Of a DNA stretch of 64,000 nucleotides, positions 1 to 64,000 are shown one piece after another. Every line of letters starts with the position of its first letter. The stretch's first letter is position 1. The notes under the pieces were generated by a model. That model had not been told where the DNA came from. It did no database searches and saw nothing but the letters and a program-made list of their open reading frames with translations. The DNA is from Ochrobactrum sp. RH2CCR150 (GTDB taxonomy: Bacteria > Pseudomonadota > Alphaproteobacteria > Rhizobiales > Rhizobiaceae). The stretch is from the NCBI GenBank assembly GCA_014138095.1, contig JACGXE010000003.1, positions 186,001 through 250,000 of the forward strand, in the 5' to 3' direction. Both the position numbers and the translations under genes were made by a program.

Positions 1-1238
1 TCAACGTACTTAATGACAATACTATATCGTTACCAGATATCCGTTCGCGGAGTGTCGTTCCGTTCAAAGAAATGGGTATCAAGCTAAACTTGTTGGTTAA
101 GATTTTTGATGCAAGTTATACCAAAATAGATCCGAAGGTTTATCCTGGATTTAGTCGGTCTCTAAGGCAACCTTACGGTACAATCCGTGAAGTAATGGAC
201 CGTTTACATTTTTCAGTCCGCCACCTCGTTCCATATATCGTTCTGTTAGGTTTTGAAACACTTTTCAACGCGGAGGGATTACTTGGTTTAACTTGGGCGC
301 AGATCGGTGAACATCCTATTTTTGGTGAGGACCGACTACAGATACGGGTGCCAAAGAACAGGTCGAAATTAGGCGGTAAAGTGATCGGGCCGAACCGCCA
401 GGTGAGATCTTATAGCACCAAGTTGACAGCTTTGGAATCCGTCCCAAATCTTTTAAAGCTTCTGGAACGCTTCACACGATTGACCCGTAATCTGGTGGAG
501 CCGCGAGATGTGGACAAAGTATTCATTTTCTATGCTCATGGAAACAATAAGAAAGATATAAATAAGCATCGAGCGTTCAGGATTACAAATAATTCGACGT
601 CATCAGCTGATTCTCTATGGAGAAATGCATTACAATCATTCATTGACGATAATGAATTGCCACATTTTACTCTAAGAACTTTACGTGCGAGTGGCGGTGA
701 CTTTGTTCATAAGGTTACGGGCGATATGAAGTCGCAGCAACTGGCTTTGGGTCACGCAAACCTTGATGTTACAGCTAAACATTATCGAGGAACAGCAGCA
801 AAAAAGCGGGATGAGGAAGCGCTCTCCAATGCGATGGCTTGGCGGGACCGCTATATCTTTACATACGGTAAGTCAGATTCGAGAAACGGCTTGCTAATGG
901 AAGGAGGACAGAGTGCGGCAACGCCTGGGTTTGGATGTGTTGATCCTTTTAATTCCCCGGTTAGGCACCAGCAATCGGGAAAACTGTGTACGGCTTTCGG
1001 TGCCTGCGCCTCGTGTCCACTCGCATACATCGATAGTGAAAGTCCCCGGGCCTATGCACGTTTGATTCAATTCAAAAATCGTCTTGACGAAGCTCGTATC
1101 GCACTTGAACCGGTCCGCTATCTCGAGAATTGGGCACACCAGTTAAATTCTCTTCAGAAGTATTGGCTGCCGAAATTTACTGAGGCAGTAAGAAATGGAG
1201 ATAATCCAGCATTACCTCCTTTCCCAGAATTGGAGTGA
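1..1238 (+). CDS. Tyrosine recombinase, first of a trio (5' end outside window)
   Basis: The reading frame is open from base 3 without a stop, so the gene begins upstream and about 411 residues are visible. The C-terminal half shows a tyrosine-recombinase catalytic region: TLRTLRASG (box II Arg), LALGHANLDVTAKHYRG (LGH and the Tyr nucleophile). In box I, where TG-R-SE normally supplies the first catalytic Arg, the sequence reads LFNAEGLLGLTW, so that Arg seems absent. After the catalytic domain come four Cys (CVDPF, LCTAFGACASC) that may bind zinc. Four bases separate its stop from the next recombinase start. The arrangement of two recombinases plus a small protein resembles Tn554 tnpABC and the recombinase trios of defence islands. 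Family clear; exact subfamily inferred. Confidence 0.8.
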   Translation, partial: NVLNDNTISLPDIRSRSVVPFKEMGIKLNLLVKIFDASYTKIDPKVYPGFSRSLRQPYGTIREVMDRLHFSVRHLVPYIVLLGFETLFNAEGLLGLTWAQIGEHPIFGEDRLQIRVPKNRSKLGGKVIGPNRQVRSYSTKLTALESVPNLLKLLERFTRLTRNLVEPRDVDKVFIFYAHGNNKKDINKHRAFRITNNSTSSADSLWRNALQSFIDDNELPHFTLRTLRASGGDFVHKVTGDMKSQQLALGHANLDVTAKHYRGTAAKKRDEEALSNAMAWRDRYIFTYGKSDSRNGLLMEGGQSAATPGFGCVDPFNSPVRHQQSGKLCTAFGACASCPLAYIDSESPRAYARLIQFKNRLDEARIALEPVRYLENWAHQLNSLQKYWLPKFTEAVRNGDNPALPPFPELE

Positions 1239-1242
1239 ACGG

Positions 1243-3282
1243 ATGAAAATCTCACACGCAATAGTTGATGAAAAGAATAAATCACCTTTGAAATTGCCTT
1301 TCTTTAAAGATTTATTTGTCTCAAAGAAAAGTCGTTGGGTAGAAACTATATGGTATTTTGATGCTACTACAGCCGGATGTAGAGACGTTGCTCTACACTG
1401 GAAGTTGCCTCTTGCAGAAAGGGGATTTCTGACGGATCAAGAGAACAGAGAGCTATTGGAGCAAGCGAAATGCTTATTCTGGTCAATAATAAAATATAAT
1501 CAGAGAGGTAAAAATCCTAAAGTTGCCACATATCCCAATCTTTTTAGCGCAATAAATTATCTGATAAGGTGGATGGCAGAAAATGGTATAAGTAAATTCT
1601 CGGAGCTTAATCCGACCGTATGCGCTGATTATTTGGATGATATTTCTGATGTTGAACAAAGAAAATGCAGATCAGCCAAAAGCAGCTTAGCGGGTTATGT
1701 GGATATACTTTGTCGAGTATATGAACAGTCTGTTCTTTTTTCGAAAACCCCAGATTTAGTAATGCTGCATCACCCTTTTGGCGGGAGAACTGCTAATGAA
1801 GCGGTGATGAATATTTCTGGGCGCTATGGTGATCGAGGGTTCATACCGCCGGTGCCAGATCCTATTTTTCTAGGTAGTATGAATGTAACTTTACAATGGT
1901 TAGATATTCGATCCGTTGATGTTATTGAATTGCAAGAGATCCATCTGAGAAAAAGAGCGGATGTTGCACATTTAGCATCCAACTCCTACAGTTTTCATAT
2001 AAACAAGGAGCTATCGAAGTATGAGTTCGATTGGCCTTATGCTCCTCACGAAAGCTGGTCACGAACTCTCTCGAAAAATACAGCTATAGATGAGCTTCGA
2101 GATTTATTTGGAAAAGTCAGAGATGCGGCGATAATAGCCATTCAGGGAATGCTCGGGCTCAGAATTAGTGAGATTTGCGGAATTCTCGCTGGCGATATGA
2201 AAGAAGGGGCCCTTTGGCCGAGTTGTGTCAACACATCTCCTTCTATAAGTGGGCTGACCGAACTCTTCCATTTGCGCGGACGGGTATTTAAGCAGCAAGA
2301 TGAGTTTGTAGATGCTACTTGGCTCGCTGGTTCTCGGCCTATGGGGTCGAAATATATCCCACCAGCAGTTAGAGCCATCACAGTATTATGGAGACTTTTC
2401 CAACCTTGGCGAGACTTGGCTAATCGTAAGGAGCTGCTTGTTTCATTAAAAAACGGTCGGGGTTTCCCACGAAATGCAGATTCGATTGATCGGGTCTTAA
2501 GTGGACATCTGCGTGCTTCTCAGAACCGGTGGATCAAAGAGAATGTAGAAATTCCTCCCGAATTACGGTCGTGGCGGGTATCGACGCATCAATGGCGTAA
2601 GAGTTTCGCTAATTATATGGTTCGCACAGACGCTCGTTTGATCCACGGTGTGCGCGACCATTTTAAGCATATGTCGATTGCAATGACAGAGCGGGGTTAT
2701 TTGGGTACAGATCCTGAGATGCTCGGGCTTATTGATGATGAAGCCACCCATGCAGCCTCAAAGTTCATAATTGATGTCGTGAACGGTCGTCCAGCGGCCG
2801 GAAACATGACTGAAAAAATCTATGAAAGGCGGGATGTAATTGAACAATTAATTGGTACTGATGGTACCGAAGACGAGCGTATCTCAAGACTAGCGCGTTT
2901 GCTGAAGGAGGATGACGTCCGTGTCTGGCCGTCACCATGGGGAAATTGCTTATTTCTTTGTGAACGCGCCCGTTGCCACTACGCGGCAAAAGGGAGCTTC
3001 GACCTCAGTGCACGACATCCTCATTACGGCGAGAGACGGCCAGGAGTGTGTTGTGAGTGTGCAAATTTCCTGGTTTTCTCCGATAATCTCGATTTCTGGC
3101 ACGCGAGATATAAAAGAAATTTGGTCGTGTACGAAGCGAATAGAAATGCCGGTGAGTTCGCAGCCTCCGCAGTGGCTGCGAAAGCGGTCCTCACTTCGAT
3201 GGTAATCCTTCAAAGGTTCGGCGTCGAAGCGAACGGGACTTTCGATGAAGTCGGAATGGGGATCCACAATGAGAATCACTAA
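1243..3282 (+). CDS. Large tyrosine recombinase, second of a trio
   Basis: A 679-residue protein. ATG 1243 is chosen because GGAG lies 8 bases upstream and it follows the first recombinase stop by four bases; an ATG at 1195 would overlap that gene. An N-terminal helical, SAM-like DNA-binding part precedes the catalytic domain. Box I is canonical (GMLGLRISEI, catalytic Arg), box II reads STHQWRKSFANYMV, and HFKHMSIAMTERGYLG carries the His and the Tyr nucleophile. A C-terminal Cys/His cluster (CERARCHY and GVCCECANF) is another possible zinc site, paralleling the Cys cluster of the upstream recombinase. Length fits TnpB-like partners of transposition trios. It probably cuts and joins island ends together with the neighbouring recombinase. 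Confidence 0.8.
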   Translation: MKISHAIVDEKNKSPLKLPFFKDLFVSKKSRWVETIWYFDATTAGCRDVALHWKLPLAERGFLTDQENRELLEQAKCLFWSIIKYNQRGKNPKVATYPNLFSAINYLIRWMAENGISKFSELNPTVCADYLDDISDVEQRKCRSAKSSLAGYVDILCRVYEQSVLFSKTPDLVMLHHPFGGRTANEAVMNISGRYGDRGFIPPVPDPIFLGSMNVTLQWLDIRSVDVIELQEIHLRKRADVAHLASNSYSFHINKELSKYEFDWPYAPHESWSRTLSKNTAIDELRDLFGKVRDAAIIAIQGMLGLRISEICGILAGDMKEGALWPSCVNTSPSISGLTELFHLRGRVFKQQDEFVDATWLAGSRPMGSKYIPPAVRAITVLWRLFQPWRDLANRKELLVSLKNGRGFPRNADSIDRVLSGHLRASQNRWIKENVEIPPELRSWRVSTHQWRKSFANYMVRTDARLIHGVRDHFKHMSIAMTERGYLGTDPEMLGLIDDEATHAASKFIIDVVNGRPAAGNMTEKIYERRDVIEQLIGTDGTEDERISRLARLLKEDDVRVWPSPWGNCLFLCERARCHYAAKGSFDLSARHPHYGERRPGVCCECANFLVFSDNLDFWHARYKRNLVVYEANRNAGEFAASAVAAKAVLTSMVILQRFGVEANGTFDEVGMGIHNENH

Positions 3283-3739
3283 GAAAGTAAAGGAACAAAA
3301 GTCTGATGCCGAGATTGCATTAATGCAGGCTCTTAATCGGATAAAAAGTGGTAACCCGAGAGATGACCGAAATGTTGCGCTTGCAAACCGGGGCTGTTTG
3401 CGCGTTACTATTACTACAGTTGCGCGCGAAGCAGGTAGAAGCAGAACATTAATCGGCTCCGCAAATTGCCGGTTTCCCGAAGTTCGGGAAGCAGTATTGG
3501 CGGCAATGAACAAGGGTCTTTTGGACGAGCGTCCACCATCAGCTGCAGAACTCGTCAAACTTCTTCGTGAGGATAAGGTAATCCTTGAGCGTCATGTTAG
3601 CGTTCTGGCTACACGCTTGCACGATGCATCGTTACACGTTTGGGAGCTGGAAAAGCGCTGCGAACGGCTGGAACATGAGCTCGCCCAAGCATGTGTGAAG
3701 TTGGGTAAAAGGAACTCGTTGTCCGAAGTGAAACTCTAG
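3269..3739 (+). CDS. Small helical third protein of the recombinase trio (TnpC/DUF6262-like)
   Basis: About 156 residues from ATG 3269 (GGGGAT upstream); an ATG at 3245 is possible but lacks a good ribosome site. It overlaps the end of the second recombinase by 14 bases, so the three are translationally coupled. The middle part (VTITTVAREAGRSRTLI) looks like a helix-turn-helix. The last 60 residues are heptad-rich (ILERHVSVLATRLHD..., WELEKRCERLEHELAQA), suggesting a coiled coil. Position, size and architecture match the accessory third gene of Tn554-like trios, which influences the orientation or efficiency of integration. Function inferred from position. Confidence 0.6.
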   Translation: MRITKKVKEQKSDAEIALMQALNRIKSGNPRDDRNVALANRGCLRVTITTVAREAGRSRTLIGSANCRFPEVREAVLAAMNKGLLDERPPSAAELVKLLREDKVILERHVSVLATRLHDASLHVWELEKRCERLEHELAQACVKLGKRNSLSEVKL

Positions 3740-3797
3740 ATAAACCGTTCACGTGATTTCGTTAGAGTTCCTAAATCATTCCCCTTCTTAATAATCA

Positions 3798-3831
3798 ATG
3801 ATCATTCGCGCCCAGTTGCGAGAATGATCAT
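3798..3831. repeat. Perfect 10-bp inverted repeat behind the recombinase trio
   Basis: ATGATCATTC (3798-3807) and GAATGATCAT (3822-3831) flank a 14-base centre. Each arm also contains the palindrome ATGATCAT. It lies between the trio and the SIR2 gene. It could be a terminator, a recombinase binding site or an operator; there is no T-run directly after it, so a simple terminator is not favoured. Nothing else is seen in 3740-3977. Confidence 0.55.
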
Positions 3832-3977
3832 GAGGCCCTTTGCTCGGCGCTAATAAGATTTGCTATTTTCATTTATCTGTTGCTTGGGTTGCGAACAGGA
3901 AGGCTCTTTGCGCCTTACTAAGCCCGAATAAATGATGGAAGATGGCGTCCAGTTTGCGTGATCGAATCGGAGGGGGC

Positions 3978-5324
3978 ATGACCGGTTATTGGAAAAAAAA
4001 GACGGGTATGGCCGAGTATTTGCGTTTATACACGCGCGAAGACAGGTGGCTCGCTTGGGAAGACCTACCTGCGGATCCCAACCAACCAAGTAGCAGGACA
4101 ATCCCTGGAGCGAAAAACAGGGTTGGAGAGACGCTTCGCAATGCCTTCAATTCTACAAATGTCGTATTTCTCTTGGGGTCGGGCGCATCTTTCTCCGCTG
4201 TGAATTCTAGCGGCGCTGAGGGGCAAGCCCCTGGCATGGCGACACTGTGGAGAGCTGTCCGCGATAAAATTGACAAAGAAAAACTTAAAAACGGCCAAAG
4301 CTTCGACGACATCGCCGAAGAATTACTCGGCATGCCGCCGCCTAAACCGGATGACACAAGTGCAGGCAATATCGAAAAGCTGCTCAGTCTCTGCAAAATG
4401 AAGCTGGAGTTGCTAAGCGTTAGGGCCACTGACGAACAATTTCAGCAGCCGGATTCTGAAGTCTCGATACTTACAGATTTCATTTCGAAAGCCGAAACCG
4501 CTATTCTGAACGAGGTTGGTTTCGTGGATGAGAAAACATCCCTGCCCGCTCATTCGAATTTGCTGAGAAAGTTTTCAAAGCGAAGTGCTGAGAAACCGCG
4601 CGTAAAGCTGTTTACAACCAACTATGATCTTTGTCTGGAAGAAGCTGGAGCGCGGCTAGGCATTGTTTTTATTGACGGATTTTCACATAGTGCCGAACAA
4701 CGTTTCAATAGAGATTATTTTCAAACAGATATCGTACGAAGGTCATCGTCTGGGACAAAGTCCGATTACATCGACAGCGTTTTTCATTTGTACAAAATGC
4801 ATGGCTCCGTCGACTGGAGGCGACGATCAGGTGGTGCAGTTATTCGGCAAGCTAAAGGCGAAGGAAATGACCTAACTCCGGTTCTGATCTATCCGAGGTC
4901 TACAAAGTATCAAGAGGCTTTCGAAACTCCTTATCTGGATATGTTTGCCGCGTTTCAATCTGCATTAAGAGAGCCAGATACTACTATCTTCATCGCAGGT
5001 TTTGGCTTCGCAGACGATCATATAAGCTCACCGATCTGGTCAGCCGTAGAATCCAACCTTTCGCTGAAGTTAATACTCGTTGACCCTGGGTTTGTCGCAG
5101 AGCAGCAGTTGGATGACATTCAACCAGAACACGCTTTGAAAGCAGTAGGTTCGCAGCTGAATAAATATCAAGCGCGATTGATGCGCTTGGTCCAGCAGGG
5201 AGACACCAGACTAACTATACTGAACGGTCGCTTCGAAGATATGATAGACGCGATTCCTTCCGTATCCGGTGAAACCGACCGCCAGAGGCTTCTAATGCGC
5301 TTGGAAGAACTGGGTGGCGTGTAA
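3978..5324 (+). CDS. SIR2-family NADase of a SIR2-HerA defence pair
   Basis: From ATG 3978 (GGAGGGGG just upstream) the protein has 448 residues; an ATG at 3942 has a poorer ribosome site. SIR2 features are clear: VVFLLGSGASFS (about residues 62-73) for nucleotide binding, KLFTTNYDLCL (about 210-220), KMHGSVDW with the likely catalytic His near 275, and a late FIAGFGFADDHI typical of the SIR2-like group used in defence. In the known SIR2-HerA (Nezha) systems the SIR2 protein degrades NAD+ upon phage infection, assembled with a HerA ATPase. The stop overlaps the HerA ATG by one base (TAATG), implying coupled translation. Biochemistry is from the family, not shown here. Confidence 0.88.
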   Translation: MTGYWKKKTGMAEYLRLYTREDRWLAWEDLPADPNQPSSRTIPGAKNRVGETLRNAFNSTNVVFLLGSGASFSAVNSSGAEGQAPGMATLWRAVRDKIDKEKLKNGQSFDDIAEELLGMPPPKPDDTSAGNIEKLLSLCKMKLELLSVRATDEQFQQPDSEVSILTDFISKAETAILNEVGFVDEKTSLPAHSNLLRKFSKRSAEKPRVKLFTTNYDLCLEEAGARLGIVFIDGFSHSAEQRFNRDYFQTDIVRRSSSGTKSDYIDSVFHLYKMHGSVDWRRRSGGAVIRQAKGEGNDLTPVLIYPRSTKYQEAFETPYLDMFAAFQSALREPDTTIFIAGFGFADDHISSPIWSAVESNLSLKLILVDPGFVAEQQLDDIQPEHALKAVGSQLNKYQARLMRLVQQGDTRLTILNGRFEDMIDAIPSVSGETDRQRLLMRLEELGGV

Positions 5325-7108
5325 TGATTGCAACAAACGATTATGCGTTGATCGATCCCAATAAACGTGTCGGAACCGTAACCCGGGTGGGGGCCGCGTC
5401 TGTTGAACTGACGGTTCCGCTTGGTTTGGCCATTAGCGGACAACGGGGACTCGCCAAAGGAACTACAGGTGACTTCCTTTTTATTGATTGCGATGCAGCC
5501 ATAGTGTTCGGTCGTTTGACTGAAGTCATCGTTCCGGAGCGACAACGCTCAGCGTTAGAGCGTCAACTGGACCAGGAAATCGTTACCGATCCTCAAGGCC
5601 GCGCCCAGTTGTTGGCCACAATTGATAAAACGACGAAAGAGGTGTCTCGCGGCATTAATACCCAGCCGAGGATCGGAGACAGCGCTTATTTGGCCGAGGG
5701 GCAAGCGCTCGCGTCAGCAATCCAATGTGCTCTTTCAGGGGAGACAAAAGAAGGGAAAGGAGCAGAACGCCTCATCGAGTTGGGACGCCTTTCTGGACTA
5801 AATGACGCCCATATTATGATCCCGCCGGAAAAACTGTTTGGCAGGCATTGCGGCATATTTGGAGCAACAGGTGGTGGGAAAAGCTGGACAGTATCGCGGC
5901 TAGTCAACGAAGTGGTGCGCCTCAAAGGCAAATGTATATTGTTCGACCCAACTGGTGAGTTTGAGGGGAAAATTACTGGTGCAAAAGAATACCGTTTCTC
6001 GAAGGGCGATGCAGAACACCCGCTTGTAAGATTTCCTTACAAACATCTTTCGGAAACTGATTTGTATGGTCTCTTGACGCCATCAACACAAATGCAAGGT
6101 CCAAATTTACGAAGCGCCATTAAGAATCTCAGACTAGCGGCGCTATTACAGCGTAATCCGCTAAGGTTTAGTGCAAAAAAGCAGGATAATGGCAACACAA
6201 TATACTTAGAAGAGAACAATCATTTCATAGAAATAAGGGAAAGTGGAACGATCAGAAAAATTGGGCGAAGTCGGAACGTCATCAGCAAGGCCCTGATCAA
6301 TTATTCTTCCGAGCTGGACTCGCAATTCTGCGATTTCGATATTCACCTACTTTCTGCCCAAGTGCGAGAGGAATGCGTCAAGCACAGTTCTCAGGACGCT
6401 AACGCTAATGGATTCTACGGCAAGGTAGATGATGCGGCACTAGGGTTCTGTAACTCGTTGAATGTCAGAATCGAAAATTATCTTTCATCATCAGAAATGA
6501 AGTGCATCTTCTCCAACGAAGGAGAAGATGTGTGCGAAATTATTAAGAATTTCATTCAAGATCCAAAACAGAACGCGCTTTTGTTATCGTTTGAACACGT
6601 TAGTTTCAAATATAATACTCGCGAGATATTGCTCAATACCATCGGTAGATATCTCCTCAATTTGGCGCGAGAAGAAGCGTTTAAAGAGTGCCCGCTTATT
6701 TGTTTCCTGGACGAGGCTCATCAATTTGTGGGCCGTTCAATAGGCGATGAGACTAATCGTGTGTCACTGGATGCATTCGGCTTGATTGCGAAAGAAGGCA
6801 GAAAATATGGTCTAACGGCTGCGATTGCCACGCAACGACCGAGAGATGTTCCGACCGACGTTTTAAGCCAGTTAGGAACACTTTTTGTACATCGCCTCAC
6901 CAATGATCGCGACCGGGAGACAATTGAAAGAGCATGCGGCGATCTAGATCGTGATGCGGCCGCGTTCATTCCATCGCTGGCTCAAGGTGAGGCAATCATT
7001 GTCGGCCCCGATCTTCCTGCACCTTTACCAGTAATTATAACTCACCCAGAAAAGGCTCAGCAGCCACAATCGAAAGGACCAGATTATCAGAAGCATTGGG
7101 GGAGCTAA
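5324..7108 (+). CDS. HerA/FtsK-type ATPase of a SIR2-HerA defence pair
   Basis: 594 residues. The N-terminal about 100 residues (RVGTVTRVGAASVELTVP...) resemble the HerA HAS-barrel. Walker A is GATGGGKS (about 180-187) and Walker B is LICFLDEAHQFV (about 458-469). AIATQRPRDVPTDVLSQLG and FVHRLTNDRDRETIERA resemble the sensor and arginine-finger parts of HerA. HerA-type motors form hexamers on DNA. Paired with a SIR2 protein they form a large antiphage complex, here as a two-gene unit with a one-base overlap. The pair sits immediately behind recombinase genes, the usual position of defence cargo. Confidence 0.88.
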   Translation: MIATNDYALIDPNKRVGTVTRVGAASVELTVPLGLAISGQRGLAKGTTGDFLFIDCDAAIVFGRLTEVIVPERQRSALERQLDQEIVTDPQGRAQLLATIDKTTKEVSRGINTQPRIGDSAYLAEGQALASAIQCALSGETKEGKGAERLIELGRLSGLNDAHIMIPPEKLFGRHCGIFGATGGGKSWTVSRLVNEVVRLKGKCILFDPTGEFEGKITGAKEYRFSKGDAEHPLVRFPYKHLSETDLYGLLTPSTQMQGPNLRSAIKNLRLAALLQRNPLRFSAKKQDNGNTIYLEENNHFIEIRESGTIRKIGRSRNVISKALINYSSELDSQFCDFDIHLLSAQVREECVKHSSQDANANGFYGKVDDAALGFCNSLNVRIENYLSSSEMKCIFSNEGEDVCEIIKNFIQDPKQNALLLSFEHVSFKYNTREILLNTIGRYLLNLAREEAFKECPLICFLDEAHQFVGRSIGDETNRVSLDAFGLIAKEGRKYGLTAAIATQRPRDVPTDVLSQLGTLFVHRLTNDRDRETIERACGDLDRDAAAFIPSLAQGEAIIVGPDLPAPLPVIITHPEKAQQPQSKGPDYQKHWGS

Positions 7109-7420
7109 ATGGCGAACGGCTGATAACCCGGACCCCAATTTTTCAGCCCCATTTTATGTATGGCGTCAATTTTATGATGGCCGCTTTAGGCGACGGAACT
7201 GGTCTTTACATCCATGGTGTGGCTGAACCGTGCGTCGCAAAAAGATCCTGTTGTCTTCGCTATCCGCGTTCTATCTTATTCTCGTAGTGACGGCCTCAGC
7301 GTTACAACTTTAACGCAATATATAGTGGACAAGGGTCCTGCAAGGTGCTGCTGCTATAGAATAGGCCGATAGACTCACAATTAATGCTATTCGCCACTGG
7401 CGTCGATCACGGGGGGATTC
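7109..7420. other. Gene-free spacer after the SIR2-HerA pair
   Basis: No convincing coding sequence is seen: a 63-codon frame here lacks a ribosome site and has no family features. The right end carries a strong GGGGGG ribosome site for the next gene and presumably its promoter. No clear terminator hairpin was found after HerA. Confidence 0.5.
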
Positions 7421-8473
7421 ATGGCGCGGACGCTTTTACTGACAAAATTCAAAAATTTATCGCTTAACGATCCATTCTTCGACAGTCTGAAGGCGGGCTA
7501 CGACGAATTCCCGGTTTGGTTTAACGCCAAGGCAGAAGAAGACGTTTATGTCGTTGTAGATGAGCATGATCATCTTAGCGGCATGATCTATCTGAAGTCG
7601 GAACACGGCGCTGTTACCGACGTTGATCCGCATCTTTCCGATGGTCACTGGCTGAAAGTGGGTACGCTGAAAATTGAGGGCAAGGGGACTAAGCTCGGCG
7701 AACGAGTCATCAAGAAAATATTCGACACGGCTTTAGATGTCGGGGCAACCGGAATTTATGTGACAGTGTTCGATGTACACGAAAGCCTGATAAACTTGTT
7801 TACTCGTTATGGCTTTGAACAGACTGGTACTAAAACAACAAAAAACGGCGTCGAACTGGTTTTGTCTCGTTCGTTAACAGACCACTCACCGGATACGTTG
7901 AAATCCTACCCATTCATTAGAATTTCGGATGCAAAGCTATGGCTTCTAGCAGTTTATCCAGAATTTCATTCACGTTTCTTGCCAGATTCTATTCTTAACA
8001 ATGAACCCAAAGAGATCGTTCAGGACGTTTCCTATACAAACACCATTCACAAAATCTATGTCGCAAAGTTGCCGCTAACTCGTATGAAAAAGGGAGATGC
8101 GGTTATTATGTACAGGACATCGGACAACAAGGGACCAGCATTTTACCGTTCGGTCGCGACTTCAATTTGCGTTGTGGAGGAAACCCATCGACGAAAAGAT
8201 TTTGCTTCCCTCGATGATTTCCTTGAGTACACCAAACCGCACAGCGTCTTTACTGAGGACGAGCTTAAAGACATGTACGTCTCATGGAGCAGGCTCTATA
8301 CAGTGAAGATGACCTATAATGTTGCATTTAATAAGCGGATCACACGCGGAGACCTCATGGAGCAGGCCGATGTACCAGAGCAGCCGCGTTGGGATTTAAA
8401 GCCTTTGAGTGAGGCTCAATTCCAAAAGATCATCGAATTGGGGAAAGTCCATGAAGGTATTGTTATCGATTAA
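7421..8473 (+). CDS. GNAT acetyltransferase fused to a C-terminal PUA/EVE-like domain
   Basis: 350 residues, ATG 7421 preceded by GGGGGGATTC. The N-terminal about 150 residues are GNAT-like: central strands around VYVVVDEHDHLSGMIYL, the acetyl-CoA region LKIEGKGTKLGERVIKKIF, and a terminal FTRYGFEQTGTKTTKNGVE. The C-terminal about 190 residues (IHKIYVAKLPLTRMKKGDAVIMYRT..., FYRSVATSICVVEE) have the look of a PUA-like fold (EVE/ASCH/YTH relatives), which bind modified bases or RNA. The next gene, an ASCH protein, starts inside the end of this one, so they are translated together. The substrate is unknown; nucleic acid or a nucleotide is likely from the fused domain (inference). Confidence 0.72.
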   Translation: MARTLLLTKFKNLSLNDPFFDSLKAGYDEFPVWFNAKAEEDVYVVVDEHDHLSGMIYLKSEHGAVTDVDPHLSDGHWLKVGTLKIEGKGTKLGERVIKKIFDTALDVGATGIYVTVFDVHESLINLFTRYGFEQTGTKTTKNGVELVLSRSLTDHSPDTLKSYPFIRISDAKLWLLAVYPEFHSRFLPDSILNNEPKEIVQDVSYTNTIHKIYVAKLPLTRMKKGDAVIMYRTSDNKGPAFYRSVATSICVVEETHRRKDFASLDDFLEYTKPHSVFTEDELKDMYVSWSRLYTVKMTYNVAFNKRITRGDLMEQADVPEQPRWDLKPLSEAQFQKIIELGKVHEGIVID

Positions 8474-8870
8474 TCCAGAGCACGTTGAAAACATCTTCAA
8501 GGGCGTGAAAACATTCGAATTTAGAAGAAAAGTCTTCGCACGAAAAGATGTTACAACGGTGGTCGTTTATTGCACAATGCCCGTCGGGAGAATTGTCGGA
8601 GAATTTGATATTGATACAATATTGGAGGACGCACCCGATGAAATCTGGGAGAAAACTCATTCAGGTTCTGGCATCACAAAAGATTTTTTCGATCAGTATT
8701 TTTCTGAACGAAAGATTGCTTACGCTTTAAAAATAGGGGAAGTTCGTGAATATGAGGAGTACATTGATCCAAAAGAAGTTTTGGATAATTTCACGCCCCC
8801 TCAATCTTATATGTACATGAAGGACGAGCGGAGAAAAGCCGGATTTCATGATCAACTAGCGTTCTGGTAA
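8451..8870 (+). CDS. ASCH-domain protein
   Basis: 139 residues from ATG 8451, chosen because GGGGAAAG lies just upstream and MKVLLSINPEHVENIFKG is the standard start of this family; the frame is open further upstream but lies within the preceding gene. ASCH domains are PUA-like; typical features are IFKGVKTFEFRRK near residue 17-29, VVYCTMPVGRIVGEFDID, and a terminal APQS-like PPQSYMYM. One ASCH enzyme, E. coli YqfB, removes acetyl from N4-acetylcytidine and uses Lys and Thr from a KT motif; a KT is present here too. It overlaps the GNAT-PUA gene by 23 bases and the next gene by one base. Confidence 0.82.
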   Translation: MKVLLSINPEHVENIFKGVKTFEFRRKVFARKDVTTVVVYCTMPVGRIVGEFDIDTILEDAPDEIWEKTHSGSGITKDFFDQYFSERKIAYALKIGEVREYEEYIDPKEVLDNFTPPQSYMYMKDERRKAGFHDQLAFW

Positions 8871-9403
8871 TGCTCAATACGAAACTTATAATTGTATTCG
8901 GTGTGTCCGGTATCGGAAAAACTACGGCGTGTGCAAACTATGCCAGCCGAAATAGCAACGTTGCACATTTCATGGCGAGCGCCCTCCTAAGTCTCCATCG
9001 CGAGACTGCGGGTACCCGAACCATAGACAAGGCGATGCAGGATCAGCGGCTTCTCGTGGATTTGGTCTGCACCCTCCGGTTGGAGACTCAGGCGTCAATA
9101 CTGCTTCTGGACGCTCATAATCTTATTGTCGTGGCAGGATGCGAGATTGTTATACCTGTGAATATAATCGCCGCCATGAAGCCAACTGGTCTGATTTTTT
9201 TTAGAGCTAATGGCACGATAGTTTCTAGTCGTCGTGTCTCGAGGGGGGACACTAAAGACGTTAGCTCTGGAGAAATCGAAAGATTACAAATGAATGCATT
9301 AAAAGCAGTCAAATCATACGCCAACCAAATTCCGTGCCCACTCGCAATAGTCGATGCCGATCAGGGCATTGATTTGTCGGACGCGATAAGACGCCTATCG
9401 TGA
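8870..9403 (+). CDS. Adenylate-kinase-like P-loop NTPase
   Basis: 177 residues beginning at the ATG of a TAATG overlap with the ASCH gene. Walker A is FGVSGIGKTT (residues 10-19). The central ILLLDAHNLI is a Walker B/substrate-side strand as in small nucleotide kinases, and the following GLIFFRANGTIVSSRRVSR resembles the Arg-rich lid region. The length and order fit a P-loop nucleoside/nucleotide kinase or AAA_17-like NTPase rather than an AAA+ motor. No substrate can be read from the sequence. Third member of the overlapping triplet; its 3' end overlaps the convergent GNAT gene by 43 bases. Confidence 0.7.
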   Translation: MLNTKLIIVFGVSGIGKTTACANYASRNSNVAHFMASALLSLHRETAGTRTIDKAMQDQRLLVDLVCTLRLETQASILLLDAHNLIVVAGCEIVIPVNIIAAMKPTGLIFFRANGTIVSSRRVSRGDTKDVSSGEIERLQMNALKAVKSYANQIPCPLAIVDADQGIDLSDAIRRLS

Positions 9404-9951
9404 ATGGGGTCTAGAATTTTGCTTTGTCTATTATTTGCGAAAATCGCGTTATTGTAGCCTATTTCTTGCCTGCCCGGAACGTACAGGCCGTTTTCCACGC
9501 CCGTCAGCTTAAACCCGTACCAATCAAATATTCTCTCAAAAACGGGCAATTTTTCTGCACTGACCGTCAATCCTGGTCGGTCGTCATCGAGCCATCTCAA
9601 TAGACCGTCGAATACCTTCAGACCCAAGCCTCGTCCGGCATGATGAGGTGCTACGCGAACGGTACAAATCTTTCGCTCGAATCCATCGTTCTTCGCAATC
9701 CCAACCGCGACCAACTTTCCGTCGCGGTAAAAGGGGAGCAAAAACCTTGTTCCTGTCCGAAGTCCCGGAACCACCTTTTGGAGATACCAATTTTGAATGT
9801 CCGGATAGTCTTCTGACAAAATACCTATGAACTGCAGCGCCTCCTGTTCACCAGAAGAAAGGGGAAGGCTGCGTATGGTTTGGGTATCAAGTGGCAGCGG
9901 AATCGAGGAGGTTCTATTTTCATTGAAGACCATAATCGGGATGTTCCTCAT
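9361..9951 (-). CDS. GNAT-family acetyltransferase
   Basis: 196 residues. The acetyl-CoA binding segment is VRVAPHHAGRGLGLKVFDGLL (read as R-x-x-G-x-G/A with minor change), followed by LPVFERIFDWYGFKLTG, the usual GNAT strand 6-7. Its ATG overlaps the stop of the upstream membrane-protein gene by four bases (ATGA), so the two form a translationally coupled pair. The extreme C-terminus runs into the convergent P-loop NTPase gene. The substrate is unknown; the neighbour gives no hint beyond a membrane location. Confidence 0.75.
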   Translation of the reverse strand: MRNIPIMVFNENRTSSIPLPLDTQTIRSLPLSSGEQEALQFIGILSEDYPDIQNWYLQKVVPGLRTGTRFLLPFYRDGKLVAVGIAKNDGFERKICTVRVAPHHAGRGLGLKVFDGLLRWLDDDRPGLTVSAEKLPVFERIFDWYGFKLTGVENGLYVPGRQEIGYNNAIFANNRQSKILDPIHDRRLIASDKSMP

Positions 9952-11045
9952 TCTTTGTTTAGATAACCGACGTCAGAACCGCCCTCTACAGCAGCCGCAA
10001 CTCCGCCTGAAAACCACGGTGTAACGCAAGAAGCTGCCAAGTTACCGAGCAAACCGAAGAAAAATGCAACGGCCAAATAAGTCAACAAAATCTTACGGCC
10101 GCTCCTGCGAGTGTGTAGTTTTACGAAAGATGAGAAATCTGCAACGCCGGTTCCGTCTTTGCTCTCCTTCTTCCAATGATAAACGACCATTCCGCCAGGA
10201 ATCCCGCTGGGCACGTATTCGTTCCAGGGATCGTGTTCAAGAAGTCGGTTCTTATGCCATTGTATGCTGCTGGCTGACAGCTCGGAATGAACCGGGAAAG
10301 CTGTAAGAAATGCCACGAGATTGATATTGATCTTGCCTTGCTTCTCGTCAGCGCGAATCTTATTCTCAACCTGTGGCGGCAGTGTACGAAGCTCATTGAA
10401 ACGAAAGTCAATATACTCGATTTCCTCGAACCCACTTTGAAATTTACGGTCGAGCGGCGTTATGACGTGGATGAAAGGGCTGGATTTCCCACTGGGCAGA
10501 TAGATTCTCAGCCTGAAGTAAATACTTTCATCGGCCTTGATTTGATCGCTAACAGAATCGATAGCGGCCCTCTCGATTGAGAGGAGGGTTCCGTCAGAAA
10601 ATTTTTCCAAGGAAAGGTGGGATGCGTCTAAATAGCCGCCCTGCTCGATAAATTTGTGAACCCGGCAAAACAGGTTGTCGCCATTTTTTAGCTCAATCCG
10701 CGCAGGAGCCGGTGTAACAACGCATTGGAGCTTTTCGTTGAAAATGCCTTGCGCAACTGACGTTTGGGCCAGCTGGACGCCCGCGTCTTGTATCGACTTT
10801 CTCTCGACATCAACTGGCAAGTAAATATTTATGCGCTCTATAGATGCGGGATTCTTGATTAGTAGACCAATCTCAAGGAAGTCTCTCGCGGGGCATTGAG
10901 GACGCCCTTTGAAATCCTTATCTCCAGCGATGCGCCAGAAATTAAAGTGCGTTTCCATATTGGTGCTCGCGACGTCTCCGTTGGCGAGACACCAAACCGC
11001 CATGCTGCCCGCTTTTTCCTGCTGCTTATTTTTACTTGTTTCCAC
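9948..11045 (-). CDS. Unknown protein with single C-terminal transmembrane helix
   Basis: 365 residues from a GTG start at 11045 with GGGGG six bases upstream; an internal Met at residue 15 is an alternative. No family recognised. The first about 300 residues look globular and soluble with mixed strands and helices. A single hydrophobic helix (ILLTYLAVAFFFGLLGNLAAS, about residues 318-338) sits near the C-terminus after a basic stretch (KLHTRRSGRK), predicting a tail-anchored protein with the bulk in the cytoplasm. No signal peptide. Coupled by a four-base overlap to the downstream GNAT gene. The location next to defence genes suggests, but does not show, a defence role. Confidence 0.6.
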   Translation of the reverse strand: METSKNKQQEKAGSMAVWCLANGDVASTNMETHFNFWRIAGDKDFKGRPQCPARDFLEIGLLIKNPASIERINIYLPVDVERKSIQDAGVQLAQTSVAQGIFNEKLQCVVTPAPARIELKNGDNLFCRVHKFIEQGGYLDASHLSLEKFSDGTLLSIERAAIDSVSDQIKADESIYFRLRIYLPSGKSSPFIHVITPLDRKFQSGFEEIEYIDFRFNELRTLPPQVENKIRADEKQGKININLVAFLTAFPVHSELSASSIQWHKNRLLEHDPWNEYVPSGIPGGMVVYHWKKESKDGTGVADFSSFVKLHTRRSGRKILLTYLAVAFFFGLLGNLAASCVTPWFSGGVAAAVEGGSDVGYLNKE

Positions 11046-11275
11046 CGCAATCCCCCGCGCGATTCGAATCTGTTGAGTGTATTTCTAACTCAAACGCTAC
11101 CGTTCGGGCATGAAAATCGATCACTCTTAGACAAGTTGCACTCAGGCGGAATAAGATTCGGCCCTCCAAGGCGGCTGCATAATGAGCAAAATTGACGAGC
11201 ATTGCTCTTCAGTTGGATTCCGGTTGTTGGCGATGCTCTGACTATAGTTGCAGCCTTAATGCGTGAACTCGGTTA

Positions 11276-11313
11276 TTGACCTTTTCCATATATCCGGTAT
11301 TATAGATATATGG
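11276..11313 (+). promoter_or_regulatory. Promoter-operator of the first ars operon
   Basis: TTGACC (11276-11281), 16 bases, TATTAT (11298-11303). A perfect 9-bp inverted repeat CCATATATC/GATATATGG (11286-11294 and 11305-11313, 10-base centre) embraces the -10 box. It ends inside the arsR start codon region, so ArsR binding would block RNA polymerase. A start of transcription about seven bases after the -10 box would coincide with the arsR ATG at 11310, and no ribosome site precedes that ATG, so the mRNA is probably leaderless. Confidence 0.7.
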
Positions 11314-11663
11314 AAAACGAAGACGCAATTGCAGCACTGGCTGCCCTCGCTCAGTCAACACGGCTCGACACATTCCGCCTGCTGGTGAAGCATGAACCTG
11401 ACGGTATTCCGGCAGGGGAACTGGCACGCATTCTGGATGTTCCGCAGAACACAATGTCGGCGCACCTTGCGACGTTGTCGCGTGCAGGCCTCGTAAGGGG
11501 CGAACGTCAGAGCCGCTCGATCATCTATCGCGCTGATCTCGACCGATTTCGAGAACTGACCCTTTTCATGATCAAGGACTGCTGTGGCGGCAGTGCCAAG
11601 CTCTGCGCACCTCTTATAAAAAGCCTGACACCCTGTTGCGAACCAAAAACGGCCACCCAGTAA
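11310..11663 (+). CDS. arsR: ArsR-family arsenic-responsive repressor
   Basis: 117 residues with a winged helix-turn-helix (ELARILDVPQNTMSAHLATLSRAGLV, about 38-63; wing GERQSRSIIYR). The As(III) site is not the alpha-3 CVC of plasmid R773 ArsR but Cys pairs behind the HTH: Cys91-Cys92, Cys99, and Cys109-Cys110, as in the C-terminal-site ArsR type. It represses the operon and dissociates when As(III) or Sb(III) binds. First gene of a five-gene arsenic operon, probably translated from a leaderless message. Confidence 0.9.
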   Translation: MENEDAIAALAALAQSTRLDTFRLLVKHEPDGIPAGELARILDVPQNTMSAHLATLSRAGLVRGERQSRSIIYRADLDRFRELTLFMIKDCCGGSAKLCAPLIKSLTPCCEPKTATQ

Positions 11664-11706
11664 CACAAGGCCGCTGAATTCGGCCTTACACAAACGGACT
11701 GATAAA

Positions 11707-12234
11707 ATGACGGATCGGGTCTACAACGTGCTCTTCTTGTGCACGGGCAATTCCGCACGCTCAATTTTGGGCGAGGCAATTCTGAACAAAGACGGCGAAG
11801 GACGTTTTCACGCCTATTCGGCTGGTAGTCGGCCAAAAGGCGACGTTCATCCTCTCGCAATCAAGGAACTGGACGCTCTCGGCTATTCCATCGAGAACCT
11901 GAGCTCAAAAAGCTGGGACGTGTTTTCAGGTACCGACGCCCCTCAGATGGATTTCATTTTCACGGTCTGTGATAACGCTGCCGGAGAAGCCTGTCCTGTC
12001 TGGATTGGCCATCCGATGACAGCCCACTGGGGCATTGAGGATCCTGCCGCTGTCGAAGGTAATGAAGCAGAAAAACAGCGCGCCTTTGCACAGGCGGCCC
12101 GTTTTCTGAAGAACCGAATATCAGCATTCCTGAGCCTTCCCCACGCCATGATAGACCGCATGGCGCTTCAAAATCATCTGAAAGAAATCGGCACCATGGA
12201 AGGTAGCACACAGACAAATGTGGAGAATAACTGA
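11707..12234 (+). CDS. arsC: Arsenate reductase, low-molecular-weight phosphatase type
   Basis: 175 residues. LFLCTGNSARS (Cys12) is the CX5R P-loop of the low-molecular-weight tyrosine-phosphatase fold, with further Cys88 (FTVCDN) and Cys96 available for the disulfide relay of the thioredoxin-coupled ArsC class. SAGSRPKGDVHP is also typical. It reduces arsenate to arsenite for export by the next gene. Its stop overlaps the acr3 ATG by one base (TGATG). The C-terminal tail after about residue 150 is longer than the 130-140-residue standard enzyme. Confidence 0.87.
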   Translation: MTDRVYNVLFLCTGNSARSILGEAILNKDGEGRFHAYSAGSRPKGDVHPLAIKELDALGYSIENLSSKSWDVFSGTDAPQMDFIFTVCDNAAGEACPVWIGHPMTAHWGIEDPAAVEGNEAEKQRAFAQAARFLKNRISAFLSLPHAMIDRMALQNHLKEIGTMEGSTQTNVENN

Positions 12235-13292
12235 TGTCCACATTCGAACGTTATCTGACTGTCTGGGTGGCTCTTTGCATTGTTGCAGGCGTAGCTCTTG
12301 GACATTTCTTTCCGACACTATTTCATGCAATCGGCTCTGCTGAAGTCGCCAAAGTCAACATTCCAGTCGCCATTCTCATCTGGCTCATGATCATTCCCAT
12401 GTTGCTGAAGATCGATTTCAGCGCATTGAGACAGGTCACTGAGCACTGGCGTGGCATCGGCGTCACGCTCTTTATCAATTGGGCCGTCAAACCGTTCTCT
12501 ATGGCACTTCTCGGTTGGCTATTTATCGGCTGGCTGTTTCGCCCTTATCTTCCTGCAGACCAGATCGATTCCTACATTGCTGGACTGATTATTCTGGCGG
12601 CCGCCCCCTGCACGGCAATGGTGTTCGTCTGGTCCAACCTGACCAAGGGCGAGCCGCATTTCACGCTGTCGCAGGTCGCACTGAACGATGCGATCATGGT
12701 TGTGGCATTTGCCCCTATCGTCGGACTACTGCTCGGACTGTCGGCAATTACTGTCCCGTGGAATACGCTCGTTCTGTCGGTTGTCCTCTATATCGTCATT
12801 CCGGTGATTATCGCGCAAATCCTGCGCAGAAGTATTCTCGCCAGCGGTGGAGAACGAGCTTTCGATGTAATGCTCAGAACACTACAGCCGCTGTCCCTGA
12901 TTGCGCTTTTGGCGACACTTGTTCTGCTATTCGCATTTCAAGGAGAGCAGATCATCGCACAGCCCATGATCATTGCGATGCTGGCCGTCCCGATCCTCAT
13001 CCAGGTCTATTTCAACTCTGGCCTCGCTTATCTGTTGAATCGCATTTCAGGCGAGCAACATTGCGTCGCCGGTCCCTCAGCTTTGATTGGTGCATCCAAC
13101 TTCTTCGAGCTGGCAGTAGCAGCAGCAATCAGCCTTTTCGGCTTCTCATCTGGCGCGGCGCTCGCAACAGTGGTTGGCGTTCTTGTTGAAGTGCCCGTCA
13201 TGCTCTCGGTCGTCTGGATCGTGAACCGCTCAAAGGGTTGGTACGAACGCGGTTCCAATCAAAAGCCAGTCACCGAAACAGGAAAACTCTGA
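12234..13292 (+). CDS. arsB: Arsenite efflux transporter, ACR3 family
   Basis: 352 residues, about ten transmembrane helices. IWLMIIPMLLKIDF is the ACR3 signature, and LAAAPCTAMVFVWSNLTKG carries the conserved Cys in the fourth helix that is needed for arsenite transport. ALNDAIMVVAFAPIVG follows as in other members. It exports arsenite across the inner membrane using the proton gradient. It overlaps both neighbours by one base, so it is firmly part of the operon. It is ACR3 rather than the unrelated E. coli ArsB family, although such genes are often called arsB. Confidence 0.93.
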   Translation: MSTFERYLTVWVALCIVAGVALGHFFPTLFHAIGSAEVAKVNIPVAILIWLMIIPMLLKIDFSALRQVTEHWRGIGVTLFINWAVKPFSMALLGWLFIGWLFRPYLPADQIDSYIAGLIILAAAPCTAMVFVWSNLTKGEPHFTLSQVALNDAIMVVAFAPIVGLLLGLSAITVPWNTLVLSVVLYIVIPVIIAQILRRSILASGGERAFDVMLRTLQPLSLIALLATLVLLFAFQGEQIIAQPMIIAMLAVPILIQVYFNSGLAYLLNRISGEQHCVAGPSALIGASNFFELAVAAAISLFGFSSGAALATVVGVLVEVPVMLSVVWIVNRSKGWYERGSNQKPVTETGKL

Positions 13293-13705
13293 TGTCAGTT
13301 ACGATCTATCACAATCCGAACTGTGGCACGTCACGCAACACATTGGCGTTGATCCGTGCCAGCGGCGAAGAGCCTGTCGTCATCGAATATGTGCAAAATC
13401 CGCCGTCGCGAGAACGACTGGTTGAATTGCTTCGAGCAATGCAGATGACGCCTCGCCAACTCCTTCGCGAGAAAGGCACACCATATGCCGAACTGGGATT
13501 GTCCGATCCCAAATGGACCGATGATGAACTGGTCGACTTCATGATGGCGCATCCTATCCTGATCAATCGCCCAATCGTGGAAACACCGCTTGGCATCAAA
13601 CTGTGCCGTCCGTCAGAACTGGTTCTCGACATTCTGGAAAACCCGGTGTCGTCATTCACCAAAGAGGACGGAGAAGTCATCACCTATGAAAGAAAGTCCC
13701 GCTGA
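13292..13705 (+). CDS. arsC: Arsenate reductase, glutaredoxin-dependent type
   Basis: 137 residues from ATG 13292, which overlaps the acr3 stop. Upstream in-frame ATG at 13238 lies within acr3 and is rejected. [18 protein letters not shown] carries the catalytic Cys (residue 11) of the Spx/ArsC thioredoxin-like fold, and [18 protein letters not shown] the conserved R-P-I motif region. It reduces arsenate with glutathione and glutaredoxin. The operon thus encodes two unrelated arsenate reductases. Confidence 0.93.
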
Positions 13706-14411
13706 CATGGACCTGCCGAACCTCGATCAGAATTCCTTCGCATTGCCAGACCTCGATGCTCTACGTGCCGACTTTCCAAAGCATAAGCCTCGTATCCTTT
13801 TGCTCTATGGCTCACTTCGTGATCGTTCCTATAGTCGGTTTCTGACCCTGGAAGCGCAGCGCCTTCTCGATGCGATGGGTGCTGAAACGCGTGTCTTTCA
13901 TGCCAATGGTCTTCCTTTGCCAGACGATGGTTCGGCAGAGCATCCGAAGGTTCAGGAATTGCGTGAGGCAATGCTTTGGTCAGAAGGGCAAGTCTGGACC
14001 AGTCCAGAACGTCATGGAGCCATGAGCGCTGTCATGAAATCGCAGATCGACTGGATTCCTTTGCCAGGTGGAGCAATTCGTCCGACGCAGGGCCGAACTC
14101 TGGCCGTGATGCAGGTTTCAGGGGGATCGCAGAGCTTCAACGCTGTCAATCAGATGCGCATTCTGGGGCGCTGGATGCGAATGATCACCATTCCAAACCA
14201 GTCATCCGTCGCAAAGGCGTGGCAGGAATTCGACGACGCTGGACGGATGAAATCCTCATCCTTCTATGATCGCGTAGTGGACGTAATGGAAGAACTGATG
14301 AAGTTTACACTTCTGACGCGTGGCATCTCGGATCATCTCACAGACCGTTATAGCGAGCGTAAGGAAGAAGCGGCCAAACTCGAAAAGCGTGTTTCGTTGA
14401 AATCAATATGA
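13686..14411 (+). CDS. arsH: ArsH NADPH:FMN oxidoreductase (organoarsenical oxidase)
   Basis: 241 residues from ATG 13686, or 234 from ATG 13707 two bases after the arsC stop; the sequence does not decide. A flavodoxin-like fold: [13 protein letters not shown] for the FMN phosphate, [18 protein letters not shown] and [19 protein letters not shown] typical of ArsH. ArsH oxidises trivalent methylated and aromatic arsenicals to the less toxic pentavalent forms. Last gene of the operon, convergent with the second arsR and separated from it by a hairpin. Confidence 0.92.
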
Positions 14412-14423
14412 ATTCAGAAAAAG

Positions 14424-14465
14424 ATTGAGCGTCTCGCAAGACATCCTGTTGCGCGAGCGCTCAAT
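14424..14465. terminator. Hairpin between convergent arsH and arsR
   Basis: ATTGAGCG and CTCGC on the left pair with GCGAG and CGCTCAAT on the right with one small bulge, closing a loop of about 13 bases. It sits in the 86-base gap between convergent genes. There is no strong T-run, so terminator function is inferred from position. Confidence 0.45.
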
Positions 14466-14497
14466 ATGCCAGCCATTTTGAAACAAATGGGTCTGCT

Positions 14498-14863
14498 TCA
14501 GCGAAGTGACCCAGCTTCCGTTTCCTGCCCAGAAGTACAGCAGCCATCTGGTTCCTCCACAGTCGCCTTAATGATCTGATCGCCCGCGCAACAGTCCTCC
14601 ATCAGAAATTTGATGAGATCGGCCATGGATTGATAATTGGCGACATAGATGAGCGAGCGTGACTCACGCCGTTGCGATATCAATCCCGCCCTTTCCAGTT
14701 CTTTCAAATGAAAACTGACATTTGACGGAGATACGCCCATGCGTTCCGCAATTGCTCCTGCGGCCAGTCCCTCTCGTCCAGCAACGACCAATGTCCTGAT
14801 AATGCCAAGACGCGTTTCCTGTGAGAGTGCTGCAAATGATAAAAGAGCTTGACGGTCATCCAT
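14498..14863 (-). CDS. arsR: Second ArsR-family repressor
   Basis: 121 residues, winged HTH (IAERMGVSPSNVSFHLKELERAG about 38-60, wing RRESRSLIYV). Cys91-Cys92 and Cys108-Cys109 at the C-terminus form a probable As(III) site; it lacks the third Cys at position 99 found in the first ArsR of this region. It is divergent from the DUF6428-MFS-monooxygenase genes with 41 bases between start codons, and no ribosome site precedes its ATG, so it may also be leaderless. It presumably controls the divergent operon. Confidence 0.88.
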   Translation of the reverse strand: MDDRQALLSFAALSQETRLGIIRTLVVAGREGLAAGAIAERMGVSPSNVSFHLKELERAGLISQRRESRSLIYVANYQSMADLIKFLMEDCCAGDQIIKATVEEPDGCCTSGQETEAGSLR

Positions 14864-14865
14864 AT

Positions 14866-14889
14866 TTCAACAATCCTTGAATTATTGAA
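14866..14889. promoter_or_regulatory. Operator-like dyad between divergent arsR and the DUF6428 gene
   Basis: TTCAACAA and TTATTGAA form an imperfect 8-bp inverted repeat (one mismatch) with an 8-base centre, filling the 41-base gap between the two start codons. The placement is that of an autoregulatory ArsR operator. Sequence differs from the first ars operator, so cross-regulation is not obvious. Confidence 0.5.
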
Positions 14890-14904
14890 TCGAGGATACC
14901 GAAC

Positions 14905-15417
14905 ATGAACGTAATCGACAAGAGCGTATCGCCTGAAATCAGCCTCGACGATCTCCTCAATGGATTGCAAGAAGCACCAGAGGCACCTTTGGTGTTCTTC
15001 TATGAAGGACATCCAACGAAACCCGGCTATCATGTTACCGAAGTCAAGGCAGGTCAGTTCTCTGCTCTGGATTGTGGCGCTAATCCGGAAGCATGGTCAG
15101 AGATGTTTGTTCAGCTCTGGGACATAGACGAAGACGACCGAAGCCATATGCCAGCGGCGAAATTCGCAGCAATCATTCACAAAGTATCGAAGCACGTCCA
15201 GTTGGAACCCGGTGCCAGGCTCACATTTGAAGTCAGCGATGGAAAGCAGCCCATGGCACTTTATTACGCAACTGCACCGCTTCTGACCGACGGTACCTTT
15301 GAAGTGGCTTTAACGGCACGTCCTTCCAGCTGCAAACCCAGAGATCGGTGGCTGGCAGAGCAAATAAAAGGAGCCAGTTCCTGCTGTGGCCCAACTAACT
15401 CACAATGTTGCGCATGA
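14905..15417 (+). CDS. DUF6428-family protein of an arsenic operon
   Basis: 170 residues; ATG 14905 has GAGGAT eight bases upstream. Small alpha/beta protein of unknown biochemistry that recurs next to arsR, transporters and arsO in alpha- and gammaproteobacterial arsenic clusters. The end of the protein is Cys-rich (SSCCGPTNSQCCA), suggesting binding of a soft metal or As(III). It is the first gene rightward from the divergent operator. Role in arsenic handling is inferred from context and the Cys tail. Confidence 0.75.
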   Translation: MNVIDKSVSPEISLDDLLNGLQEAPEAPLVFFYEGHPTKPGYHVTEVKAGQFSALDCGANPEAWSEMFVQLWDIDEDDRSHMPAAKFAAIIHKVSKHVQLEPGARLTFEVSDGKQPMALYYATAPLLTDGTFEVALTARPSSCKPRDRWLAEQIKGASSCCGPTNSQCCA

Positions 15418-15473
15418 TGCGGGTTTAGTTCTTTGACGCCGTTAAACTGTAAAACTATGGCGATAAAATCATC

Positions 15474-16697
15474 ATGAGCGTCCAACGGCTTCCTATCGCC
15501 GCCATTGTCGGTCTAGGACTGACCCAGAATATTGGCTACGGCACATTATATTATTCCTTCAGCATTCTTGCGCCCTCTATGGCGCAAGATTTCTCTGTTT
15601 CGAACGAATGGATATTCGGAGCGTTGTCGGTCGCTCTCCTGACGGGGGGCTTCCTAGCACCCTGGATGGGACGTCTCATTGATCGCCTCGGTGCAGGTCG
15701 CGTGATGACCGTTGGCTCAATAATAGCGGCCACTGCGTTGGTCGCCAGTGCCTTTTCACCCAATGCGGTCACATTCGCAGCAACCCTGACGCTTATCGAA
15801 GTGGCCGCGAACCTCGTGCAGTACGGCGCGGCCTTTGTTCTTCTGGTGCAACTTGCACCAACGGTTGCACAGCGCAGCATCACTTACCTGACTTTGATTG
15901 CAGGATTTGCCTCGACAATCTTTTGGCCGATCACCACCTCTCTTCAGCAATGGCTGACATGGCAGCAAATTTATCTGCTGTTCGCATGTCTTCATTTCGC
16001 TCTTTGTATGCCAGTTCACTTTTGGCTAGCGCGAAATCTCGCGTCGAAAGCTCGTACAAGTTCGGCGAATGGATCGCGCACGATAACTGAAGGGACGCTG
16101 CCAAGGCTTTTTCGTCGGCGAGGTCTGATGTACCTGCTAATCGGTCTTTCGTTTCAATCGTTGATCGCAGCAGCTATCCTCGTTCATATGATTCCGATGT
16201 TGAAAGGCCTTGGTCTTGCAGGATCGGCAGCCTTGATAGGGGCGATGTTTGGTCCATCCCAGGTGACCAGCCGTCTGATAAACATGATCGGCGGCAAGAA
16301 CCTTGCTCCGATCAAACTCGCGATCATTTCTTCCTCACTAATGGCGCTTGCAGTCACCTGCCTGATGCTCGGCGCTCCATTCATAGCTGCGGCGTTAATA
16401 TTTGCCTGTCTGTTCGGCTTTGGTAACGGCCTCTTCAGTATAGTGTCAGGGACGCTGCCTCTTTCGCTGTTCGGAAGCGAAGGATATGGCGCATTGCAAG
16501 GTAAAATAATGTCGGCACGGCTTATTGTATCAGCAATGGCTCCATTTGCGATGGCATTCGCAATGGGGCATTTGGGTGTAAAGGCGGCGCTCGCAATCGT
16601 TATTGTTTGTAGCGTATCCTCGCTCATTGCCTTCGGGTTATTGGTCCGACTGGAAAATGAGGCTGAAAAAGCCCGATTAGCCAAGGTGGCATCATAA
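15474..16697 (+). CDS. MFS transporter of the arsenic cluster
   Basis: 407 residues with about twelve hydrophobic helices and the MFS loop 2-3 signature GRLIDRLGAGRVM (about 68-80). Starts 56 bases after the DUF6428 gene and precedes the flavin monooxygenase. MFS proteins in this position are probable exporters of arsenite, methylarsenite or other arsenicals; the substrate is not visible in the sequence. No Cys-rich tail. Confidence 0.82.
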   Translation: MSVQRLPIAAIVGLGLTQNIGYGTLYYSFSILAPSMAQDFSVSNEWIFGALSVALLTGGFLAPWMGRLIDRLGAGRVMTVGSIIAATALVASAFSPNAVTFAATLTLIEVAANLVQYGAAFVLLVQLAPTVAQRSITYLTLIAGFASTIFWPITTSLQQWLTWQQIYLLFACLHFALCMPVHFWLARNLASKARTSSANGSRTITEGTLPRLFRRRGLMYLLIGLSFQSLIAAAILVHMIPMLKGLGLAGSAALIGAMFGPSQVTSRLINMIGGKNLAPIKLAIISSSLMALAVTCLMLGAPFIAAALIFACLFGFGNGLFSIVSGTLPLSLFGSEGYGALQGKIMSARLIVSAMAPFAMAFAMGHLGVKAALAIVIVCSVSSLIAFGLLVRLENEAEKARLAKVAS

Positions 16698-16750
16698 GCC
16701 GTTTTGCAATTGATTGTCTTTGTAATGGTACATTGGCGGGGATAGGTAGC

Positions 16751-17845
16751 GTGACATTAAATCTGAATACTCCGGTACCCATGGTTAGCCCGAAAATCGA
16801 TCACGATGTGATCATAATCGGTGGAGGTCAAACCGGGCTTGCGGCTGCGTACTATCTCCGCCGTGCTGAGGTAGAATTCACTATCCTGGATGACGGCAAC
16901 GAACCAGGCGGGGCATGGGTGCATGGATGGGATTCTCTGCGCCTTTTTTCACCTGCCAGTTTCAGTTCGCTCCCTGGCTGGCTGATGCCTCCCAGTCGGG
17001 AATCAGATGGTTATCCTACGCGCGATGAAGTGATCAGCTACCTTCAGCGTTATGAGGAACGCTATAAGCTTCCTGTCGAACGCCCACACAAGGTAGAATC
17101 TGTCACCCGTGAAAATGATATTCTTCGGGTTACATTGGCGGATGGATCGAGCCGAACCTGCCATGCGGTTATCAGTGCCACTGGGACATGGTCGAAACCG
17201 TTTGTCCCCGACTACCCCGGCAAGGACCTGTTCTCAGGCGTTCAGATTCATTCTGCACATTATGAAACTGCCGATGATTTTGCTGGCCAGCGTGTGCTTG
17301 TTGTTGGCGGAGGCAATTCAGGGGCACAAATTCTCGCTGATTTAAGTACCGTCGCAGAAACAATTTGGGTGACACTGACGCCGCCAGTGTTTCTGCCTGA
17401 CGAAATTGACGGCCGAGTGCTTTTTGAAAACGCCAGTGCACGCGTACGGGGAGATGTCGACGCCAATACAACAATTGGGGACATTATTATGGTCTCTCCG
17501 GTAAAAGCCGCGCGCGACCGAGGCGTATTGAACGCCGTACGCCCCTTTAAGCAATTTACAGAAGATGGTGTCGTTTGGGCTGACCAAACAGAGACCAAAA
17601 TCGACGCGGTAATCTGGTGCACAGGATTTCGCCCTGCAACGGATCACCTGAAAGCCCTCGGCGTTGTTGAACCGAACGGACGGGTTCAAGTCATTGAACA
17701 ACGATCCATCAAAGAGCCTCGGCTATGGCTTGCTGGTTATGGCAACTGGACGGGTGCGGCTTCTGCGACATTAATCGGTGCAGGTCGGACAGCTCGCGAA
17801 TTTGTACCGCGATTGGTCGCAGATCTAATTGGTTCGTCGAAATAG
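16751..17845 (+). CDS. Flavin-containing monooxygenase (ArsO-like)
   Basis: 364 residues from a GTG at 16751 with GGCGGGGAT about 10 bases upstream; a TTG at 16733 and ATG at 16781 are other candidates. FAD-binding GGGQTGLAAAYYLRR (about 24-38) and NADPH-binding VLVVGGGNSGAQI, then ATG-type ISATGTWSKP and CTGFRPATDHL. It matches the NAD(P)H-dependent flavin monooxygenases called ArsO that accompany arsenic transporters. Reaction on arsenicals is not established by the sequence. Confidence 0.8.
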   Translation: MTLNLNTPVPMVSPKIDHDVIIIGGGQTGLAAAYYLRRAEVEFTILDDGNEPGGAWVHGWDSLRLFSPASFSSLPGWLMPPSRESDGYPTRDEVISYLQRYEERYKLPVERPHKVESVTRENDILRVTLADGSSRTCHAVISATGTWSKPFVPDYPGKDLFSGVQIHSAHYETADDFAGQRVLVVGGGNSGAQILADLSTVAETIWVTLTPPVFLPDEIDGRVLFENASARVRGDVDANTTIGDIIMVSPVKAARDRGVLNAVRPFKQFTEDGVVWADQTETKIDAVIWCTGFRPATDHLKALGVVEPNGRVQVIEQRSIKEPRLWLAGYGNWTGAASATLIGAGRTAREFVPRLVADLIGSSK

Positions 17846-17884
17846 TCCTTTATCGGTGTTCGTGTTTTGTTCTATACCTAGGGC

Positions 17885-18157
17885 ATGACAAGCACGATTA
17901 AAACACTTGGACAGGCTTCACGGCATCGATTGTTCGTAATGGCCGAGTGCCGTACCTGCAAACGGAGTGCCCGGTTTCTGGCCAGCGATCTCGCATCGAT
18001 CTTTGGCCACGGAAGCAACCCCTATACCCTCAAGTTTAAATGCACGACCTGCGACTCCTCCAATTGCAATTCGACATTGGAATGGCCAGATTTTGAACGT
18101 ACTCACGAGCATTATGTTTGGCGGCCCATAAAAGTTAAGGGCGGCGATCTTTTATGA
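17885..18157 (+). CDS. Small zinc-ribbon-like protein
   Basis: 90 residues. Two Cys pairs, CRTC (about 22-25) and CTTCDSSNC (about 53-61), suggest a zinc ribbon; the rest is polar. Similar small proteins are widespread in rhizobia without assigned function. It lies 39 bases after the monooxygenase gene in the same direction but has TATACCTAGGG before its ATG, so separate transcription is possible. Confidence 0.6.
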   Translation: MTSTIKTLGQASRHRLFVMAECRTCKRSARFLASDLASIFGHGSNPYTLKFKCTTCDSSNCNSTLEWPDFERTHEHYVWRPIKVKGGDLL

Positions 18158-18179
18158 AAAAGCTAAAATAAATTAAAAT

Positions 18180-18422
18180 TTATGTAGGCCAGCTTTTCGG
18201 CATTATTAAACCGAAGCCCTTGGATTTATCTCTATAAATAAAGGTTACACCTTTTCGTTCTAAGGCTGATTGGATTTTTCGCTGAGTTTCAATTTTTACG
18301 CCTGCATTTCTTTCAAAGCTTCCGATAGTCCGCACGCTTACCCCCGCTTCTGCGGCGAGCTCTTCTCGACTTAAATCGAGTGCGAGTCTTGCGGCTCGCA
18401 AAAGTGCAATCGGTATATCCAT
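18180..18422 (-). CDS. XRE-family transcriptional regulator
   Basis: 80 residues, essentially one Cro/C1-type helix-turn-helix: LRAARLALDLSREELAAEAGVSVRTIGSFERN (about 8-39), followed by KIQSALERKGVTFI, the usual tail of this small family. No effector domain. Immediately upstream are three phased repeats and a dyad that look like its own operator. It may be the regulator of the accessory genes to its right. Confidence 0.85.
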   Translation of the reverse strand: MDIPIALLRAARLALDLSREELAAEAGVSVRTIGSFERNAGVKIETQRKIQSALERKGVTFIYRDKSKGFGLIMPKSWPT

Positions 18423-18465
18423 CCTTTTCTTTTAATTCAGGGAGTATGCAACTGCTACACCCCCT

Positions 18466-18529
18466 AATTTGCCTTAAATCGGTATTTATTTGCCATATTT
18501 AGGAATTTAATTGCCTATTTCTGGCAATT
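18466..18529. promoter_or_regulatory. Three TTGCC repeats at 21-bp pitch plus an inverted copy
   Basis: ATTTGCC (ends 18473), ATTTGCC (ends 18494) and AATTGCC (ends 18515) recur at exactly 21 bp, two helical turns. The third pairs with an inverted GGCAAT (18523-18528) as a perfect 6-bp dyad across TATTTCT. They lie 45-105 bases upstream of the XRE start codon, on the side from which it is transcribed. The regular phasing suggests a cooperative operator array. Confidence 0.55.
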
Positions 18530-18691
18530 CTGACATAAGCCAGATTATTGCTCACACAGACACCGAATCAGTGAGTTAAAGATTTGATGATTAGGCGGAT
18601 TGCCCCTTTTTGTCCGTCGATGACGTCATCGTTTAAACTGGTTTCACATCGAATTTGGCGCATGTAGCCCATGTGCCGGACAGGAGAACTT

Positions 18692-19537
18692 ATGCCTGAA
18701 AACTCCCCAATCGGTCATGTTATTCTTATGAAAAATGAAGTTCCACGACGGCATCCAGGACGTGGATTGAATGCGGCATTGCAGCTAAGTGAACTTCACA
18801 ATCGCATTAACAAGCAAGAACGCGATCCTCAGAGTACGGAGCGTGTCGACGAATATTTTCGTTACGCAATCTGGAGCGAAGGAGAAAAAATCATTGGTTA
18901 CCTTGAGAGTATAATTTCGGTAGCTGATGAAAGAACTTCCACGACAACGTCAGGAATTCCAATATCATCCAGTAGCATGAGAAAATTGGTGGGCGCTCTT
19001 TCGGAAGAAGCCGAGGGCATTATGCACTATCAGCCTACTCTGACGCCGACTTATTTATCAGGCGGCTTTGCATTCGATCTCATCGTTTACGATAAGCAAC
19101 AAAAATGCTTGCGTTATATTCATATCGCCTACGGTATTGGCGCTGAACGAATTGCGCTAATTCAGTACGAAGAAGACAAGGCGAGGCTCGCAGGCTTTTT
19201 GCCTCGCTTGGCGGCACAGTACTTTGGCGTTGAGATAGAACGAACAGAGTTCGTCATTATAGATCCGTTACTCAGCGAGACAAAATATCTGGAAGGCGTT
19301 TGGGCGCTTCACGATTTAGACCAGCTAACCGGTAGATCGGGTACTGCACAACACGTGCTGGAAATACAGAGACAGCAAAGACACATGCTGAGCTTTTGGT
19401 TTAGTAACAGCCTTTCCGGCAGTGAGATGGAAAAGCATCGACAGCTCAATTCGATCTTTCATCGCTTGGCGCACGAAGAACTGACACGAGCGAAACAATT
19501 GCACTTCCACACACTCGTTCCAGATCAAACCCAGTAA
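18692..19537 (+). CDS. Unknown protein
   Basis: 281 residues from ATG 18692, chosen for AGGAGA seven bases upstream; an ATG at 18671 has no such site. No family recognised. The protein is soluble, with an N-terminal basic stretch (RRHPGRG), a Ser/Thr-rich segment (STTTSGIPISSSSM) and a long helical C-terminal third rich in Gln, His and Arg (QHVLEIQRQQRHML..., EEL-TRAKQLHFH). No signal peptide or membrane segment. It is flanked by the XRE operator on one side and a DUF6634-like gene on the other, within the accessory region. Confidence 0.65.
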   Translation: MPENSPIGHVILMKNEVPRRHPGRGLNAALQLSELHNRINKQERDPQSTERVDEYFRYAIWSEGEKIIGYLESIISVADERTSTTTSGIPISSSSMRKLVGALSEEAEGIMHYQPTLTPTYLSGGFAFDLIVYDKQQKCLRYIHIAYGIGAERIALIQYEEDKARLAGFLPRLAAQYFGVEIERTEFVIIDPLLSETKYLEGVWALHDLDQLTGRSGTAQHVLEIQRQQRHMLSFWFSNSLSGSEMEKHRQLNSIFHRLAHEELTRAKQLHFHTLVPDQTQ

Positions 19538-19576
19538 GCGGGGCTCCTGAGCCATTCTCCGACTGTTGCATGTTCC

Positions 19577-19664
19577 ACGCTGAACGGTTCAGCGTTTGCT
19601 CGCAACATTAATCAAACACGTTGAACAAGAAACGCCATTTCACGGGCGCGTTGTAGCGCGCCCG
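19577..19664. repeat. Two hairpins upstream of the DUF6634-like gene
   Basis: ACGCTGAAC/GTTCAGCGT (19577-19595) is a perfect 9-bp inverted repeat with a single central base. Some 50 bases on, CGGGCGCG and CGCGCCCG (about 19643-19664) pair across TTGTAG. They may terminate the preceding gene or control the following one. Confidence 0.45.
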
Positions 19665-19704
19665 AATGGCCCCTCATTTCTTCATTCTTCAGGATCTTAT
19701 TATT

Positions 19705-20037
19705 ATGGCTGTCATAATCAAAAACGGAAAATACAATCGCGAACAACTGGAAATCGAAATCGATATGCTGAAGGCCTTGGTCACGGATCTTGAACGCATA
19801 TTCAACGGTGAACATCCAGATGAGCGCCAACTTTCAAATTCTCCAGCCATAACATGCTGGAAGCTCAGCGCACGCCGCGCAACTTGCTTAGAGGGTGTAT
19901 TATTCGAACATCCTCGGCTCGGACAAATCGTGCCTAATGGCATCACTTCAGAACTTTGGCTTCTCGATCTCGACAGAAACTACGCTCGCACATTCAGCCG
20001 CTTTTACCGACTGGGCCAAAAAGACATCGGTAATTGA
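19705..20037 (+). CDS. DUF6634-like protein
   Basis: 110 residues from ATG 19705 with AGGA upstream; an in-frame ATG at 19666 sits over a GC-rich hairpin. The sequence IIKNGKYNREQLEIEIDML... CWKLSARRATCLEGVLFEHPRLG... TSELWLLDLDRNYARTFSRFYRLG matches my memory of the DUF6634 proteins, small rhizobial accessory proteins of unknown function. No signal peptide. Confidence 0.6.
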   Translation: MAVIIKNGKYNREQLEIEIDMLKALVTDLERIFNGEHPDERQLSNSPAITCWKLSARRATCLEGVLFEHPRLGQIVPNGITSELWLLDLDRNYARTFSRFYRLGQKDIGN

Positions 20038-20180
20038 GAAAAACGTACATCGTGCTGCACGTCGCCGACTGACATCGCAGTTTGAGTTTCGCTGCGTACA
20101 AGCTGAAAGACGTCAGCGCCTGCCAGAGGAAATCTGGCATGAGAACTGTCGGCAATTGCGGACAACAAAGGGATAAGGGA

Positions 20181-21014
20181 ATGAAACTTTGGATCTGGTC
20201 TGACGTCCACCATGAACTGCAAGAAGTCGACTATCCGTCGCGTGAGAACGCGCCAGAATGCGATATGATCATCATTGCGGGCGATCTCAATGCAGCGCCT
20301 GACCTTCACATCACGCTGGAATTCTTGATCAGGCACTATGAGAAGCCCATCATCTATGTCCCCGGCAACCACGAATTCTATCAGAACAAATGGCTCATGA
20401 ATGATCGAGAACGGTCTTTGGAGAGTGACAGGCAAACGATCAAGACAATCGAAGCCCTCTCTTTGGAGTGGCCGCAGCGGTTTTACTGCCTTGATCAGGA
20501 CGAGGTGATTATCGACGACATCAGATTCGTTGGGGCTAGCTTATGGGTAGATTTTCAGATGAATCTCTCCCTAAAGTCTGATCTAGCGCGGCGAATGCAA
20601 GAAGCGCGAGCAATACTGAATGACTTCCGTGCGATCCGCATGAAAAACGGGAAGTCATTCACGCCCGAAAATATGCTCGATCTACACCTGTCAGATGCCG
20701 CTTACATTCGGCAAAAACTAACAGAACATTTTACTGGTCCCACGGTTGTTCTCACACATCACATGCCACACTCTGATTGCACACCACCAGTCTATGCACA
20801 CTCAATCGGCAACTATTTGTTTGCGTGCGGATCAGATGCCTTCGATGACATCCTCCACTCTGAACTAGCACCCGCTCTATGGATCTGCGGGCACACGCAT
20901 CATGCTTTCGACATTCAAATTGGACGAAGCCGAATTATCTGCAATCCATTTGGTTATAAGTGGGAACAAGGATTGAACGGATTTCGATGGGATCTAATAG
21001 TAGAAATAGCATAG
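20181..21014 (+). CDS. Calcineurin-like metallophosphoesterase
   Basis: 277 residues from ATG 20181 (AAGGGA directly upstream); the frame is open earlier but without a ribosome site. All metal-ligand motifs are present: WSDVHHE (Asp8, His10), IIAGDLN (Asp35), PGNHEF (Asn63, His64), VVLTHHMPH and GHTHHAF. Such enzymes hydrolyse phosphomonoesters, phosphodiesters or nucleotides; the substrate is not predictable. Last protein gene before the tRNA-Pro junction. Confidence 0.87.
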   Translation: MKLWIWSDVHHELQEVDYPSRENAPECDMIIIAGDLNAAPDLHITLEFLIRHYEKPIIYVPGNHEFYQNKWLMNDRERSLESDRQTIKTIEALSLEWPQRFYCLDQDEVIIDDIRFVGASLWVDFQMNLSLKSDLARRMQEARAILNDFRAIRMKNGKSFTPENMLDLHLSDAAYIRQKLTEHFTGPTVVLTHHMPHSDCTPPVYAHSIGNYLFACGSDAFDDILHSELAPALWICGHTHHAFDIQIGRSRIICNPFGYKWEQGLNGFRWDLIVEIA

Positions 21015-21297
21015 ACCATCAAAACGGAACTGCATCAGAGCCTGCGCAATGCCCAATTGTTGGTTGTAGCCCGTCCAATAACGCAATAAAGTGTTCAACA
21101 GAGAACAAGTCACTGTTTTTGGGCGACGAAGAATAAAAATTATCTCTTTTTATCAATAAGTTATCCGCGAGTGTACAGTCCAACCGGATTCCGGATATTC
21201 CGTTCAGTCGGACACGTGCAGATAGTCGTTCGACAGTCGAGCATTCTTTTTAGGGTAACGTAAAGATGAGCATCAACGAATTGGGTAAATAATTGAT

Positions 21298-21316
<19 letters not shown>
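21015..21316. other. Gene-free right end of the accessory region
   Basis: No coding sequence is supported. The stretch is A+T-rich in its middle and is followed by the inverted arm and tRNA-Pro. It would be the expected place for an attachment site or island end, but no clear direct repeat partner was identified inside the window other than the tRNA segment itself. Confidence 0.4.
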
Positions 21317-21410
<94 letters not shown>

Positions 21411-21435
21411 GAACACTTTCGTTGACTCCGTATAA

Positions 21436-21493
<58 letters not shown>

Positions 21494-21596
21494 AGCCGGG
21501 GAAAGCCTTAGAATGCAAAGGAATTTTCCGCAAGCCCTAAAAGTGGCGAAAAGGCAAAATGCGCACAATTGATCTCTGGAAAACTACCAGTATCGC

Positions 21597-21917
21597 TCAA
21601 GTCCGTGGTGCGAGCAGGATGATGCAGGTGCCTGCCAGAGCCACGCATGCGCCGGTGATATCCCAGCGGTCCGGCTTTGCACCTTCAGCCCCCCATATCC
21701 ACACAATGGACGCGACGATGTAGATGCCGCCATAGGCCGCATAGGCGCGGCCTGCCGTATCGCTCTCGATCAGTGTCAGGAAATAGGCAAAGAGCGCCAG
21801 CGACGCCATGCCGGGAATGAGCCAGAGCGGCGACTTGTCGAGTTTCAGCCAGGCCCAGAAGGCGAAGCAACCGGCGATTTCGCAGACTGCGGCGGCGGCG
21901 TAGATGATGAACTGCAA
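21597..21917 (-). CDS. YnfA/UPF0060 family small membrane protein
   Basis: 106 residues with four transmembrane helices; [40 protein letters not shown] and [14 protein letters not shown] are family signatures. Structurally related to small multidrug resistance transporters; no activity is established for most members. First core gene right of the tRNA-Pro, followed by the polysaccharide genes with a nine-base gap to the ligase gene upstream. Confidence 0.9.
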
Positions 21918-21925
21918 GGTTGCTC

Positions 21926-23230
21926 CTATGCGCGTGCCTGTGGGCGGGCAATTGACGCAGAAGCGCGGGGCAGGCCAGTCTGACGCCGATATTTATATTC
22001 AAGCCCGGCACATCCCCAGATGATCCCGAACAGCAGATAGAAATGCCGCCAATGGTCGGTATCGATAACATTGCCGATCAGCACATGTCCCAGATAAGTC
22101 GCATAGGCGCAGAGCAGAAAGGGCTGCCATGGTCTGTTACGGAACAGCAGGCGAAAACCGATGCCCAGCGTCATGAATGTCAGCGTGACGAAAGCAGTAA
22201 AGCCGATCCAGCCATAATCGAGCGCGGCTTTGAGCCAGTTATTGTGCGTGTCTTCGCCGAACATAGGGCCGAATTCCAGCGGCCCGATACCGAGCGGATG
22301 CTGCGTGGAAAGCACCATGCCATACCAGTGGCGTGCAAAGCGCCCCATGCGGTCGGCGTCATAGCTTTGTTCGAGCTGTGCGCGCTGCAGGAAGAAATCT
22401 CCGATGCCGGGGATTTCAATGAGGATCAGCAACCCGACCACAACAACGGCAACCGCCAGCAATGCAATCAGGATGAGGCGCAAGCGAAAGCGGTTATTGT
22501 TGGTTTGCAGAAATAGCGTGAGCAGGATGACCAGACAGGCGAGGGGCACCATGGCCCAGGCTGCGCGCGAGAAAGAGAACAGTACACCGAGTGTCAAAAA
22601 GGCGGCAGCAGGCACATAGACCAGCATGTCGCGCGCACGTCCGGTGAGAATGCGATAAACGGTCCAGCTAAGCGGCAAAATGAGAAATGGACCGAACACG
22701 TTCGGGTCCTGAAAAGCGCCCTTGGCGCGCCCGTAGCGCGTGAAGAGATCAGCACCCGGAAAAAGGTTGAGATAGCCCGCAATGCCGAGAAAAGCCGCTA
22801 TCAGGCCAACAAAAAGGTAGGCTTTGAAGATTGTTTGCAATCTCCGGTAATCCATCTCGATCATTGCGGCGAAGAACACCGAGGTTAAAGCGAGAAACAG
22901 GGAAACGGCGATATAGAGCGGCGCATTTTTCAGGTCGGGCATCTGCAAGGTCGAGATGACGCCGCCAAAGTTGAACACGGCGAAAATAGCGAGCAGAACG
23001 AGGTTAGTTCGGCTCAGGCGAAGCCCGAACAGCAGCGCAACGGCAATCAAGCCGGCCATATAGACTTCATAAGGCGCAGGCTCACCGAGCACAAAGCCCA
23101 GCAGAAAAACCCCAAATCCCACTGCTAAATTGACCATCAGGCGGTTCAGCGCCCGACGCTGATGCACGGTCACGCCAACGGTGGACGCTGGATTATGCAT
23201 CGGCGCGGCTATGGGCGCTGGCTGGCTCAA
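21926..23230 (-). CDS. O-antigen ligase/polymerase family protein
   Basis: 434 residues with about ten to twelve transmembrane helices and a large periplasmic loop containing [20 protein letters not shown] and [19 protein letters not shown], the region that carries the conserved H-N/W motif of WaaL/Wzy_C proteins. It either polymerises polysaccharide repeat units or ligates polysaccharide to a lipid carrier. Its ATG overlaps the stop of the sugar-phosphate transferase by four bases, so it belongs to the exopolysaccharide operon, where a polymerase role is more likely than LPS ligation (inference). Confidence 0.82.
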
Positions 23231-24765
23231 TAGGCATTTTCCGTATTGAGAAGCCGAATGGGCGTCAGGAAGAGGATCTTGAGATCGAACCAGAGCGACC
23301 AGTTTTCGATGTAATAGAGGTCGTATTCGGTGCGCATCGTGATCTTCTCTTCATTGTCAATCTCGCCACGCCAGCCATTGATCTGGGCCCAGCCGGTCAC
23401 ACCCGGCTTGACGCGATGGCGTGCGAAATAGCCGTCAACAACTTCGTTATAGAGAAGATTGTTGGAATGCGCCGCCACCGCATGAGGGCGTGGGCCAACC
23501 AGCGACAGCGACCCGGCGATAACGTTGAAGAACTGCGGCAACTCGTCGATAGACGTCTTGCGGATGAAGCGACCGACGCGGGTGACACGTGGATCGTTCT
23601 TTGTCACTGCGTTGCGTGCCGTCGGGTCGCACTGCTCGGTGTACATCGACCGGAACTTCCAGACATTGATGACTTCATTGTTGAAGCCATGGCGCTTCTG
23701 CTTGAAGAAAACCGGCCCCTTGCTGTCGAGTTTGATGGCGATGGCGGTGCCAATCATGATCGGCGACAGAACAATGATCCCGACAATACTGAAGGCAATG
23801 TCGAAAATGCGCTTGGCGACGGAATCCCAGTCGTTGATCGGCTTGTCGAAAATATCCAGCATCGGCACCGAGCCGACATAGGAATAGGAGCGTGGACGGA
23901 AGCGCAGGTGGTTGTTGAGCGCCGACAGGCGAATATCAACGGGCAGCACCCAGAGCTTCTTGAGGAGTGCCAAAACGCGCGCCTCGGCACTGATCGGCAG
24001 CGAGACGATCAGCAGATCGATATGCGCGATACGCGCAAACTCGATCAGTTCGTTGATGTTGCCGAGCTTCGGATAACCGGCAACGACAGGCGGCGAGCGC
24101 TTGTCGTCACGGTCGTCGAAAATACCGCAGATGCGGATATCGTTGTCTGGCTGTTGTTCGAGTGAACGGATCAACGCTTCGGCATTGGGGCCGCCGCCGA
24201 CGATCACTGCACGGCGTTCCATGGTGCCATTGCGGGCCCAGCGTCGGATTTTCCACGCAATGATCAGGCGGGAAATCAGAATGACGGCAATGGCGCTGAC
24301 CGCCCAGATGAGGAACCAGCCGCGTGAGAAATGGGCAGAAACCTTGAAAAGAAAACCGAGCACTGCAAGCGTGCCAAGCGTTGCCGCCCAGCTGATGATC
24401 AGCCGACGCAGATGGTGGGTGGGGCTTCGGAGAATATTGACCTGATAGCCGTCATTGATTTCCATCAGAGCAACATAGAGCACGCCGCCAGCGATGATGA
24501 TCAGTGGGTAGTAAAGCAGATAATTGCTCTGAAGCCCGACATAATAGCCGAGGCTCAATATGCCCATCAGGAAGATGAGGCCGAACTCGACCAGACGCAC
24601 AACGCCGCTCAGCATGAGCGGCGAAAACGTGTCCCGCCTGTATTGCGCAGCTATGCTCTGCGCCAGGGGGCTGAGTTCCACCGGTTCTTGCGGCTTCGAA
24701 TCCTGCTTGGCGCTGGCCTCGATGGCCTTGCGTCCAAATGGAGAAAAAGCATCATTGTCCCGCAC
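23227..24765 (-). CDS. Undecaprenyl-phosphate glucose phosphotransferase
   Basis: 512 residues. Four or five N-terminal transmembrane helices, a CoA-binding-like domain (RRAVIVGGGPNAEALIRSLE, about 182-201), a further helix (FDIAFSIVGIIVLSPIMIGTA), then the catalytic bacterial sugar transferase domain with GPVFFKQKRHGF, VWKFRSM, TSIDELPQFFNVIAGSLSLVGPRP and KPGVTGWAQING. This is the WcaJ/ExoY class that loads the first sugar phosphate onto undecaprenyl phosphate in the inner membrane. It initiates synthesis of the polysaccharide exported by the neighbouring proteins. Confidence 0.92.
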   Translation of the reverse strand: MRDNDAFSPFGRKAIEASAKQDSKPQEPVELSPLAQSIAAQYRRDTFSPLMLSGVVRLVEFGLIFLMGILSLGYYVGLQSNYLLYYPLIIIAGGVLYVALMEINDGYQVNILRSPTHHLRRLIISWAATLGTLAVLGFLFKVSAHFSRGWFLIWAVSAIAVILISRLIIAWKIRRWARNGTMERRAVIVGGGPNAEALIRSLEQQPDNDIRICGIFDDRDDKRSPPVVAGYPKLGNINELIEFARIAHIDLLIVSLPISAEARVLALLKKLWVLPVDIRLSALNNHLRFRPRSYSYVGSVPMLDIFDKPINDWDSVAKRIFDIAFSIVGIIVLSPIMIGTAIAIKLDSKGPVFFKQKRHGFNNEVINVWKFRSMYTEQCDPTARNAVTKNDPRVTRVGRFIRKTSIDELPQFFNVIAGSLSLVGPRPHAVAAHSNNLLYNEVVDGYFARHRVKPGVTGWAQINGWRGEIDNEEKITMRTEYDLYYIENWSLWFDLKILFLTPIRLLNTENAY

Positions 24766-24857
24766 GATAATGTCCCGCTTATCAGTTTACAGGAGTATGT
24801 GTATCGTCAGATTCCTAAGAAATCTCTGAGTACGCAGGTATCGGACCCGCTCAGTAC

Positions 24858-26003
24858 TCACGAATGCGTTTCACGGTAAATCAATTCTATAGAATGCGCC
24901 ATGGACTGAACTCCAAATCGTTCACGAAGTCGCGAATTATCCGGCATTTGCGCGCTGAAACTGTCTTTTCCGCCCCTCGTTTCCCGGATTTTAGCGACAA
25001 GCGCTTCCACTGCCGGTTCAAACAATGCCGGAGACGCGGGGCCGAATATTTCGGGAATGCCACCAACGCGGCTGGCGATGACGGTTTTCCCGGCGGCAAG
25101 TGCTTCCAATACAATATAGGGGAAAGCCTCTGCACGGGAAGGGATGACCATCATGCGGCCAAGCGCAAATGCATCTCGCGCCGCCATGCCGGGCAGAAAA
25201 TGGACGTGTTCTCCGAGACCAAGCTCGGCTGCAAGCGCTATAAAGACTGGTTTTTCGGAACCGTCTCCGACAATGGTTGCGCTGAGTGACAGGCCATCCT
25301 GATCGCGAAGCTCCGCCAAGGCGCGGATCAGAATGTCCGGGCCTTTCAGATCACGCATCGTGCCGACGAACAGAAGGTCGCTGGCGTCGGGCGTATCGGC
25401 TACGGGTATGAATTCATCGTCAGCAAGGCCGTTATAGACGACTGCATGGAGGCCATGGGGCCTCCCGACCTTTTCTTCATAGGTTCGTTTCTCAAAATTG
25501 GAAACGAACATCACCGCATCGGTCAAGGGTGCCAGAAGCCGCTCGACCAGAAAGACAGCGCCGCCGCGGCGCGTCTTCCGGTCAAAATGCAGGCTTCCGC
25601 CATGCGGTGAATAGATACGGGCTACGCGAGACTTAAAAACCCGTAGAACAGAGCCGAACAACCGGGCATAGACGCCGCCTTTGGCGCCATGCCCGTGCAA
25701 AATGTCCGGCCGCAATTTCTTGACAACGCGGTATGCTTTAAGAGCCGCCGCTGCATCGCCGATACCAATATGGCGCTGCATGGCAATTCTATGCAGGCCA
25801 AGCGCAAGCTTTGGCCGCAATTCTTCTAGAAGCGCATCCTCTCTTGGACCGCCTGTTGTTGCATCGCAGACGAGCCCGACAAGGTGACCTTTTTCCGCCT
25901 GTGCAGCGACCAGATCGCGGACATGGCGGAACAATCCGCCAGCGGGCTCGCGAAAGCAGTGGACGATACGCAGAGGGGAAACAGTGTCGTCATCAGCCAT
26001 CAA
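24858..26003 (-). CDS. Glycosyltransferase family 4
   Basis: 381 residues. N-terminal GT-B domain (RIVHCFREPAGGLFRHVRDL) and C-terminal nucleotide-sugar domain (LLFVGTMRDLKGPDILIRAL, VIPSRAEAFPYIVLEALAAGKTVIASRVGGIPEI) with the E-x7-E type motif of retaining GT4 enzymes. Adds a sugar to the lipid-linked repeat unit. It begins six bases after the export lipoprotein stop, so is co-transcribed. The only further glycosyltransferase in the cluster, suggesting a short repeat unit or additional genes elsewhere. Confidence 0.9.
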   Translation of the reverse strand: MMADDDTVSPLRIVHCFREPAGGLFRHVRDLVAAQAEKGHLVGLVCDATTGGPREDALLEELRPKLALGLHRIAMQRHIGIGDAAAALKAYRVVKKLRPDILHGHGAKGGVYARLFGSVLRVFKSRVARIYSPHGGSLHFDRKTRRGGAVFLVERLLAPLTDAVMFVSNFEKRTYEEKVGRPHGLHAVVYNGLADDEFIPVADTPDASDLLFVGTMRDLKGPDILIRALAELRDQDGLSLSATIVGDGSEKPVFIALAAELGLGEHVHFLPGMAARDAFALGRMMVIPSRAEAFPYIVLEALAAGKTVIASRVGGIPEIFGPASPALFEPAVEALVAKIRETRGGKDSFSAQMPDNSRLRERFGVQSMAHSIELIYRETHS

Positions 26004-26009
26004 TCGCCA

Positions 26010-26603
26010 TCAGAACAGACGTTCGCGGACATAAATCGTATCGCCAGGCAGGATCGGATCGGAGATCAGAACCCGGCCCGTCAGCACCTTGCCGTTAAAC
26101 TGGCGGGTGATGTCGGCATTTTCCTGATTGGCGCGCGGGCTGAAACCGCCTGCAGCTGCAATCGCCTTCTGGACGGTCATGCCCGGCACATAGGAATATT
26201 GCCCGGCTGCGCCCACTTCGCCCATCACGAAGATTGGACGATAACGGTCGATCTCGACGCTGACATCCGGGTCGCGCAGGTAGCCACCGCGCAATTTCGA
26301 CGCGATCAGCCCTTCAAGCTGCTTCGCGGTCTTGCCGCGCGCTGGAATGCTGCCGACGAGCGGGAAAGCCACATAGCCTGCCTGATCGACACTATAGGTG
26401 TTGGTCAGACTTGCCTGTTCGAAAACGGTGATGCGCACGCGGTCACCCGCATCCAGCATATAAGGCTGGTTCAGCGCTTCATGAAAGGCTGGCGGTGCAG
26501 GGCGGTAGCTCGTGCAGGCCGACGACAGAGTGATCGCCGCAAGACCGAGCGCCGTGAGCAAAGCACGGCCTGTACGCTTGTTGTGAATTTTCTTCGCCAT
26601 CAT
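26010..26603 (-). CDS. Polysaccharide export outer-membrane lipoprotein (Wza/BexD family)
   Basis: 197 residues from ATG 26603 (or the adjacent ATG 26600), preceded by GAGGCGAGAC. Signal peptide with lipobox LSSAC (about residues 25-29). The Poly_export domain follows (YMLDAGDRVRITVFEQASLTNTYSVDQAG) and one SLBB domain (IFVMGEVGAAGQYSYVPGMTVQKAI). Only one SLBB domain, so shorter than Wza (379 residues). It forms the periplasmic/outer-membrane channel part for polysaccharide export with the divergent Wzc-like protein. Confidence 0.9.
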   Translation of the reverse strand: MMAKKIHNKRTGRALLTALGLAAITLSSACTSYRPAPPAFHEALNQPYMLDAGDRVRITVFEQASLTNTYSVDQAGYVAFPLVGSIPARGKTAKQLEGLIASKLRGGYLRDPDVSVEIDRYRPIFVMGEVGAAGQYSYVPGMTVQKAIAAAGGFSPRANQENADITRQFNGKVLTGRVLISDPILPGDTIYVRERLF

Positions 26604-26978
26604 GTCTCGCCTCGGTATCCCCGAAAAGCATCGCCCGCATTTATGGAAACTGATCAATACCGAAGCACAACCAGATGAATTCCTGTCACTGCGTTATCGA
26701 TTGATTAGGGTTAATGGCTGGTAAAGATGCGTCGAGATGATCAAAAAACTTTCCGCAAGAAGGGGAAGGGTACAGCGGCAGAAGTATTGGGAGGTCGTAG
26801 GAGCTATAGAAAACGGCCTTGCGGAGGCGTGTGTTAGCGGATGCTTGAATATCGCTGAAATCTCAGCGCTTAACCCTATGGTTACCTTAAGCGTTTACTT
26901 TTCGGCCCGAAAATGGGTATGCGACCTGGATGGGAATGACGATTGTCAGTAATCGACGGGCGCCTGCGGAGTAACGAA
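26604..26978. promoter_or_regulatory. Divergent control region of the polysaccharide genes
   Basis: No coding sequence is supported in this 375-base gap between divergent operons. TTAGGGTTAA (26705-26714) and TTAACCCTA (26870-26878) form a 9-bp inverted pair about 155 bases apart, each near one of the two start regions; a common regulator could bind both. A 71-codon frame in between lacks family features. Confidence 0.4.
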
Positions 26979-29165
26979 ATGGCGGAAGTCGATTCGTCGT
27001 TGAAAGACGCAGACATCGATATAGGCGCGCTTTTTGGAAGCTTGCGTCGTAACTGGCTTTTGATTGTTGGCGGCGCTCTGTTGATGGCGGCGCTGGCATG
27101 GGTCATTTGTCTGCTTTTGACGCCGGATTATCGCGCAGAAACCCGCATCATTATCGAAACCCGCGAGTCTGTCTTCACACGGCCCAATGGTGACAACCCC
27201 GCCGAGCGTCCGTTGCTGGACCCGGAAGGCGTGAAGAGCCAGATCGAGATTCTGACGTCGAACGATCTCCTGCGCCGGGTTTCAGACAAGCTGAACCTGC
27301 CGAACAATGAAGCTTTTACCTCAATCGCAGTAAGGCCTTACAGCCGAGTTCTTATTCTTCTCGGCATGATAGCCGATCCCGAGAAATTGTCTCGGGACGA
27401 GCGGGTTCTGCTGCGGCTGCGCAAGCACTTGCAAGTGTACAATATCACCGGCTCACGCGTTATCGCGGTGCAGTACACGTCTGCCAATCCGCAGTTGGCA
27501 GCACAAATTGCCAATACGATTGCTGAAGAATATATCGCATTGCAGAGTGCGGCGAAGCTGCAATCCAATGACGATGCCACCAACTGGCTGGCGCCGGAAA
27601 TCGACGACCTGCGGACGCATGTGCGCGATGCCGAAAAGAAAGTCGCAGATTACCGCGCCTCGCGGGGACTGCTGACCGGTCAGACCAATAACACAATTGC
27701 TTCGCAGCAGCTTTCTGAAGTTTCGACGGAACTGACCCGCGTTCGCTCTGATCGCGCCACGGCGGAGGCTAGGGCGGCAAGTGTTCGCAAGGCGCTGGCG
27801 GCTGGTACGCCGGTCGATACGCTGCCGGAGGTGGTGGCGTCCGGCATGATGCAGCGGCTGGCAGAGCGTCGCATCGAGCTGAATGCACAGATTGCCGATC
27901 TGTCGACCACTCTTCTCGATGGTCATCCACGCATCAAGGCGCTGCGCTCGCAGCTCGTTGATCTCGACCGCCAGACCAAGGCGGAAGGCCGTAAGCTGCT
28001 CGCCAGCCTTGAAAACGATGTCACCACGGCGCAGCTGCGTGAAGATGAGCTGACCCGCGAACTGAATCGCGTCCAGTCGCAGGCCGCACAGGCTGGCGAT
28101 CAGGAAGTTGAGCTGCGTGCGCTTGAGCGCGAAGCGGCGGCACAGCGCCAGCTTCTGGAAACCTATCTGACCCGTTATCGCGAAGCAGCTTCGCGTATCG
28201 ATCGCAATTATGTGCCTGTCGATGCCCGCATTCTGTCGGGCGATACGCCAGCGCTTCCCTATTTCCCAATGGTTCTGCCAACGGTTGCCGCAACATTTGC
28301 GGCGGGCTTGCTGCTGCTCTCGATCTTCGTGCTGCTGCGTGAACTGTTTAGCGGACGTGCATTCGTCACGACTGACGGCAGACGCGTCGAGGCGGTTGAG
28401 GAAATCGAAATGCCGGTTATTACGGCCGCTGCCGAAGCTGCCGCCGTTCCACCAACGGCATCCGAACAGGGAGAGGGAACCGTTGCTCCGCGCCGTTCCT
28501 GGACAGTGCCTTTTATAACAAGATCGTCTGGCTCTGACGCACGGACGACACCTGCGCCTACGGCGAAGGAGACGATCATGCCTGCACCGAAGAACCCGAA
28601 CGGCGTGGAAGCCATTGCCAATCGTCTGCTCGACGGTCGCGACAAGCGCATCGTGGTGGTTTCACCGGAAGGTGATGAAGCATCAGCAACGACTGTGCGT
28701 CTGTTGCGCGATCTGGCTGACCGTGGCAAGCGTGCTCTGCTGGTGGATATGACCGCGCAGGGTACGGTGGGCAGTGCAATGCTGGATGGGCACAAGCTAC
28801 CCGGCATTACCGAACTTCTGATCGGCGAGAAGCGCTTCAATGAAGTCATTCATAGCGACCGTTTCTCGCAGGCGCATGTTGTGCCGCTGGGTGCGGCAGA
28901 CCCGGTTGAAGCCATGCGCTCCGTTGATCGCCTGCCGCTGATCCTCGATGCACTTGAGACCGTTTATGACTTCGTGATTGTGGAATGCGGCCCGTCTTCC
29001 GCCGCACAGATTCGCCGTGTCGCCGAAGACAATGCGACGGTTGTGATGAGCATTGTCGATCCGGAGAACAATGACGTTGCTCTTGCTGCGCTCGATCTCG
29101 ATCAGGGCGGCTATGAGGATGTCGTTATTCTCATGGACGATAAAAACCAGCAGCCACGTGCGTAA
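26979..29165 (+). CDS. Wzc/ExoP-like polysaccharide chain-length protein with degenerate kinase domain
   Basis: 728 residues from ATG 26979 (GGAG seven bases upstream). N-terminal transmembrane helix (LLIVGGALLMAALAWVICLLL), Wzz domain (YRAETRIIIETRES...), long periplasmic coiled coil (about 180-430), second helix (FPMVLPTVAATFAAGLLLLSIFVLL), then a cytoplasmic P-loop-like domain. In that domain the Walker A position reads VVSPEGDEASATTV, without the GK[ST] of active BY-kinases, and the C-terminus lacks the usual Tyr cluster. It should still act as co-polymerase and channel partner of the export lipoprotein; kinase activity is doubtful. Confidence 0.85.
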   Translation: MAEVDSSLKDADIDIGALFGSLRRNWLLIVGGALLMAALAWVICLLLTPDYRAETRIIIETRESVFTRPNGDNPAERPLLDPEGVKSQIEILTSNDLLRRVSDKLNLPNNEAFTSIAVRPYSRVLILLGMIADPEKLSRDERVLLRLRKHLQVYNITGSRVIAVQYTSANPQLAAQIANTIAEEYIALQSAAKLQSNDDATNWLAPEIDDLRTHVRDAEKKVADYRASRGLLTGQTNNTIASQQLSEVSTELTRVRSDRATAEARAASVRKALAAGTPVDTLPEVVASGMMQRLAERRIELNAQIADLSTTLLDGHPRIKALRSQLVDLDRQTKAEGRKLLASLENDVTTAQLREDELTRELNRVQSQAAQAGDQEVELRALEREAAAQRQLLETYLTRYREAASRIDRNYVPVDARILSGDTPALPYFPMVLPTVAATFAAGLLLLSIFVLLRELFSGRAFVTTDGRRVEAVEEIEMPVITAAAEAAAVPPTASEQGEGTVAPRRSWTVPFITRSSGSDARTTPAPTAKETIMPAPKNPNGVEAIANRLLDGRDKRIVVVSPEGDEASATTVRLLRDLADRGKRALLVDMTAQGTVGSAMLDGHKLPGITELLIGEKRFNEVIHSDRFSQAHVVPLGAADPVEAMRSVDRLPLILDALETVYDFVIVECGPSSAAQIRRVAEDNATVVMSIVDPENNDVALAALDLDQGGYEDVVILMDDKNQQPRA

Positions 29166-29216
29166 TTCGATTCAAAAACAGCATTTTAAACCGGCAAGCT
29201 GATTCAAAATCGCAAC

Positions 29217-30365
29217 TTATCTCCGGGCAAGCTTTGCCCGTATACGCTTGGCGAGCCGCCAGAGTCGGGGATTGCGCTTGATTGTGCTGGCAATAGCGCT
29301 GCGAGTGGATTGCAGCGCCACAAAGAGCCTGCCTTTTGCCGACAGCGGCAGAACAGTGTCGAAGATTTCAAGCTCGATATCGCACCAGTCGCGCTTGTAG
29401 GGCTCATCGCCCACGCCGAAGCTGTAGGCCGCATAACCGGCATCGCAACAACGCTTAATATCTTCGAAGAAGAGAAACTCGCCGGGGCTGGCATGCGCCA
29501 TATCATCATCGGCAATGGCGGCAAATTCGGCAGTTGGTCCGCTATCGGTCAGGTTCTTGCCGACGATGGAGCGGATAATACCACCCACTTCCAGAAACCG
29601 TAGTTCGCATAGTGGTGCCGGTGCCGCGAGAGCCTGTCCATAAAGCGCTTTGAAAAATGTCTGCACGGCTTTGTCGGCAAACGGGTCGGTTATGCCCATC
29701 TGCCGAAAACGCCCGGCTTTCATGGCAAAGTAAAGATCGAGAACTTGGTCGGATTCGGCCCGTGTCCGCGGCTTTTCAATGCGCCAGCCGCCTGCCTCTT
29801 CATAGCGGCGTTCGTGCTGACGATGCTTTTTCAATCTCCGGCGACGGTTGGTGCGATCCAGCACTGCATCAAAACCGCCATCGAGCGCGACCATCAGCAC
29901 CGGGTTGGGGTTGCGTTTCTGTCCCAGCGCAAAAAGCGGATTGTCGATATCGTCAACGGCTTCAAGCTGTCGCGTCAGTGACAGAGCGTCGATATCCGGT
30001 CGTTCCTTGCGAATGATGGCAACAAGCCGCTCCAGCGCCTTGCGGCTGACTGAGGATGCCTGTGCCCGATTCAACCACGGGAAATTACCATTGGCATGGT
30101 TGCCGCCGGGATAGCGCGCGATTCTCATGCCATTCTGGCGGATAACTTCCAGAGGCAGGAGAAAGACGGGGCGATCGGCATCGAAAATTCCGGCGACGAA
30201 ACAGTCGCTGTTGACGCAACGGTGCCAGCAATCGATCCAGTCAAAGGACTGTGGTGCGCCGTGCAAGGCTGGCACTGTCGCCCAGAGACGCTCGATTTCG
30301 GAAAAATCGCTGATGATGCGTTCCGTAAGCGTGGCCGATCCCGCTATTTTGCCCCGCTCAGTCAT
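29217..30365 (-). CDS. FemAB/CelD-like GNAT acyltransferase
   Basis: 382 residues. The central RTNRRRRLKKHRQHERRYEEAG followed by a GNAT_6-type second domain (LYFAMKAGRFRQMGITDPF..., ASPGEFLFFEDIKRCCDAGYAAYSFGVGDEPYKRDWCD) is characteristic of the BioF2/CelD family that acylates polysaccharide or peptidoglycan precursors. Beside the exopolysaccharide genes it may add acetyl or aminoacyl groups to the polymer. It is transcribed towards the chain-length gene, separated by 51 bases. Confidence 0.82.
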   Translation of the reverse strand: MTERGKIAGSATLTERIISDFSEIERLWATVPALHGAPQSFDWIDCWHRCVNSDCFVAGIFDADRPVFLLPLEVIRQNGMRIARYPGGNHANGNFPWLNRAQASSVSRKALERLVAIIRKERPDIDALSLTRQLEAVDDIDNPLFALGQKRNPNPVLMVALDGGFDAVLDRTNRRRRLKKHRQHERRYEEAGGWRIEKPRTRAESDQVLDLYFAMKAGRFRQMGITDPFADKAVQTFFKALYGQALAAPAPLCELRFLEVGGIIRSIVGKNLTDSGPTAEFAAIADDDMAHASPGEFLFFEDIKRCCDAGYAAYSFGVGDEPYKRDWCDIELEIFDTVLPLSAKGRLFVALQSTRSAIASTIKRNPRLWRLAKRIRAKLARR

Positions 30366-30391
30366 ACTGCAATGCGCCCCTCGAAATAATG

Positions 30392-30610
30392 TCAGAGCTG
30401 CTTTTTACGCGGCGGCTGCGCCATCCACCAGATGATAGCCATGGCAGGCAGAACCCAAAGCAGGCCCGACGCTATGAAATAGAGCAGATGCACCCATGCC
30501 GGAGAATTGCCGAGATGCGCGACGGCGATAATCGTGGCCAGAATCGCATAGACGATGACCAGCGTTACCAGCAGAAATGTGCCGATCAGTTTCTTCAGCC
30601 TTACGGGCAT
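30392..30610 (-). CDS. DUF2842 protein
   Basis: 72 residues from ATG 30610, chosen for AAGGAGAG upstream; earlier in-frame codons lack a ribosome site. Two transmembrane helices (FLLVTLVIVYAILATIIAVA and LLYFIASGLLWVLPAMAIIWWM) typical of this alphaproteobacterial family. Function unknown; it often lies next to haem A/cytochrome oxidase genes and here is divergent from ctaA. Confidence 0.82.
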   Translation of the reverse strand: MPVRLKKLIGTFLLVTLVIVYAILATIIAVAHLGNSPAWVHLLYFIASGLLWVLPAMAIIWWMAQPPRKKQL

Positions 30611-30763
30611 GATTGCGTCTCTCCTTTTCCCCGCACCATCACTAACCGCTGGACCTTGTCTGTGAAAGGGTAAAAAACGCGGCGGCATGTCGCGTGGGCT
30701 TGCCTTGTAACTCACGGGTCGATGCTGCATGTATCCCTCCAGATGTTTTGAAGGATGAATGGC

Positions 30764-31840
30764 ATGACGGCAGCATCGATGGCGCAGCGCGGAGAGCGAA
30801 GCTCAAGAACGTCGAAGGACGAACGCGACCGGCGTCTTGTGCGCTACTGGCTTTATGCGGTTTTCGTTGTGCTGATCGCCATCGTCATGGTGGGCGGCGC
30901 CACCCGTATGACCGGGTCTGGCCTGTCCATCACCGAATGGAAGCCGATCCACGGTGTTATTCCCCCGCTCAACCATGCGGAATGGGTGGAAGAATTCGAT
31001 AAATACCGCCAAATCCCGCAATATCAGCAGATCAACAAGGGCATGGCCCTTGAAGAGTTTCAGTATATTTTCTGGTGGGAATGGGCGCATCGCCTGCTGG
31101 CCCGCTTCGTCGGTTTCCTCGTGGCCGTGCCGCTCATCTTCTTCTGGGCGACGGGTCGTCTGAAAGGCGGGCTGAAATACCGTATGCTGGGTCTTCTGGC
31201 GTTGGGCGGGTTTCAGGGCGCGATTGGCTGGTGGATGGTCGCATCGGGTCTCAGCGAGCTTACCAGCGTCAGCCAATACCGGCTTGCGATCCACCTCACG
31301 ACGGCCTGCGTGATTATTACGGCGGTCTTCTCCATTGCGAGAGGGCTTGTGACCTATACGGAGCGCCCGGCAGAGCGGTCGGTGCAGCGCTTTGCCGGAT
31401 GGCTGGTCTTTGCCGTTCTGGTGCAGATCTATCTTGGTGGTCTGGTGGCCGGGCTGCATGCTGGTCTCACCTTCAACACCTGGCCTTTGATGGATGGCGC
31501 GATTATCCCATCCGATCTGTTCATCCAGTCGCCATGGTGGCGTAATCTGTTCGAAAACCCGAAAACCGTGCAGTTCGTGCATCGCATGTTTGCCTATACG
31601 GTTCTGGTTCTCACCATTCTCCACACCGTTCAAGTCTGGAAAGAAGCGCCGGGTACGACCCATGCGCGGCGGACGATTGTGCTGCTCGGTCTCGTTCTGG
31701 TGCAGGCCGTCATCGGTATCGGAACGTTGCTGATGAGTGTGCCGCTGCATATGGGCCTCACGCACCAGTTCGTCGCACTGATCGTGCTGGCTTTCGCGGT
31801 TGCGCATTGGCGCGCAACCAAGGGCGCTTACGCGGGATAG
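30764..31840 (+). CDS. ctaA: Haem A synthase (COX15/CtaA type 2)
   Basis: 358 residues from ATG 30764 with AAGGA eight bases upstream; ATG 30755 overlaps that ribosome site. Eight transmembrane helices. Haem-ligand histidines are in [41 protein letters not shown] and [37 protein letters not shown] is the family N-terminal motif. It oxidises haem O to haem A in the inner membrane for cytochrome aa3 oxidase. Confidence 0.95.
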
Positions 31841-32661
31841 GCCGTCTGGCGCAAATATCTCAGCGCGGTGGCGATCTTCAGTTCCCGCGCTTCGTCGGCA
31901 TCATTGCCGTCCTCGCGGTGCCACGCGGCTGAAAGACAGCCATAGGCAAAGGCATAATCAAGAATATAGGACGGCGCGCGACCGATGATCGGCGCGAAAT
32001 GCTCGGCCATGCGCTTGGCACGATCGAGGTCGAGGCAGAGATCGTCACGATCCAGCGGATTGTAAAAGATATTGGCGGCATCGAAAGCCGCATCACCGAC
32101 CAGTCCGTGCGGATCGATGGCAAGCCAGCCGCGCGGCCCTTGCAGGATGTTTTCGTGATGAATGTCGCCGTGCAGCGGAATGGGCTGGTGCGGTGCCGTC
32201 AGCAGTTGCCTTGCAAGCGCTGTAGCCTCCGCATAAAGCGGCGTCTGGTCTGCGACGGCGAAAAGGCCGGAGAAATGCTTGTCGAGCGGTTGCAGATCTG
32301 ACGGCACAGGCTCGGGCGAGGGCGTATGCAGCGCGGCCAGAACCTGCCCGAAAATCACCAGACAATCCGCATCGTGTCCGTCTTTGAGGTGTTGATCAAG
32401 ATGATAGCTGCCCGCATATTCGAGCAGCATCGACGTGCCTTTCAGATCGTAAAGACGGGCCGCGCCATGTCCATCCTGCCAGCGCAGATAATGCGCGCCG
32501 CGCATTTCCTCCATTCCGGCTGGCTTCAACTGCTTGATAACAAAAACCTCCCCCGGGTGATCGATGCGTTCGACCTTCCAGACGAGGCTTGAATGCGTAT
32601 CCGCCAGTGGTTCGAACGAACCGATATTCCATTCGTCAGGGAATACCGGTTCAATCGTCAT
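31828..32661 (-). CDS. Aminoglycoside phosphotransferase-family kinase
   Basis: 277 residues. Kinase-like fold: FVIKQLKP for the ATP-side Lys, [11 protein letters not shown] as the Brenner/catalytic loop, [21 protein letters not shown] as the metal-binding loop. Closest in style to streptomycin 6-kinase (APH(6)) and related metabolite kinases; a chromosomal core copy like this need not confer resistance. It overlaps the argC stop by a few bases (ATGA) and the end of ctaA by 13 bases. Confidence 0.8.
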
Positions 32662-33596
32662 CAGGCTTTGCCGAGCATAAGGTTCATGTTCTGCACTGCC
32701 GCACCCGAAGCGCCCTTGCCGAGATTGTCGAGCAGGGCGACCAGATTGACCTGATCGTCGCCTTCGGTGCCGAAGACAAAGAGCTTCATGCCGTCCTTGC
32801 CAGCAAGCTCTTCCGCATCGACGCGCGGGAGCTTGGCGCTTTCTTCCAGAGGTACGACTTCGACGATGTCCTGACCGGCATAATGCGCGCTCAAGGCAGC
32901 GTGAACCTTTGCAAGCGATGGCCTGCCTTCAAGCTCATTCAGGAACAGCGGAACCTGCACGATCATGCCTTGTGGGAAACGTCCGACGCTCGGGCTGAAG
33001 ATCGGGCGACGGTCAAGGCGTCCATGCAGCTGCAATTCCGGCACATGCTTGTGATGCAGCGGCAGACCGTAAAGGAAGTTGTTGGAGGCCAGATAGTCCG
33101 GACTGTTCTTGTCTTCCATCTGGGCAATCAGCTGCTTGCCGCCGCCCGTATAACCGGAAACGGCATTGACGCTAACGGGATAGTCAGGCGGCAACAGCCC
33201 AGCGTCACGCAGCGGACGAATGAGCGCAATTGCGCCAGTCGGATAGCAGCCCGGGTTGGCGACAAGGCGCGCCTCGGCAATGCGCTCGCGCTGGCCTTTG
33301 GCCAGTTCGGCAAAGCCATAGGCCCATTCCAGATGCACGCGGAATGCGGTCGACGTATCGATGATCCGGGTCGAATTATGGTCCCGAAGCAGGGAAACGG
33401 CTTCTTTCGATGCATCGTCAGGCAGGCACAGAATGGCAATGTCGGCAGAGCGCAGATAGTCGGCGCGCAAATCCTTGTTGCGCCGCTCGGCTTCCGGGAT
33501 TGAAATCACTTCAAGATCGTCGCGCTCGGCCAGACGGCTGCGGATTTGCAGGCCGGTGGTGCCGTGTTCGCCATCGATGAAGATTTTCGGTTTCAT
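32661..33596 (-). CDS. argC: N-acetyl-gamma-glutamyl-phosphate reductase, type 2
   Basis: 311 residues from ATG 33596 (AAAGG upstream), the in-frame ATG 33617 being less well placed. [18 protein letters not shown] carries the Rossmann motif; [15 protein letters not shown] has the catalytic Cys. The length and the [11 protein letters not shown] start identify the shorter ArgC type common in rhizobia. NADPH-dependent reduction of N-acetylglutamyl phosphate to the semialdehyde in arginine biosynthesis. Confidence 0.95.
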
Positions 33597-33691
33597 GCTT
33601 TTGCCTTTTGATTTCATAAAGTTACGACAAATTCCGGAATCGGTTTTTCAACCGCTTGAATCAATTTCTCAACCGCGCAAAAGCGGCGCCG

Positions 33692-34642
33692 TCATCGTCG
33701 TTCCTTTTTCTCTGCCAGCAGACCCAGATAATACATTGCGATTGTGGCTCCAGCGATAGCCGTAATATCGGCATGATCATAAGCTGGTGCAACCTCGACC
33801 ACATCCGCGCCGACAAAGTCAAGCGGCGTGAGCTTGCGCAGGATCGACAGCATTTTGGCGGACGAAGGGCCGCCAGCAACCGGTGTGCCCGTGCCGGGCG
33901 CAAAAGCAGGATCAAGGCAATCGATATCGAATGTCAGATAGCTCTTCTTGCCAGCCGTGCGCTTTAGAATGGCGTCGGCAATCTCCGCCGCCGTCATGTC
34001 TTCGACTTCGTGGCCGTAAATGATCCTGATGCCGCAATCTTCCGGCGCATGGGTGCGAATACCGACCTGAATGGAGTGGTCCGGGTCGATAATGCCGTCG
34101 CGCACAGCGCGGGCAACGAAAGAGCCATGATCGATCCGCTTGCCGTCATCGAACCACGTGTCCTGATGCGCATCGAACTGCACCAGCGCCAGCGGGCCGT
34201 ATTTCGCGGCATGGGCTTTCAGAAGCGGCCATGTCACGAAATGATCGCCGCCAAGTGTCAGCAAAAATGCATCGGATTTCAGGATCTTCGCCGCTTCGCG
34301 CTCGATCGTGGCCGGGGTCTTATAATGATTGCCATAGTCGAGCAGGCAGTCGCCATAGTCGATGACGGCGAGATTTTCGAACAGGTCGCGCTGGAACGGA
34401 TATTGCGGGTCATTGTCGAAAATGGCCGATGCACGCCGGATGGCCTGCGGACCGAAACGCGCGCCGGGCCTGTTGGATACCGCAGCGTCGAACGGAATGC
34501 CCCAGACAACAGCTTCCGCGCCTTTGAGCGATTTCGTATAGACGCGCCGCATGAAAGACAGCACGCCCGCATGGGTCGGGTCTGTCGCAGCGCTTGTCAG
34601 GCTGCGTGCGGTAAATGCGTGATCAATGGTCTTGGATGGCAT
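33692..34642 (-). CDS. speB: Agmatinase / ureohydrolase family protein
   Basis: 316 residues. All Mn-ligand motifs of ureohydrolases are present: LTLGGDHFVTWPL, LVQFDAHQDTW, and LTFDIDCLDPAFAPGTGTP. Converts agmatine to putrescine and urea if it is a true agmatinase; guanidinobutyrase or related activities in this family cannot be excluded. 95 bases upstream of argC in the same direction, plausible arginine/polyamine context. Confidence 0.87.
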   Translation of the reverse strand: MPSKTIDHAFTARSLTSAATDPTHAGVLSFMRRVYTKSLKGAEAVVWGIPFDAAVSNRPGARFGPQAIRRASAIFDNDPQYPFQRDLFENLAVIDYGDCLLDYGNHYKTPATIEREAAKILKSDAFLLTLGGDHFVTWPLLKAHAAKYGPLALVQFDAHQDTWFDDGKRIDHGSFVARAVRDGIIDPDHSIQVGIRTHAPEDCGIRIIYGHEVEDMTAAEIADAILKRTAGKKSYLTFDIDCLDPAFAPGTGTPVAGGPSSAKMLSILRKLTPLDFVGADVVEVAPAYDHADITAIAGATIAMYYLGLLAEKKERR

Positions 34643-34704
34643 GGCCGTTTCCCGATGAAGCTCAGACTTCTATAACCGGTCATTTGAGAAATTGGGAAGA
34701 GGTT

Positions 34705-35043
34705 TTAATCCCGATCGAAGCCGTAGGCGCGTTCGATACGACCAATACGGACGCGATAGGTTTCATACCATTGCTGGCGACCAAGCTTTTGCGCCACGAG
34801 ATGGTCCACTTCACGCTTCCACGCCCTAATGCTGTCTTCATCCGTCCAGAATGAATTTGTAATGCCGAAGCCTTCCGCATCGCGAGCGCTTTCCACACCC
34901 AGATAGCCGGGTTGTTGCGCCGCGAGTTCGGCCATGCGCACAGCCATATCGCCATAGCCATCGTCGTCACCAATGCGCTGCGAGGCAAAGGTCACGACGT
35001 AATAAGGCGGCTCTGGTGTAATGGCAAAGCGGTCGGATGACAT
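34705..35043 (-). CDS. Antibiotic biosynthesis monooxygenase-domain protein
   Basis: 112 residues from ATG 35043 with AAGGAG upstream. A single ABM-type ferredoxin-like domain: PYYVVTFASQRIGDD, MAELAAQQPGYLGVESARDAEGFGITNSFWTDEDSIRAWKR. Such proteins are small dimeric oxygenases or haem/quinol-binding proteins; no substrate assigned. Upstream lies the terminator of the autotransporter gene. Confidence 0.8.
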   Translation of the reverse strand: MSSDRFAITPEPPYYVVTFASQRIGDDDGYGDMAVRMAELAAQQPGYLGVESARDAEGFGITNSFWTDEDSIRAWKREVDHLVAQKLGRQQWYETYRVRIGRIERAYGFDRD

Positions 35044-35084
35044 CGCGCTGGCTCCTTGCTGGCTGATTCCTGAAATCCATAACA

Positions 35085-35110
35085 AAAAGCGGGCCCGAAA
35101 GCCCGCTTTT
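35085..35110. terminator. Intrinsic terminator downstream of the autotransporter gene
   Basis: AAAAGCGGGC and GCCCGCTTTT form a 10-bp hairpin with a six-base loop and flanking A- and T-runs. It lies 39 bases after the autotransporter stop (minus strand). Confidence 0.8.
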
Positions 35111-35148
35111 CCGTAGGTCAGAAGCGATGAACGCGGGTTCTTGGCGCG

Positions 35149-38097
35149 TTAGAAGTTAACCGCAAGGTTCACTTTGAATGCGTGGTCCTGCGCTTTATTT
35201 GCGAATTGCCCCCGATAATGCAGTCCGAGAGACGTGTTGTGCGTCAGATTGAAGTCCAGACCGGCTTGCGCGTAGAACAGGTTGCGGTCGAGAGGCAGCC
35301 CGGCAACCACGAAACCGGACTCATTTCCAAAGCTCAGCATTGTCTCCGGTTGGGTATAGCTATTGTGCTGCCAGCCGAGAGCGAGCCTCGTATTGACGCT
35401 GGTATTCTCGGAGATCGCATAATTGTTCGAAAGACGGATGCCGAGATAGTTGCTCAACAGGCTGCTGGTTGCTCCAGAGCCGGAGAGGGCGGTCACAGCC
35501 TCGTTTTCAGTGAAGCCATTGGTCTTGGCATAAGCGTAGGAAATCCCCGCGAAGGGTTCCAGCAGCGTCAGCTTGGTGCCGATATTGTAACCGAGTTCCG
35601 CAAATCCCTGGAAACTGCTGGCCTTGTAACTCGCGCGATTATCATTAGCGATTTCGCTGAAGCGGATCGTGCGGCGGCTATCAATATCGTGCAGATTGGC
35701 ATTGCCGCCAAAAGTCAGATTGAAATTCTGCCATGCATAGCCGCCATAGGCACCCACCTGAAAACTATCGATCTTCGCAGACGACAGGCCACTATTGAGC
35801 GAGGATTGCATGTAACCAGCGAACATCCCCAATTGCCAGTCGTCGGACACCTCGCCGTCAATGCCGGTTATGAAGCCGGTAGCACTACGGCTCATACCCT
35901 GCGCTTCGCCGTCGCTCTTGAAATGCGCTCTCGAATTATAGGCCTGTCCCCAAACGCCGTTCTTAAGCAGCGCATCGAGCGCATTCGCCGAATGGGTGAA
36001 ACGCCTGACAGACAGGCCATTCATACGCTGCATCACCGCTTCGCGAGGCAACTGGTTGTCATAAAGAAGCGAGGTCAGCGTGGATGCATAAATGTCGCCG
36101 GACAGTTGAGTATAGGCTTCCGACACATTGTCCTCGACGCGTGAGGTGAACACGTTCTTGTAGAGCTTATTGTGCTGGCCGAGCGCCTGCAATGCGTCGG
36201 CAACATTTCGTTGCTGATTGTTTGCCGCATATACTGAGAACCTTTTTTCCTGCTTTACAAAGGTGACGCCGACTTCATTTTTTTTATAATCAAGCTCTTC
36301 GCCGATGAAATTATATGTCGGTGAAACCTTATTGAAGCGCCCCGTGATGCCATTGTCTGCTTTCAGGAAGACGCTGCTTTTGCCCAATCTTGCGATGATC
36401 TCGTCAACAGTCAACGGTACGCGCTTCCTGTCGCCGTCAAACACGACACCACCCGCAAGCTGCGCTCGATTGCTGCCATAGAGCAGGGATGTGCTGCCAT
36501 CAGCACCCACGCCGATATCGAGAGTGCTGCCTTCTTTCAGGTCTATGTCGCCATTGGCTTTCAATGTCTTCGTGCCGGATGTACGGAAATCGCCCGGCGC
36601 GACATGAGCACCATTTCCCGCTGTTATACCTCCGGTAAAGCCCGTGCCACTTAGCGTGCCGCCGGAATGAACCAGAACCGGAGAGGTAATCGAACCGTTG
36701 ACCATCAATTCGCCAGCGTAGATGTCGGTCGTCCCTTTATAGCTGTTCTGGCCTCCCAAGATTGTAATGCCCTGTCCGACCTGTTGTACGCGGCCATCGC
36801 CGGTAATTTTGCCATCGAAACTCAGCAGATTGCTGCGGTTGAACGACAGAAACGCATCTTTCTGCATCAAGTCGACATCGCCGATAATGGACCCAGTTTT
36901 GCCGCCATTGCCAAGCTCCAATCCGCCTTCGAGAACGAAGCTGTTGCCGGTATATTTGTTTTCGCCCGTCAGCGTCAGCTTGCCAGACTGCATCTTGTAG
37001 AGCGATCTGTCTCCATCCAGATAGCCCGATACGATCTTATCGGATGTGGGAAAGAAAATGTTGCGCTCGGTCTTGAAAAGTCCGTCGGGAGACCGGACGT
37101 AGAAACCCGCCAATTCAGGGTTCGACCAATATTCCCGCATGTAATTGGCAATGTAGTTGTGTGTCCGTGTCGTGGGATGAATGTCATCCCAGAAAACATA
37201 TTCGTTCTGTAATGCTGAGCCCCGCGGCTGATTCAAACATGAGGGCGTGCCCACGCAATTGCCCGTCGCATTGGTGAAGCCGAAAATGCCGGGATATTTA
37301 ATAACCATATCCAGTATGTTGGCTACTTTAGGCGCATAGACCACGGCGTCGGGGTGTTTTTTCCTGAAGGCGGCTATGCTGTCGGCGATGGCGTTGTTGA
37401 AATCTTCTGTTGCAGCCTTGGAAGGAATGCCGTGCGAGTTCGCATAACGTGGAACTTTTGAAAAGTCGGGCAAGTCGGGCACAAGGAACTGCCGTGCGCC
37501 TGCGCGATAAAGGCGTTCCAGCGCTCCGGATAATTCGTTTCCGCTGAATTCCGCCTTTACTCGGGTCGAGACGCCGTCGTCGAGCGCGTCCATGGCGTCA
37601 TTGCCGCCCGCCCATAGAGGGACAAGAGTATGAGGGGAAATGGAATTATTCCCGTGAATGAATTCTTCCACTTCATCTGCAATGGATGGAACAATCAACG
37701 ATTCCGGGAAACCGGCATCCTGATATTTCGTGCCGCCGATAGCATAGTTTACATTGGCATCGCCGTTCGGGGTATTGCTTCCGAAATCGCCGTTGCGCAA
37801 CCGAAATATCATGAATGCCGTGCCTCTTTTCTGGTTTGGAAAGAGATATTCGTTCCAGACCCATCCATTGCTGAAGCGCCCGTCAGTGGTGATTCTTCTC
37901 TTAATCTTTTTAACGATCCAATCGTTGAATGTGCCGTTATCGCTCAGGCTGTCGCCGAAGATGATGGCCCTGTTGAAGTAGGTCCTTTCGTCATTATCGG
38001 TTATGCTCTGTGAGTAAGCCGTAGTGGAAAATATAGAAATAATAGAGGTGATCGCAGCCAACAAAGAATTGGTTTTTCTATTAAAAATATAGGTCAA
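35149..38097 (-). CDS. GDSL-esterase autotransporter
   Basis: 982 residues. Signal peptide (LLAAITSIISIFSTTAYSQS). Passenger: SGNH/GDSL esterase with IIFGDSLSDNGTF (catalytic Ser), PLWAGGNDAMD (oxyanion Gly/Asn), and WDDIHPTTRTHNYI (Asp-His). A Gly-rich autotransporter-associated beta-helix region follows (GTGFTGGITAGNGAHVAPGDF, about residues 480-510), then a C-terminal about 270-residue beta-barrel ending KVNLAVNF with the terminal Phe. Like EstA-type autotransporters it should display a lipase/esterase on the cell surface. Preceded by a very A+T-rich promoter region. Confidence 0.92.
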   Translation of the reverse strand: MTYIFNRKTNSLLAAITSIISIFSTTAYSQSITDNDERTYFNRAIIFGDSLSDNGTFNDWIVKKIKRRITTDGRFSNGWVWNEYLFPNQKRGTAFMIFRLRNGDFGSNTPNGDANVNYAIGGTKYQDAGFPESLIVPSIADEVEEFIHGNNSISPHTLVPLWAGGNDAMDALDDGVSTRVKAEFSGNELSGALERLYRAGARQFLVPDLPDFSKVPRYANSHGIPSKAATEDFNNAIADSIAAFRKKHPDAVVYAPKVANILDMVIKYPGIFGFTNATGNCVGTPSCLNQPRGSALQNEYVFWDDIHPTTRTHNYIANYMREYWSNPELAGFYVRSPDGLFKTERNIFFPTSDKIVSGYLDGDRSLYKMQSGKLTLTGENKYTGNSFVLEGGLELGNGGKTGSIIGDVDLMQKDAFLSFNRSNLLSFDGKITGDGRVQQVGQGITILGGQNSYKGTTDIYAGELMVNGSITSPVLVHSGGTLSGTGFTGGITAGNGAHVAPGDFRTSGTKTLKANGDIDLKEGSTLDIGVGADGSTSLLYGSNRAQLAGGVVFDGDRKRVPLTVDEIIARLGKSSVFLKADNGITGRFNKVSPTYNFIGEELDYKKNEVGVTFVKQEKRFSVYAANNQQRNVADALQALGQHNKLYKNVFTSRVEDNVSEAYTQLSGDIYASTLTSLLYDNQLPREAVMQRMNGLSVRRFTHSANALDALLKNGVWGQAYNSRAHFKSDGEAQGMSRSATGFITGIDGEVSDDWQLGMFAGYMQSSLNSGLSSAKIDSFQVGAYGGYAWQNFNLTFGGNANLHDIDSRRTIRFSEIANDNRASYKASSFQGFAELGYNIGTKLTLLEPFAGISYAYAKTNGFTENEAVTALSGSGATSSLLSNYLGIRLSNNYAISENTSVNTRLALGWQHNSYTQPETMLSFGNESGFVVAGLPLDRNLFYAQAGLDFNLTHNTSLGLHYRGQFANKAQDHAFKVNLAVNF

Positions 38098-38207
38098 AAT
38101 AAATACTCTGATTAATATTATTAAAATTTATATAGATAAAAAACTAGTAGAATAAAAATAGCTTAAATGAGCCTCCTGTGAATAGGGATCGGAGGGGTGT
38201 TGAAACC

Positions 38208-38239
38208 AAAAAAGCGAGCCTTGCGGCTCGCTTTTTTTG
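38208..38239. terminator. Intrinsic terminator downstream of rpsI
   Basis: AAAAAAGCGAGCC and GGCTCGCTTTTTTT pair around TTGC, an 11-bp-plus helix with runs on both sides; it ends the rplM-rpsI unit and could act in both directions. Confidence 0.85.
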
Positions 38240-38319
38240 TAAGTCCAAACGGTAGAATATTGCCGTTCGAAAATTTGATCCCAAGCGCCGGAGCGCTTGG
38301 GAATATTCCTTGAAGCGGA

Positions 38320-38796
38320 TTAGCGCTTCGAGAACTGGAAGGAACGGCGAGCCTTGGCCTTACCGTACTTCTTACGTTCAACAACGCGGCTATCGCGGGT
38401 CAGGAAGCCACCCTTCTTGAGAACCGTGCGCAGGCCCGGTTCGTAGTAGGTGAGGGCCTTCGAGATGCCGTGACGAACGGCGCCAGCCTGACCGGACAGG
38501 CCACCACCAGCAACGGTAGCAACGATGTCGAACTGGCCAAAGCGGTTCGAAGCGATGATCGGCTGCTGAAGGATCATCTGCAGGACCGGACGTGCGAAAT
38601 ACTTTTCGAATTCCTTGTCGTTGACGGTGATCTTGCCGGAGCCCGGCTTGACCCAAACGCGTGCAACGGCGTCCTTACGCTTGCCGGTGGCATAAGCGCG
38701 GCCCTGTGCGTCCAGCTTCTGGACGTGAACCGGAGCGGCAGCTTCGGTCTTGGCAACAGTGCCGAGTTCTTCGAGCGAGTTGAGCTGCTCAGCCAT
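38320..38796 (-). CDS. rpsI: 30S ribosomal protein S9
   Basis: 158 residues; [25 protein letters not shown] and the basic C-terminal tail ([20 protein letters not shown], whose end reaches the decoding site) are diagnostic. Two bases after rplM, the conserved order of the L13-S9 operon. Confidence 0.98.
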
Positions 38797-38798
38797 GA

Positions 38799-39263
38799 TT
38801 ATGCATTCCCTTTGTTCTTGCGGTTCAGCGCTGCGACGTCGAGGACTTCCGGCTGCTGAGCTTCATGCTGATGGTTCGGACCTGCATAAACGCGCAGGTT
38901 CTTCATCTGGCGACGGCCGAGCGGACCGCGTGGGATCATACGCTCAATAGCCTTCTCGACAACGCGTTCCGGGAAACGGCCTTCGAGAATCTGGCGAGCA
39001 GTGCGCTCCTTGATGCCGCCCGGATGGCCGGTGTGCCAGTAATAAACCTTGTCAGTGTACTTCTTGCCGGTCAGAACAACCTTGTCGGCATTGATGATGA
39101 TGACATTGTCGCCATCGTCAACATGCGGGGTGAAGGTTGCTTTGTGCTTGCCACGCAGGCGATTGGCGACGATAGTTGCGAGACGACCAACGACGAGACC
39201 TTCGGCGTCGATCAGTACCCACTTCTTCACCACTTCAGCCGGCTTCTGAGAAAAAGTTGCCAT
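38799..39263 (-). CDS. rplM: 50S ribosomal protein L13
   Basis: 154 residues from ATG 39263 (AAGGAAG six bases upstream); the frame continues upstream but without a ribosome site. [20 protein letters not shown] and [19 protein letters not shown] are L13 signatures. First gene of the rplM-rpsI operon. Confidence 0.98.
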
Positions 39264-39489
39264 TGAAGTCTTCCTTAGACTAATCCCCGACATTGTATCA
39301 GGGCTTTTTTTGTTGCTTGTGTTGGAGCTATCCAACCCGAACGGGCGTGCAAAAGTTAAGTTTCGCTCGCTTCCGGCGGGTCGATACACAAACTCTGCCC
39401 CGTCGTCAAGCCCCGCCTTTGCGTGATGATTTTAAAATAACAACAAAATCAATGACTTGCATATTTGGTATTATAATACCTTATGTTTT

Positions 39490-39936
39490 TTAACGTGGTG
39501 GGATCGAATAGGTGGCCGTCGCATGCGCCACCAGCTCGCCGGTAACACCATCGGTCAGGCTGATATCGAGAACGGCGAGACGTTTTCCAAGCTTCAGAAG
39601 CCGCGCAACAGCTTCTACCGCGCCGGGCGAAGGCTTGCGCAGGAAATTGATGTTGAGATTTGTGGTCACCGCCAGCGCGACAGGCCCGATATGCGCCAGA
39701 ATAGCGGCATAGGCTGCGACATCCGCCAGCGCAAAAAGTGCAGGACCTGAGACCGTGCCGCCGGGGCGCAAATGTTGCTCATCGGCGTGAAGGCGCATCG
39801 TGGCGGAACCTTCATCGATTGCAACAATCTCGAAACTGTCGCCAAGCTGCGGAAACTCGCGCTTCATGAAGGCGCGCAGGTCCTCGATATTCATCACCGG
39901 TGCCAAGGTTGTGTGCCGTGCCGTATTGATATTCAT
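39490..39936 (-). CDS. PaaI-family hotdog thioesterase
   Basis: 148 residues from ATG 39936 (GGGAGGA six bases upstream); the longer frame upstream covers the intergenic region and the divergent gene. Hotdog fold motif LRPGGTVSGPALFALADVAAYAAI, then TTNLNINFLRKPSPGAVEAVARLLKLGKRLAV. Hydrolyses acyl-CoA thioesters; substrate not predictable. Divergent from a CoA-binding protein. Confidence 0.88.
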   Translation of the reverse strand: MNINTARHTTLAPVMNIEDLRAFMKREFPQLGDSFEIVAIDEGSATMRLHADEQHLRPGGTVSGPALFALADVAAYAAILAHIGPVALAVTTNLNINFLRKPSPGAVEAVARLLKLGKRLAVLDISLTDGVTGELVAHATATYSIPPR

Positions 39937-40047
39937 CCAATCCTCCCAATCTTTATAGGAATAGAAGCGTGGACCGTCGTGTTGCAAGCGGCATCCGCTC
40001 ATGCGAACGATATAACAGTGACGCAATGGAAGCCGGTGAGGAAAAAC

Positions 40048-40470
40048 ATGCAAAATCCGTCTGACGACCAGATTCGCGATATTCTCCAATCCGTCAAAAC
40101 AATTGCGCTTCTTGGCGCTTCGCCGAAGCCTGAACGCCCGAGCAATGGCGTGATGGAGTTTCTGCTTTCCAAGGGCTATCACGTTATTCCGGTCAATCCA
40201 GGGCAGGTCGGCAAGGAAATCCATGGTCAGCGCGTTGTGGCGCGGCTGGCCGATATTGAAGAGCCCGTGGATATGGTCGATGTGTTTCGTGAAGCTTCCT
40301 CACTGCCCGGCATTGTGGACGAAATTCTTTCCATGAAACAGCGTCCTTCGGTTTTATGGGCGCAGCTCGGCGTTGTTCACGAGGAAGCGGGCAAACGTGC
40401 CGAAGAGGCCGGGCTGAAAGTCGTCATGGATCGTTGTCCGGCTATCGAATATCCGCGTTTGATCGGATAA
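40048..40470 (+). CDS. CoA-binding domain protein (YccU-like)
   Basis: 140 residues from ATG 40048 with GGTGAGG upstream. Rossmann-like CoA_binding_2 domain: TIALLGASPKPERPSNGVMEFLLSKGYHVIPVNP, and a C-terminal VVMDRCPAIEYPRL. Binds CoA in related structures; no enzymatic activity known. It sits 123 bases before the sulfhydrylase gene. Confidence 0.88.
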   Translation: MQNPSDDQIRDILQSVKTIALLGASPKPERPSNGVMEFLLSKGYHVIPVNPGQVGKEIHGQRVVARLADIEEPVDMVDVFREASSLPGIVDEILSMKQRPSVLWAQLGVVHEEAGKRAEEAGLKVVMDRCPAIEYPRLIG

Positions 40471-40593
40471 CCGTTTGAAGTCGAAATAAATTTCTGCGTT
40501 TTGGTACGGGTCGAAAAATTCCTCCTTTGCTTTCTTTTGGGCAAAGCCTAACGTCCGCTCTCAAAGAGTGGCATTCGTTATCAGGAGGAATAA
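40471..40593 (+). promoter_or_regulatory. Leader of the O-acetylhomoserine sulfhydrylase gene
   Basis: The 123 bases contain two successive hairpins: CTTTGC/GCAAAG (about 40535-40556) and CCGCTCT/AGAGTGG (about 40565-40581), followed by AGGAGGAA before the start. Sulfhydrylase genes of this bacterial group often carry S-adenosylmethionine riboswitches, but I could not match the conserved SAM-II core here, so no riboswitch is called. Confidence 0.3.
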
Positions 40594-41877
40594 ATGTCCA
40601 AACGCTCACCCGGCATAGAAACACTGGCCGTTCACGCAGGCGCAAAGCCGGATCCGACGACGGGCGCGCGTGCAACGCCGATCTATCAGACGACGTCTTT
40701 CGTGTTTGAGGATGCGGATCATGCTGCCGCCCTGTTCGGACTTCAGGCGTTCGGCAATATCTATACGCGCATCACCAATCCGACGACGGCAGTGCTGGAA
40801 GAGCGTATCGCAGCGCTTGAAGGCGGCACAGCCGCCGTTGCAACGGCATCGGGGCATGCCGCTCAGCTGCTCGTTTTCCACACGCTGTTGCAGCCCGGCG
40901 ATAATTTCGTCGCTGCACGCCAGCTTTATGGTGGTTCGATCAACCAGTTCGGTCAGTCGTTCAAATCATTCGGCTGGCAGGTGCGCTGGGCCGATGCCTC
41001 CAACCCAACCGATTTTGCCAAGCAGATCGACGGCAAGACGCGCGCGATCTTCATTGAAAGCTTCGCCAATCCGGGCGGCATTGTCGTGGATATCGAAGCC
41101 ATTGCCGAAATCGCCCATAAGCATGGTCTGCCTTTGATCGTAGACAACACGCTGGCTTCGCCTTACCTCGTGCGCCCGATTGAACATGGTGCGGATATTG
41201 TCGTGCATTCGCTGACAAAGTTTATTGGCGGTCACGGCAATTCCATGGGCGGCATTCTCATTGACGGCGGAACCTTCGACTGGGCGAAGTCGGGCAACTA
41301 TCCGCTTCTGACCGAACCGCGTCCGGATTATGCAGGTCTGGAACTGCACAAGACCTTCGGCAATATCTCTTTTGCCATTGCGGCCCGCGTACTGGGGCTT
41401 CGCGACTTTGGCCCGGCAATTTCGCCGTTCAATGCGTTCCAGATCCTGACCGGCGTTGAAACCCTGCCGCTCCGCATGCAGCGCCACTGCGACAATGCAC
41501 AAAAGGTTGCGACCTGGCTGCATGGCCATGAGAAGGTTTCCTGGGTGAATTATGCCGGTCTGCCGCATGACAAATATCATGCACTTCAGCAGAAATATGC
41601 GCCGAAGGGCGCGGGCTCGGTTTTCACCTTCGGTCTCAAGGGTGGCTACGATGCAGGCGTGAAATTCGTAGACAGCCTCGACCTGTTCTCGCTGCTGGCC
41701 AATATCGGCGATACCCGCTCGCTGGTTATCCATCCGGCTTCGACCACGCATCGCCAGCTAAGCGACGAGCAGAAGGTGGCAGCTGGTGCGGGACCGGATG
41801 TGGTGCGTCTGTCCATCGGTATCGAGGATGCCGACGATATCATCGCCGATATCGAACAGGCTCTGGCCAAGGTCTGA
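40594..41877 (+). CDS. metY: O-acetylhomoserine (thiol)-lyase
   Basis: 427 residues, ATG 40594 behind AGGAGGAA. PLP-dependent Cys/Met metabolism fold; ETLAVHAGAKPDPTTGARATPIYQTTSFVF is the family start, IVVHSLTKFIGGHGNSMGG carries the PLP lysine. Length and insert pattern fit MetY-type direct sulfhydrylases rather than cystathionine gamma-synthase. Makes homocysteine from O-acetylhomoserine and sulfide, in the cytoplasm. Confidence 0.9.
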   Translation: MSKRSPGIETLAVHAGAKPDPTTGARATPIYQTTSFVFEDADHAAALFGLQAFGNIYTRITNPTTAVLEERIAALEGGTAAVATASGHAAQLLVFHTLLQPGDNFVAARQLYGGSINQFGQSFKSFGWQVRWADASNPTDFAKQIDGKTRAIFIESFANPGGIVVDIEAIAEIAHKHGLPLIVDNTLASPYLVRPIEHGADIVVHSLTKFIGGHGNSMGGILIDGGTFDWAKSGNYPLLTEPRPDYAGLELHKTFGNISFAIAARVLGLRDFGPAISPFNAFQILTGVETLPLRMQRHCDNAQKVATWLHGHEKVSWVNYAGLPHDKYHALQQKYAPKGAGSVFTFGLKGGYDAGVKFVDSLDLFSLLANIGDTRSLVIHPASTTHRQLSDEQKVAAGAGPDVVRLSIGIEDADDIIADIEQALAKV

Positions 41878-41881
41878 CTGG

Positions 41882-42229
41882 ATGAGCCGGTTTCTCGACT
41901 TCGACCTGACCGGCATTGAACCGGAAGAGGGCGCGCCCTCGCCGGAGCGCGTTCTTTCCGGCGATCCCAAATTCAGGACATGGAATTTGGAAGAAAATGC
42001 CGACGGCACGCTCTTTGCTGGCATCTGGGAAAGCACGCCGGGAAAATGGCGGATCGAATATGACGAATGGGAGTTCTGTCACATTCTGTCTGGCCGCTCG
42101 ATCGTGAGCGAGGAGGGCGGAGCGAGCCGGGAAGTCAAGGCGGGCGACAGTTTTGTCATTCGCCCCGGCTTCAAAGGCAGTTGGGATGTGCTGGAAACCA
42201 CCCGCAAGGAATATGTGATCAAGCTCTGA
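41882..42229 (+). CDS. Cupin-domain protein
   Basis: 115 residues from ATG 41882, four bases after the metY stop. Cupin beta-barrel of the DUF861/EutQ-like type: GIWESTPGKWRIEYDEWEFCHILSG and AGDSFVIRPGFKGSWDVLET. Lacks the full His set of metal cupins. Cotranscribed with metY; function unknown. Confidence 0.85.
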   Translation: MSRFLDFDLTGIEPEEGAPSPERVLSGDPKFRTWNLEENADGTLFAGIWESTPGKWRIEYDEWEFCHILSGRSIVSEEGGASREVKAGDSFVIRPGFKGSWDVLETTRKEYVIKL

Positions 42230-42235
42230 CAAAAG

Positions 42236-42263
42236 AAAAGGCTGCGAAACTCGCAGCCTTTTT
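42236..42263. terminator. Intrinsic terminator after the metY-cupin unit
   Basis: AAAGGCTGCGA and TCGCAGCCTTT form an 11-bp hairpin with a three-base loop, followed by further T residues. It lies between convergent genes and can serve both. Confidence 0.85.
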
Positions 42264-42273
42264 GATTCTTGCC

Positions 42274-42669
42274 TTACCGGGGCTCGTCGCCACGCGGTCT
42301 GATATAGGCGCGGGGCCCGCTGTTACCTGACGGTGGCCTTGCTTCGGGGCGTGGTCGCGATGGGCGTTCGGCTTGCGGGGGCCGAGGCCGTTTACCCTGC
42401 GGCGGGCGTGGACGGTCCGGTCTGTTATAATCCGGGCGACGGTCGCGATCACGATAACGGTAATCGCGGTAGCGTGAGTCCCGGTAATAGCGCGGGTAAT
42501 TGCGATAATAACCGCCGCTGTCATAAACGACGCCCGTGCCGATATAGCTGCCCTGTACATAATAAGGGTCGTAATAGCCGCCGCCATAATAGCCTTCGGA
42601 CACGCACCCGGTGAGGGTCAACCCCGATATGCCAATGCCAACGGCGATCAGAAGTGATTTTAATGACAT
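42274..42669 (-). CDS. Small Arg/Tyr/Pro-rich lipoprotein
   Basis: 131 residues from ATG 42669 with AAGGAG upstream. Signal peptide with lipobox LTGC (IGISGLTLTGCVS). The mature part is low complexity: a Gly/Tyr stretch (GYYGGGYYDPYY), an Arg-Tyr-Asp stretch (RYRDYRYRDRDRR) and a Pro-Arg stretch. Anchored in the outer or inner membrane; no domain or function recognised. Confidence 0.75.
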   Translation of the reverse strand: MSLKSLLIAVGIGISGLTLTGCVSEGYYGGGYYDPYYVQGSYIGTGVVYDSGGYYRNYPRYYRDSRYRDYRYRDRDRRPDYNRPDRPRPPQGKRPRPPQAERPSRPRPEARPPSGNSGPRAYIRPRGDEPR

Positions 42670-42889
42670 GGCTGTCGCTCCTTGAAAGGCCGAAAACGGC
42701 GTGCATTGCCGCACCGTTTTTCAGCGAACTCTATTCACTTGGTATTATGCCGAAAGGGATTCAAGCGGCAAAATCAATAAAGATTGCAGAGTGATAGCTA
42801 TATTCTTTTTCGCGGCTCTCTCACACCTTGGGATACCTATTAGCATTGGCCGGAAGCACATGTTCCGATAATTTCTGGCCGGAATAAAT

Positions 42890-42918
42890 AAACAGCCGCC
42901 CACAGGGGGCGGCTGTTT
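42890..42918. terminator. Intrinsic terminator downstream of the Flp pilin gene
   Basis: AAACAGCCGCC and GGCGGCTGTTT pair across a seven-base loop, 38 bases after the pilin stop. Confidence 0.8.
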
Positions 42919-42956
42919 AGTGTGAGCCTTGATTGTCTTAAAGCCGATTTTAAGAA

Positions 42957-43133
42957 TTACTTGCCTGCATCTTCAACTTTGCCGGCAATTTCAGTGAACT
43001 TTTCACTGATGGTCGAGCCGAGGGTGGTTGCGCCACCGATGATGACAACTGCGATCAGAGCGGCGATCAGGCCGTATTCAATAGCGGTTGCACCGGATTC
43101 ATTTTTGCGAAAACGCGAGAAAAGCTTGGACAT
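42957..43133 (-). CDS. Flp-family type IVb pilin
   Basis: 58 residues from ATG 43133 (AGGAGC upstream). Basic leader then the prepilin site and Flp core: KNESGATAIEYGLIAALIAVVIIGG, with the conserved Glu-Tyr at positions 5-6 after cleavage. Processed by a CpaA-like peptidase and assembled into Flp/tad pili. No other tad gene is nearby, so it stands alone here. Confidence 0.93.
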   Translation of the reverse strand: MSKLFSRFRKNESGATAIEYGLIAALIAVVIIGGATTLGSTISEKFTEIAGKVEDAGK

Positions 43134-43339
43134 GTGTTGCTCCTGAGACTCTGCTTTTATTAGCTGGTCGTCTTGACCTGGGAGCAAATTACACGGGCAA
43201 TTCTTTTTGCGCTCTTAAGTTGCATGGTAAATAGAAGATAAGCGTCCTGTATGCTTAATAAATTGCTGAATTAGTGAGCTTAGTGAGCGCCATTAAATTT
43301 GTGGTGGAGGCATTGACCGCCGAGAGCCAGACAAACAAA

Positions 43340-43360
43340 AACCCCGCACTGGGCGGGGTT
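43340..43360. terminator. Intrinsic terminator
   Basis: AACCCCGC and GCGGGGTT form an 8-bp hairpin with a five-base loop flanked by A- and T-rich runs, downstream of the exported-protein gene on the minus strand. Confidence 0.75.
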
Positions 43361-43382
43361 CGTTTTCGAAAGGTGGCGGATC

Positions 43383-43775
43383 TTACTTGGGGAGCTGCGC
43401 GCCAGCCTGCTTCACGGCATCGGCCATGGTCTGGCACAGCTTTTCTTCGGAAATGTTCTGCGCCTTTGCGCTGCCGGCGATATCCTGCTCCATGCCCATG
43501 ACGGAAACCTTGCCCTGCTTGCCAGCTTCTTCTGCGGCTTCTGCCTTGGCGGTATCAGCCGGAGGAGGGATCATTCCGAGCATCTTGTTCTGGATTTCAA
43601 TGGCCGCATCGTCAGTATAGCCCTTGTCTTTGCAATAGGTCAGCACGCCAAGCTGATTGCGAGCCGCGCTGTAGGCCATTTCCATCTGCTCAGGCGTCGC
43701 TTGCGCGAAAGCCGCGGTAAGATTTGCTCCGAGAAACAAGCCAGTCAAAGAAATGCGAATGACATTGCGCATCAT
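43383..43775 (-). CDS. Small exported protein of unknown function
   Basis: 130 residues with a signal peptide cleaved after AAFAQA (about residue 26). Two Cys (TYCKDKG, EKLCQTM) could form a disulfide in the periplasm; the body is helical. Related rhizobial proteins are sometimes labelled 'pore-forming ESAT-6 family'; I cannot confirm that. Start chosen at the double Met with GAGAGG upstream. Confidence 0.7.
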   Translation of the reverse strand: MMRNVIRISLTGLFLGANLTAAFAQATPEQMEMAYSAARNQLGVLTYCKDKGYTDDAAIEIQNKMLGMIPPPADTAKAEAAEEAGKQGKVSVMGMEQDIAGSAKAQNISEEKLCQTMADAVKQAGAQLPK

Positions 43776-44160
43776 AATTCCTCTCCATGATTCAAATGCA
43801 CGGAGAGATAATGCGATTTTACCAATTGGGAAAATTCAAGAAAGATTAATTAGTGAAATGTAATATAATAGAATTAAATTCTTCTAAATTTTAAATCAGC
43901 GTCATATTTGCCTTTTAGGCTCATTGCGCTGCTCTGCTTTTGCCGAGATACACTATGTTTCGATGACTGGCATCGGGACAAGCCCGGTTTCCTTGAAGCA
44001 TCAGGAACATTCGCTCAGCTGGCTAAATTATGGGGGCTGCTCGCTTGTCAAATTCTGTCGTTTTGAGAAAATAGTCGAAACTGTGAGAATTGACGAAATT
44101 TGCTCTTGCGCTTGGCGCGCGAATTGCCTAAACGGCTCTCACGCGACTGACAAATCAGTC
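43776..44160. other. Gene-free spacer before tRNA-Val
   Basis: Strongly A+T-rich near 43,800-43,920, then mixed composition. No coding sequence with family features or a ribosome site was found. The last 100 bases should hold the tRNA-Val promoter but no single -35/-10 pair stands out. Confidence 0.4.
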
Positions 44161-44236
<76 letters not shown>

Positions 44237-44335
44237 TTCCCCTTAAAATCAAAGTCTTATATCTTGAATGCGGTCATTGAACCATTCAAGGGGTACATTG
44301 AGTCGCCTATTCCAGCTCATCTGCTCAGGTCAAGG

Positions 44336-44364
44336 ATGCTCGCCGGAGCAACTCCGGCGAGCAT
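44336..44364. terminator. Strong hairpin downstream of the haloperoxidase-like gene
   Basis: ATGCTCGCCGGAG and CTCCGGCGAGCAT are perfectly complementary over 13 bp with a three-base loop, five bases after the minus-strand stop. It lacks a T-run on that strand, so it may be an mRNA 3'-end stabiliser rather than a classic terminator. Confidence 0.6.
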
Positions 44365-44369
44365 TGTGA

Positions 44370-45206
44370 TTATCCACGAATGAAAGCAAGCAGATCAGCG
44401 TTGATCACATCTGCATTGACCGTAAGCATGCCGTGCGAAAAGCCAGGATAGATAATCAATTTGCTGTTTTGCAGCAGCTTGTCCTGCAGAACAGATGCGC
44501 ATTTATAAGGAACGACCTGATCATCGTCGCCTTGCAAGACGAGTGTTGGAACCGTTATCGCCTTCAGATCTTCTGTCTGATCCGTTTCTGAAAACGCTTT
44601 GATCCCCTCATAATGTGCCTTGGCGCTTCCCATCATGCCCTGTCGCCACCAGTTATTGATAACGCCTTGCAATGGCTTCGCGCCCGGACGATTAAATCCA
44701 TAAAAAGGACCAGAGGGCACATCTATGAAAAACTGCGCGCGATTGGCGGCGAGTGCCGAACGAAAACCATCGAATACTTCGATTGGTGTTCCATCAGGGT
44801 TGTTGGCCGTCTTAACCATCAGAGGAGGGACGGAGCTGACCAGAACCGCCTTGGCGACACGACCCTGCGGTTGACCAAATTTTGCTACATAACGCGCGAC
44901 CTGTCCGCCGCCTGTGGAGTGACCAATATGAACGGCGTTGCGAAGATCGAGATGTTCCGCAACGGCTGACGCGTCAGCAGCGTAATGATCCATATCATGA
45001 CCATCGCTGACCTGGCTCGAACGGCCATGTCCCCGCCGGTCGTGCGCGACAACACGAAAGCCTTCCTTGAGGAAGAACAGCATCTGATTGTCCCAGTCGT
45101 CCGCACTGAGCGGCCAGCCGTGATGGAAATGGATGGGCTGTGCGTCCTTCGGACCCCAATCCTTGTAATAGATTTCAGTGCCGTCTTGTGTCTGAACAAA
45201 TGCCAT
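44370..45206 (-). CDS. Alpha/beta hydrolase, non-haem chloroperoxidase-like
   Basis: 278 residues from ATG 45206 (AAGGAGAAAC upstream). GHSTGGGQVARYVAKFG carries the nucleophile Ser; VLQGDDDQVVP the Asp, and YPGFSHGML the His. FHHGWPLSADDWDNQM and VAHDRRGHGRSS are typical of cofactor-free haloperoxidases/perhydrolases, which are esterases in vivo. Monocistronic. Confidence 0.9.
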   Translation of the reverse strand: MAFVQTQDGTEIYYKDWGPKDAQPIHFHHGWPLSADDWDNQMLFFLKEGFRVVAHDRRGHGRSSQVSDGHDMDHYAADASAVAEHLDLRNAVHIGHSTGGGQVARYVAKFGQPQGRVAKAVLVSSVPPLMVKTANNPDGTPIEVFDGFRSALAANRAQFFIDVPSGPFYGFNRPGAKPLQGVINNWWRQGMMGSAKAHYEGIKAFSETDQTEDLKAITVPTLVLQGDDDQVVPYKCASVLQDKLLQNSKLIIYPGFSHGMLTVNADVINADLLAFIRG

Positions 45207-45412
45207 CGCGGTTTCTCCTTGAGAGTACCAATGATTTGGGAGGCTAACCCGCATGGCAAATAGCGCTAGCGCCGGTCGTGACAAGGACCAGTGAGAAAAG
45301 GAACGCACCGTCCGGCCGCACATCTTCCAGAACATGGGCGTGAGGCCTGAATACAGCGCGTTGTCGGGGCGTCCGAACAAAGTCGATCGGTCGTTCCTTT
45401 GTATCGAAATGG

Positions 45413-46129
45413 CTAATGAAGCCCGCCGACGCCGAGGTGCTCTTCGACTGCATGTTGATCGTCGGATAGTTCCTTGGATGTCCCTGACCAGGCAATGCGG
45501 CCGCGCTCCAGAATGATGACGTGATCAGCAAAATCAAGCGCGCTCTGAATGCGTTGCTCGACAAGCAGGATCGTCATGTCGCCCTTCTGCGCCAAGGCTG
45601 AGAATGCAGCCATCAGTTCTTCGCAGATAACCGGTGCGAGGCCTTCGAGCGGTTCATCGAGCAGCAGTACCGTCGGCTTGCCGAGAATACTGCGCGCCGT
45701 TGAAAGCATCTGCTGCTCGCCACCGGAAAGCTGCGAACCGAGATTGCGGCGGCGTTCCTTGAGGCGCGGGAACATCGCATAGGCTTCTTCAAGTGCGTCT
45801 TTCGGGCGCTTCTTCAAGCCGACAAACAGATTTTCTTCCACCGTGAGGGTTGGGAAGACGTCACGGGTCTGCGGCACATAGCCAAGACCGGCAAGCGCGC
45901 GGGCTGCTGACGGCAGCGTCGCGATATTCTGGCCGCCGAGCAGGATTTCGCCGCCATAGCGGCGGGTTTGCCCTGCAATGGTCGCAAAGAGGCTAGTCTT
46001 GCCGACGCCATTGCGCCCCAATATGGCCAGTCTTGAGCCGGGTTCCACCTTGAGCGACACATCTTCGATAACCCGCGTCGGGCCGTAGCCAGAAGACAGG
46101 TTGCGGATTTCAAGCGAGGCTGCACTCAT
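45413..46129 (-). CDS. livF: ABC transporter ATP-binding protein LivF-like
   Basis: 238 residues. Walker A LGRNGVGKTSL, signature LSGGEQQML, Walker B VLLLDEPLEGL. Last gene of the liv-type operon; starts in a four-base overlap with livG. Together with LivG it powers uptake. The ligand may be a branched-chain amino acid or, as in several alphaproteobacterial relatives, an aromatic acid; see the neighbouring pobA. Confidence 0.9.
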   Translation of the reverse strand: MSAASLEIRNLSSGYGPTRVIEDVSLKVEPGSRLAILGRNGVGKTSLFATIAGQTRRYGGEILLGGQNIATLPSAARALAGLGYVPQTRDVFPTLTVEENLFVGLKKRPKDALEEAYAMFPRLKERRRNLGSQLSGGEQQMLSTARSILGKPTVLLLDEPLEGLAPVICEELMAAFSALAQKGDMTILLVEQRIQSALDFADHVIILERGRIAWSGTSKELSDDQHAVEEHLGVGGLH

Positions 46130-46875
46130 TGCGCATAGCTCCCCAGATAGGCTTCGCGAACGCGGGTATCCTGCACGACATCCTGCGGCAGTCCGTCGAA
46201 AATCACGGTTCCTGCGGCCAGAACGACCACGCGTTTGGCAAAGCGGAAAACCAGATCCATATCATGCTCGATCATGAGAACGGCTAGATCGGCGGGCAGG
46301 CGGTCGAGCGCTTCTTCGATGCGGCCTGTATCGCTTTGCGGCACGCCAGCAGCAGGTTCGTCCAGCAGGAGCACCTTCGGGCGCAGCGCCAATGCCAGTG
46401 CGATTTCCAGCAATCGTTGCTGGCCATAAGCAATCTGGCTGACACGCAGCTGGCTGAGCGGTAACAGGCCGAGTGTGTCGAGAATATCGCGCACCTCATC
46501 CATCACACCCGGCATTTTATGATAGTCACCGAGAATGCGGCCCGTCTTGCCCTCACGTTGCAGAATCGCAAGAGCGACATGCTCCTCTGGCGTCATGTCG
46601 AAGAAGAGGCGCGTGACCTGAAACGAACGCACCAGACCGCGCCGCACGCGCTGCATGGCGTTGAGCTTCGAGACATTCTCGCCACCGAGCGTCACTGTGC
46701 CGGAGGTGGCCGGAAGGTTACCTGTCACGAGATTGACGAAGGTAGTCTTGCCTGCGCCGTTCGGTCCGATGAGGGCGACGCGGTCGCCCTTGGCCATGCT
46801 GAGCGAAACGTCGTTAGTGACCGCCAGACCGCCGAAATTCTTTCGCAGTTTTGAAACTTCAAACACGGTGCTCAT
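46126..46875 (-). CDS. livG: ABC transporter ATP-binding protein LivG-like
   Basis: 249 residues. Walker A IGPNGAGKTTFVN, Walker B VLLLDEPAAGVP. The signature region reads QIAYGQQRLLEIAL rather than LSGGQ, which is usual for LivG-type subunits. Four-base overlaps with livM and livF. Confidence 0.9.
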   Translation of the reverse strand: MSTVFEVSKLRKNFGGLAVTNDVSLSMAKGDRVALIGPNGAGKTTFVNLVTGNLPATSGTVTLGGENVSKLNAMQRVRRGLVRSFQVTRLFFDMTPEEHVALAILQREGKTGRILGDYHKMPGVMDEVRDILDTLGLLPLSQLRVSQIAYGQQRLLEIALALALRPKVLLLDEPAAGVPQSDTGRIEEALDRLPADLAVLMIEHDMDLVFRFAKRVVVLAAGTVIFDGLPQDVVQDTRVREAYLGSYAQ

Positions 46876-47861
46876 GCGTTGCGCGCCTTCCGCTTCTCGA
46901 AATAATGGACAGCGGTGCCGTAGAGGCCGCGCGGGGCGAACAGCACCACGAGGATCAGCAATGCGCCAACCATGGTAAGCCAGTGGAACGGATTGGCCGC
47001 AGAGACCAGATCTTCAAACCACATGAAGACGACAGTGCCGATCAGCCCGCCGAACAATGTGCCTGTACCGCCCAGAACCAGCATGACCAGCGCTTCCGCC
47101 GACATGGTGAAGCTGAGGCTATCCAGTCCCACAACCTGCGTGGAAATGGCGTTCAACGCGCCGCCGATGCCGGCAATAGCGCCGGAAATGACATACATGC
47201 GAAGCTGTGCGGAATGAACCGATGCGCCCATGGCATGGATGCGGATCGGATCTTCCTTCACGCCGCGGCACAGCATACCGAAAGGGGAACGCACGACATA
47301 ACGCAGGAAAATGAAGGAGACGAGCAGCAGGATAACGCCATAAATATAGACGGTGTGCCCATAGAGATCGAATTCGAAGGTGCCGAAAATCGGATCGGGC
47401 GAAATGCCGCTCAAGCCGTCGCTGCCGCCTGTCCACTCAGACGCCTTGTTGGCGGCTTCATGGAAAAGATGCACTACGGCAATCGACAGAACGAGCTGCG
47501 CCAATCCATGTGCGCGCAAAATGACGACACCGGAAACAAGCCCCGTGACAGCGCCGGCGGCAAGGCCGACCAGCGTCATGAGGAGCGGATCGGTCACGCC
47601 GAAATGCGCTGCGGCTATACCTGCACCATAAGCGCCCGCGCCGAACAATGCGGCATGGCCAAGCGTTGCGATGCCGCAATAGCCGGTGACGAGATCGAGC
47701 GAGAGCACGAGAAGGGCGATGGCGATGATGCGGGTCAGCAGCGCCAGATTATCGGGAAACAGGAACCAGCCAATGATGCTGGCCACGATGATGGCGATGA
47801 CGCCGATCAGGCCTGCATAGGATTTGCGGCTTTGGGGGAGAGTTTGCGACATGTCGGTCAT
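46872..47861 (-). CDS. livM: ABC transporter permease LivM-like
   Basis: 329 residues with about nine transmembrane helices. GYCGIATLGHAALFGAGAYGAGIAA and GGTGTLFGGLIGTVVF are LivM signatures. Overlaps livH and livG by four bases each. Confidence 0.92.
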   Translation of the reverse strand: MTDMSQTLPQSRKSYAGLIGVIAIIVASIIGWFLFPDNLALLTRIIAIALLVLSLDLVTGYCGIATLGHAALFGAGAYGAGIAAAHFGVTDPLLMTLVGLAAGAVTGLVSGVVILRAHGLAQLVLSIAVVHLFHEAANKASEWTGGSDGLSGISPDPIFGTFEFDLYGHTVYIYGVILLLVSFIFLRYVVRSPFGMLCRGVKEDPIRIHAMGASVHSAQLRMYVISGAIAGIGGALNAISTQVVGLDSLSFTMSAEALVMLVLGGTGTLFGGLIGTVVFMWFEDLVSAANPFHWLTMVGALLILVVLFAPRGLYGTAVHYFEKRKARNA

Positions 47862-48727
47862 TTCTTGGCCAACCTTCCGGCAAGGCCGCGTGGAAACAGG
47901 GTAACGATCACGATCACCGCTAGATAGAAGAAGAATTCGCCATATTCAGGCGCAAGATAGCGTCCCGTTGTGTCGATGGCTCCAAGCAGGAGACAGGCGA
48001 TGAGGGCGCCAGGAATGGAACCAGCGCCGCCGACAGATACGACCACGAGGAACGTCACCATATAGCGCAGCGCGTAATAGGGCTCGACTGGCAGCAGTTC
48101 TGCGCCGACGACACCGCCAAATGCAGCGAGACCGATAGCGAGTGCAAAGCTGACTGCGTAGACGATTTCGGTTCGAACGCCGAGAGCTGCGGCCATATTG
48201 GCGTTATCGACGGCGGCGCGCAGTTTCACGCCGAAGGCGGTGCGCTCGACGATATACCAGAGGCCGATTGCAACGGCGAGACCGCAGCCAATGGCGAAAA
48301 CGCGGTGCTTGGCGATAGAGCGGAAGCCGAGATCAATCGAGCCACGCAGCATTTCCGGCAGCGGAATGGTCTTCAGCGTCGGGCCGAAAATATAGTTGGT
48401 CAGGCCGATGATGCAGAATGTGATGCCGATGGTCATCAGAACCTGCGTCAGCTCCGGCGCGCCATAAATACGACGATAGAGCAGCCTTTCCACCGGAACC
48501 GCGATGATCATCGTGCCGATAACGGCGATGATGATAGCGAAACCGTAATTGAGGCCAAGCTGGTGCGCGGCATAAGAGGCGAAATAGCCGCCGATCATCG
48601 CAAAGGCGCCATGCGCCAGATTGACAACGCGCATCAGACCCATGGTGACAGAAAGGCCGATAGAGATGACGAAGAGCACCATGCCATAGGCAAGGGCATC
48701 GATGGCAATGCTGAGCACAGTCTGCAT
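47858..48727 (-). CDS. livH: ABC transporter permease LivH-like
   Basis: 289 residues with about eight transmembrane helices; GLMRVVNLAHGAFAMIGGYF and VVSVGGAGSIPGALIA are typical of LivH. Second gene of the operon, separated from the binding-protein gene by 127 bases with two strong hairpins. Confidence 0.92.
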   Translation of the reverse strand: MQTVLSIAIDALAYGMVLFVISIGLSVTMGLMRVVNLAHGAFAMIGGYFASYAAHQLGLNYGFAIIIAVIGTMIIAVPVERLLYRRIYGAPELTQVLMTIGITFCIIGLTNYIFGPTLKTIPLPEMLRGSIDLGFRSIAKHRVFAIGCGLAVAIGLWYIVERTAFGVKLRAAVDNANMAAALGVRTEIVYAVSFALAIGLAAFGGVVGAELLPVEPYYALRYMVTFLVVVSVGGAGSIPGALIACLLLGAIDTTGRYLAPEYGEFFFYLAVIVIVTLFPRGLAGRLAKK

Positions 48728-48775
48728 TGAGTAATCCTGTTAGATTGATTCTCTGGCCGGAGGCTGAGAAAAAGT

Positions 48776-48830
48776 CGCTCCCGGAAAGATCCGGGAGCGT
48801 AAGCGCCCCATATTCCATGGAATGTGGGGC
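48776..48830 (-). terminator. Two tandem hairpins between the binding-protein and permease genes
   Basis: CGCTCCCGGA/TCCGGGAGCG (48776-48799, 10 bp, four-base loop) and GCCCCATATTCC/GGAATGTGGGGC (about 48805-48830, 12 bp with one G-U). No T-run follows on the minus strand. Such structures commonly attenuate read-through and stabilise the upstream message, giving more binding protein than permease. Confidence 0.6.
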
Positions 48831-48854
48831 GGGCTGAACCGTGAAGCAGGTGAA

Positions 48855-50027
48855 TTACTTGGCCTTTAGGCCCGGATCACCCTGCTTTTCGAAGGTCTGG
48901 ATTTCCTTGTTGTAGTAGCTGCCGTCTTCCGCCTTGGCGACTTCACGCAGATAGATATTCTGCGTCAGGTGACGGCTTTCCGGATCGATGGAAACCGGGC
49001 CGCGCGGGCTGACCCATTCCATGCCTTTGACGGCTTCCACTGCCTTTTCCGCATCCTTCTTGCCGCCGGTCGCTTCGATCATCTTGTAGATGACGTGCAT
49101 GCCATCATAGGCGCCGACAGATGGGAAGGACAGTTCGGCAGGATTGCCGATTGCCTTTTGGGCTTCTTCGACGAACTTCTTGTTTTCAGGAGAGTCGTGC
49201 GAAATCGCATAGTGGAAGGTGGTCAATACGCCCAGCGCCGTTTCGCCGAGAGCGGGAAGGTCGGATTCCTGCGTCAGGTCGCCCGGCGCAAAAAGCTGTA
49301 CGCCGCCATTTTTCAAGCCGTTATCGACATAGGCTTTCATGAAGCCGAGCGTGGTGGGACCAGACGGTAGAAAGGCGAAAACGCCCTGCGCACCGGAATC
49401 CTTGATGCGCTGCATGATCGGACTGAAATCATTGGTGGCAAGCGGCATGCGAATGGCTTCGACCACTTCGCCGCCAGCGTCAGTGAATGCGGCCTTGAAT
49501 GCATTTTCAGCATCAACGCCCGGGCCGTAATCGCTCACCACGGTGATGACCTTCTTCACACCCTTGTCGATTGCCACCTTGGCAATAGGCGTGGAGGTCT
49601 GCCAGGTCGTGAACGACGTGCGAACCACATAAGGGCTCTTGGTCACGATTGCAGACGTGGCTGCATTCATCACCACCATCGGCACATTACCCTGCTTCAG
49701 GATGGGCGTGACAGCCATCGCGTCGGGCGTGAAATAGAAGCCTGCCAGATACTGCACGCCTTCCTTGACGACGAGTTCCTGCGCTAGCGCCTTCGACTGG
49801 GCCGGATCGGCCTGCGGGACGTCGCGGTAGACGACTTCCACCGTATCATCGCCGATCTTGTTACCGTGCTCTGCCATATAGGCATCGATACCGGCCTTGA
49901 AATTTTTGCCCTGAATGGCGAATGGTCCCGAAAACGGGCCGATAACGCCAACCTTAACCACATCGGCATAAGCCGCCGATGCGGTGAGCGACAAAACCGC
50001 CAATGCGGTGAGTGCTAATTTCTTCAT
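48855..50027 (-). CDS. Periplasmic substrate-binding protein, branched-chain amino acid type
   Basis: 390 residues from ATG 50027 (GGGAGGAGAA upstream). Signal peptide MKKLALTALAVLSLTASAAYA. Peripla_BP_6 fold: VVKVGVIGPFSGPFAIQGKN and GVQYLAGFYFTPDAMAVTPIL. First gene of the operon. The ligand cannot be read from sequence; relatives bind amino acids, urea or aromatic acids. Confidence 0.9.
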   Translation of the reverse strand: MKKLALTALAVLSLTASAAYADVVKVGVIGPFSGPFAIQGKNFKAGIDAYMAEHGNKIGDDTVEVVYRDVPQADPAQSKALAQELVVKEGVQYLAGFYFTPDAMAVTPILKQGNVPMVVMNAATSAIVTKSPYVVRTSFTTWQTSTPIAKVAIDKGVKKVITVVSDYGPGVDAENAFKAAFTDAGGEVVEAIRMPLATNDFSPIMQRIKDSGAQGVFAFLPSGPTTLGFMKAYVDNGLKNGGVQLFAPGDLTQESDLPALGETALGVLTTFHYAISHDSPENKKFVEEAQKAIGNPAELSFPSVGAYDGMHVIYKMIEATGGKKDAEKAVEAVKGMEWVSPRGPVSIDPESRHLTQNIYLREVAKAEDGSYYNKEIQTFEKQGDPGLKAK

Positions 50028-50426
50028 ATTCTCCTCCCAGTTGCCCACCATTCCCGCGCCTGACCGTCGCAGCGCCACAGGGAATGACCTTTCTCCAGAG
50101 CGCGTTCCGATCTGATGATATCAGCTCGGTGCGTCTCAGCTTTCGCTCTAACGCGCATCTTTTCCGAAAACCGTTTTACGCCTTTCGGGATGCGCAATAG
50201 AATGTCGATCTGATTGTTTATGTAAAATGATATTGTTGGTCGAAATCATAACTGATTGGTTATGGGAATGTCCAAATAAGAAATGAATCAACGCCGTTGC
50301 GCACAGACTTTCTTGGGAGGATTTAAGTCGGATATATCCTCACGTTCAAGCCTGATGCGCATTGATAAGCACGATGGCGCGTCAATTAAGAACAAAATAG
50401 CGCGCCGGATATTAGGTTGCTTATAT
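50028..50426. other. Gene-free region between the liv-type operon and pobA
   Basis: No coding sequence is supported. A+T-rich segments near 50,210-50,290 probably hold the liv promoter. No terminator hairpin for pobA was recognised. Confidence 0.4.
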
Positions 50427-52621
<2,195 letters not shown>

Positions 52622-52666
52622 CTTGGACTTTTGAGACAGCTCTCGGTGTTGAGACCTTCGCAGCCT

Positions 52667-53602
52667 TCATATGCCCATCCGTTCGCGGAGCTGCTTTCTG
52701 TAGGACCGCGATACCGGCCATGAACTGTCAATCGACCGCATTTTGACCTGCCATTTATCGATCTTTCTGCGGTCCACGTCGATGACGTGCAGTGTATTCA
52801 CGAAAGCCGTTCGGTGGATCTGAAGGAAAATCTTGGATGGCAACAGGGTCGACCACATGCCGAGCGAACGCGAATCGAGCAGCATAGACCCGTCTTCCAG
52901 CCAGATTTCGCTGTAGTTTCCAGCAGAGCGAACGCCGACGATGATGTCGGGCTGGACGCCGCGCACCACACCGCGATTGCTGAGATAAACCAAAGGTGTG
53001 GAGCTTACGGGCACGGTTGTCGGCTCAGCGCGTCGGCCTGTGCCATATTTCGCTTGTCCGATGAGATCAGCGCATTGGAACAGCGCGCTCACTTCGCTGG
53101 TCGACCAGATCTTGCTGGCGGCTGTCGTATCAAAGCCGATGATACCGCGCAGCCTGTCGTCATGAAACATCGGCACGCTGAGGACGCTTTTATTGCTCTG
53201 CCGTAGAAACTCCACCTGAATGGCCCGCGCGGTTCGGGGCAGGTCGGTGACGTCATGTACGGCGACTGCTTGACCCTTGACCATATATTTGTGCAGCCAG
53301 GCGATTAGGGTCGTCGGTGCTTCCTGAAGTTCCGAAACATAGGCTCTGGTCTGGCCGCGACACCACTCATGTGTGTTGCGGAAGCGAAGCAGGTCTGGGC
53401 GATATTCGATCAGCCAGGCCCGATCCGCGTGCGAAGCGTTGCCCATCATCGCGAGCTGGTCAGAAATAGCTTCATTGAGCGGATATTTGAGCAGGCCCAT
53501 GCCGCATCGATAGGCCCAATCCAGCGATACGCTGTTTGCAATATCCGCCTTTGTGTGAATTCGGTAAGAGCCTGCACCGTCAGGCACGTCGGTTTTGAGC
53601 AT
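52667..53602 (-). CDS. GAF-LytTR transcriptional regulator
   Basis: 311 residues from ATG 53602; a TTG at 53644 lacks a ribosome site. The first about 170 residues look like a GAF sensor domain (ADRAWLIEYRPDLLRFRNTHEW, SVPMFHDDRLRGIIGFDT). The last about 105 are a LytTR DNA-binding domain (VRSAGNYSEIWLEDGSMLLDSRSL, FLQIHRTAFVNTLHVIDVDR). No receiver domain and no histidine kinase nearby, so it senses a small molecule directly. Its target is unknown; the divergent gap contains no other gene. Confidence 0.82.
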   Translation of the reverse strand: MLKTDVPDGAGSYRIHTKADIANSVSLDWAYRCGMGLLKYPLNEAISDQLAMMGNASHADRAWLIEYRPDLLRFRNTHEWCRGQTRAYVSELQEAPTTLIAWLHKYMVKGQAVAVHDVTDLPRTARAIQVEFLRQSNKSVLSVPMFHDDRLRGIIGFDTTAASKIWSTSEVSALFQCADLIGQAKYGTGRRAEPTTVPVSSTPLVYLSNRGVVRGVQPDIIVGVRSAGNYSEIWLEDGSMLLDSRSLGMWSTLLPSKIFLQIHRTAFVNTLHVIDVDRRKIDKWQVKMRSIDSSWPVSRSYRKQLRERMGI

Positions 53603-53827
53603 GGCCTGTCCCCCGCCCAACCCGAAACCGTGTGAGATGCTCAAGGGAGCTGCGTTATACTTTGATATGCCCCGGCATCATATTCACCGCCGAAAGGGAA
53701 TGAGCCTACTGCTTATGAATTAGCAAATGCAGTTTTGCTCCAACGAAGGTGGTAGTCAAATTTGATTTTTGAAATCAGGCACTACGCTGCCATTTATTAT
53801 GAAATCCGGCAGCCTATTGGAGCGTGA

Positions 53828-53865
53828 GACGCAGATCAAAGGTCTTTGAGGCTTTGATCTGCGTC
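53828..53865. terminator. Strong hairpin after the aldehyde dehydrogenase gene
   Basis: GACGCAGATCAAAG and CTTTGATCTGCGTC pair perfectly over 14 bp around a ten-base loop, twelve bases beyond the minus-strand stop at 53877. T-rich sequence follows on the plus strand only. Confidence 0.7.
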
Positions 53866-53876
53866 TTATCTTTTAT

Positions 53877-55391
53877 TTAGACGAGGTCAGCGGGCAGCAC
53901 ATCCGCCGGGATGTTCTGATAGCTGACAGGGCGCAGGAAGCGGCGGATGGACATGGTTCCGACGCTGGTCGCGCCGAAATTCGTGCTGGCCGGGTAGGGG
54001 CCGCCGTGAACCATCGAATCGACAACTTCCACGCCGGTCGGGAAACCATTGGCCAAAACGCGTCCGGCCTTGCGCTCCAGAACTGGCAGAAGCTTGCGGG
54101 CGTCTGCGGCATCGTCCTTGTCCATATGCAAGGTCGCCGTCAGCTGGCCTTCAAAGCCCTTGGCCAGATGCACCATGTCATCGACCGACTTGACGCGAAC
54201 GACAACGCCGAGCGGACCGAATACTTCCTCACCAATGGTGTGGTCGCCGAGGAAAGCTTCACCAGTCGTCTCATACAGATTGGGCGACGCTTCGCGGCCC
54301 TTGCTTTCGGTGGTCAGCACCGGCTTGACGGAATTGCGGCTGTCGAAATGCGCCTTGCCGTCCTGATAGGCCTTGGCAATGCCATCGGTCAGCATGACCT
54401 GCGGCGCAACCTTTTCCAGAGCGCTGCGGGTTGACTGCACAAAGCTGTCGGCTTCCGAACCGTCGATAACCACGGCAATGCCCGGATTGGTGCAGAACTG
54501 ACCGGCACCCATCGTCAATGATCCAGCCCAGCCTTCGCCGAGCGACGAGGCGCGTGCCTTCATGGCTTCGGGCAGCAGGAACATCGGATTGACCGAGCCA
54601 AGCTCGCCGAAGAAAGGAATCGGTTCCGGGCGCTGTGCGCACAGGTTGAAAAGGGCGCGGCCACCGCCAAGCGAACCGGTAAAGCCGACTGCCTTGATGA
54701 GCGGATGCGTGACGAGTGCTTCGCCGACCTTGCGGTCACCGCCCTGAATGAGACTGAACACGCCCTTCGGCATGCCGGTCTTGGCAATGGCGGCCTGAAT
54801 GGCGTCAGCGACGATTTCGCCGGTGCCGGGATGGGCGGAGTGGCCCTTCACAACCACCGGGCAGCCTGCGGCTAGGGCGGCTGCGGTGTCGCCACCAGCG
54901 GTCGAGAAAGCGAGCGGAAAGTTGGAAGCCCCGAAAACGGCAACCGGACCGATAGGACGCTGCATCAGGCGGATTTCCGGACGTGCAGCGGGCTTGCGGT
55001 CGGGCAGGGCCTCATCGACGCGACGGTCGAGATAATCGGCCTTGCGAATATGGTTGGCAAAAAGACGCAGCTGGCCGGTGGTGCGTCCGCGCTCGCCTTC
55101 AAGGCGGCCAGTCGGAAGGCCGGTTTCCTGCGTGCCGATTTCTGTGATGGCAGCAGCGCGGGCTTCGATTTCGTCGGCAATGGCTTCAAGGAAGAGAGCG
55201 CGTTCTTCACGGCTTGTATAACCATAGGTCCAGAAAGCGTCTTCCGCTGCCTCGCAGGCGCGCGCAACCAGAGCGGGCGTACCAACCGCGAATTCATGCG
55301 ATGGGCCTGTCGCCGGTGTTGAAGCGAACGTCGTCTCCCCCGCAACCCACTCGCCAGCTATCAGGTGTTGTCCATGGGGTGTCCAGCTCAT
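53877..55391 (-). CDS. Alpha-ketoglutarate semialdehyde dehydrogenase (NADP-dependent aldehyde dehydrogenase)
   Basis: 504 residues. GPVAVFGASNFPLAFSTAGG, FTGSLGGGRALFNLCAQ, PFFGELGSVNPMFLLPEA (general-base Glu) and MGAGQFCTNPGIAVV (catalytic Cys). Closest in style to the 2,5-dioxopentanoate dehydrogenases of pentose, glucarate and hydroxyproline degradation. No pathway partners lie beside it. Oxidises 2,5-dioxopentanoate to 2-oxoglutarate. Confidence 0.88.
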   Translation of the reverse strand: MSWTPHGQHLIAGEWVAGETTFASTPATGPSHEFAVGTPALVARACEAAEDAFWTYGYTSREERALFLEAIADEIEARAAAITEIGTQETGLPTGRLEGERGRTTGQLRLFANHIRKADYLDRRVDEALPDRKPAARPEIRLMQRPIGPVAVFGASNFPLAFSTAGGDTAAALAAGCPVVVKGHSAHPGTGEIVADAIQAAIAKTGMPKGVFSLIQGGDRKVGEALVTHPLIKAVGFTGSLGGGRALFNLCAQRPEPIPFFGELGSVNPMFLLPEAMKARASSLGEGWAGSLTMGAGQFCTNPGIAVVIDGSEADSFVQSTRSALEKVAPQVMLTDGIAKAYQDGKAHFDSRNSVKPVLTTESKGREASPNLYETTGEAFLGDHTIGEEVFGPLGVVVRVKSVDDMVHLAKGFEGQLTATLHMDKDDAADARKLLPVLERKAGRVLANGFPTGVEVVDSMVHGGPYPASTNFGATSVGTMSIRRFLRPVSYQNIPADVLPADLV

Positions 55392-55828
55392 CTCAATTCC
55401 TTTCCGCTTGCTATTGTAGCAAGTCAGCCTATCGCGATGCGATCTTCATATTATCCTGATCCGTTTTTCTGCACGCACGAGCGGCTAAAAGGATCAGTGC
55501 AGCATGGATACATGGAATGGAGGGAATTGTCGCCTGAGTCCGTGCTTTTACTGGGATTTTGAATCGCAAGATACGGTGAACAGGCAAACAGGCCGATGCA
55601 CCAGGTGATTCACTGGGCCCGACTGCCTATTCTCTGTTGCTGGAAGGACGATGTGGATAACAGGATGTCTTTGAAAAGGCCGGGAAAACCGGCGTTTTGA
55701 AAGAAAGGCGAAAATTCTTTTGCTTTCTTTCGAGCACTTGCTTGACACTTGTTCGCGAACCCCTTAAACGACCGCTCACACCGACGGAAACGCCGGTGGT
55801 GACTGAAGCCTACGGGCTGAAAAAATGC
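55392..55828. other. Gene-free region upstream of the first tRNA-Asp
   Basis: No supported coding sequence. The right part (from 55741) belongs to the duplicated tRNA-Asp unit and includes its promoter. The rest shows no repeats or motifs that I recognise. Confidence 0.4.
55742..55770 (+). promoter_or_regulatory. Promoter of tRNA-Asp copy 1
   Basis: TTGACA, 17 bases, TAAACG. A consensus -35 hexamer with optimal spacing, repeated identically before copy 2 (56109-56137). Confidence 0.65.
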
Positions 55829-55905
55829 GCGGGTGTAGCTCAGTTGGTTAGAGTGCCGGCCTGTCACGCCGGAGGTCGCGGGTTCGAGCCCCGTCACTCG
55901 CGCCA
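55829..55905 (+). tRNA. tRNA-Asp (GTC), copy 1
   Basis: 77 bases. Acceptor GCGGGTG/CACTCGC with one G-U pair, encoded GCCA end, anticodon stem CCGGC/GCCGG with loop CTGTCAC (anticodon GTC), T-loop TTCGAGC. Followed by a hairpin whose left arm includes the CCA end. Confidence 0.96.
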
Positions 55906-55951
55906 CTTTCCTTCAACACAATCAAATGTACTGTTGAACTGAAAGTGGCGC
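55901..55951 (+). terminator. Hairpin overlapping the 3' end of tRNA-Asp copy 1
   Basis: GCGCCACTTTC, starting in the last bases of the tRNA, pairs with GAAAGTGGCGC some 30 bases on; TTCAAC/GTTGAA extends the helix. It could terminate transcription and mask the CCA end until processing. The same structure follows copy 2 (about 56269-56319). Confidence 0.6.
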
Positions 55952-56107
55952 TCCACGCCTCTCCATTTATTTCCCTTTTCGTACTTCATATCGTGCAAGC
56001 ATTTGCGTGCTGTCGCGCCATGGGCCTGTTCTCGCGACCTGTTCCATGGTGTTTTGCACAGCTTGTGTATGAATTACAGAATATCGCAATTCTTCTCCAA
56101 ACATGCG

Positions 56108-56327
56108 CTTGACACTTGTTCGCGAACCCCTTAAACGACCGCTCACACCGGCGGAAACGCTGGTGGTGACTGAAGCCTACGGGCTGAAAAAAATGCGCGG
56201 GTGTAGCTCAGTTGGTTAGAGTGCCGGCCTGTCACGCCGGAGGTCGCGGGTTCGAGCCCCGTCACTCGCGCCACTTTCCTTCAACACAATCAAATGTACT
56301 GTTGAACTGAAAGTGGCGCTCCACGCC
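56108..56327 (+). repeat. Tandem-duplicated tRNA-Asp unit, copy 2
   Basis: Second copy of the 218-base unit, with an extra A before the tRNA and a few substitutions (for example GACGG to GGCGG upstream of the tRNA). The 149 bases between copies are unrelated to the unit and contain no gene. Confidence 0.9.
56197..56273 (+). tRNA. tRNA-Asp (GTC), copy 2
   Basis: 77 bases identical to copy 1, with its own promoter (TTGACA at 56109) and 3' hairpin. Confidence 0.96.
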
Positions 56328-56432
56328 ATTTTGCAAAACGTCTTTCCAGAGATAGCCAAGAGAAACTGCCAACCTTGCGCAGACAGATTTCATCCGCTGG
56401 CCGGTTTGCGTTTATGCGTGCGCAAGCATCTA

Positions 56433-56528
56433 TTATCGGGAGAATTGTTTCCAGGAGAGATAGGCGACCGAAAGAACGATCGCACCGATCACGAGAAGGT
56501 CGCCGCCGGCGAGCAGAAAATGCTGCAT
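56433..56528 (-). CDS. 31-residue single-helix membrane peptide
   Basis: ATG 56528 with a near-perfect ribosome site GGGAGG seven bases upstream, and a clean stop. The peptide is one transmembrane helix (GGDLLVIGAIVLSVAYLSW) with a short basic tail (KQFSR), giving a predicted N-out/C-in orientation. Its size and form recall small subunits or regulators of membrane complexes (CydX, KdpF type), but it matches neither and no partner gene is adjacent. A longer in-frame extension upstream lacks a ribosome site. Confidence 0.65.
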   Translation of the reverse strand: MQHFLLAGGDLLVIGAIVLSVAYLSWKQFSR

Positions 56529-57168
56529 ATGTGACCTCCCTTCGATTCCGGTTCCAAACAATGTCTTTATGATAAAGTCTGCGGTGCCGATCTGAAGGCA
56601 TGGCTTAGCGCACTGCGACGGTCCCGGACTATTTCCATTCTCCATATTGCTGCCTACGCGAAAGAAATTTTGCGCGTGCTGCGACGTGGCGTTTTGTGGA
56701 AAACGCATATGCGATGTCGGGGAGGAGGGAGATCGATTGTCGCAGCACGCTTATATTTATCGCTTGGGCTGCGGCTTGGAACACTGCAAGCAGACGTACT
56801 TTATTTATATAGGCGATGATTCTCTTTGCTGTTGTCAGCGAGAATGCATCGTGAGACATTGCCTCACAAAATTATGATCTTACTGTGCCATCATGGGGCT
56901 GAACGGGTTCAGCCGGGTTATTCGGGGGTAAGGCCACGCCTTATTAAGCATCTCGACCCGACTATGCCCACCTGAAGGCGCTGGAGGGGTTGCGCTTCAA
57001 CGCGGGCTGCGCTAACCGTCCCCGCGAAAGCGCTTAGTTCGCACGGCATGCCTTTTGAAGCTGCTTGGGGCGACGAGGTTGCAACAGATGCAATGTGTCG
57101 CATGGTCGTGGGCTTCAAAAAGCTTATGACAGGCGGCGCAGCCTCGTATTCAAGCCGGATAAAGGATC
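56529..57168. other. Gene-free region upstream of nuoA
   Basis: 640 bases without a supported gene; short frames here have no ribosome site or family features. The nuo promoter must lie here, and AAAGGA directly precedes the nuoA ATG. No riboswitch or RNA gene was recognised. Confidence 0.4.
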
Positions 57169-57534
57169 ATGAACGAGCTTTTAAGTTCCTACTTGCCGAT
57201 TGTCATCTTTCTCGGCATCGCAATGGTAATCGGTGTAGCCCTTCTGGTTGCGCCGTTCCTCGTCGCATATAGACAGCCAGACCCGGAAAAGCTTTCAGCT
57301 TACGAGTGCGGCTTCAATGCCTTCGATGACGCCCGTATGAAATTCGACATTCGTTTCTATCTCGTGTCGATTCTCTTCATCATCTTCGATCTTGAAGTCG
57401 CCTTCCTGTTTCCGTGGGCTGTGTCCTTCGGTTCCATTGGCTGGTTCGGCTTTGCGTCGATGATGGTGTTCCTTGGCGTCCTCACCATCGGCTTCATCTA
57501 TGAATGGAAGAAGGGAGCGCTGGAATGGGATTGA
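57169..57534 (+). CDS. nuoA: NADH-quinone oxidoreductase subunit A
   Basis: 121 residues, three transmembrane helices. [46 protein letters not shown] is a NuoA hallmark region (positions about 36-80, Cys loop between helices 1 and 2). First gene of the complex I operon; overlaps nuoB by ten bases. Confidence 0.97.
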
Positions 57535-58106
57535 CCACAGCCAACACCACACTCGTGGCTCCGCAGCCGAAGGGCATTCTTGACCCGCGTACGGGCAAGC
57601 CTGTCGGCTCCGACGATGCTTTCTTCAACGATCTGAACAGCGAACTGTCCGACAAGGGTTTCATCGTCACATCTGCTGACGCTTTGATCACCTGGGCGCG
57701 TACCGGTTCGCTGATGTGGATGACCTTCGGTCTCGCATGCTGCGCCGTGGAAATGATGCACATCTCCATGCCGCGCTACGACGCCGAACGCTTCGGTATC
57801 GCACCACGTGCGTCTCCGCGTCAGTCCGACGTGATGATCGTTGCAGGCACGCTGACCAACAAGATGGCGCCCGCTCTGCGCAAGGTCTACGACCAGATGC
57901 CCGAGCCGCGCTATGTGATCTCGATGGGCTCCTGCGCCAATGGCGGCGGCTACTACCACTATTCCTATTCGGTGGTTCGTGGCTGCGATCGCGTGGTTCC
58001 GGTCGATATCTACGTACCGGGCTGCCCGCCCACTGCGGAAGCGCTGCTTTACGGCATTCTCATGCTGCAGAAGAAGATCCGCCGCACGGGTACGATCGAG
58101 CGTTAA
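57525..58106 (+). CDS. nuoB: NADH-quinone oxidoreductase subunit B
   Basis: 193 residues from ATG 57525 (AAGGGAG upstream, inside the end of nuoA); ATG 57504 is rejected. Iron-sulfur cluster N2 ligands are in [21 protein letters not shown] and [15 protein letters not shown]. Passes electrons to quinone at the membrane interface. A 128-base gap separates it from nuoC. Confidence 0.97.
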
Positions 58107-58234
58107 TCCGGTCCCCGGACCGGTTTGCGCCATACAGGTTTTGTTAGGGTTCGACTGACACCGCCGCGTGGGATTTCTCCCAAAAGTCTCCCAAGGCAAG
58201 TGCAGTGTGAGTTCTAAATAAGGAAGTTAGGGAA

Positions 58235-58843
58235 ATGAGCGAAGAAGCTCTCGGTGAACTTTCCGGCTACATCAAAGAACGCCTCGGCGATGCAATCGAA
58301 GAGGCGAAGCTGGCCTATGGCGAGCTGACGCTTTGCGTGCCGGTGACGAGCCTTATCAGCGTTCTGACCTTCCTGCGTGACGATGTGCAGTGCCAGTTCG
58401 TCAATCTGACGGACATTTCCGGCGTTGACTATCCGCAGCGCGCCAATCGCTTTGATGTGGTCTATCAGCTGATGTCTCCGCGTCAGAACCAGCGCATCCG
58501 CGTCAAAGTTCAGGCCGATGAAGACACGCTGGTTCCGTCGGCGGTCTCGGTTTTCGTGGGTGCCGAATGGTACGAACGCGAGGCCTACGATATGTATGGC
58601 ATGCTATTCTCCGGCCATCCGGATCTGCGTCGCCTTCTGACCGACTACGGTTTCGAAGGCCATCCGCTGCGCAAGGATTTCCCGCTGACCGGCTTTGTGG
58701 AAGTGCGTTACAGCGACGAGCTGAAGCGCGTGATCTACGAACCTGTCGAACTGCGTCAGGAATTCCGCAATTTCGATTTTCTCTCGCCATGGGAAGGGAC
58801 GGATTACGTCCTGCCGGGCGATGAGAAGGCAAAGACGAACTGA
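58235..58843 (+). CDS. nuoC: NADH-quinone oxidoreductase subunit C
   Basis: 202 residues. [46 protein letters not shown] is the complex I 30-kDa signature region (about 108-153). Separate from NuoD, as in alphaproteobacteria and mitochondria, not fused as in E. coli. Confidence 0.97.
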
Positions 58844-58860
58844 GCGACGGGAAGCTGAAC

Positions 58861-60051
58861 ATGGCTGAGACTCAGGTCCGCAATTTCAATATTAACTTTG
58901 GTCCGCAGCATCCTGCCGCGCACGGTGTGCTGCGTCTGGTGCTTGAGCTCGACGGCGAAGTCGTCGACCGCGTCGATCCGCATATCGGTCTGCTGCATCG
59001 CGGCACCGAGAAGCTGATGGAAGCCAAGACCTATCTTCAGGCTGTGCCTTATCTCGACCGCCTCGACTATGTGGCGCCGATGAATCAGGAGCACGCCTAT
59101 GCGCTTGCCGTCGAACGCCTTATGGGCATCGATGTGCCGAAGCGCGGTCAGCTGATCCGTGTTCTCTATTCGGAAATCGGCCGCATTCTGAACCACCTTC
59201 TGAACGTGACCACGCAGGCCATGGACGTTGGCGCATTGACGCCGCCGCTCTGGGGCTTCGAAGAGCGCGAAAAGCTGATGGTGTTCTACGAACGCGCCTG
59301 TGGCGCACGTATGCACGCTGCTTATTTCCGTCCGGGCGGCGTCCATCAGGACCTGCCGGATCAGCTCGTTGAAGACATCGGCAACTGGATCGATCCGTTC
59401 TTCACGACGCTCAACAATCTCGATGACCTCATCACGCCAAACCGCATTTTCAAGCAGCGTAACGTCGATATCGGCGTTGTGAAGCTGGAAGATGCTTGGG
59501 CATGGGGCTTCTCGGGCGTCATGGTTCGCGGTTCGGGCGCTGCATGGGATCTGCGCAAGTCGCAGCCTTATGAGTGCTACAACGAGATGGAATTCGATAT
59601 TCCAATCGGCAAGAACGGCGACTGCTACGACCGCTACCTGATCCGCATGGAAGAAATGCGCCAGTCGGCTCGTATCATGCGCCAGTGCGTTGACCTGCTT
59701 CTCGGCAAGGAACGCGTCGGTCCGGTTTCCAATACCGACAACAAGATTGTGCCGCCGAAGCGCGGCGAGATGAAGCGTTCGATGGAAGCGCTCATCCACC
59801 ACTTCAAGCTTTACACGGAAGGCTACCATGTGCCTGCCGGTGAAGTTTACGCAGCAGTTGAAGCCCCGAAGGGCGAATTTGGCGTCTTCCTCGTTTCGGA
59901 CGGCTCCAACAAGCCTTATCGCTGCAAGCTGCGCGCTCCGGGCTTTGCCCATCTTCAAGCCATGGATTTCCTGTGCCGCGGCCATATGCTGGCTGACGTG
60001 TCGGCAATTCTTGGCTCGCTCGATATCGTGTTTGGTGAGGTTGACCGCTGA
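58861..60051 (+). CDS. nuoD: NADH-quinone oxidoreductase subunit D
   Basis: 396 residues. [20 protein letters not shown] is the 49-kDa subunit start; [12 protein letters not shown] and [18 protein letters not shown] follow. Forms the quinone-binding pocket with NuoB. Its stop overlaps the nuoE ATG by one base. Confidence 0.98.
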
Positions 60052-61208
60052 TGTCCGTTCGCCGTCTCGCAGATGATGCCGTCCAGCCAGCCGCTTTCGC
60101 GTTCAACGCGGAAAATCAGGTCTGGGCGCACAAGACGATCGCAAAATTCCCAGAAAGCCGTCAGCAGTCGGCTGTTATTCCGTTGCTCATGCGTGCGCAG
60201 GAGCAGGACGGCTGGGTCACGAAAGCTGCCATTGAACACGTAGCAGCCATGCTCGACATGCCGCTGATCCGTGTTCTGGAAGTAGCCACTTTCTATACGC
60301 AGTTTCAGCTGAAGCCGGTTGGCACGCGCGCTCACATTCAGGTTTGCGGTACGACCCCGTGCATGCTGCGCGGTTCGGAAGCGCTGATGGATGTTTGCCG
60401 TCACAAGATCAACCACGACCCGTTCGAGACCAATGCCGACGGTACGCTGTCGTGGGAAGAAGTCGAATGCCAGGGCGCCTGCGCCAATGCACCGATGGTC
60501 ATGATCTTCAAGGACGCCTATGAAGATCTGACGCCGGAACGCCTGGCTGAAATCATCGACGCTTTCGAAACTGGCAAGGGCGATACCGTCAAGCCAGGTC
60601 CGCAGGAAGACCGCGTGACGTCTGAGCCGATCAACGGCCTGACTTCGCTGACTGAAGATCTGGACTATAAGAAAATCGGTCTCGAAACCCGCAAGGCATC
60701 GGATGCCGCGACTGCCAAGGCGAAGGCCGAAGCGGAAGCAAAGGCCAAGGCGGAAGCTGAAGCCAAGGCTGCCGAAGAAGCGAAGACTGTCGCACCATCG
60801 AACGCTGCCAAGCCGGTTACCAATGCGCCTGAAACCGATCCGGCTCTGAAGACGCCTTCGGACGTCAAGGTGTCGAAGGCTGCCGAGAAGGCCGCTTCGG
60901 TCGATACGAAGCAGTCCTTCAAGCTCGACGATAGCAATCGCCCGGTTGCCATGGAGCGCCCGGAAGCCGTTGACGATCTGAAGCTGATCTCCGGCGTAGG
61001 CCCGAAGATTGAAGAAACCCTGCATGAGCTGGGCATCTTCACCTTCAAGCAGGTTGCTGCCTGGAAGAAAGCCGAGCGTGAATGGGTTGACGGTTATCTC
61101 AGCTTCCACGGTCGCATCGAGCGTGAAGAATGGGTAAAGCAAGCCAAGGCTTTGGCCAAGGGCGGCGTCGAGGAATACATCAAGGTATTCGGAAAGAAGC
61201 CGGTATGA
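60051..61208 (+). CDS. nuoE: NADH-quinone oxidoreductase subunit E with long C-terminal extension
   Basis: 385 residues, more than twice the E. coli NuoE (166). Residues to about 190 are the 24-kDa subunit with the 2Fe-2S ligands in CGTTPCMLRG and CQGACANAPM. An Ala/Glu/Lys-rich linker (about 215-250) follows, then a helix-hairpin-helix-like domain (LKLISGVGPKIEETLHELGI, about 308-327, and WVDGYLSFHGRIEREEWVKQA). Such extensions are common in rhizobial NuoE; their role is unknown. Confidence 0.95.
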   Translation: MSVRRLADDAVQPAAFAFNAENQVWAHKTIAKFPESRQQSAVIPLLMRAQEQDGWVTKAAIEHVAAMLDMPLIRVLEVATFYTQFQLKPVGTRAHIQVCGTTPCMLRGSEALMDVCRHKINHDPFETNADGTLSWEEVECQGACANAPMVMIFKDAYEDLTPERLAEIIDAFETGKGDTVKPGPQEDRVTSEPINGLTSLTEDLDYKKIGLETRKASDAATAKAKAEAEAKAKAEAEAKAAEEAKTVAPSNAAKPVTNAPETDPALKTPSDVKVSKAAEKAASVDTKQSFKLDDSNRPVAMERPEAVDDLKLISGVGPKIEETLHELGIFTFKQVAAWKKAEREWVDGYLSFHGRIEREEWVKQAKALAKGGVEEYIKVFGKKPV

Positions 61209-61249
61209 TGACTTCGATATTCGCAAACACGAACGGAAACAGGTGAGAC

Positions 61250-62557
61250 ATGCTGGCTGATAAAGATCGCATCTTCACCAATATTTACGGCTTCAAGGAT
61301 CGCTCTCTCAAGGGTGCCATGGCTCGCGGCCATTGGGACAACACCAAGGGCTTCATTGAAAAGGGCCGTGACTGGATCATCGACGAGATGAAAGCGTCGG
61401 GCCTGCGTGGCCGTGGCGGCGCTGGCTTCCCGACGGGTCTCAAGTGGTCGTTCATGCCCAAGCAGAGCGATGGTCGCCCGCATTATCTCGTCGTCAATGC
61501 TGACGAATCCGAGCCGGGCACCTGTAAGGACCGCGAAATTCTGCGCCACGATCCGCATACGCTGATCGAAGGCTGCGTGATCGCCGGTTGCGCCATGGGT
61601 GCACACACCGCCTATATCTATATCCGCGGCGAGTTCATGCGTGAGCGTGAAGCCCTGCAGGCAGCAATCGACGAGTGCTACGACGCCGGTCTGCTTGGCA
61701 AGGATAACAAGTGCGGCTGGGATATGGACATTTTTGTCTCCCACGGCGCTGGCGCTTATATCTGCGGTGAAGAAACCGCGCTGCTCGAAAGCCTTGAGGG
61801 CAAGAAGGGCCAGCCGCGGCTGAAGCCGCCATTCCCGGCCAATATGGGTCTGTACGGCTGCCCGACCACCGTGAACAACGTGGAATCGATTGCGGTAGCG
61901 CCGACGATCCTGCGTCGCGGCGGTGCATGGTTCTCGTCCATCGGTCGTCCGAACAATGTCGGTACCAAGCTGTTCCAGATTTCTGGTCATGTGAACACGC
62001 CTAGCGTGGTGGAAGAAGGCCTCGGCATTTCGTTCCGCGAACTGATTGAAAAGCACGCTGGCGGCATTCGCGGTGGCTGGGACAATCTGCTGGCGGTTAT
62101 TCCCGGCGGCGCATCGTGCCCGGTCATCAAGGGCGAAGACATGATGGACGCCATCATGGATTTCGACGGCATGCGCGACAAGAAATCGTCGTTCGGCACC
62201 GGCGGCCTGATTGTCATGGACAAGTCCACTGACATCATCAAGGCGATTGCCCGTCTGTCGGCGTTCTTCAAGCATGAAAGCTGCGGCCAGTGCACGCCGT
62301 GCCGTGAAGGAACCGGCTGGATGTGGCGCGTCATGGAACGCATGGTCAAGGGCAACGCGCAGAAGCGTGAAATCGACATGCTGTTCGATGTGACCAAGCA
62401 GATTGAAGGTCATACGATTTGTGCGCTTGGCGATGCGGCTGCATGGCCAATTCAGGGTCTGATCCGCAATTTCCGTCCGGAAATTGAAAAGCGCATTGAT
62501 GATTACACACGCAACGCCGTTCAGAGCCGCAATATCCGTCTGGAAGCAGCGGAATAA
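61250..62557 (+). CDS. nuoF: NADH-quinone oxidoreductase subunit F
   Basis: 435 residues. [18 protein letters not shown] and [15 protein letters not shown] bind FMN and [19 protein letters not shown] with a later [10 protein letters not shown] Cys ligates the N3 4Fe-4S cluster. Entry point for NADH electrons. 41 bases after nuoE. Confidence 0.98.
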
Positions 62558-62650
62558 GGCTTAAACGAGTTGCGTTGAGCCTGCCCGGGTAGGGAAGGCG
62601 GAAAAGTTTGACGTCTAGATTGCGGCACGAGCCGCAGGTTTGGAAAAGCG

Positions 62651-64000
62651 ATGGCAAAGATCAAGGTTGACGGCACAGAGATCGAAGTACCCGATCACTA
62701 TACGCTCCTTCAGGCTGCCGAAGCCGCAGGCGCTGAAGTGCCGCGTTTTTGTTTCCACGAACGGCTTTCCATCGCTGGAAATTGCCGTATGTGCCTGGTT
62801 GAGGTGAAGGGTGGACCGCCGAAGCCGGCGGCATCCTGCGCTATGGGCGTGCGCGATCTGCGTCCCGGCCCGAATGGCGAAGCACCTGAAATCTTCACCA
62901 ACACGCCGATGGTCAAGAAGGCCCGCGAAGGCGTGATGGAATTTCTGCTCATCAACCACCCGCTGGATTGCCCGATCTGCGATCAGGGTGGCGAGTGCGA
63001 TCTGCAGGATCAGGCAATGGCTTTTGGCACCGACGGTTCGCGCTATCGCGAGAACAAGCGCGCTGTCGAAAACAAATATATCGGCCCGCTCGTCAAGACG
63101 GTGATGACGCGCTGCATTCACTGCACGCGCTGCGTCCGCTTCACGACCGAAGTTGCTGGCATTTCCGAACTCGGCCTCATTGGCCGTGGTGAGGACGCCG
63201 AGATCACCACTTATCTCGAGCGCGCCATGACGTCGGAACTGCAGGGCAATGTCATCGATCTTTGCCCGGTTGGCGCTTTGACCTCGCGTCCTTATGCATT
63301 CCAGGCCCGTCCGTGGGAACTGAACAAGACTGAAACCATCGATGTGATGGATGCAGTCGGTTCCAACATCCGCGTCGACACCCGTGGCCGTGAAGTGATG
63401 CGCGTCATGCCGCGCGTCAACGAAGCGGTGAACGAAGAGTGGATTTCGGACAAGACCCGCTTCATCTGGGACGGCCTGCGCACCCAGCGCCTCGACCGCC
63501 CTTATGTTCGCAAGGATGGCCGTCTGGTCGCCGCAAGCTGGCCGGAAGCTTTCTCCGCTATCGCTGCCAAGGTTTCCGCAACTTCTGCCGACAAGATTGG
63601 CGCTGTTGCAGGCGATCTGGCTTCGGTTGAAGAAATCTACGCACTGAAGAACCTGATGGGTTCGCTCGGCTCCGCCAATATCGATAGCCGTCAGGATGGC
63701 GCAGCCCTCGATCCAGCTCTGGGTCGTGCAAGCTATCTCTTTAACGCGACGATCGAAGGCATTGAAAACGCTGATGCTCTGCTCATCATCGGTTCCAATC
63801 CGCGCGTTGAAGCTGCCGTTCTGAACGCACGTATTCGCAAGCGTCAGCGCATGGGCCATTTCCCGGTCGCTCTGATCGGCGAACAGGCTGAACTGCGCTA
63901 CGAATACGAATATCTCGGCGCCGGTGCAGATACGCTTGGCTCGCTCGCCGCTGGCAAGAACGCTTTCCGCGATGTGCTGGCCAAGGCTGAACGTCCGCTG
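62651..64000 (+). CDS. nuoG: NADH-quinone oxidoreductase subunit G (3' end outside window)
   Basis: 450 codons visible from ATG 62651, preceded by GGAAAAGCG, and the frame is open at the right edge. N-terminal 2Fe-2S ferredoxin domain ([20 protein letters not shown]), His-Cys3 4Fe-4S motif ([19 protein letters not shown]), and [10 protein letters not shown] for a further 4Fe-4S cluster; then the start of the molybdopterin-like domain. Largest peripheral-arm subunit of complex I. Confidence 0.97.

What the first reader, a model, noticed from the sequence alone, without database searches (positions are those of the whole stretch)
7421..9403. Overlapping GNAT-PUA / ASCH / P-loop kinase triplet: candidate undescribed acetyl-base module
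Seen: three genes with 23-base and 1-base overlaps, encoding a GNAT fused to a PUA-like domain, an ASCH protein with a KT motif, and an adenylate-kinase-like NTPase, next to a SIR2-HerA pair behind recombinase genes. Known: the ASCH enzyme YqfB hydrolyses N4-acetylcytidine; PUA-like domains read modified bases; GNATs can acetylate nucleotides, tRNA-bound amino acids or proteins. Inference: one enzyme acetylates a base or nucleotide, the ASCH protein reverses or reads it, and the kinase handles the nucleotide, as a defence or toxin-antidote unit.
Basis: partly seen in the sequence, partly recalled or inferred. Interest (0 to 1): 0.72.

Follow-up and report, generated by a model that had tools for sequence, protein, structure and literature searches.

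The report
Five-gene acetyltransferase toxin-antitoxin defence cassette
The three overlapping genes belong to an already described bacterial acetyltransferase toxin-antitoxin family, but here they travel as a five-gene cassette with a second acetyltransferase and a membrane protein of an unnamed family, which may be a new part of a phage-defence system.

Summary
In detail: GNAT-EVE (7421-8473), ASCH (8451-8870) and an adenylate-kinase-like protein (8870-9403) overlap by 23 and 1 bases, behind SIR2-HerA. "Undescribed" is wrong: Bell et al. 2020 (PMC7641849, passages) describe (PIN)-GNAT-EVE + ASCH + AAA_17 operons as predicted toxin-antitoxins; PADLOC lists the pair as PDC-M11A/B; GenBank PV340567 names phage homologues GevT toxin/GevA antitoxin. 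The acetyl-eraser idea fails on residues: YqfB's Thr24 is Glu in 86 of 86 family ASCH proteins.

A standalone GNAT (9361-9951 -) and a protein with a C-terminal membrane segment (9948-11045 -), unmatched in Pfam, NCBIfam and the PDB, recur beside these genes in many gene orders across three phyla. Membrane-protein-first searches found no isolated copy: 7 of 7 plasmid records have GNAT-EVE beside it; 6 of 6 genomes have ASCH and kinase, 2 of them without a detectable GNAT-EVE. Against Rhizobium paknamense, the whole window's DNA similarity is confined to 7411-11027, the five genes. Neighbours are rich in defence genes.

Most likely an extended GevTA-type abortive defence module; the toxin chemistry and the membrane protein's role are inferred.

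The parts
7421..8473 (+). GNAT-EVE protein P0001 (350 aa), GevT/PDC-M11A family; predicted acetyltransferase toxin with a C-terminal PUA/EVE-like reader
   Evidence: PADLOC PDC-M11A E 2.5e-126; PHROG 6345 E 6.2e-130; 45% identical to GevT of phage PhiR47_2; acetyl-CoA loop is the non-canonical G-T-x-L-G-E-R
8451..8870 (+). ASCH protein P0004 (139 aa), GevA/PDC-M11B family; predicted antitoxin/nucleic-acid reader
   Evidence: PADLOC PDC-M11B E 1.5e-48; 5gus/5guq E about 5e-10; invariant K20, E23, R25, Y40, T42, P44 in 86 of 86
8870..9403 (+). Adenylate-kinase-like P-loop protein P0002 (177 aa)
   Evidence: AAA_17 E 4e-7; Walker A lysine in 63 of 64 and His of a D-x-H motif in 64 of 64 relatives
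9361..9951 (-). Standalone GNAT P0003 (196 aa), fourth component; tail overlaps the kinase gene by 43 bases
   Evidence: Acetyltransf_1 E 2.3e-5; profile homology to the GNAT half of P0001, hhalign E 2.5e-7; found in 4 of 397 genomes of the order at E<=1e-20, the same 4 that hold the membrane protein
9948..11045 (-). Protein P0007 (365 aa, GTG start as listed) with one predicted C-terminal membrane segment, fifth component; family without a name in Pfam, NCBIfam, or a PDB relative
   Evidence: no Pfam/NCBIfam/PADLOC match up to E 0.1 for P0007; 28-member family without a consistent match; hydrophobic segment 319-337; adjacency counts
3942..5324 (+). Neighbour, not part of the unit: SIR2 protein
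   Evidence: PADLOC SIR2 E 3.2e-84
5324..7108 (+). Neighbour, not part of the unit: HerA ATPase
   Evidence: PADLOC HerA E 3.9e-146

Best explanation
The finding is the three-gene arm of a five-gene mobile cassette, window 7421-11045, that extends the known GevTA / (PIN)-GNAT-EVE-ASCH family. Shown: the five gene families recur together in shuffled orders, move as one block, and sit among defence genes. Inferred: the GNAT-EVE protein is a toxin whose EVE-like half brings the acetyltransferase to a modified nucleic acid (aminoacyl-tRNA is the most likely carrier of the acetylated amine, by analogy with GNAT toxins); ASCH is the partner that binds the same kind of ligand and holds the toxin in check; the kinase-like protein and the second GNAT adjust or duplicate the acetylation step; the membrane-anchored protein is a sensor or effector that couples the module to the membrane. 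Release during phage infection would stop growth of the infected cell.
For: Family identity. Five-gene unit: searches started from the membrane protein gave 4 of 397 genomes of the order and 4 of 385 of the class, 6 distinct genomes, all 6 with ASCH and kinase beside it; 7 of 72,556 plasmid records, all 7 among the 31 GNAT-EVE records with the two genes within 2 kb; of 38 distinct full-length membrane-protein loci, 38 have a GNAT-EVE or standalone GNAT within 5 kb, 37 ASCH, 35 GNAT-EVE, 28 kinase, 24 standalone GNAT (most of these were found through GNAT-EVE). Cassette: the whole 64-kb window is similar to the R. paknamense locus L015 only at 7411-11027; two Bradyrhizobium loci share one block, L017 9094-12717 against a system at 9139-12775. 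Kinase and standalone GNAT tails overlap in 16 of 16 convergent loci examined (L204 repeats L015). Defence neighbourhood: against control. Toxin/antitoxin naming by the depositors of PV340567.
Against: No experiment was seen; the paper behind the GevT/GevA names was not found. The GNAT half of GNAT-EVE has a non-canonical acetyl-CoA loop. Most GNAT-EVE loci lack the two extra genes (membrane protein in 18 of 80 genome loci, standalone GNAT in 11 of 80), so they are not needed for the core. No membrane-protein match in the 50,697 phage records with the one query tried. Two genomes hold the other four genes without GNAT-EVE (L193, L194), so GNAT-EVE is not indispensable to the set.
Confidence: 0.5

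Rival explanations
1. Base-modification module: one or both GNATs acetylate a base in DNA or RNA, EVE and ASCH read it, and the kinase handles a nucleotide; ASCH is not the eraser but the reader.
For: EVE and ASCH belong to a superfamily that binds modified bases (passages); HTH-ASCH proteins (263 aa) occur in rhizobial loci; ASCH pocket residues Y40, T42 and S119 are kept in 86, 86 and 85 of 86.
Against: No direct evidence for base acetylation. YqfB's catalytic residues are absent from ASCH. Phage copies next to cI carry only GNAT-EVE and ASCH, which fits a toxin pair at least as well.
Confidence: 0.2
2. The membrane protein and standalone GNAT are a separate small defence system that is merely often inserted beside GNAT-EVE/ASCH in defence islands.
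For: They sit on the opposite strand here; most GNAT-EVE loci lack them; two genomes have the set without GNAT-EVE.
Against: Several distinct gene orders, including membrane protein - standalone GNAT - GNAT-EVE - kinase in one direction (L202) and membrane protein - GNAT-EVE - ASCH in viral contigs; no membrane protein found away from these families; overlapping gene tails; the whole cassette is the unit of DNA similarity.
Confidence: 0.12
3. The module serves the mobile element rather than the host: superinfection exclusion or protection of the element from restriction, as Bell et al. suggest for prophage GNAT-EVE.
For: GevT/GevA lie beside cI in PhiR47_2; 80 viral-contig loci were returned for GNAT-EVE; plasmid and transposon contexts.
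Against: Here and in many relatives it lies in chromosomal defence islands; defence carried by mobile elements does not exclude benefit to the host.
Confidence: 0.12
4. ASCH is the toxin: an RNase like the Zymomonas ASCH protein, with GNAT-EVE as its inactivating partner.
For: Nearest solved relative is that RNase; its Tyr47 and Ser128 are kept in 86 and 85 of 86.
Against: Its Lys53 is Gly in 76 of 86; the depositors of PV340567 call the ASCH protein the antitoxin.
Confidence: 0.06

Closest known systems
(PIN)-GNAT-EVE / ASCH / AAA_17 operons, predicted toxin-antitoxin (Bell et al. 2020, PMC7641849; passages read)
   Same: Domain order GNAT-EVE, ASCH partner, AAA_17-type kinase-like protein, mobile/defence context.
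   Different: The passages returned for acetyltransferase, AAA_17, transmembrane and membrane protein mention no standalone GNAT and no membrane protein as partners; the figures are not held.
GevT/GevA of Escherichia phage PhiR47_2 (GenBank PV340567, annotation seen)
   Same: 45% identity of the GNAT-EVE protein, same 23-base overlap with ASCH.
   Different: Only two genes, beside cI in a lambda-like prophage; no kinase, second GNAT or membrane protein there.
PADLOC candidate PDC-M11 (A and B)
   Same: Best model for both proteins, E 2.5e-126 and 1.5e-48.
E. coli YqfB, N4-acetylcytidine amidohydrolase
   Same: ASCH fold; Lys21 and Arg26 positions kept.
   Different: Thr24 is Glu and Glu74 is absent in 86 of 86 (the Glu74 column is less surely aligned).
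GNAT toxins of the TacT/AtaT kind (recalled; cited in Bell et al.)
   Same: GNAT as predicted toxin in a two-gene overlap.
   Different: Antitoxin is ASCH rather than a small DNA-binding protein, and the GNAT carries an EVE-like domain.

Membership tests
(PIN)-GNAT-EVE/ASCH toxin-antitoxin family (GevTA, PDC-M11) | GNAT fused to a C-terminal EVE-like domain | tested here: met
   PADLOC PDC-M11A E 2.5e-126; EVE itself only sub-threshold in Pfam and weak by profile
(PIN)-GNAT-EVE/ASCH toxin-antitoxin family (GevTA, PDC-M11) | ASCH gene directly downstream, overlapping | tested here: met
   23-base overlap here and available in 70 of 73 pairs
(PIN)-GNAT-EVE/ASCH toxin-antitoxin family (GevTA, PDC-M11) | often an AAA_17 ATPase beside | tested here: met
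   P0002 AAA_17 E 4e-7; kinase in 34 of 80 genome loci
(PIN)-GNAT-EVE/ASCH toxin-antitoxin family (GevTA, PDC-M11) | GNAT-EVE toxic, ASCH neutralises | not testable with these tools
   only the GenBank product names say so
YqfB-type ac4C amidohydrolase | catalytic Thr24-Lys21-Glu74 with Arg26 | tested here: not met
   Thr24 is Glu in 86 of 86, no Glu at the Glu74 column; Lys21 and Arg26 kept
ZmASCH-type RNase | Tyr47, Lys53, Ser128 | tested here: inconclusive
   Tyr 86 of 86, Ser 85 of 86, Lys53 position Gly in 76 of 86
Archaeal-type adenylate kinase (PRK04040) | score above the curated cut-off | tested here: not met
   37.5 bits against 155; P-loop and D-x-H kept
Known membrane-effector families (Pfam, PADLOC, PDB) for P0007 | profile match | tested here: not met
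   no match for P0007; over 28 members only single or double weak hits such as CARF_TM E 0.0063 in 2 and RTasSLATT E 0.033 in 1

The most novel reading that the evidence does not exclude
A five-component membrane-coupled immune system in which two related GNATs (one with an EVE reader), an ASCH reader and a kinase make or gate an acetylated nucleic-acid signal, and the P0007 family is a previously unrecognised membrane effector or sensor triggered by it; the four-gene form without GNAT-EVE (L193, L194) would be its minimal version.
Probability: 0.25. Interest if true: 0.75.

Novelty: new variant of a known kind. Interest (0 to 1): 0.5.

Why it matters
GNAT-EVE/ASCH modules are widespread, phage-borne and still without a mechanism in any paper seen here. 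If a second acetyltransferase and a membrane protein are regular parts of one branch, the system is not just a two-gene toxin-antitoxin pair: it gains a candidate sensor or effector from a family with no annotation, and the four-gene form without GNAT-EVE shows which part may be dispensable. Both make the question of what these enzymes acetylate directly testable by single-gene deletions.

Tried and rejected
Of their 12 loci, 8 repeat contigs or queries already known through GNAT-EVE; newly found are L204, L209, L210 and L213, and L204 is identical to part of the R. paknamense locus L015. L204 and L213 end at the contig edge beyond ASCH, so GNAT-EVE cannot be judged there.

Rejected: ASCH as an ac4C eraser. 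Rejected: the idea that the two minus-strand genes are chance neighbours. Not pursued: a name for the soluble part of P0007; PADLOC's weak CARF_TM and RTasSLATT hits look like membrane-segment matches but this was not tested. Contig-length likeness between the window's contig (515,770) and a R. paknamense contig (515,818) was noticed and dropped: flanks share nothing. The neighbourhood control comes from four genomes only, and families, not proteins, are counted.

Literature. Iyer et al. 2013 is not held and is known here only through Bell et al. Paper texts were seen as passages only; the rest as listings.

Full report
Observation. The three genes exist as written, with 23- and 1-base overlaps. 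P0001 matches PADLOC PDC-M11A over nearly its whole length (E 2.5e-126) and P0004 matches PDC-M11B (E 1.5e-48). P0002 is an AAA_17/adenylate-kinase-like P-loop protein. SIR2 and HerA precede them, after three tyrosine-recombinase-type genes and a small protein (the naming of the recombinases rests on one weak Phage_integrase match, and on reading the sequence).

What is known. Bell et al. 2020 (PMC7641849; passages) describe a GNAT-EVE fusion, often with an N-terminal PIN domain, almost always with an ASCH gene and often with an AAA_17 ATPase, treat it as a toxin-antitoxin system, and cite Iyer et al. 2013 for the proposal that it acetylates a DNA base. In GenBank PV340567 the homologues beside cI of a lambda-like phage are named GevT toxin and GevA antitoxin, overlapping by the same 23 bases. 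So the trio is a member of a described family. The paper behind the GevTA names was not found.

The ASCH protein. Against E. coli YqfB (sequence), the family keeps Lys21 and Arg26 in 86 of 86 but has Glu for the nucleophile Thr24 in 86 of 86 and no Glu at the Glu74 column (the paper's active site from passages). The nearest solved relative is the Zymomonas ASCH protein, reported as a ssRNA ribonuclease; its Tyr47 and Ser128 are kept (86 and 85 of 86), its Lys53 is Gly in 76 of 86. A nucleic-acid-binding partner is likelier than an acetyl eraser.

Two more genes. P0003, a standalone GNAT (9361-9951 -), is a profile-level relative of the GNAT half of P0001 (hhalign E 2.5e-7) and, unlike it, has near-invariant glycines in a canonical acetyl-CoA loop (24 of 25 at two positions). 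P0007 (9948-11045 -) has a predicted C-terminal membrane segment; 41 of 42 family entries have one (the window's protein counted twice; the exception is the truncated L077). P0007 has no match in Pfam, NCBIfam or PADLOC up to E 0.1, its 28-member profile has none in the PDB below E 1, and members hit library families only singly and weakly, or CARF_TM in 2 of 28 at E 0.0063. Records annotate it as hypothetical protein where they annotate it.

Linkage, started from GNAT-EVE. One genome scan returned the best 80 of 147 confirmed loci: ASCH in 79, kinase in 34, membrane protein in 18, standalone GNAT in 11; all 11 with the standalone GNAT also have membrane protein and kinase. Short loci make these lower bounds, and the 80 are the closest relatives, not a random sample.

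Linkage, started from the membrane protein. In 397 genomes of the window's order there are 4 hits, in 385 of the class 4; 6 distinct genomes, the window's own included. All 6 have ASCH and kinase beside it, 5 the standalone GNAT, 4 GNAT-EVE. In G555 and G136 (L193, L194) the other four genes stand without GNAT-EVE, and no GNAT-EVE was found in those genomes at E<=1e-20 (G555; G136). In 72,556 plasmid records two queries gave 7 records, all 7 among the 31 with GNAT-EVE, within 2 kb. The phage collection gave none with one query. Viral-contig scans gave 12 loci, 4 of them newly found, all 12 with ASCH. Started from the standalone GNAT, 5 of 397 genomes hit; 4 are the membrane-protein genomes and the fifth (E 7.6e-9) overlaps a GNAT-EVE gene. 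Leaving out the window's own genome, the same 3 of 396 genomes hold both genes, chance 1e-7 if independent (arithmetic).

Gene orders. In 38 distinct full-length membrane-protein loci I see GNAT-EVE>ASCH>kinase> <GNAT <membrane (this window and other alphaproteobacteria); kinase>GNAT-EVE>ASCH>GNAT> <membrane (Pseudomonas, Erwinia); GNAT-EVE>ASCH>membrane; GNAT-EVE>membrane divergent from a PIN-type GNAT-EVE/HTH-ASCH operon (rhizobia); membrane>GNAT-EVE>ASCH (viral contigs); kinase>GNAT-EVE>ASCH..membrane>GNAT (Paenibacillus); membrane>GNAT>GNAT-EVE>kinase> <ASCH (Nitrosophilus plasmid). All 38 have a GNAT-EVE or standalone GNAT within 5 kb; 37 have ASCH within 5 kb, and the exception, L027, has one slightly further off.

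A cassette. Compared with the R. paknamense locus L015, the whole 64-kb window is similar only at 7411-11027, in three pieces. Two Bradyrhizobium loci share one block that matches the five genes to within about 60 bases at either end; a third comparison (L018/L196) likewise; L017/L196 are closer (93%) and share about 0.7 kb more on one side. Kinase and standalone-GNAT tails overlap by 4-74 bases in 16 of 16 convergent loci examined.

Neighbourhood. Of 219 neighbour ORFs from 32 membrane-protein loci, 100 drawn at random matched 151 PADLOC families at E<=1e-15, among them type I restriction and methylase, Argonaute, GajB, AbiEi, RmrA and HerA; 100 of 134 ORFs from 16 random stretches of four genomes matched 8. 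Families are redundant and proteins were not counted, so this is a contrast, not a rate.

Mechanism. Shown: family identity, five-gene linkage, cassette behaviour, defence context. Inferred: toxicity, antitoxin role of ASCH, acetylation of a nucleic-acid-linked amine, and the membrane protein as sensor or effector. I commit to an abortive, acetyltransferase-based defence module of the GevTA kind with a membrane-coupled extension (0.5).

Limits. EVE assignment rests on weak profile evidence plus the literature; no structure could be modelled; taxonomic class names of some hosts are recalled from genus names.

Noticed in passing
window 72-3739 (and 5301 onward in L195): Three tyrosine-recombinase-type genes in a row plus a small coiled-coil-like protein directly precede SIR2-HerA, like a recombinase-trio element with defence cargo.
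   Followed up: partly
window 11310-14411: By reading the ORFs, an arsenic-resistance-like run (ArsR-like, arsenate reductase-like, Acr3-like, ArsH-like) follows the cassette; not searched against any library.
   Followed up: no
L027, L029, L031-L033, L203, L035: Rhizobial loci carry two GNAT-EVE genes: a PIN-GNAT-EVE with HTH-ASCH next to or divergent from a plain GNAT-EVE followed by the membrane protein; L035 (Yoonia) has a third GNAT-EVE-like ORF.
   Followed up: partly
L193 8231-10923 and L194 8361-10988: Four-gene form (membrane protein, standalone GNAT, kinase, ASCH) without GNAT-EVE, beside a type I restriction-like gene and Fic-like gene (L193) or a 1965-aa helicase-like protein (L194) (names by reading).
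   Followed up: partly
L202: Nitrosophilus labii plasmid: the five genes lie between an N6-DNA-methylase operon and a Tn7-like TniQ/TniB/TnsA set.
   Followed up: no
L011: Roseomonas mucosa plasmid: GNAT-EVE/ASCH followed by multiubiquitin and ThiF-family genes.
   Followed up: no
L200, L025: GNAT-EVE genes without a detected ASCH neighbour.
   Followed up: no
NZ_CP134663.1 in the plasmid collection: A 4.9-Mb Escherichia coli record is listed among plasmids and is probably a chromosome.
   Followed up: no
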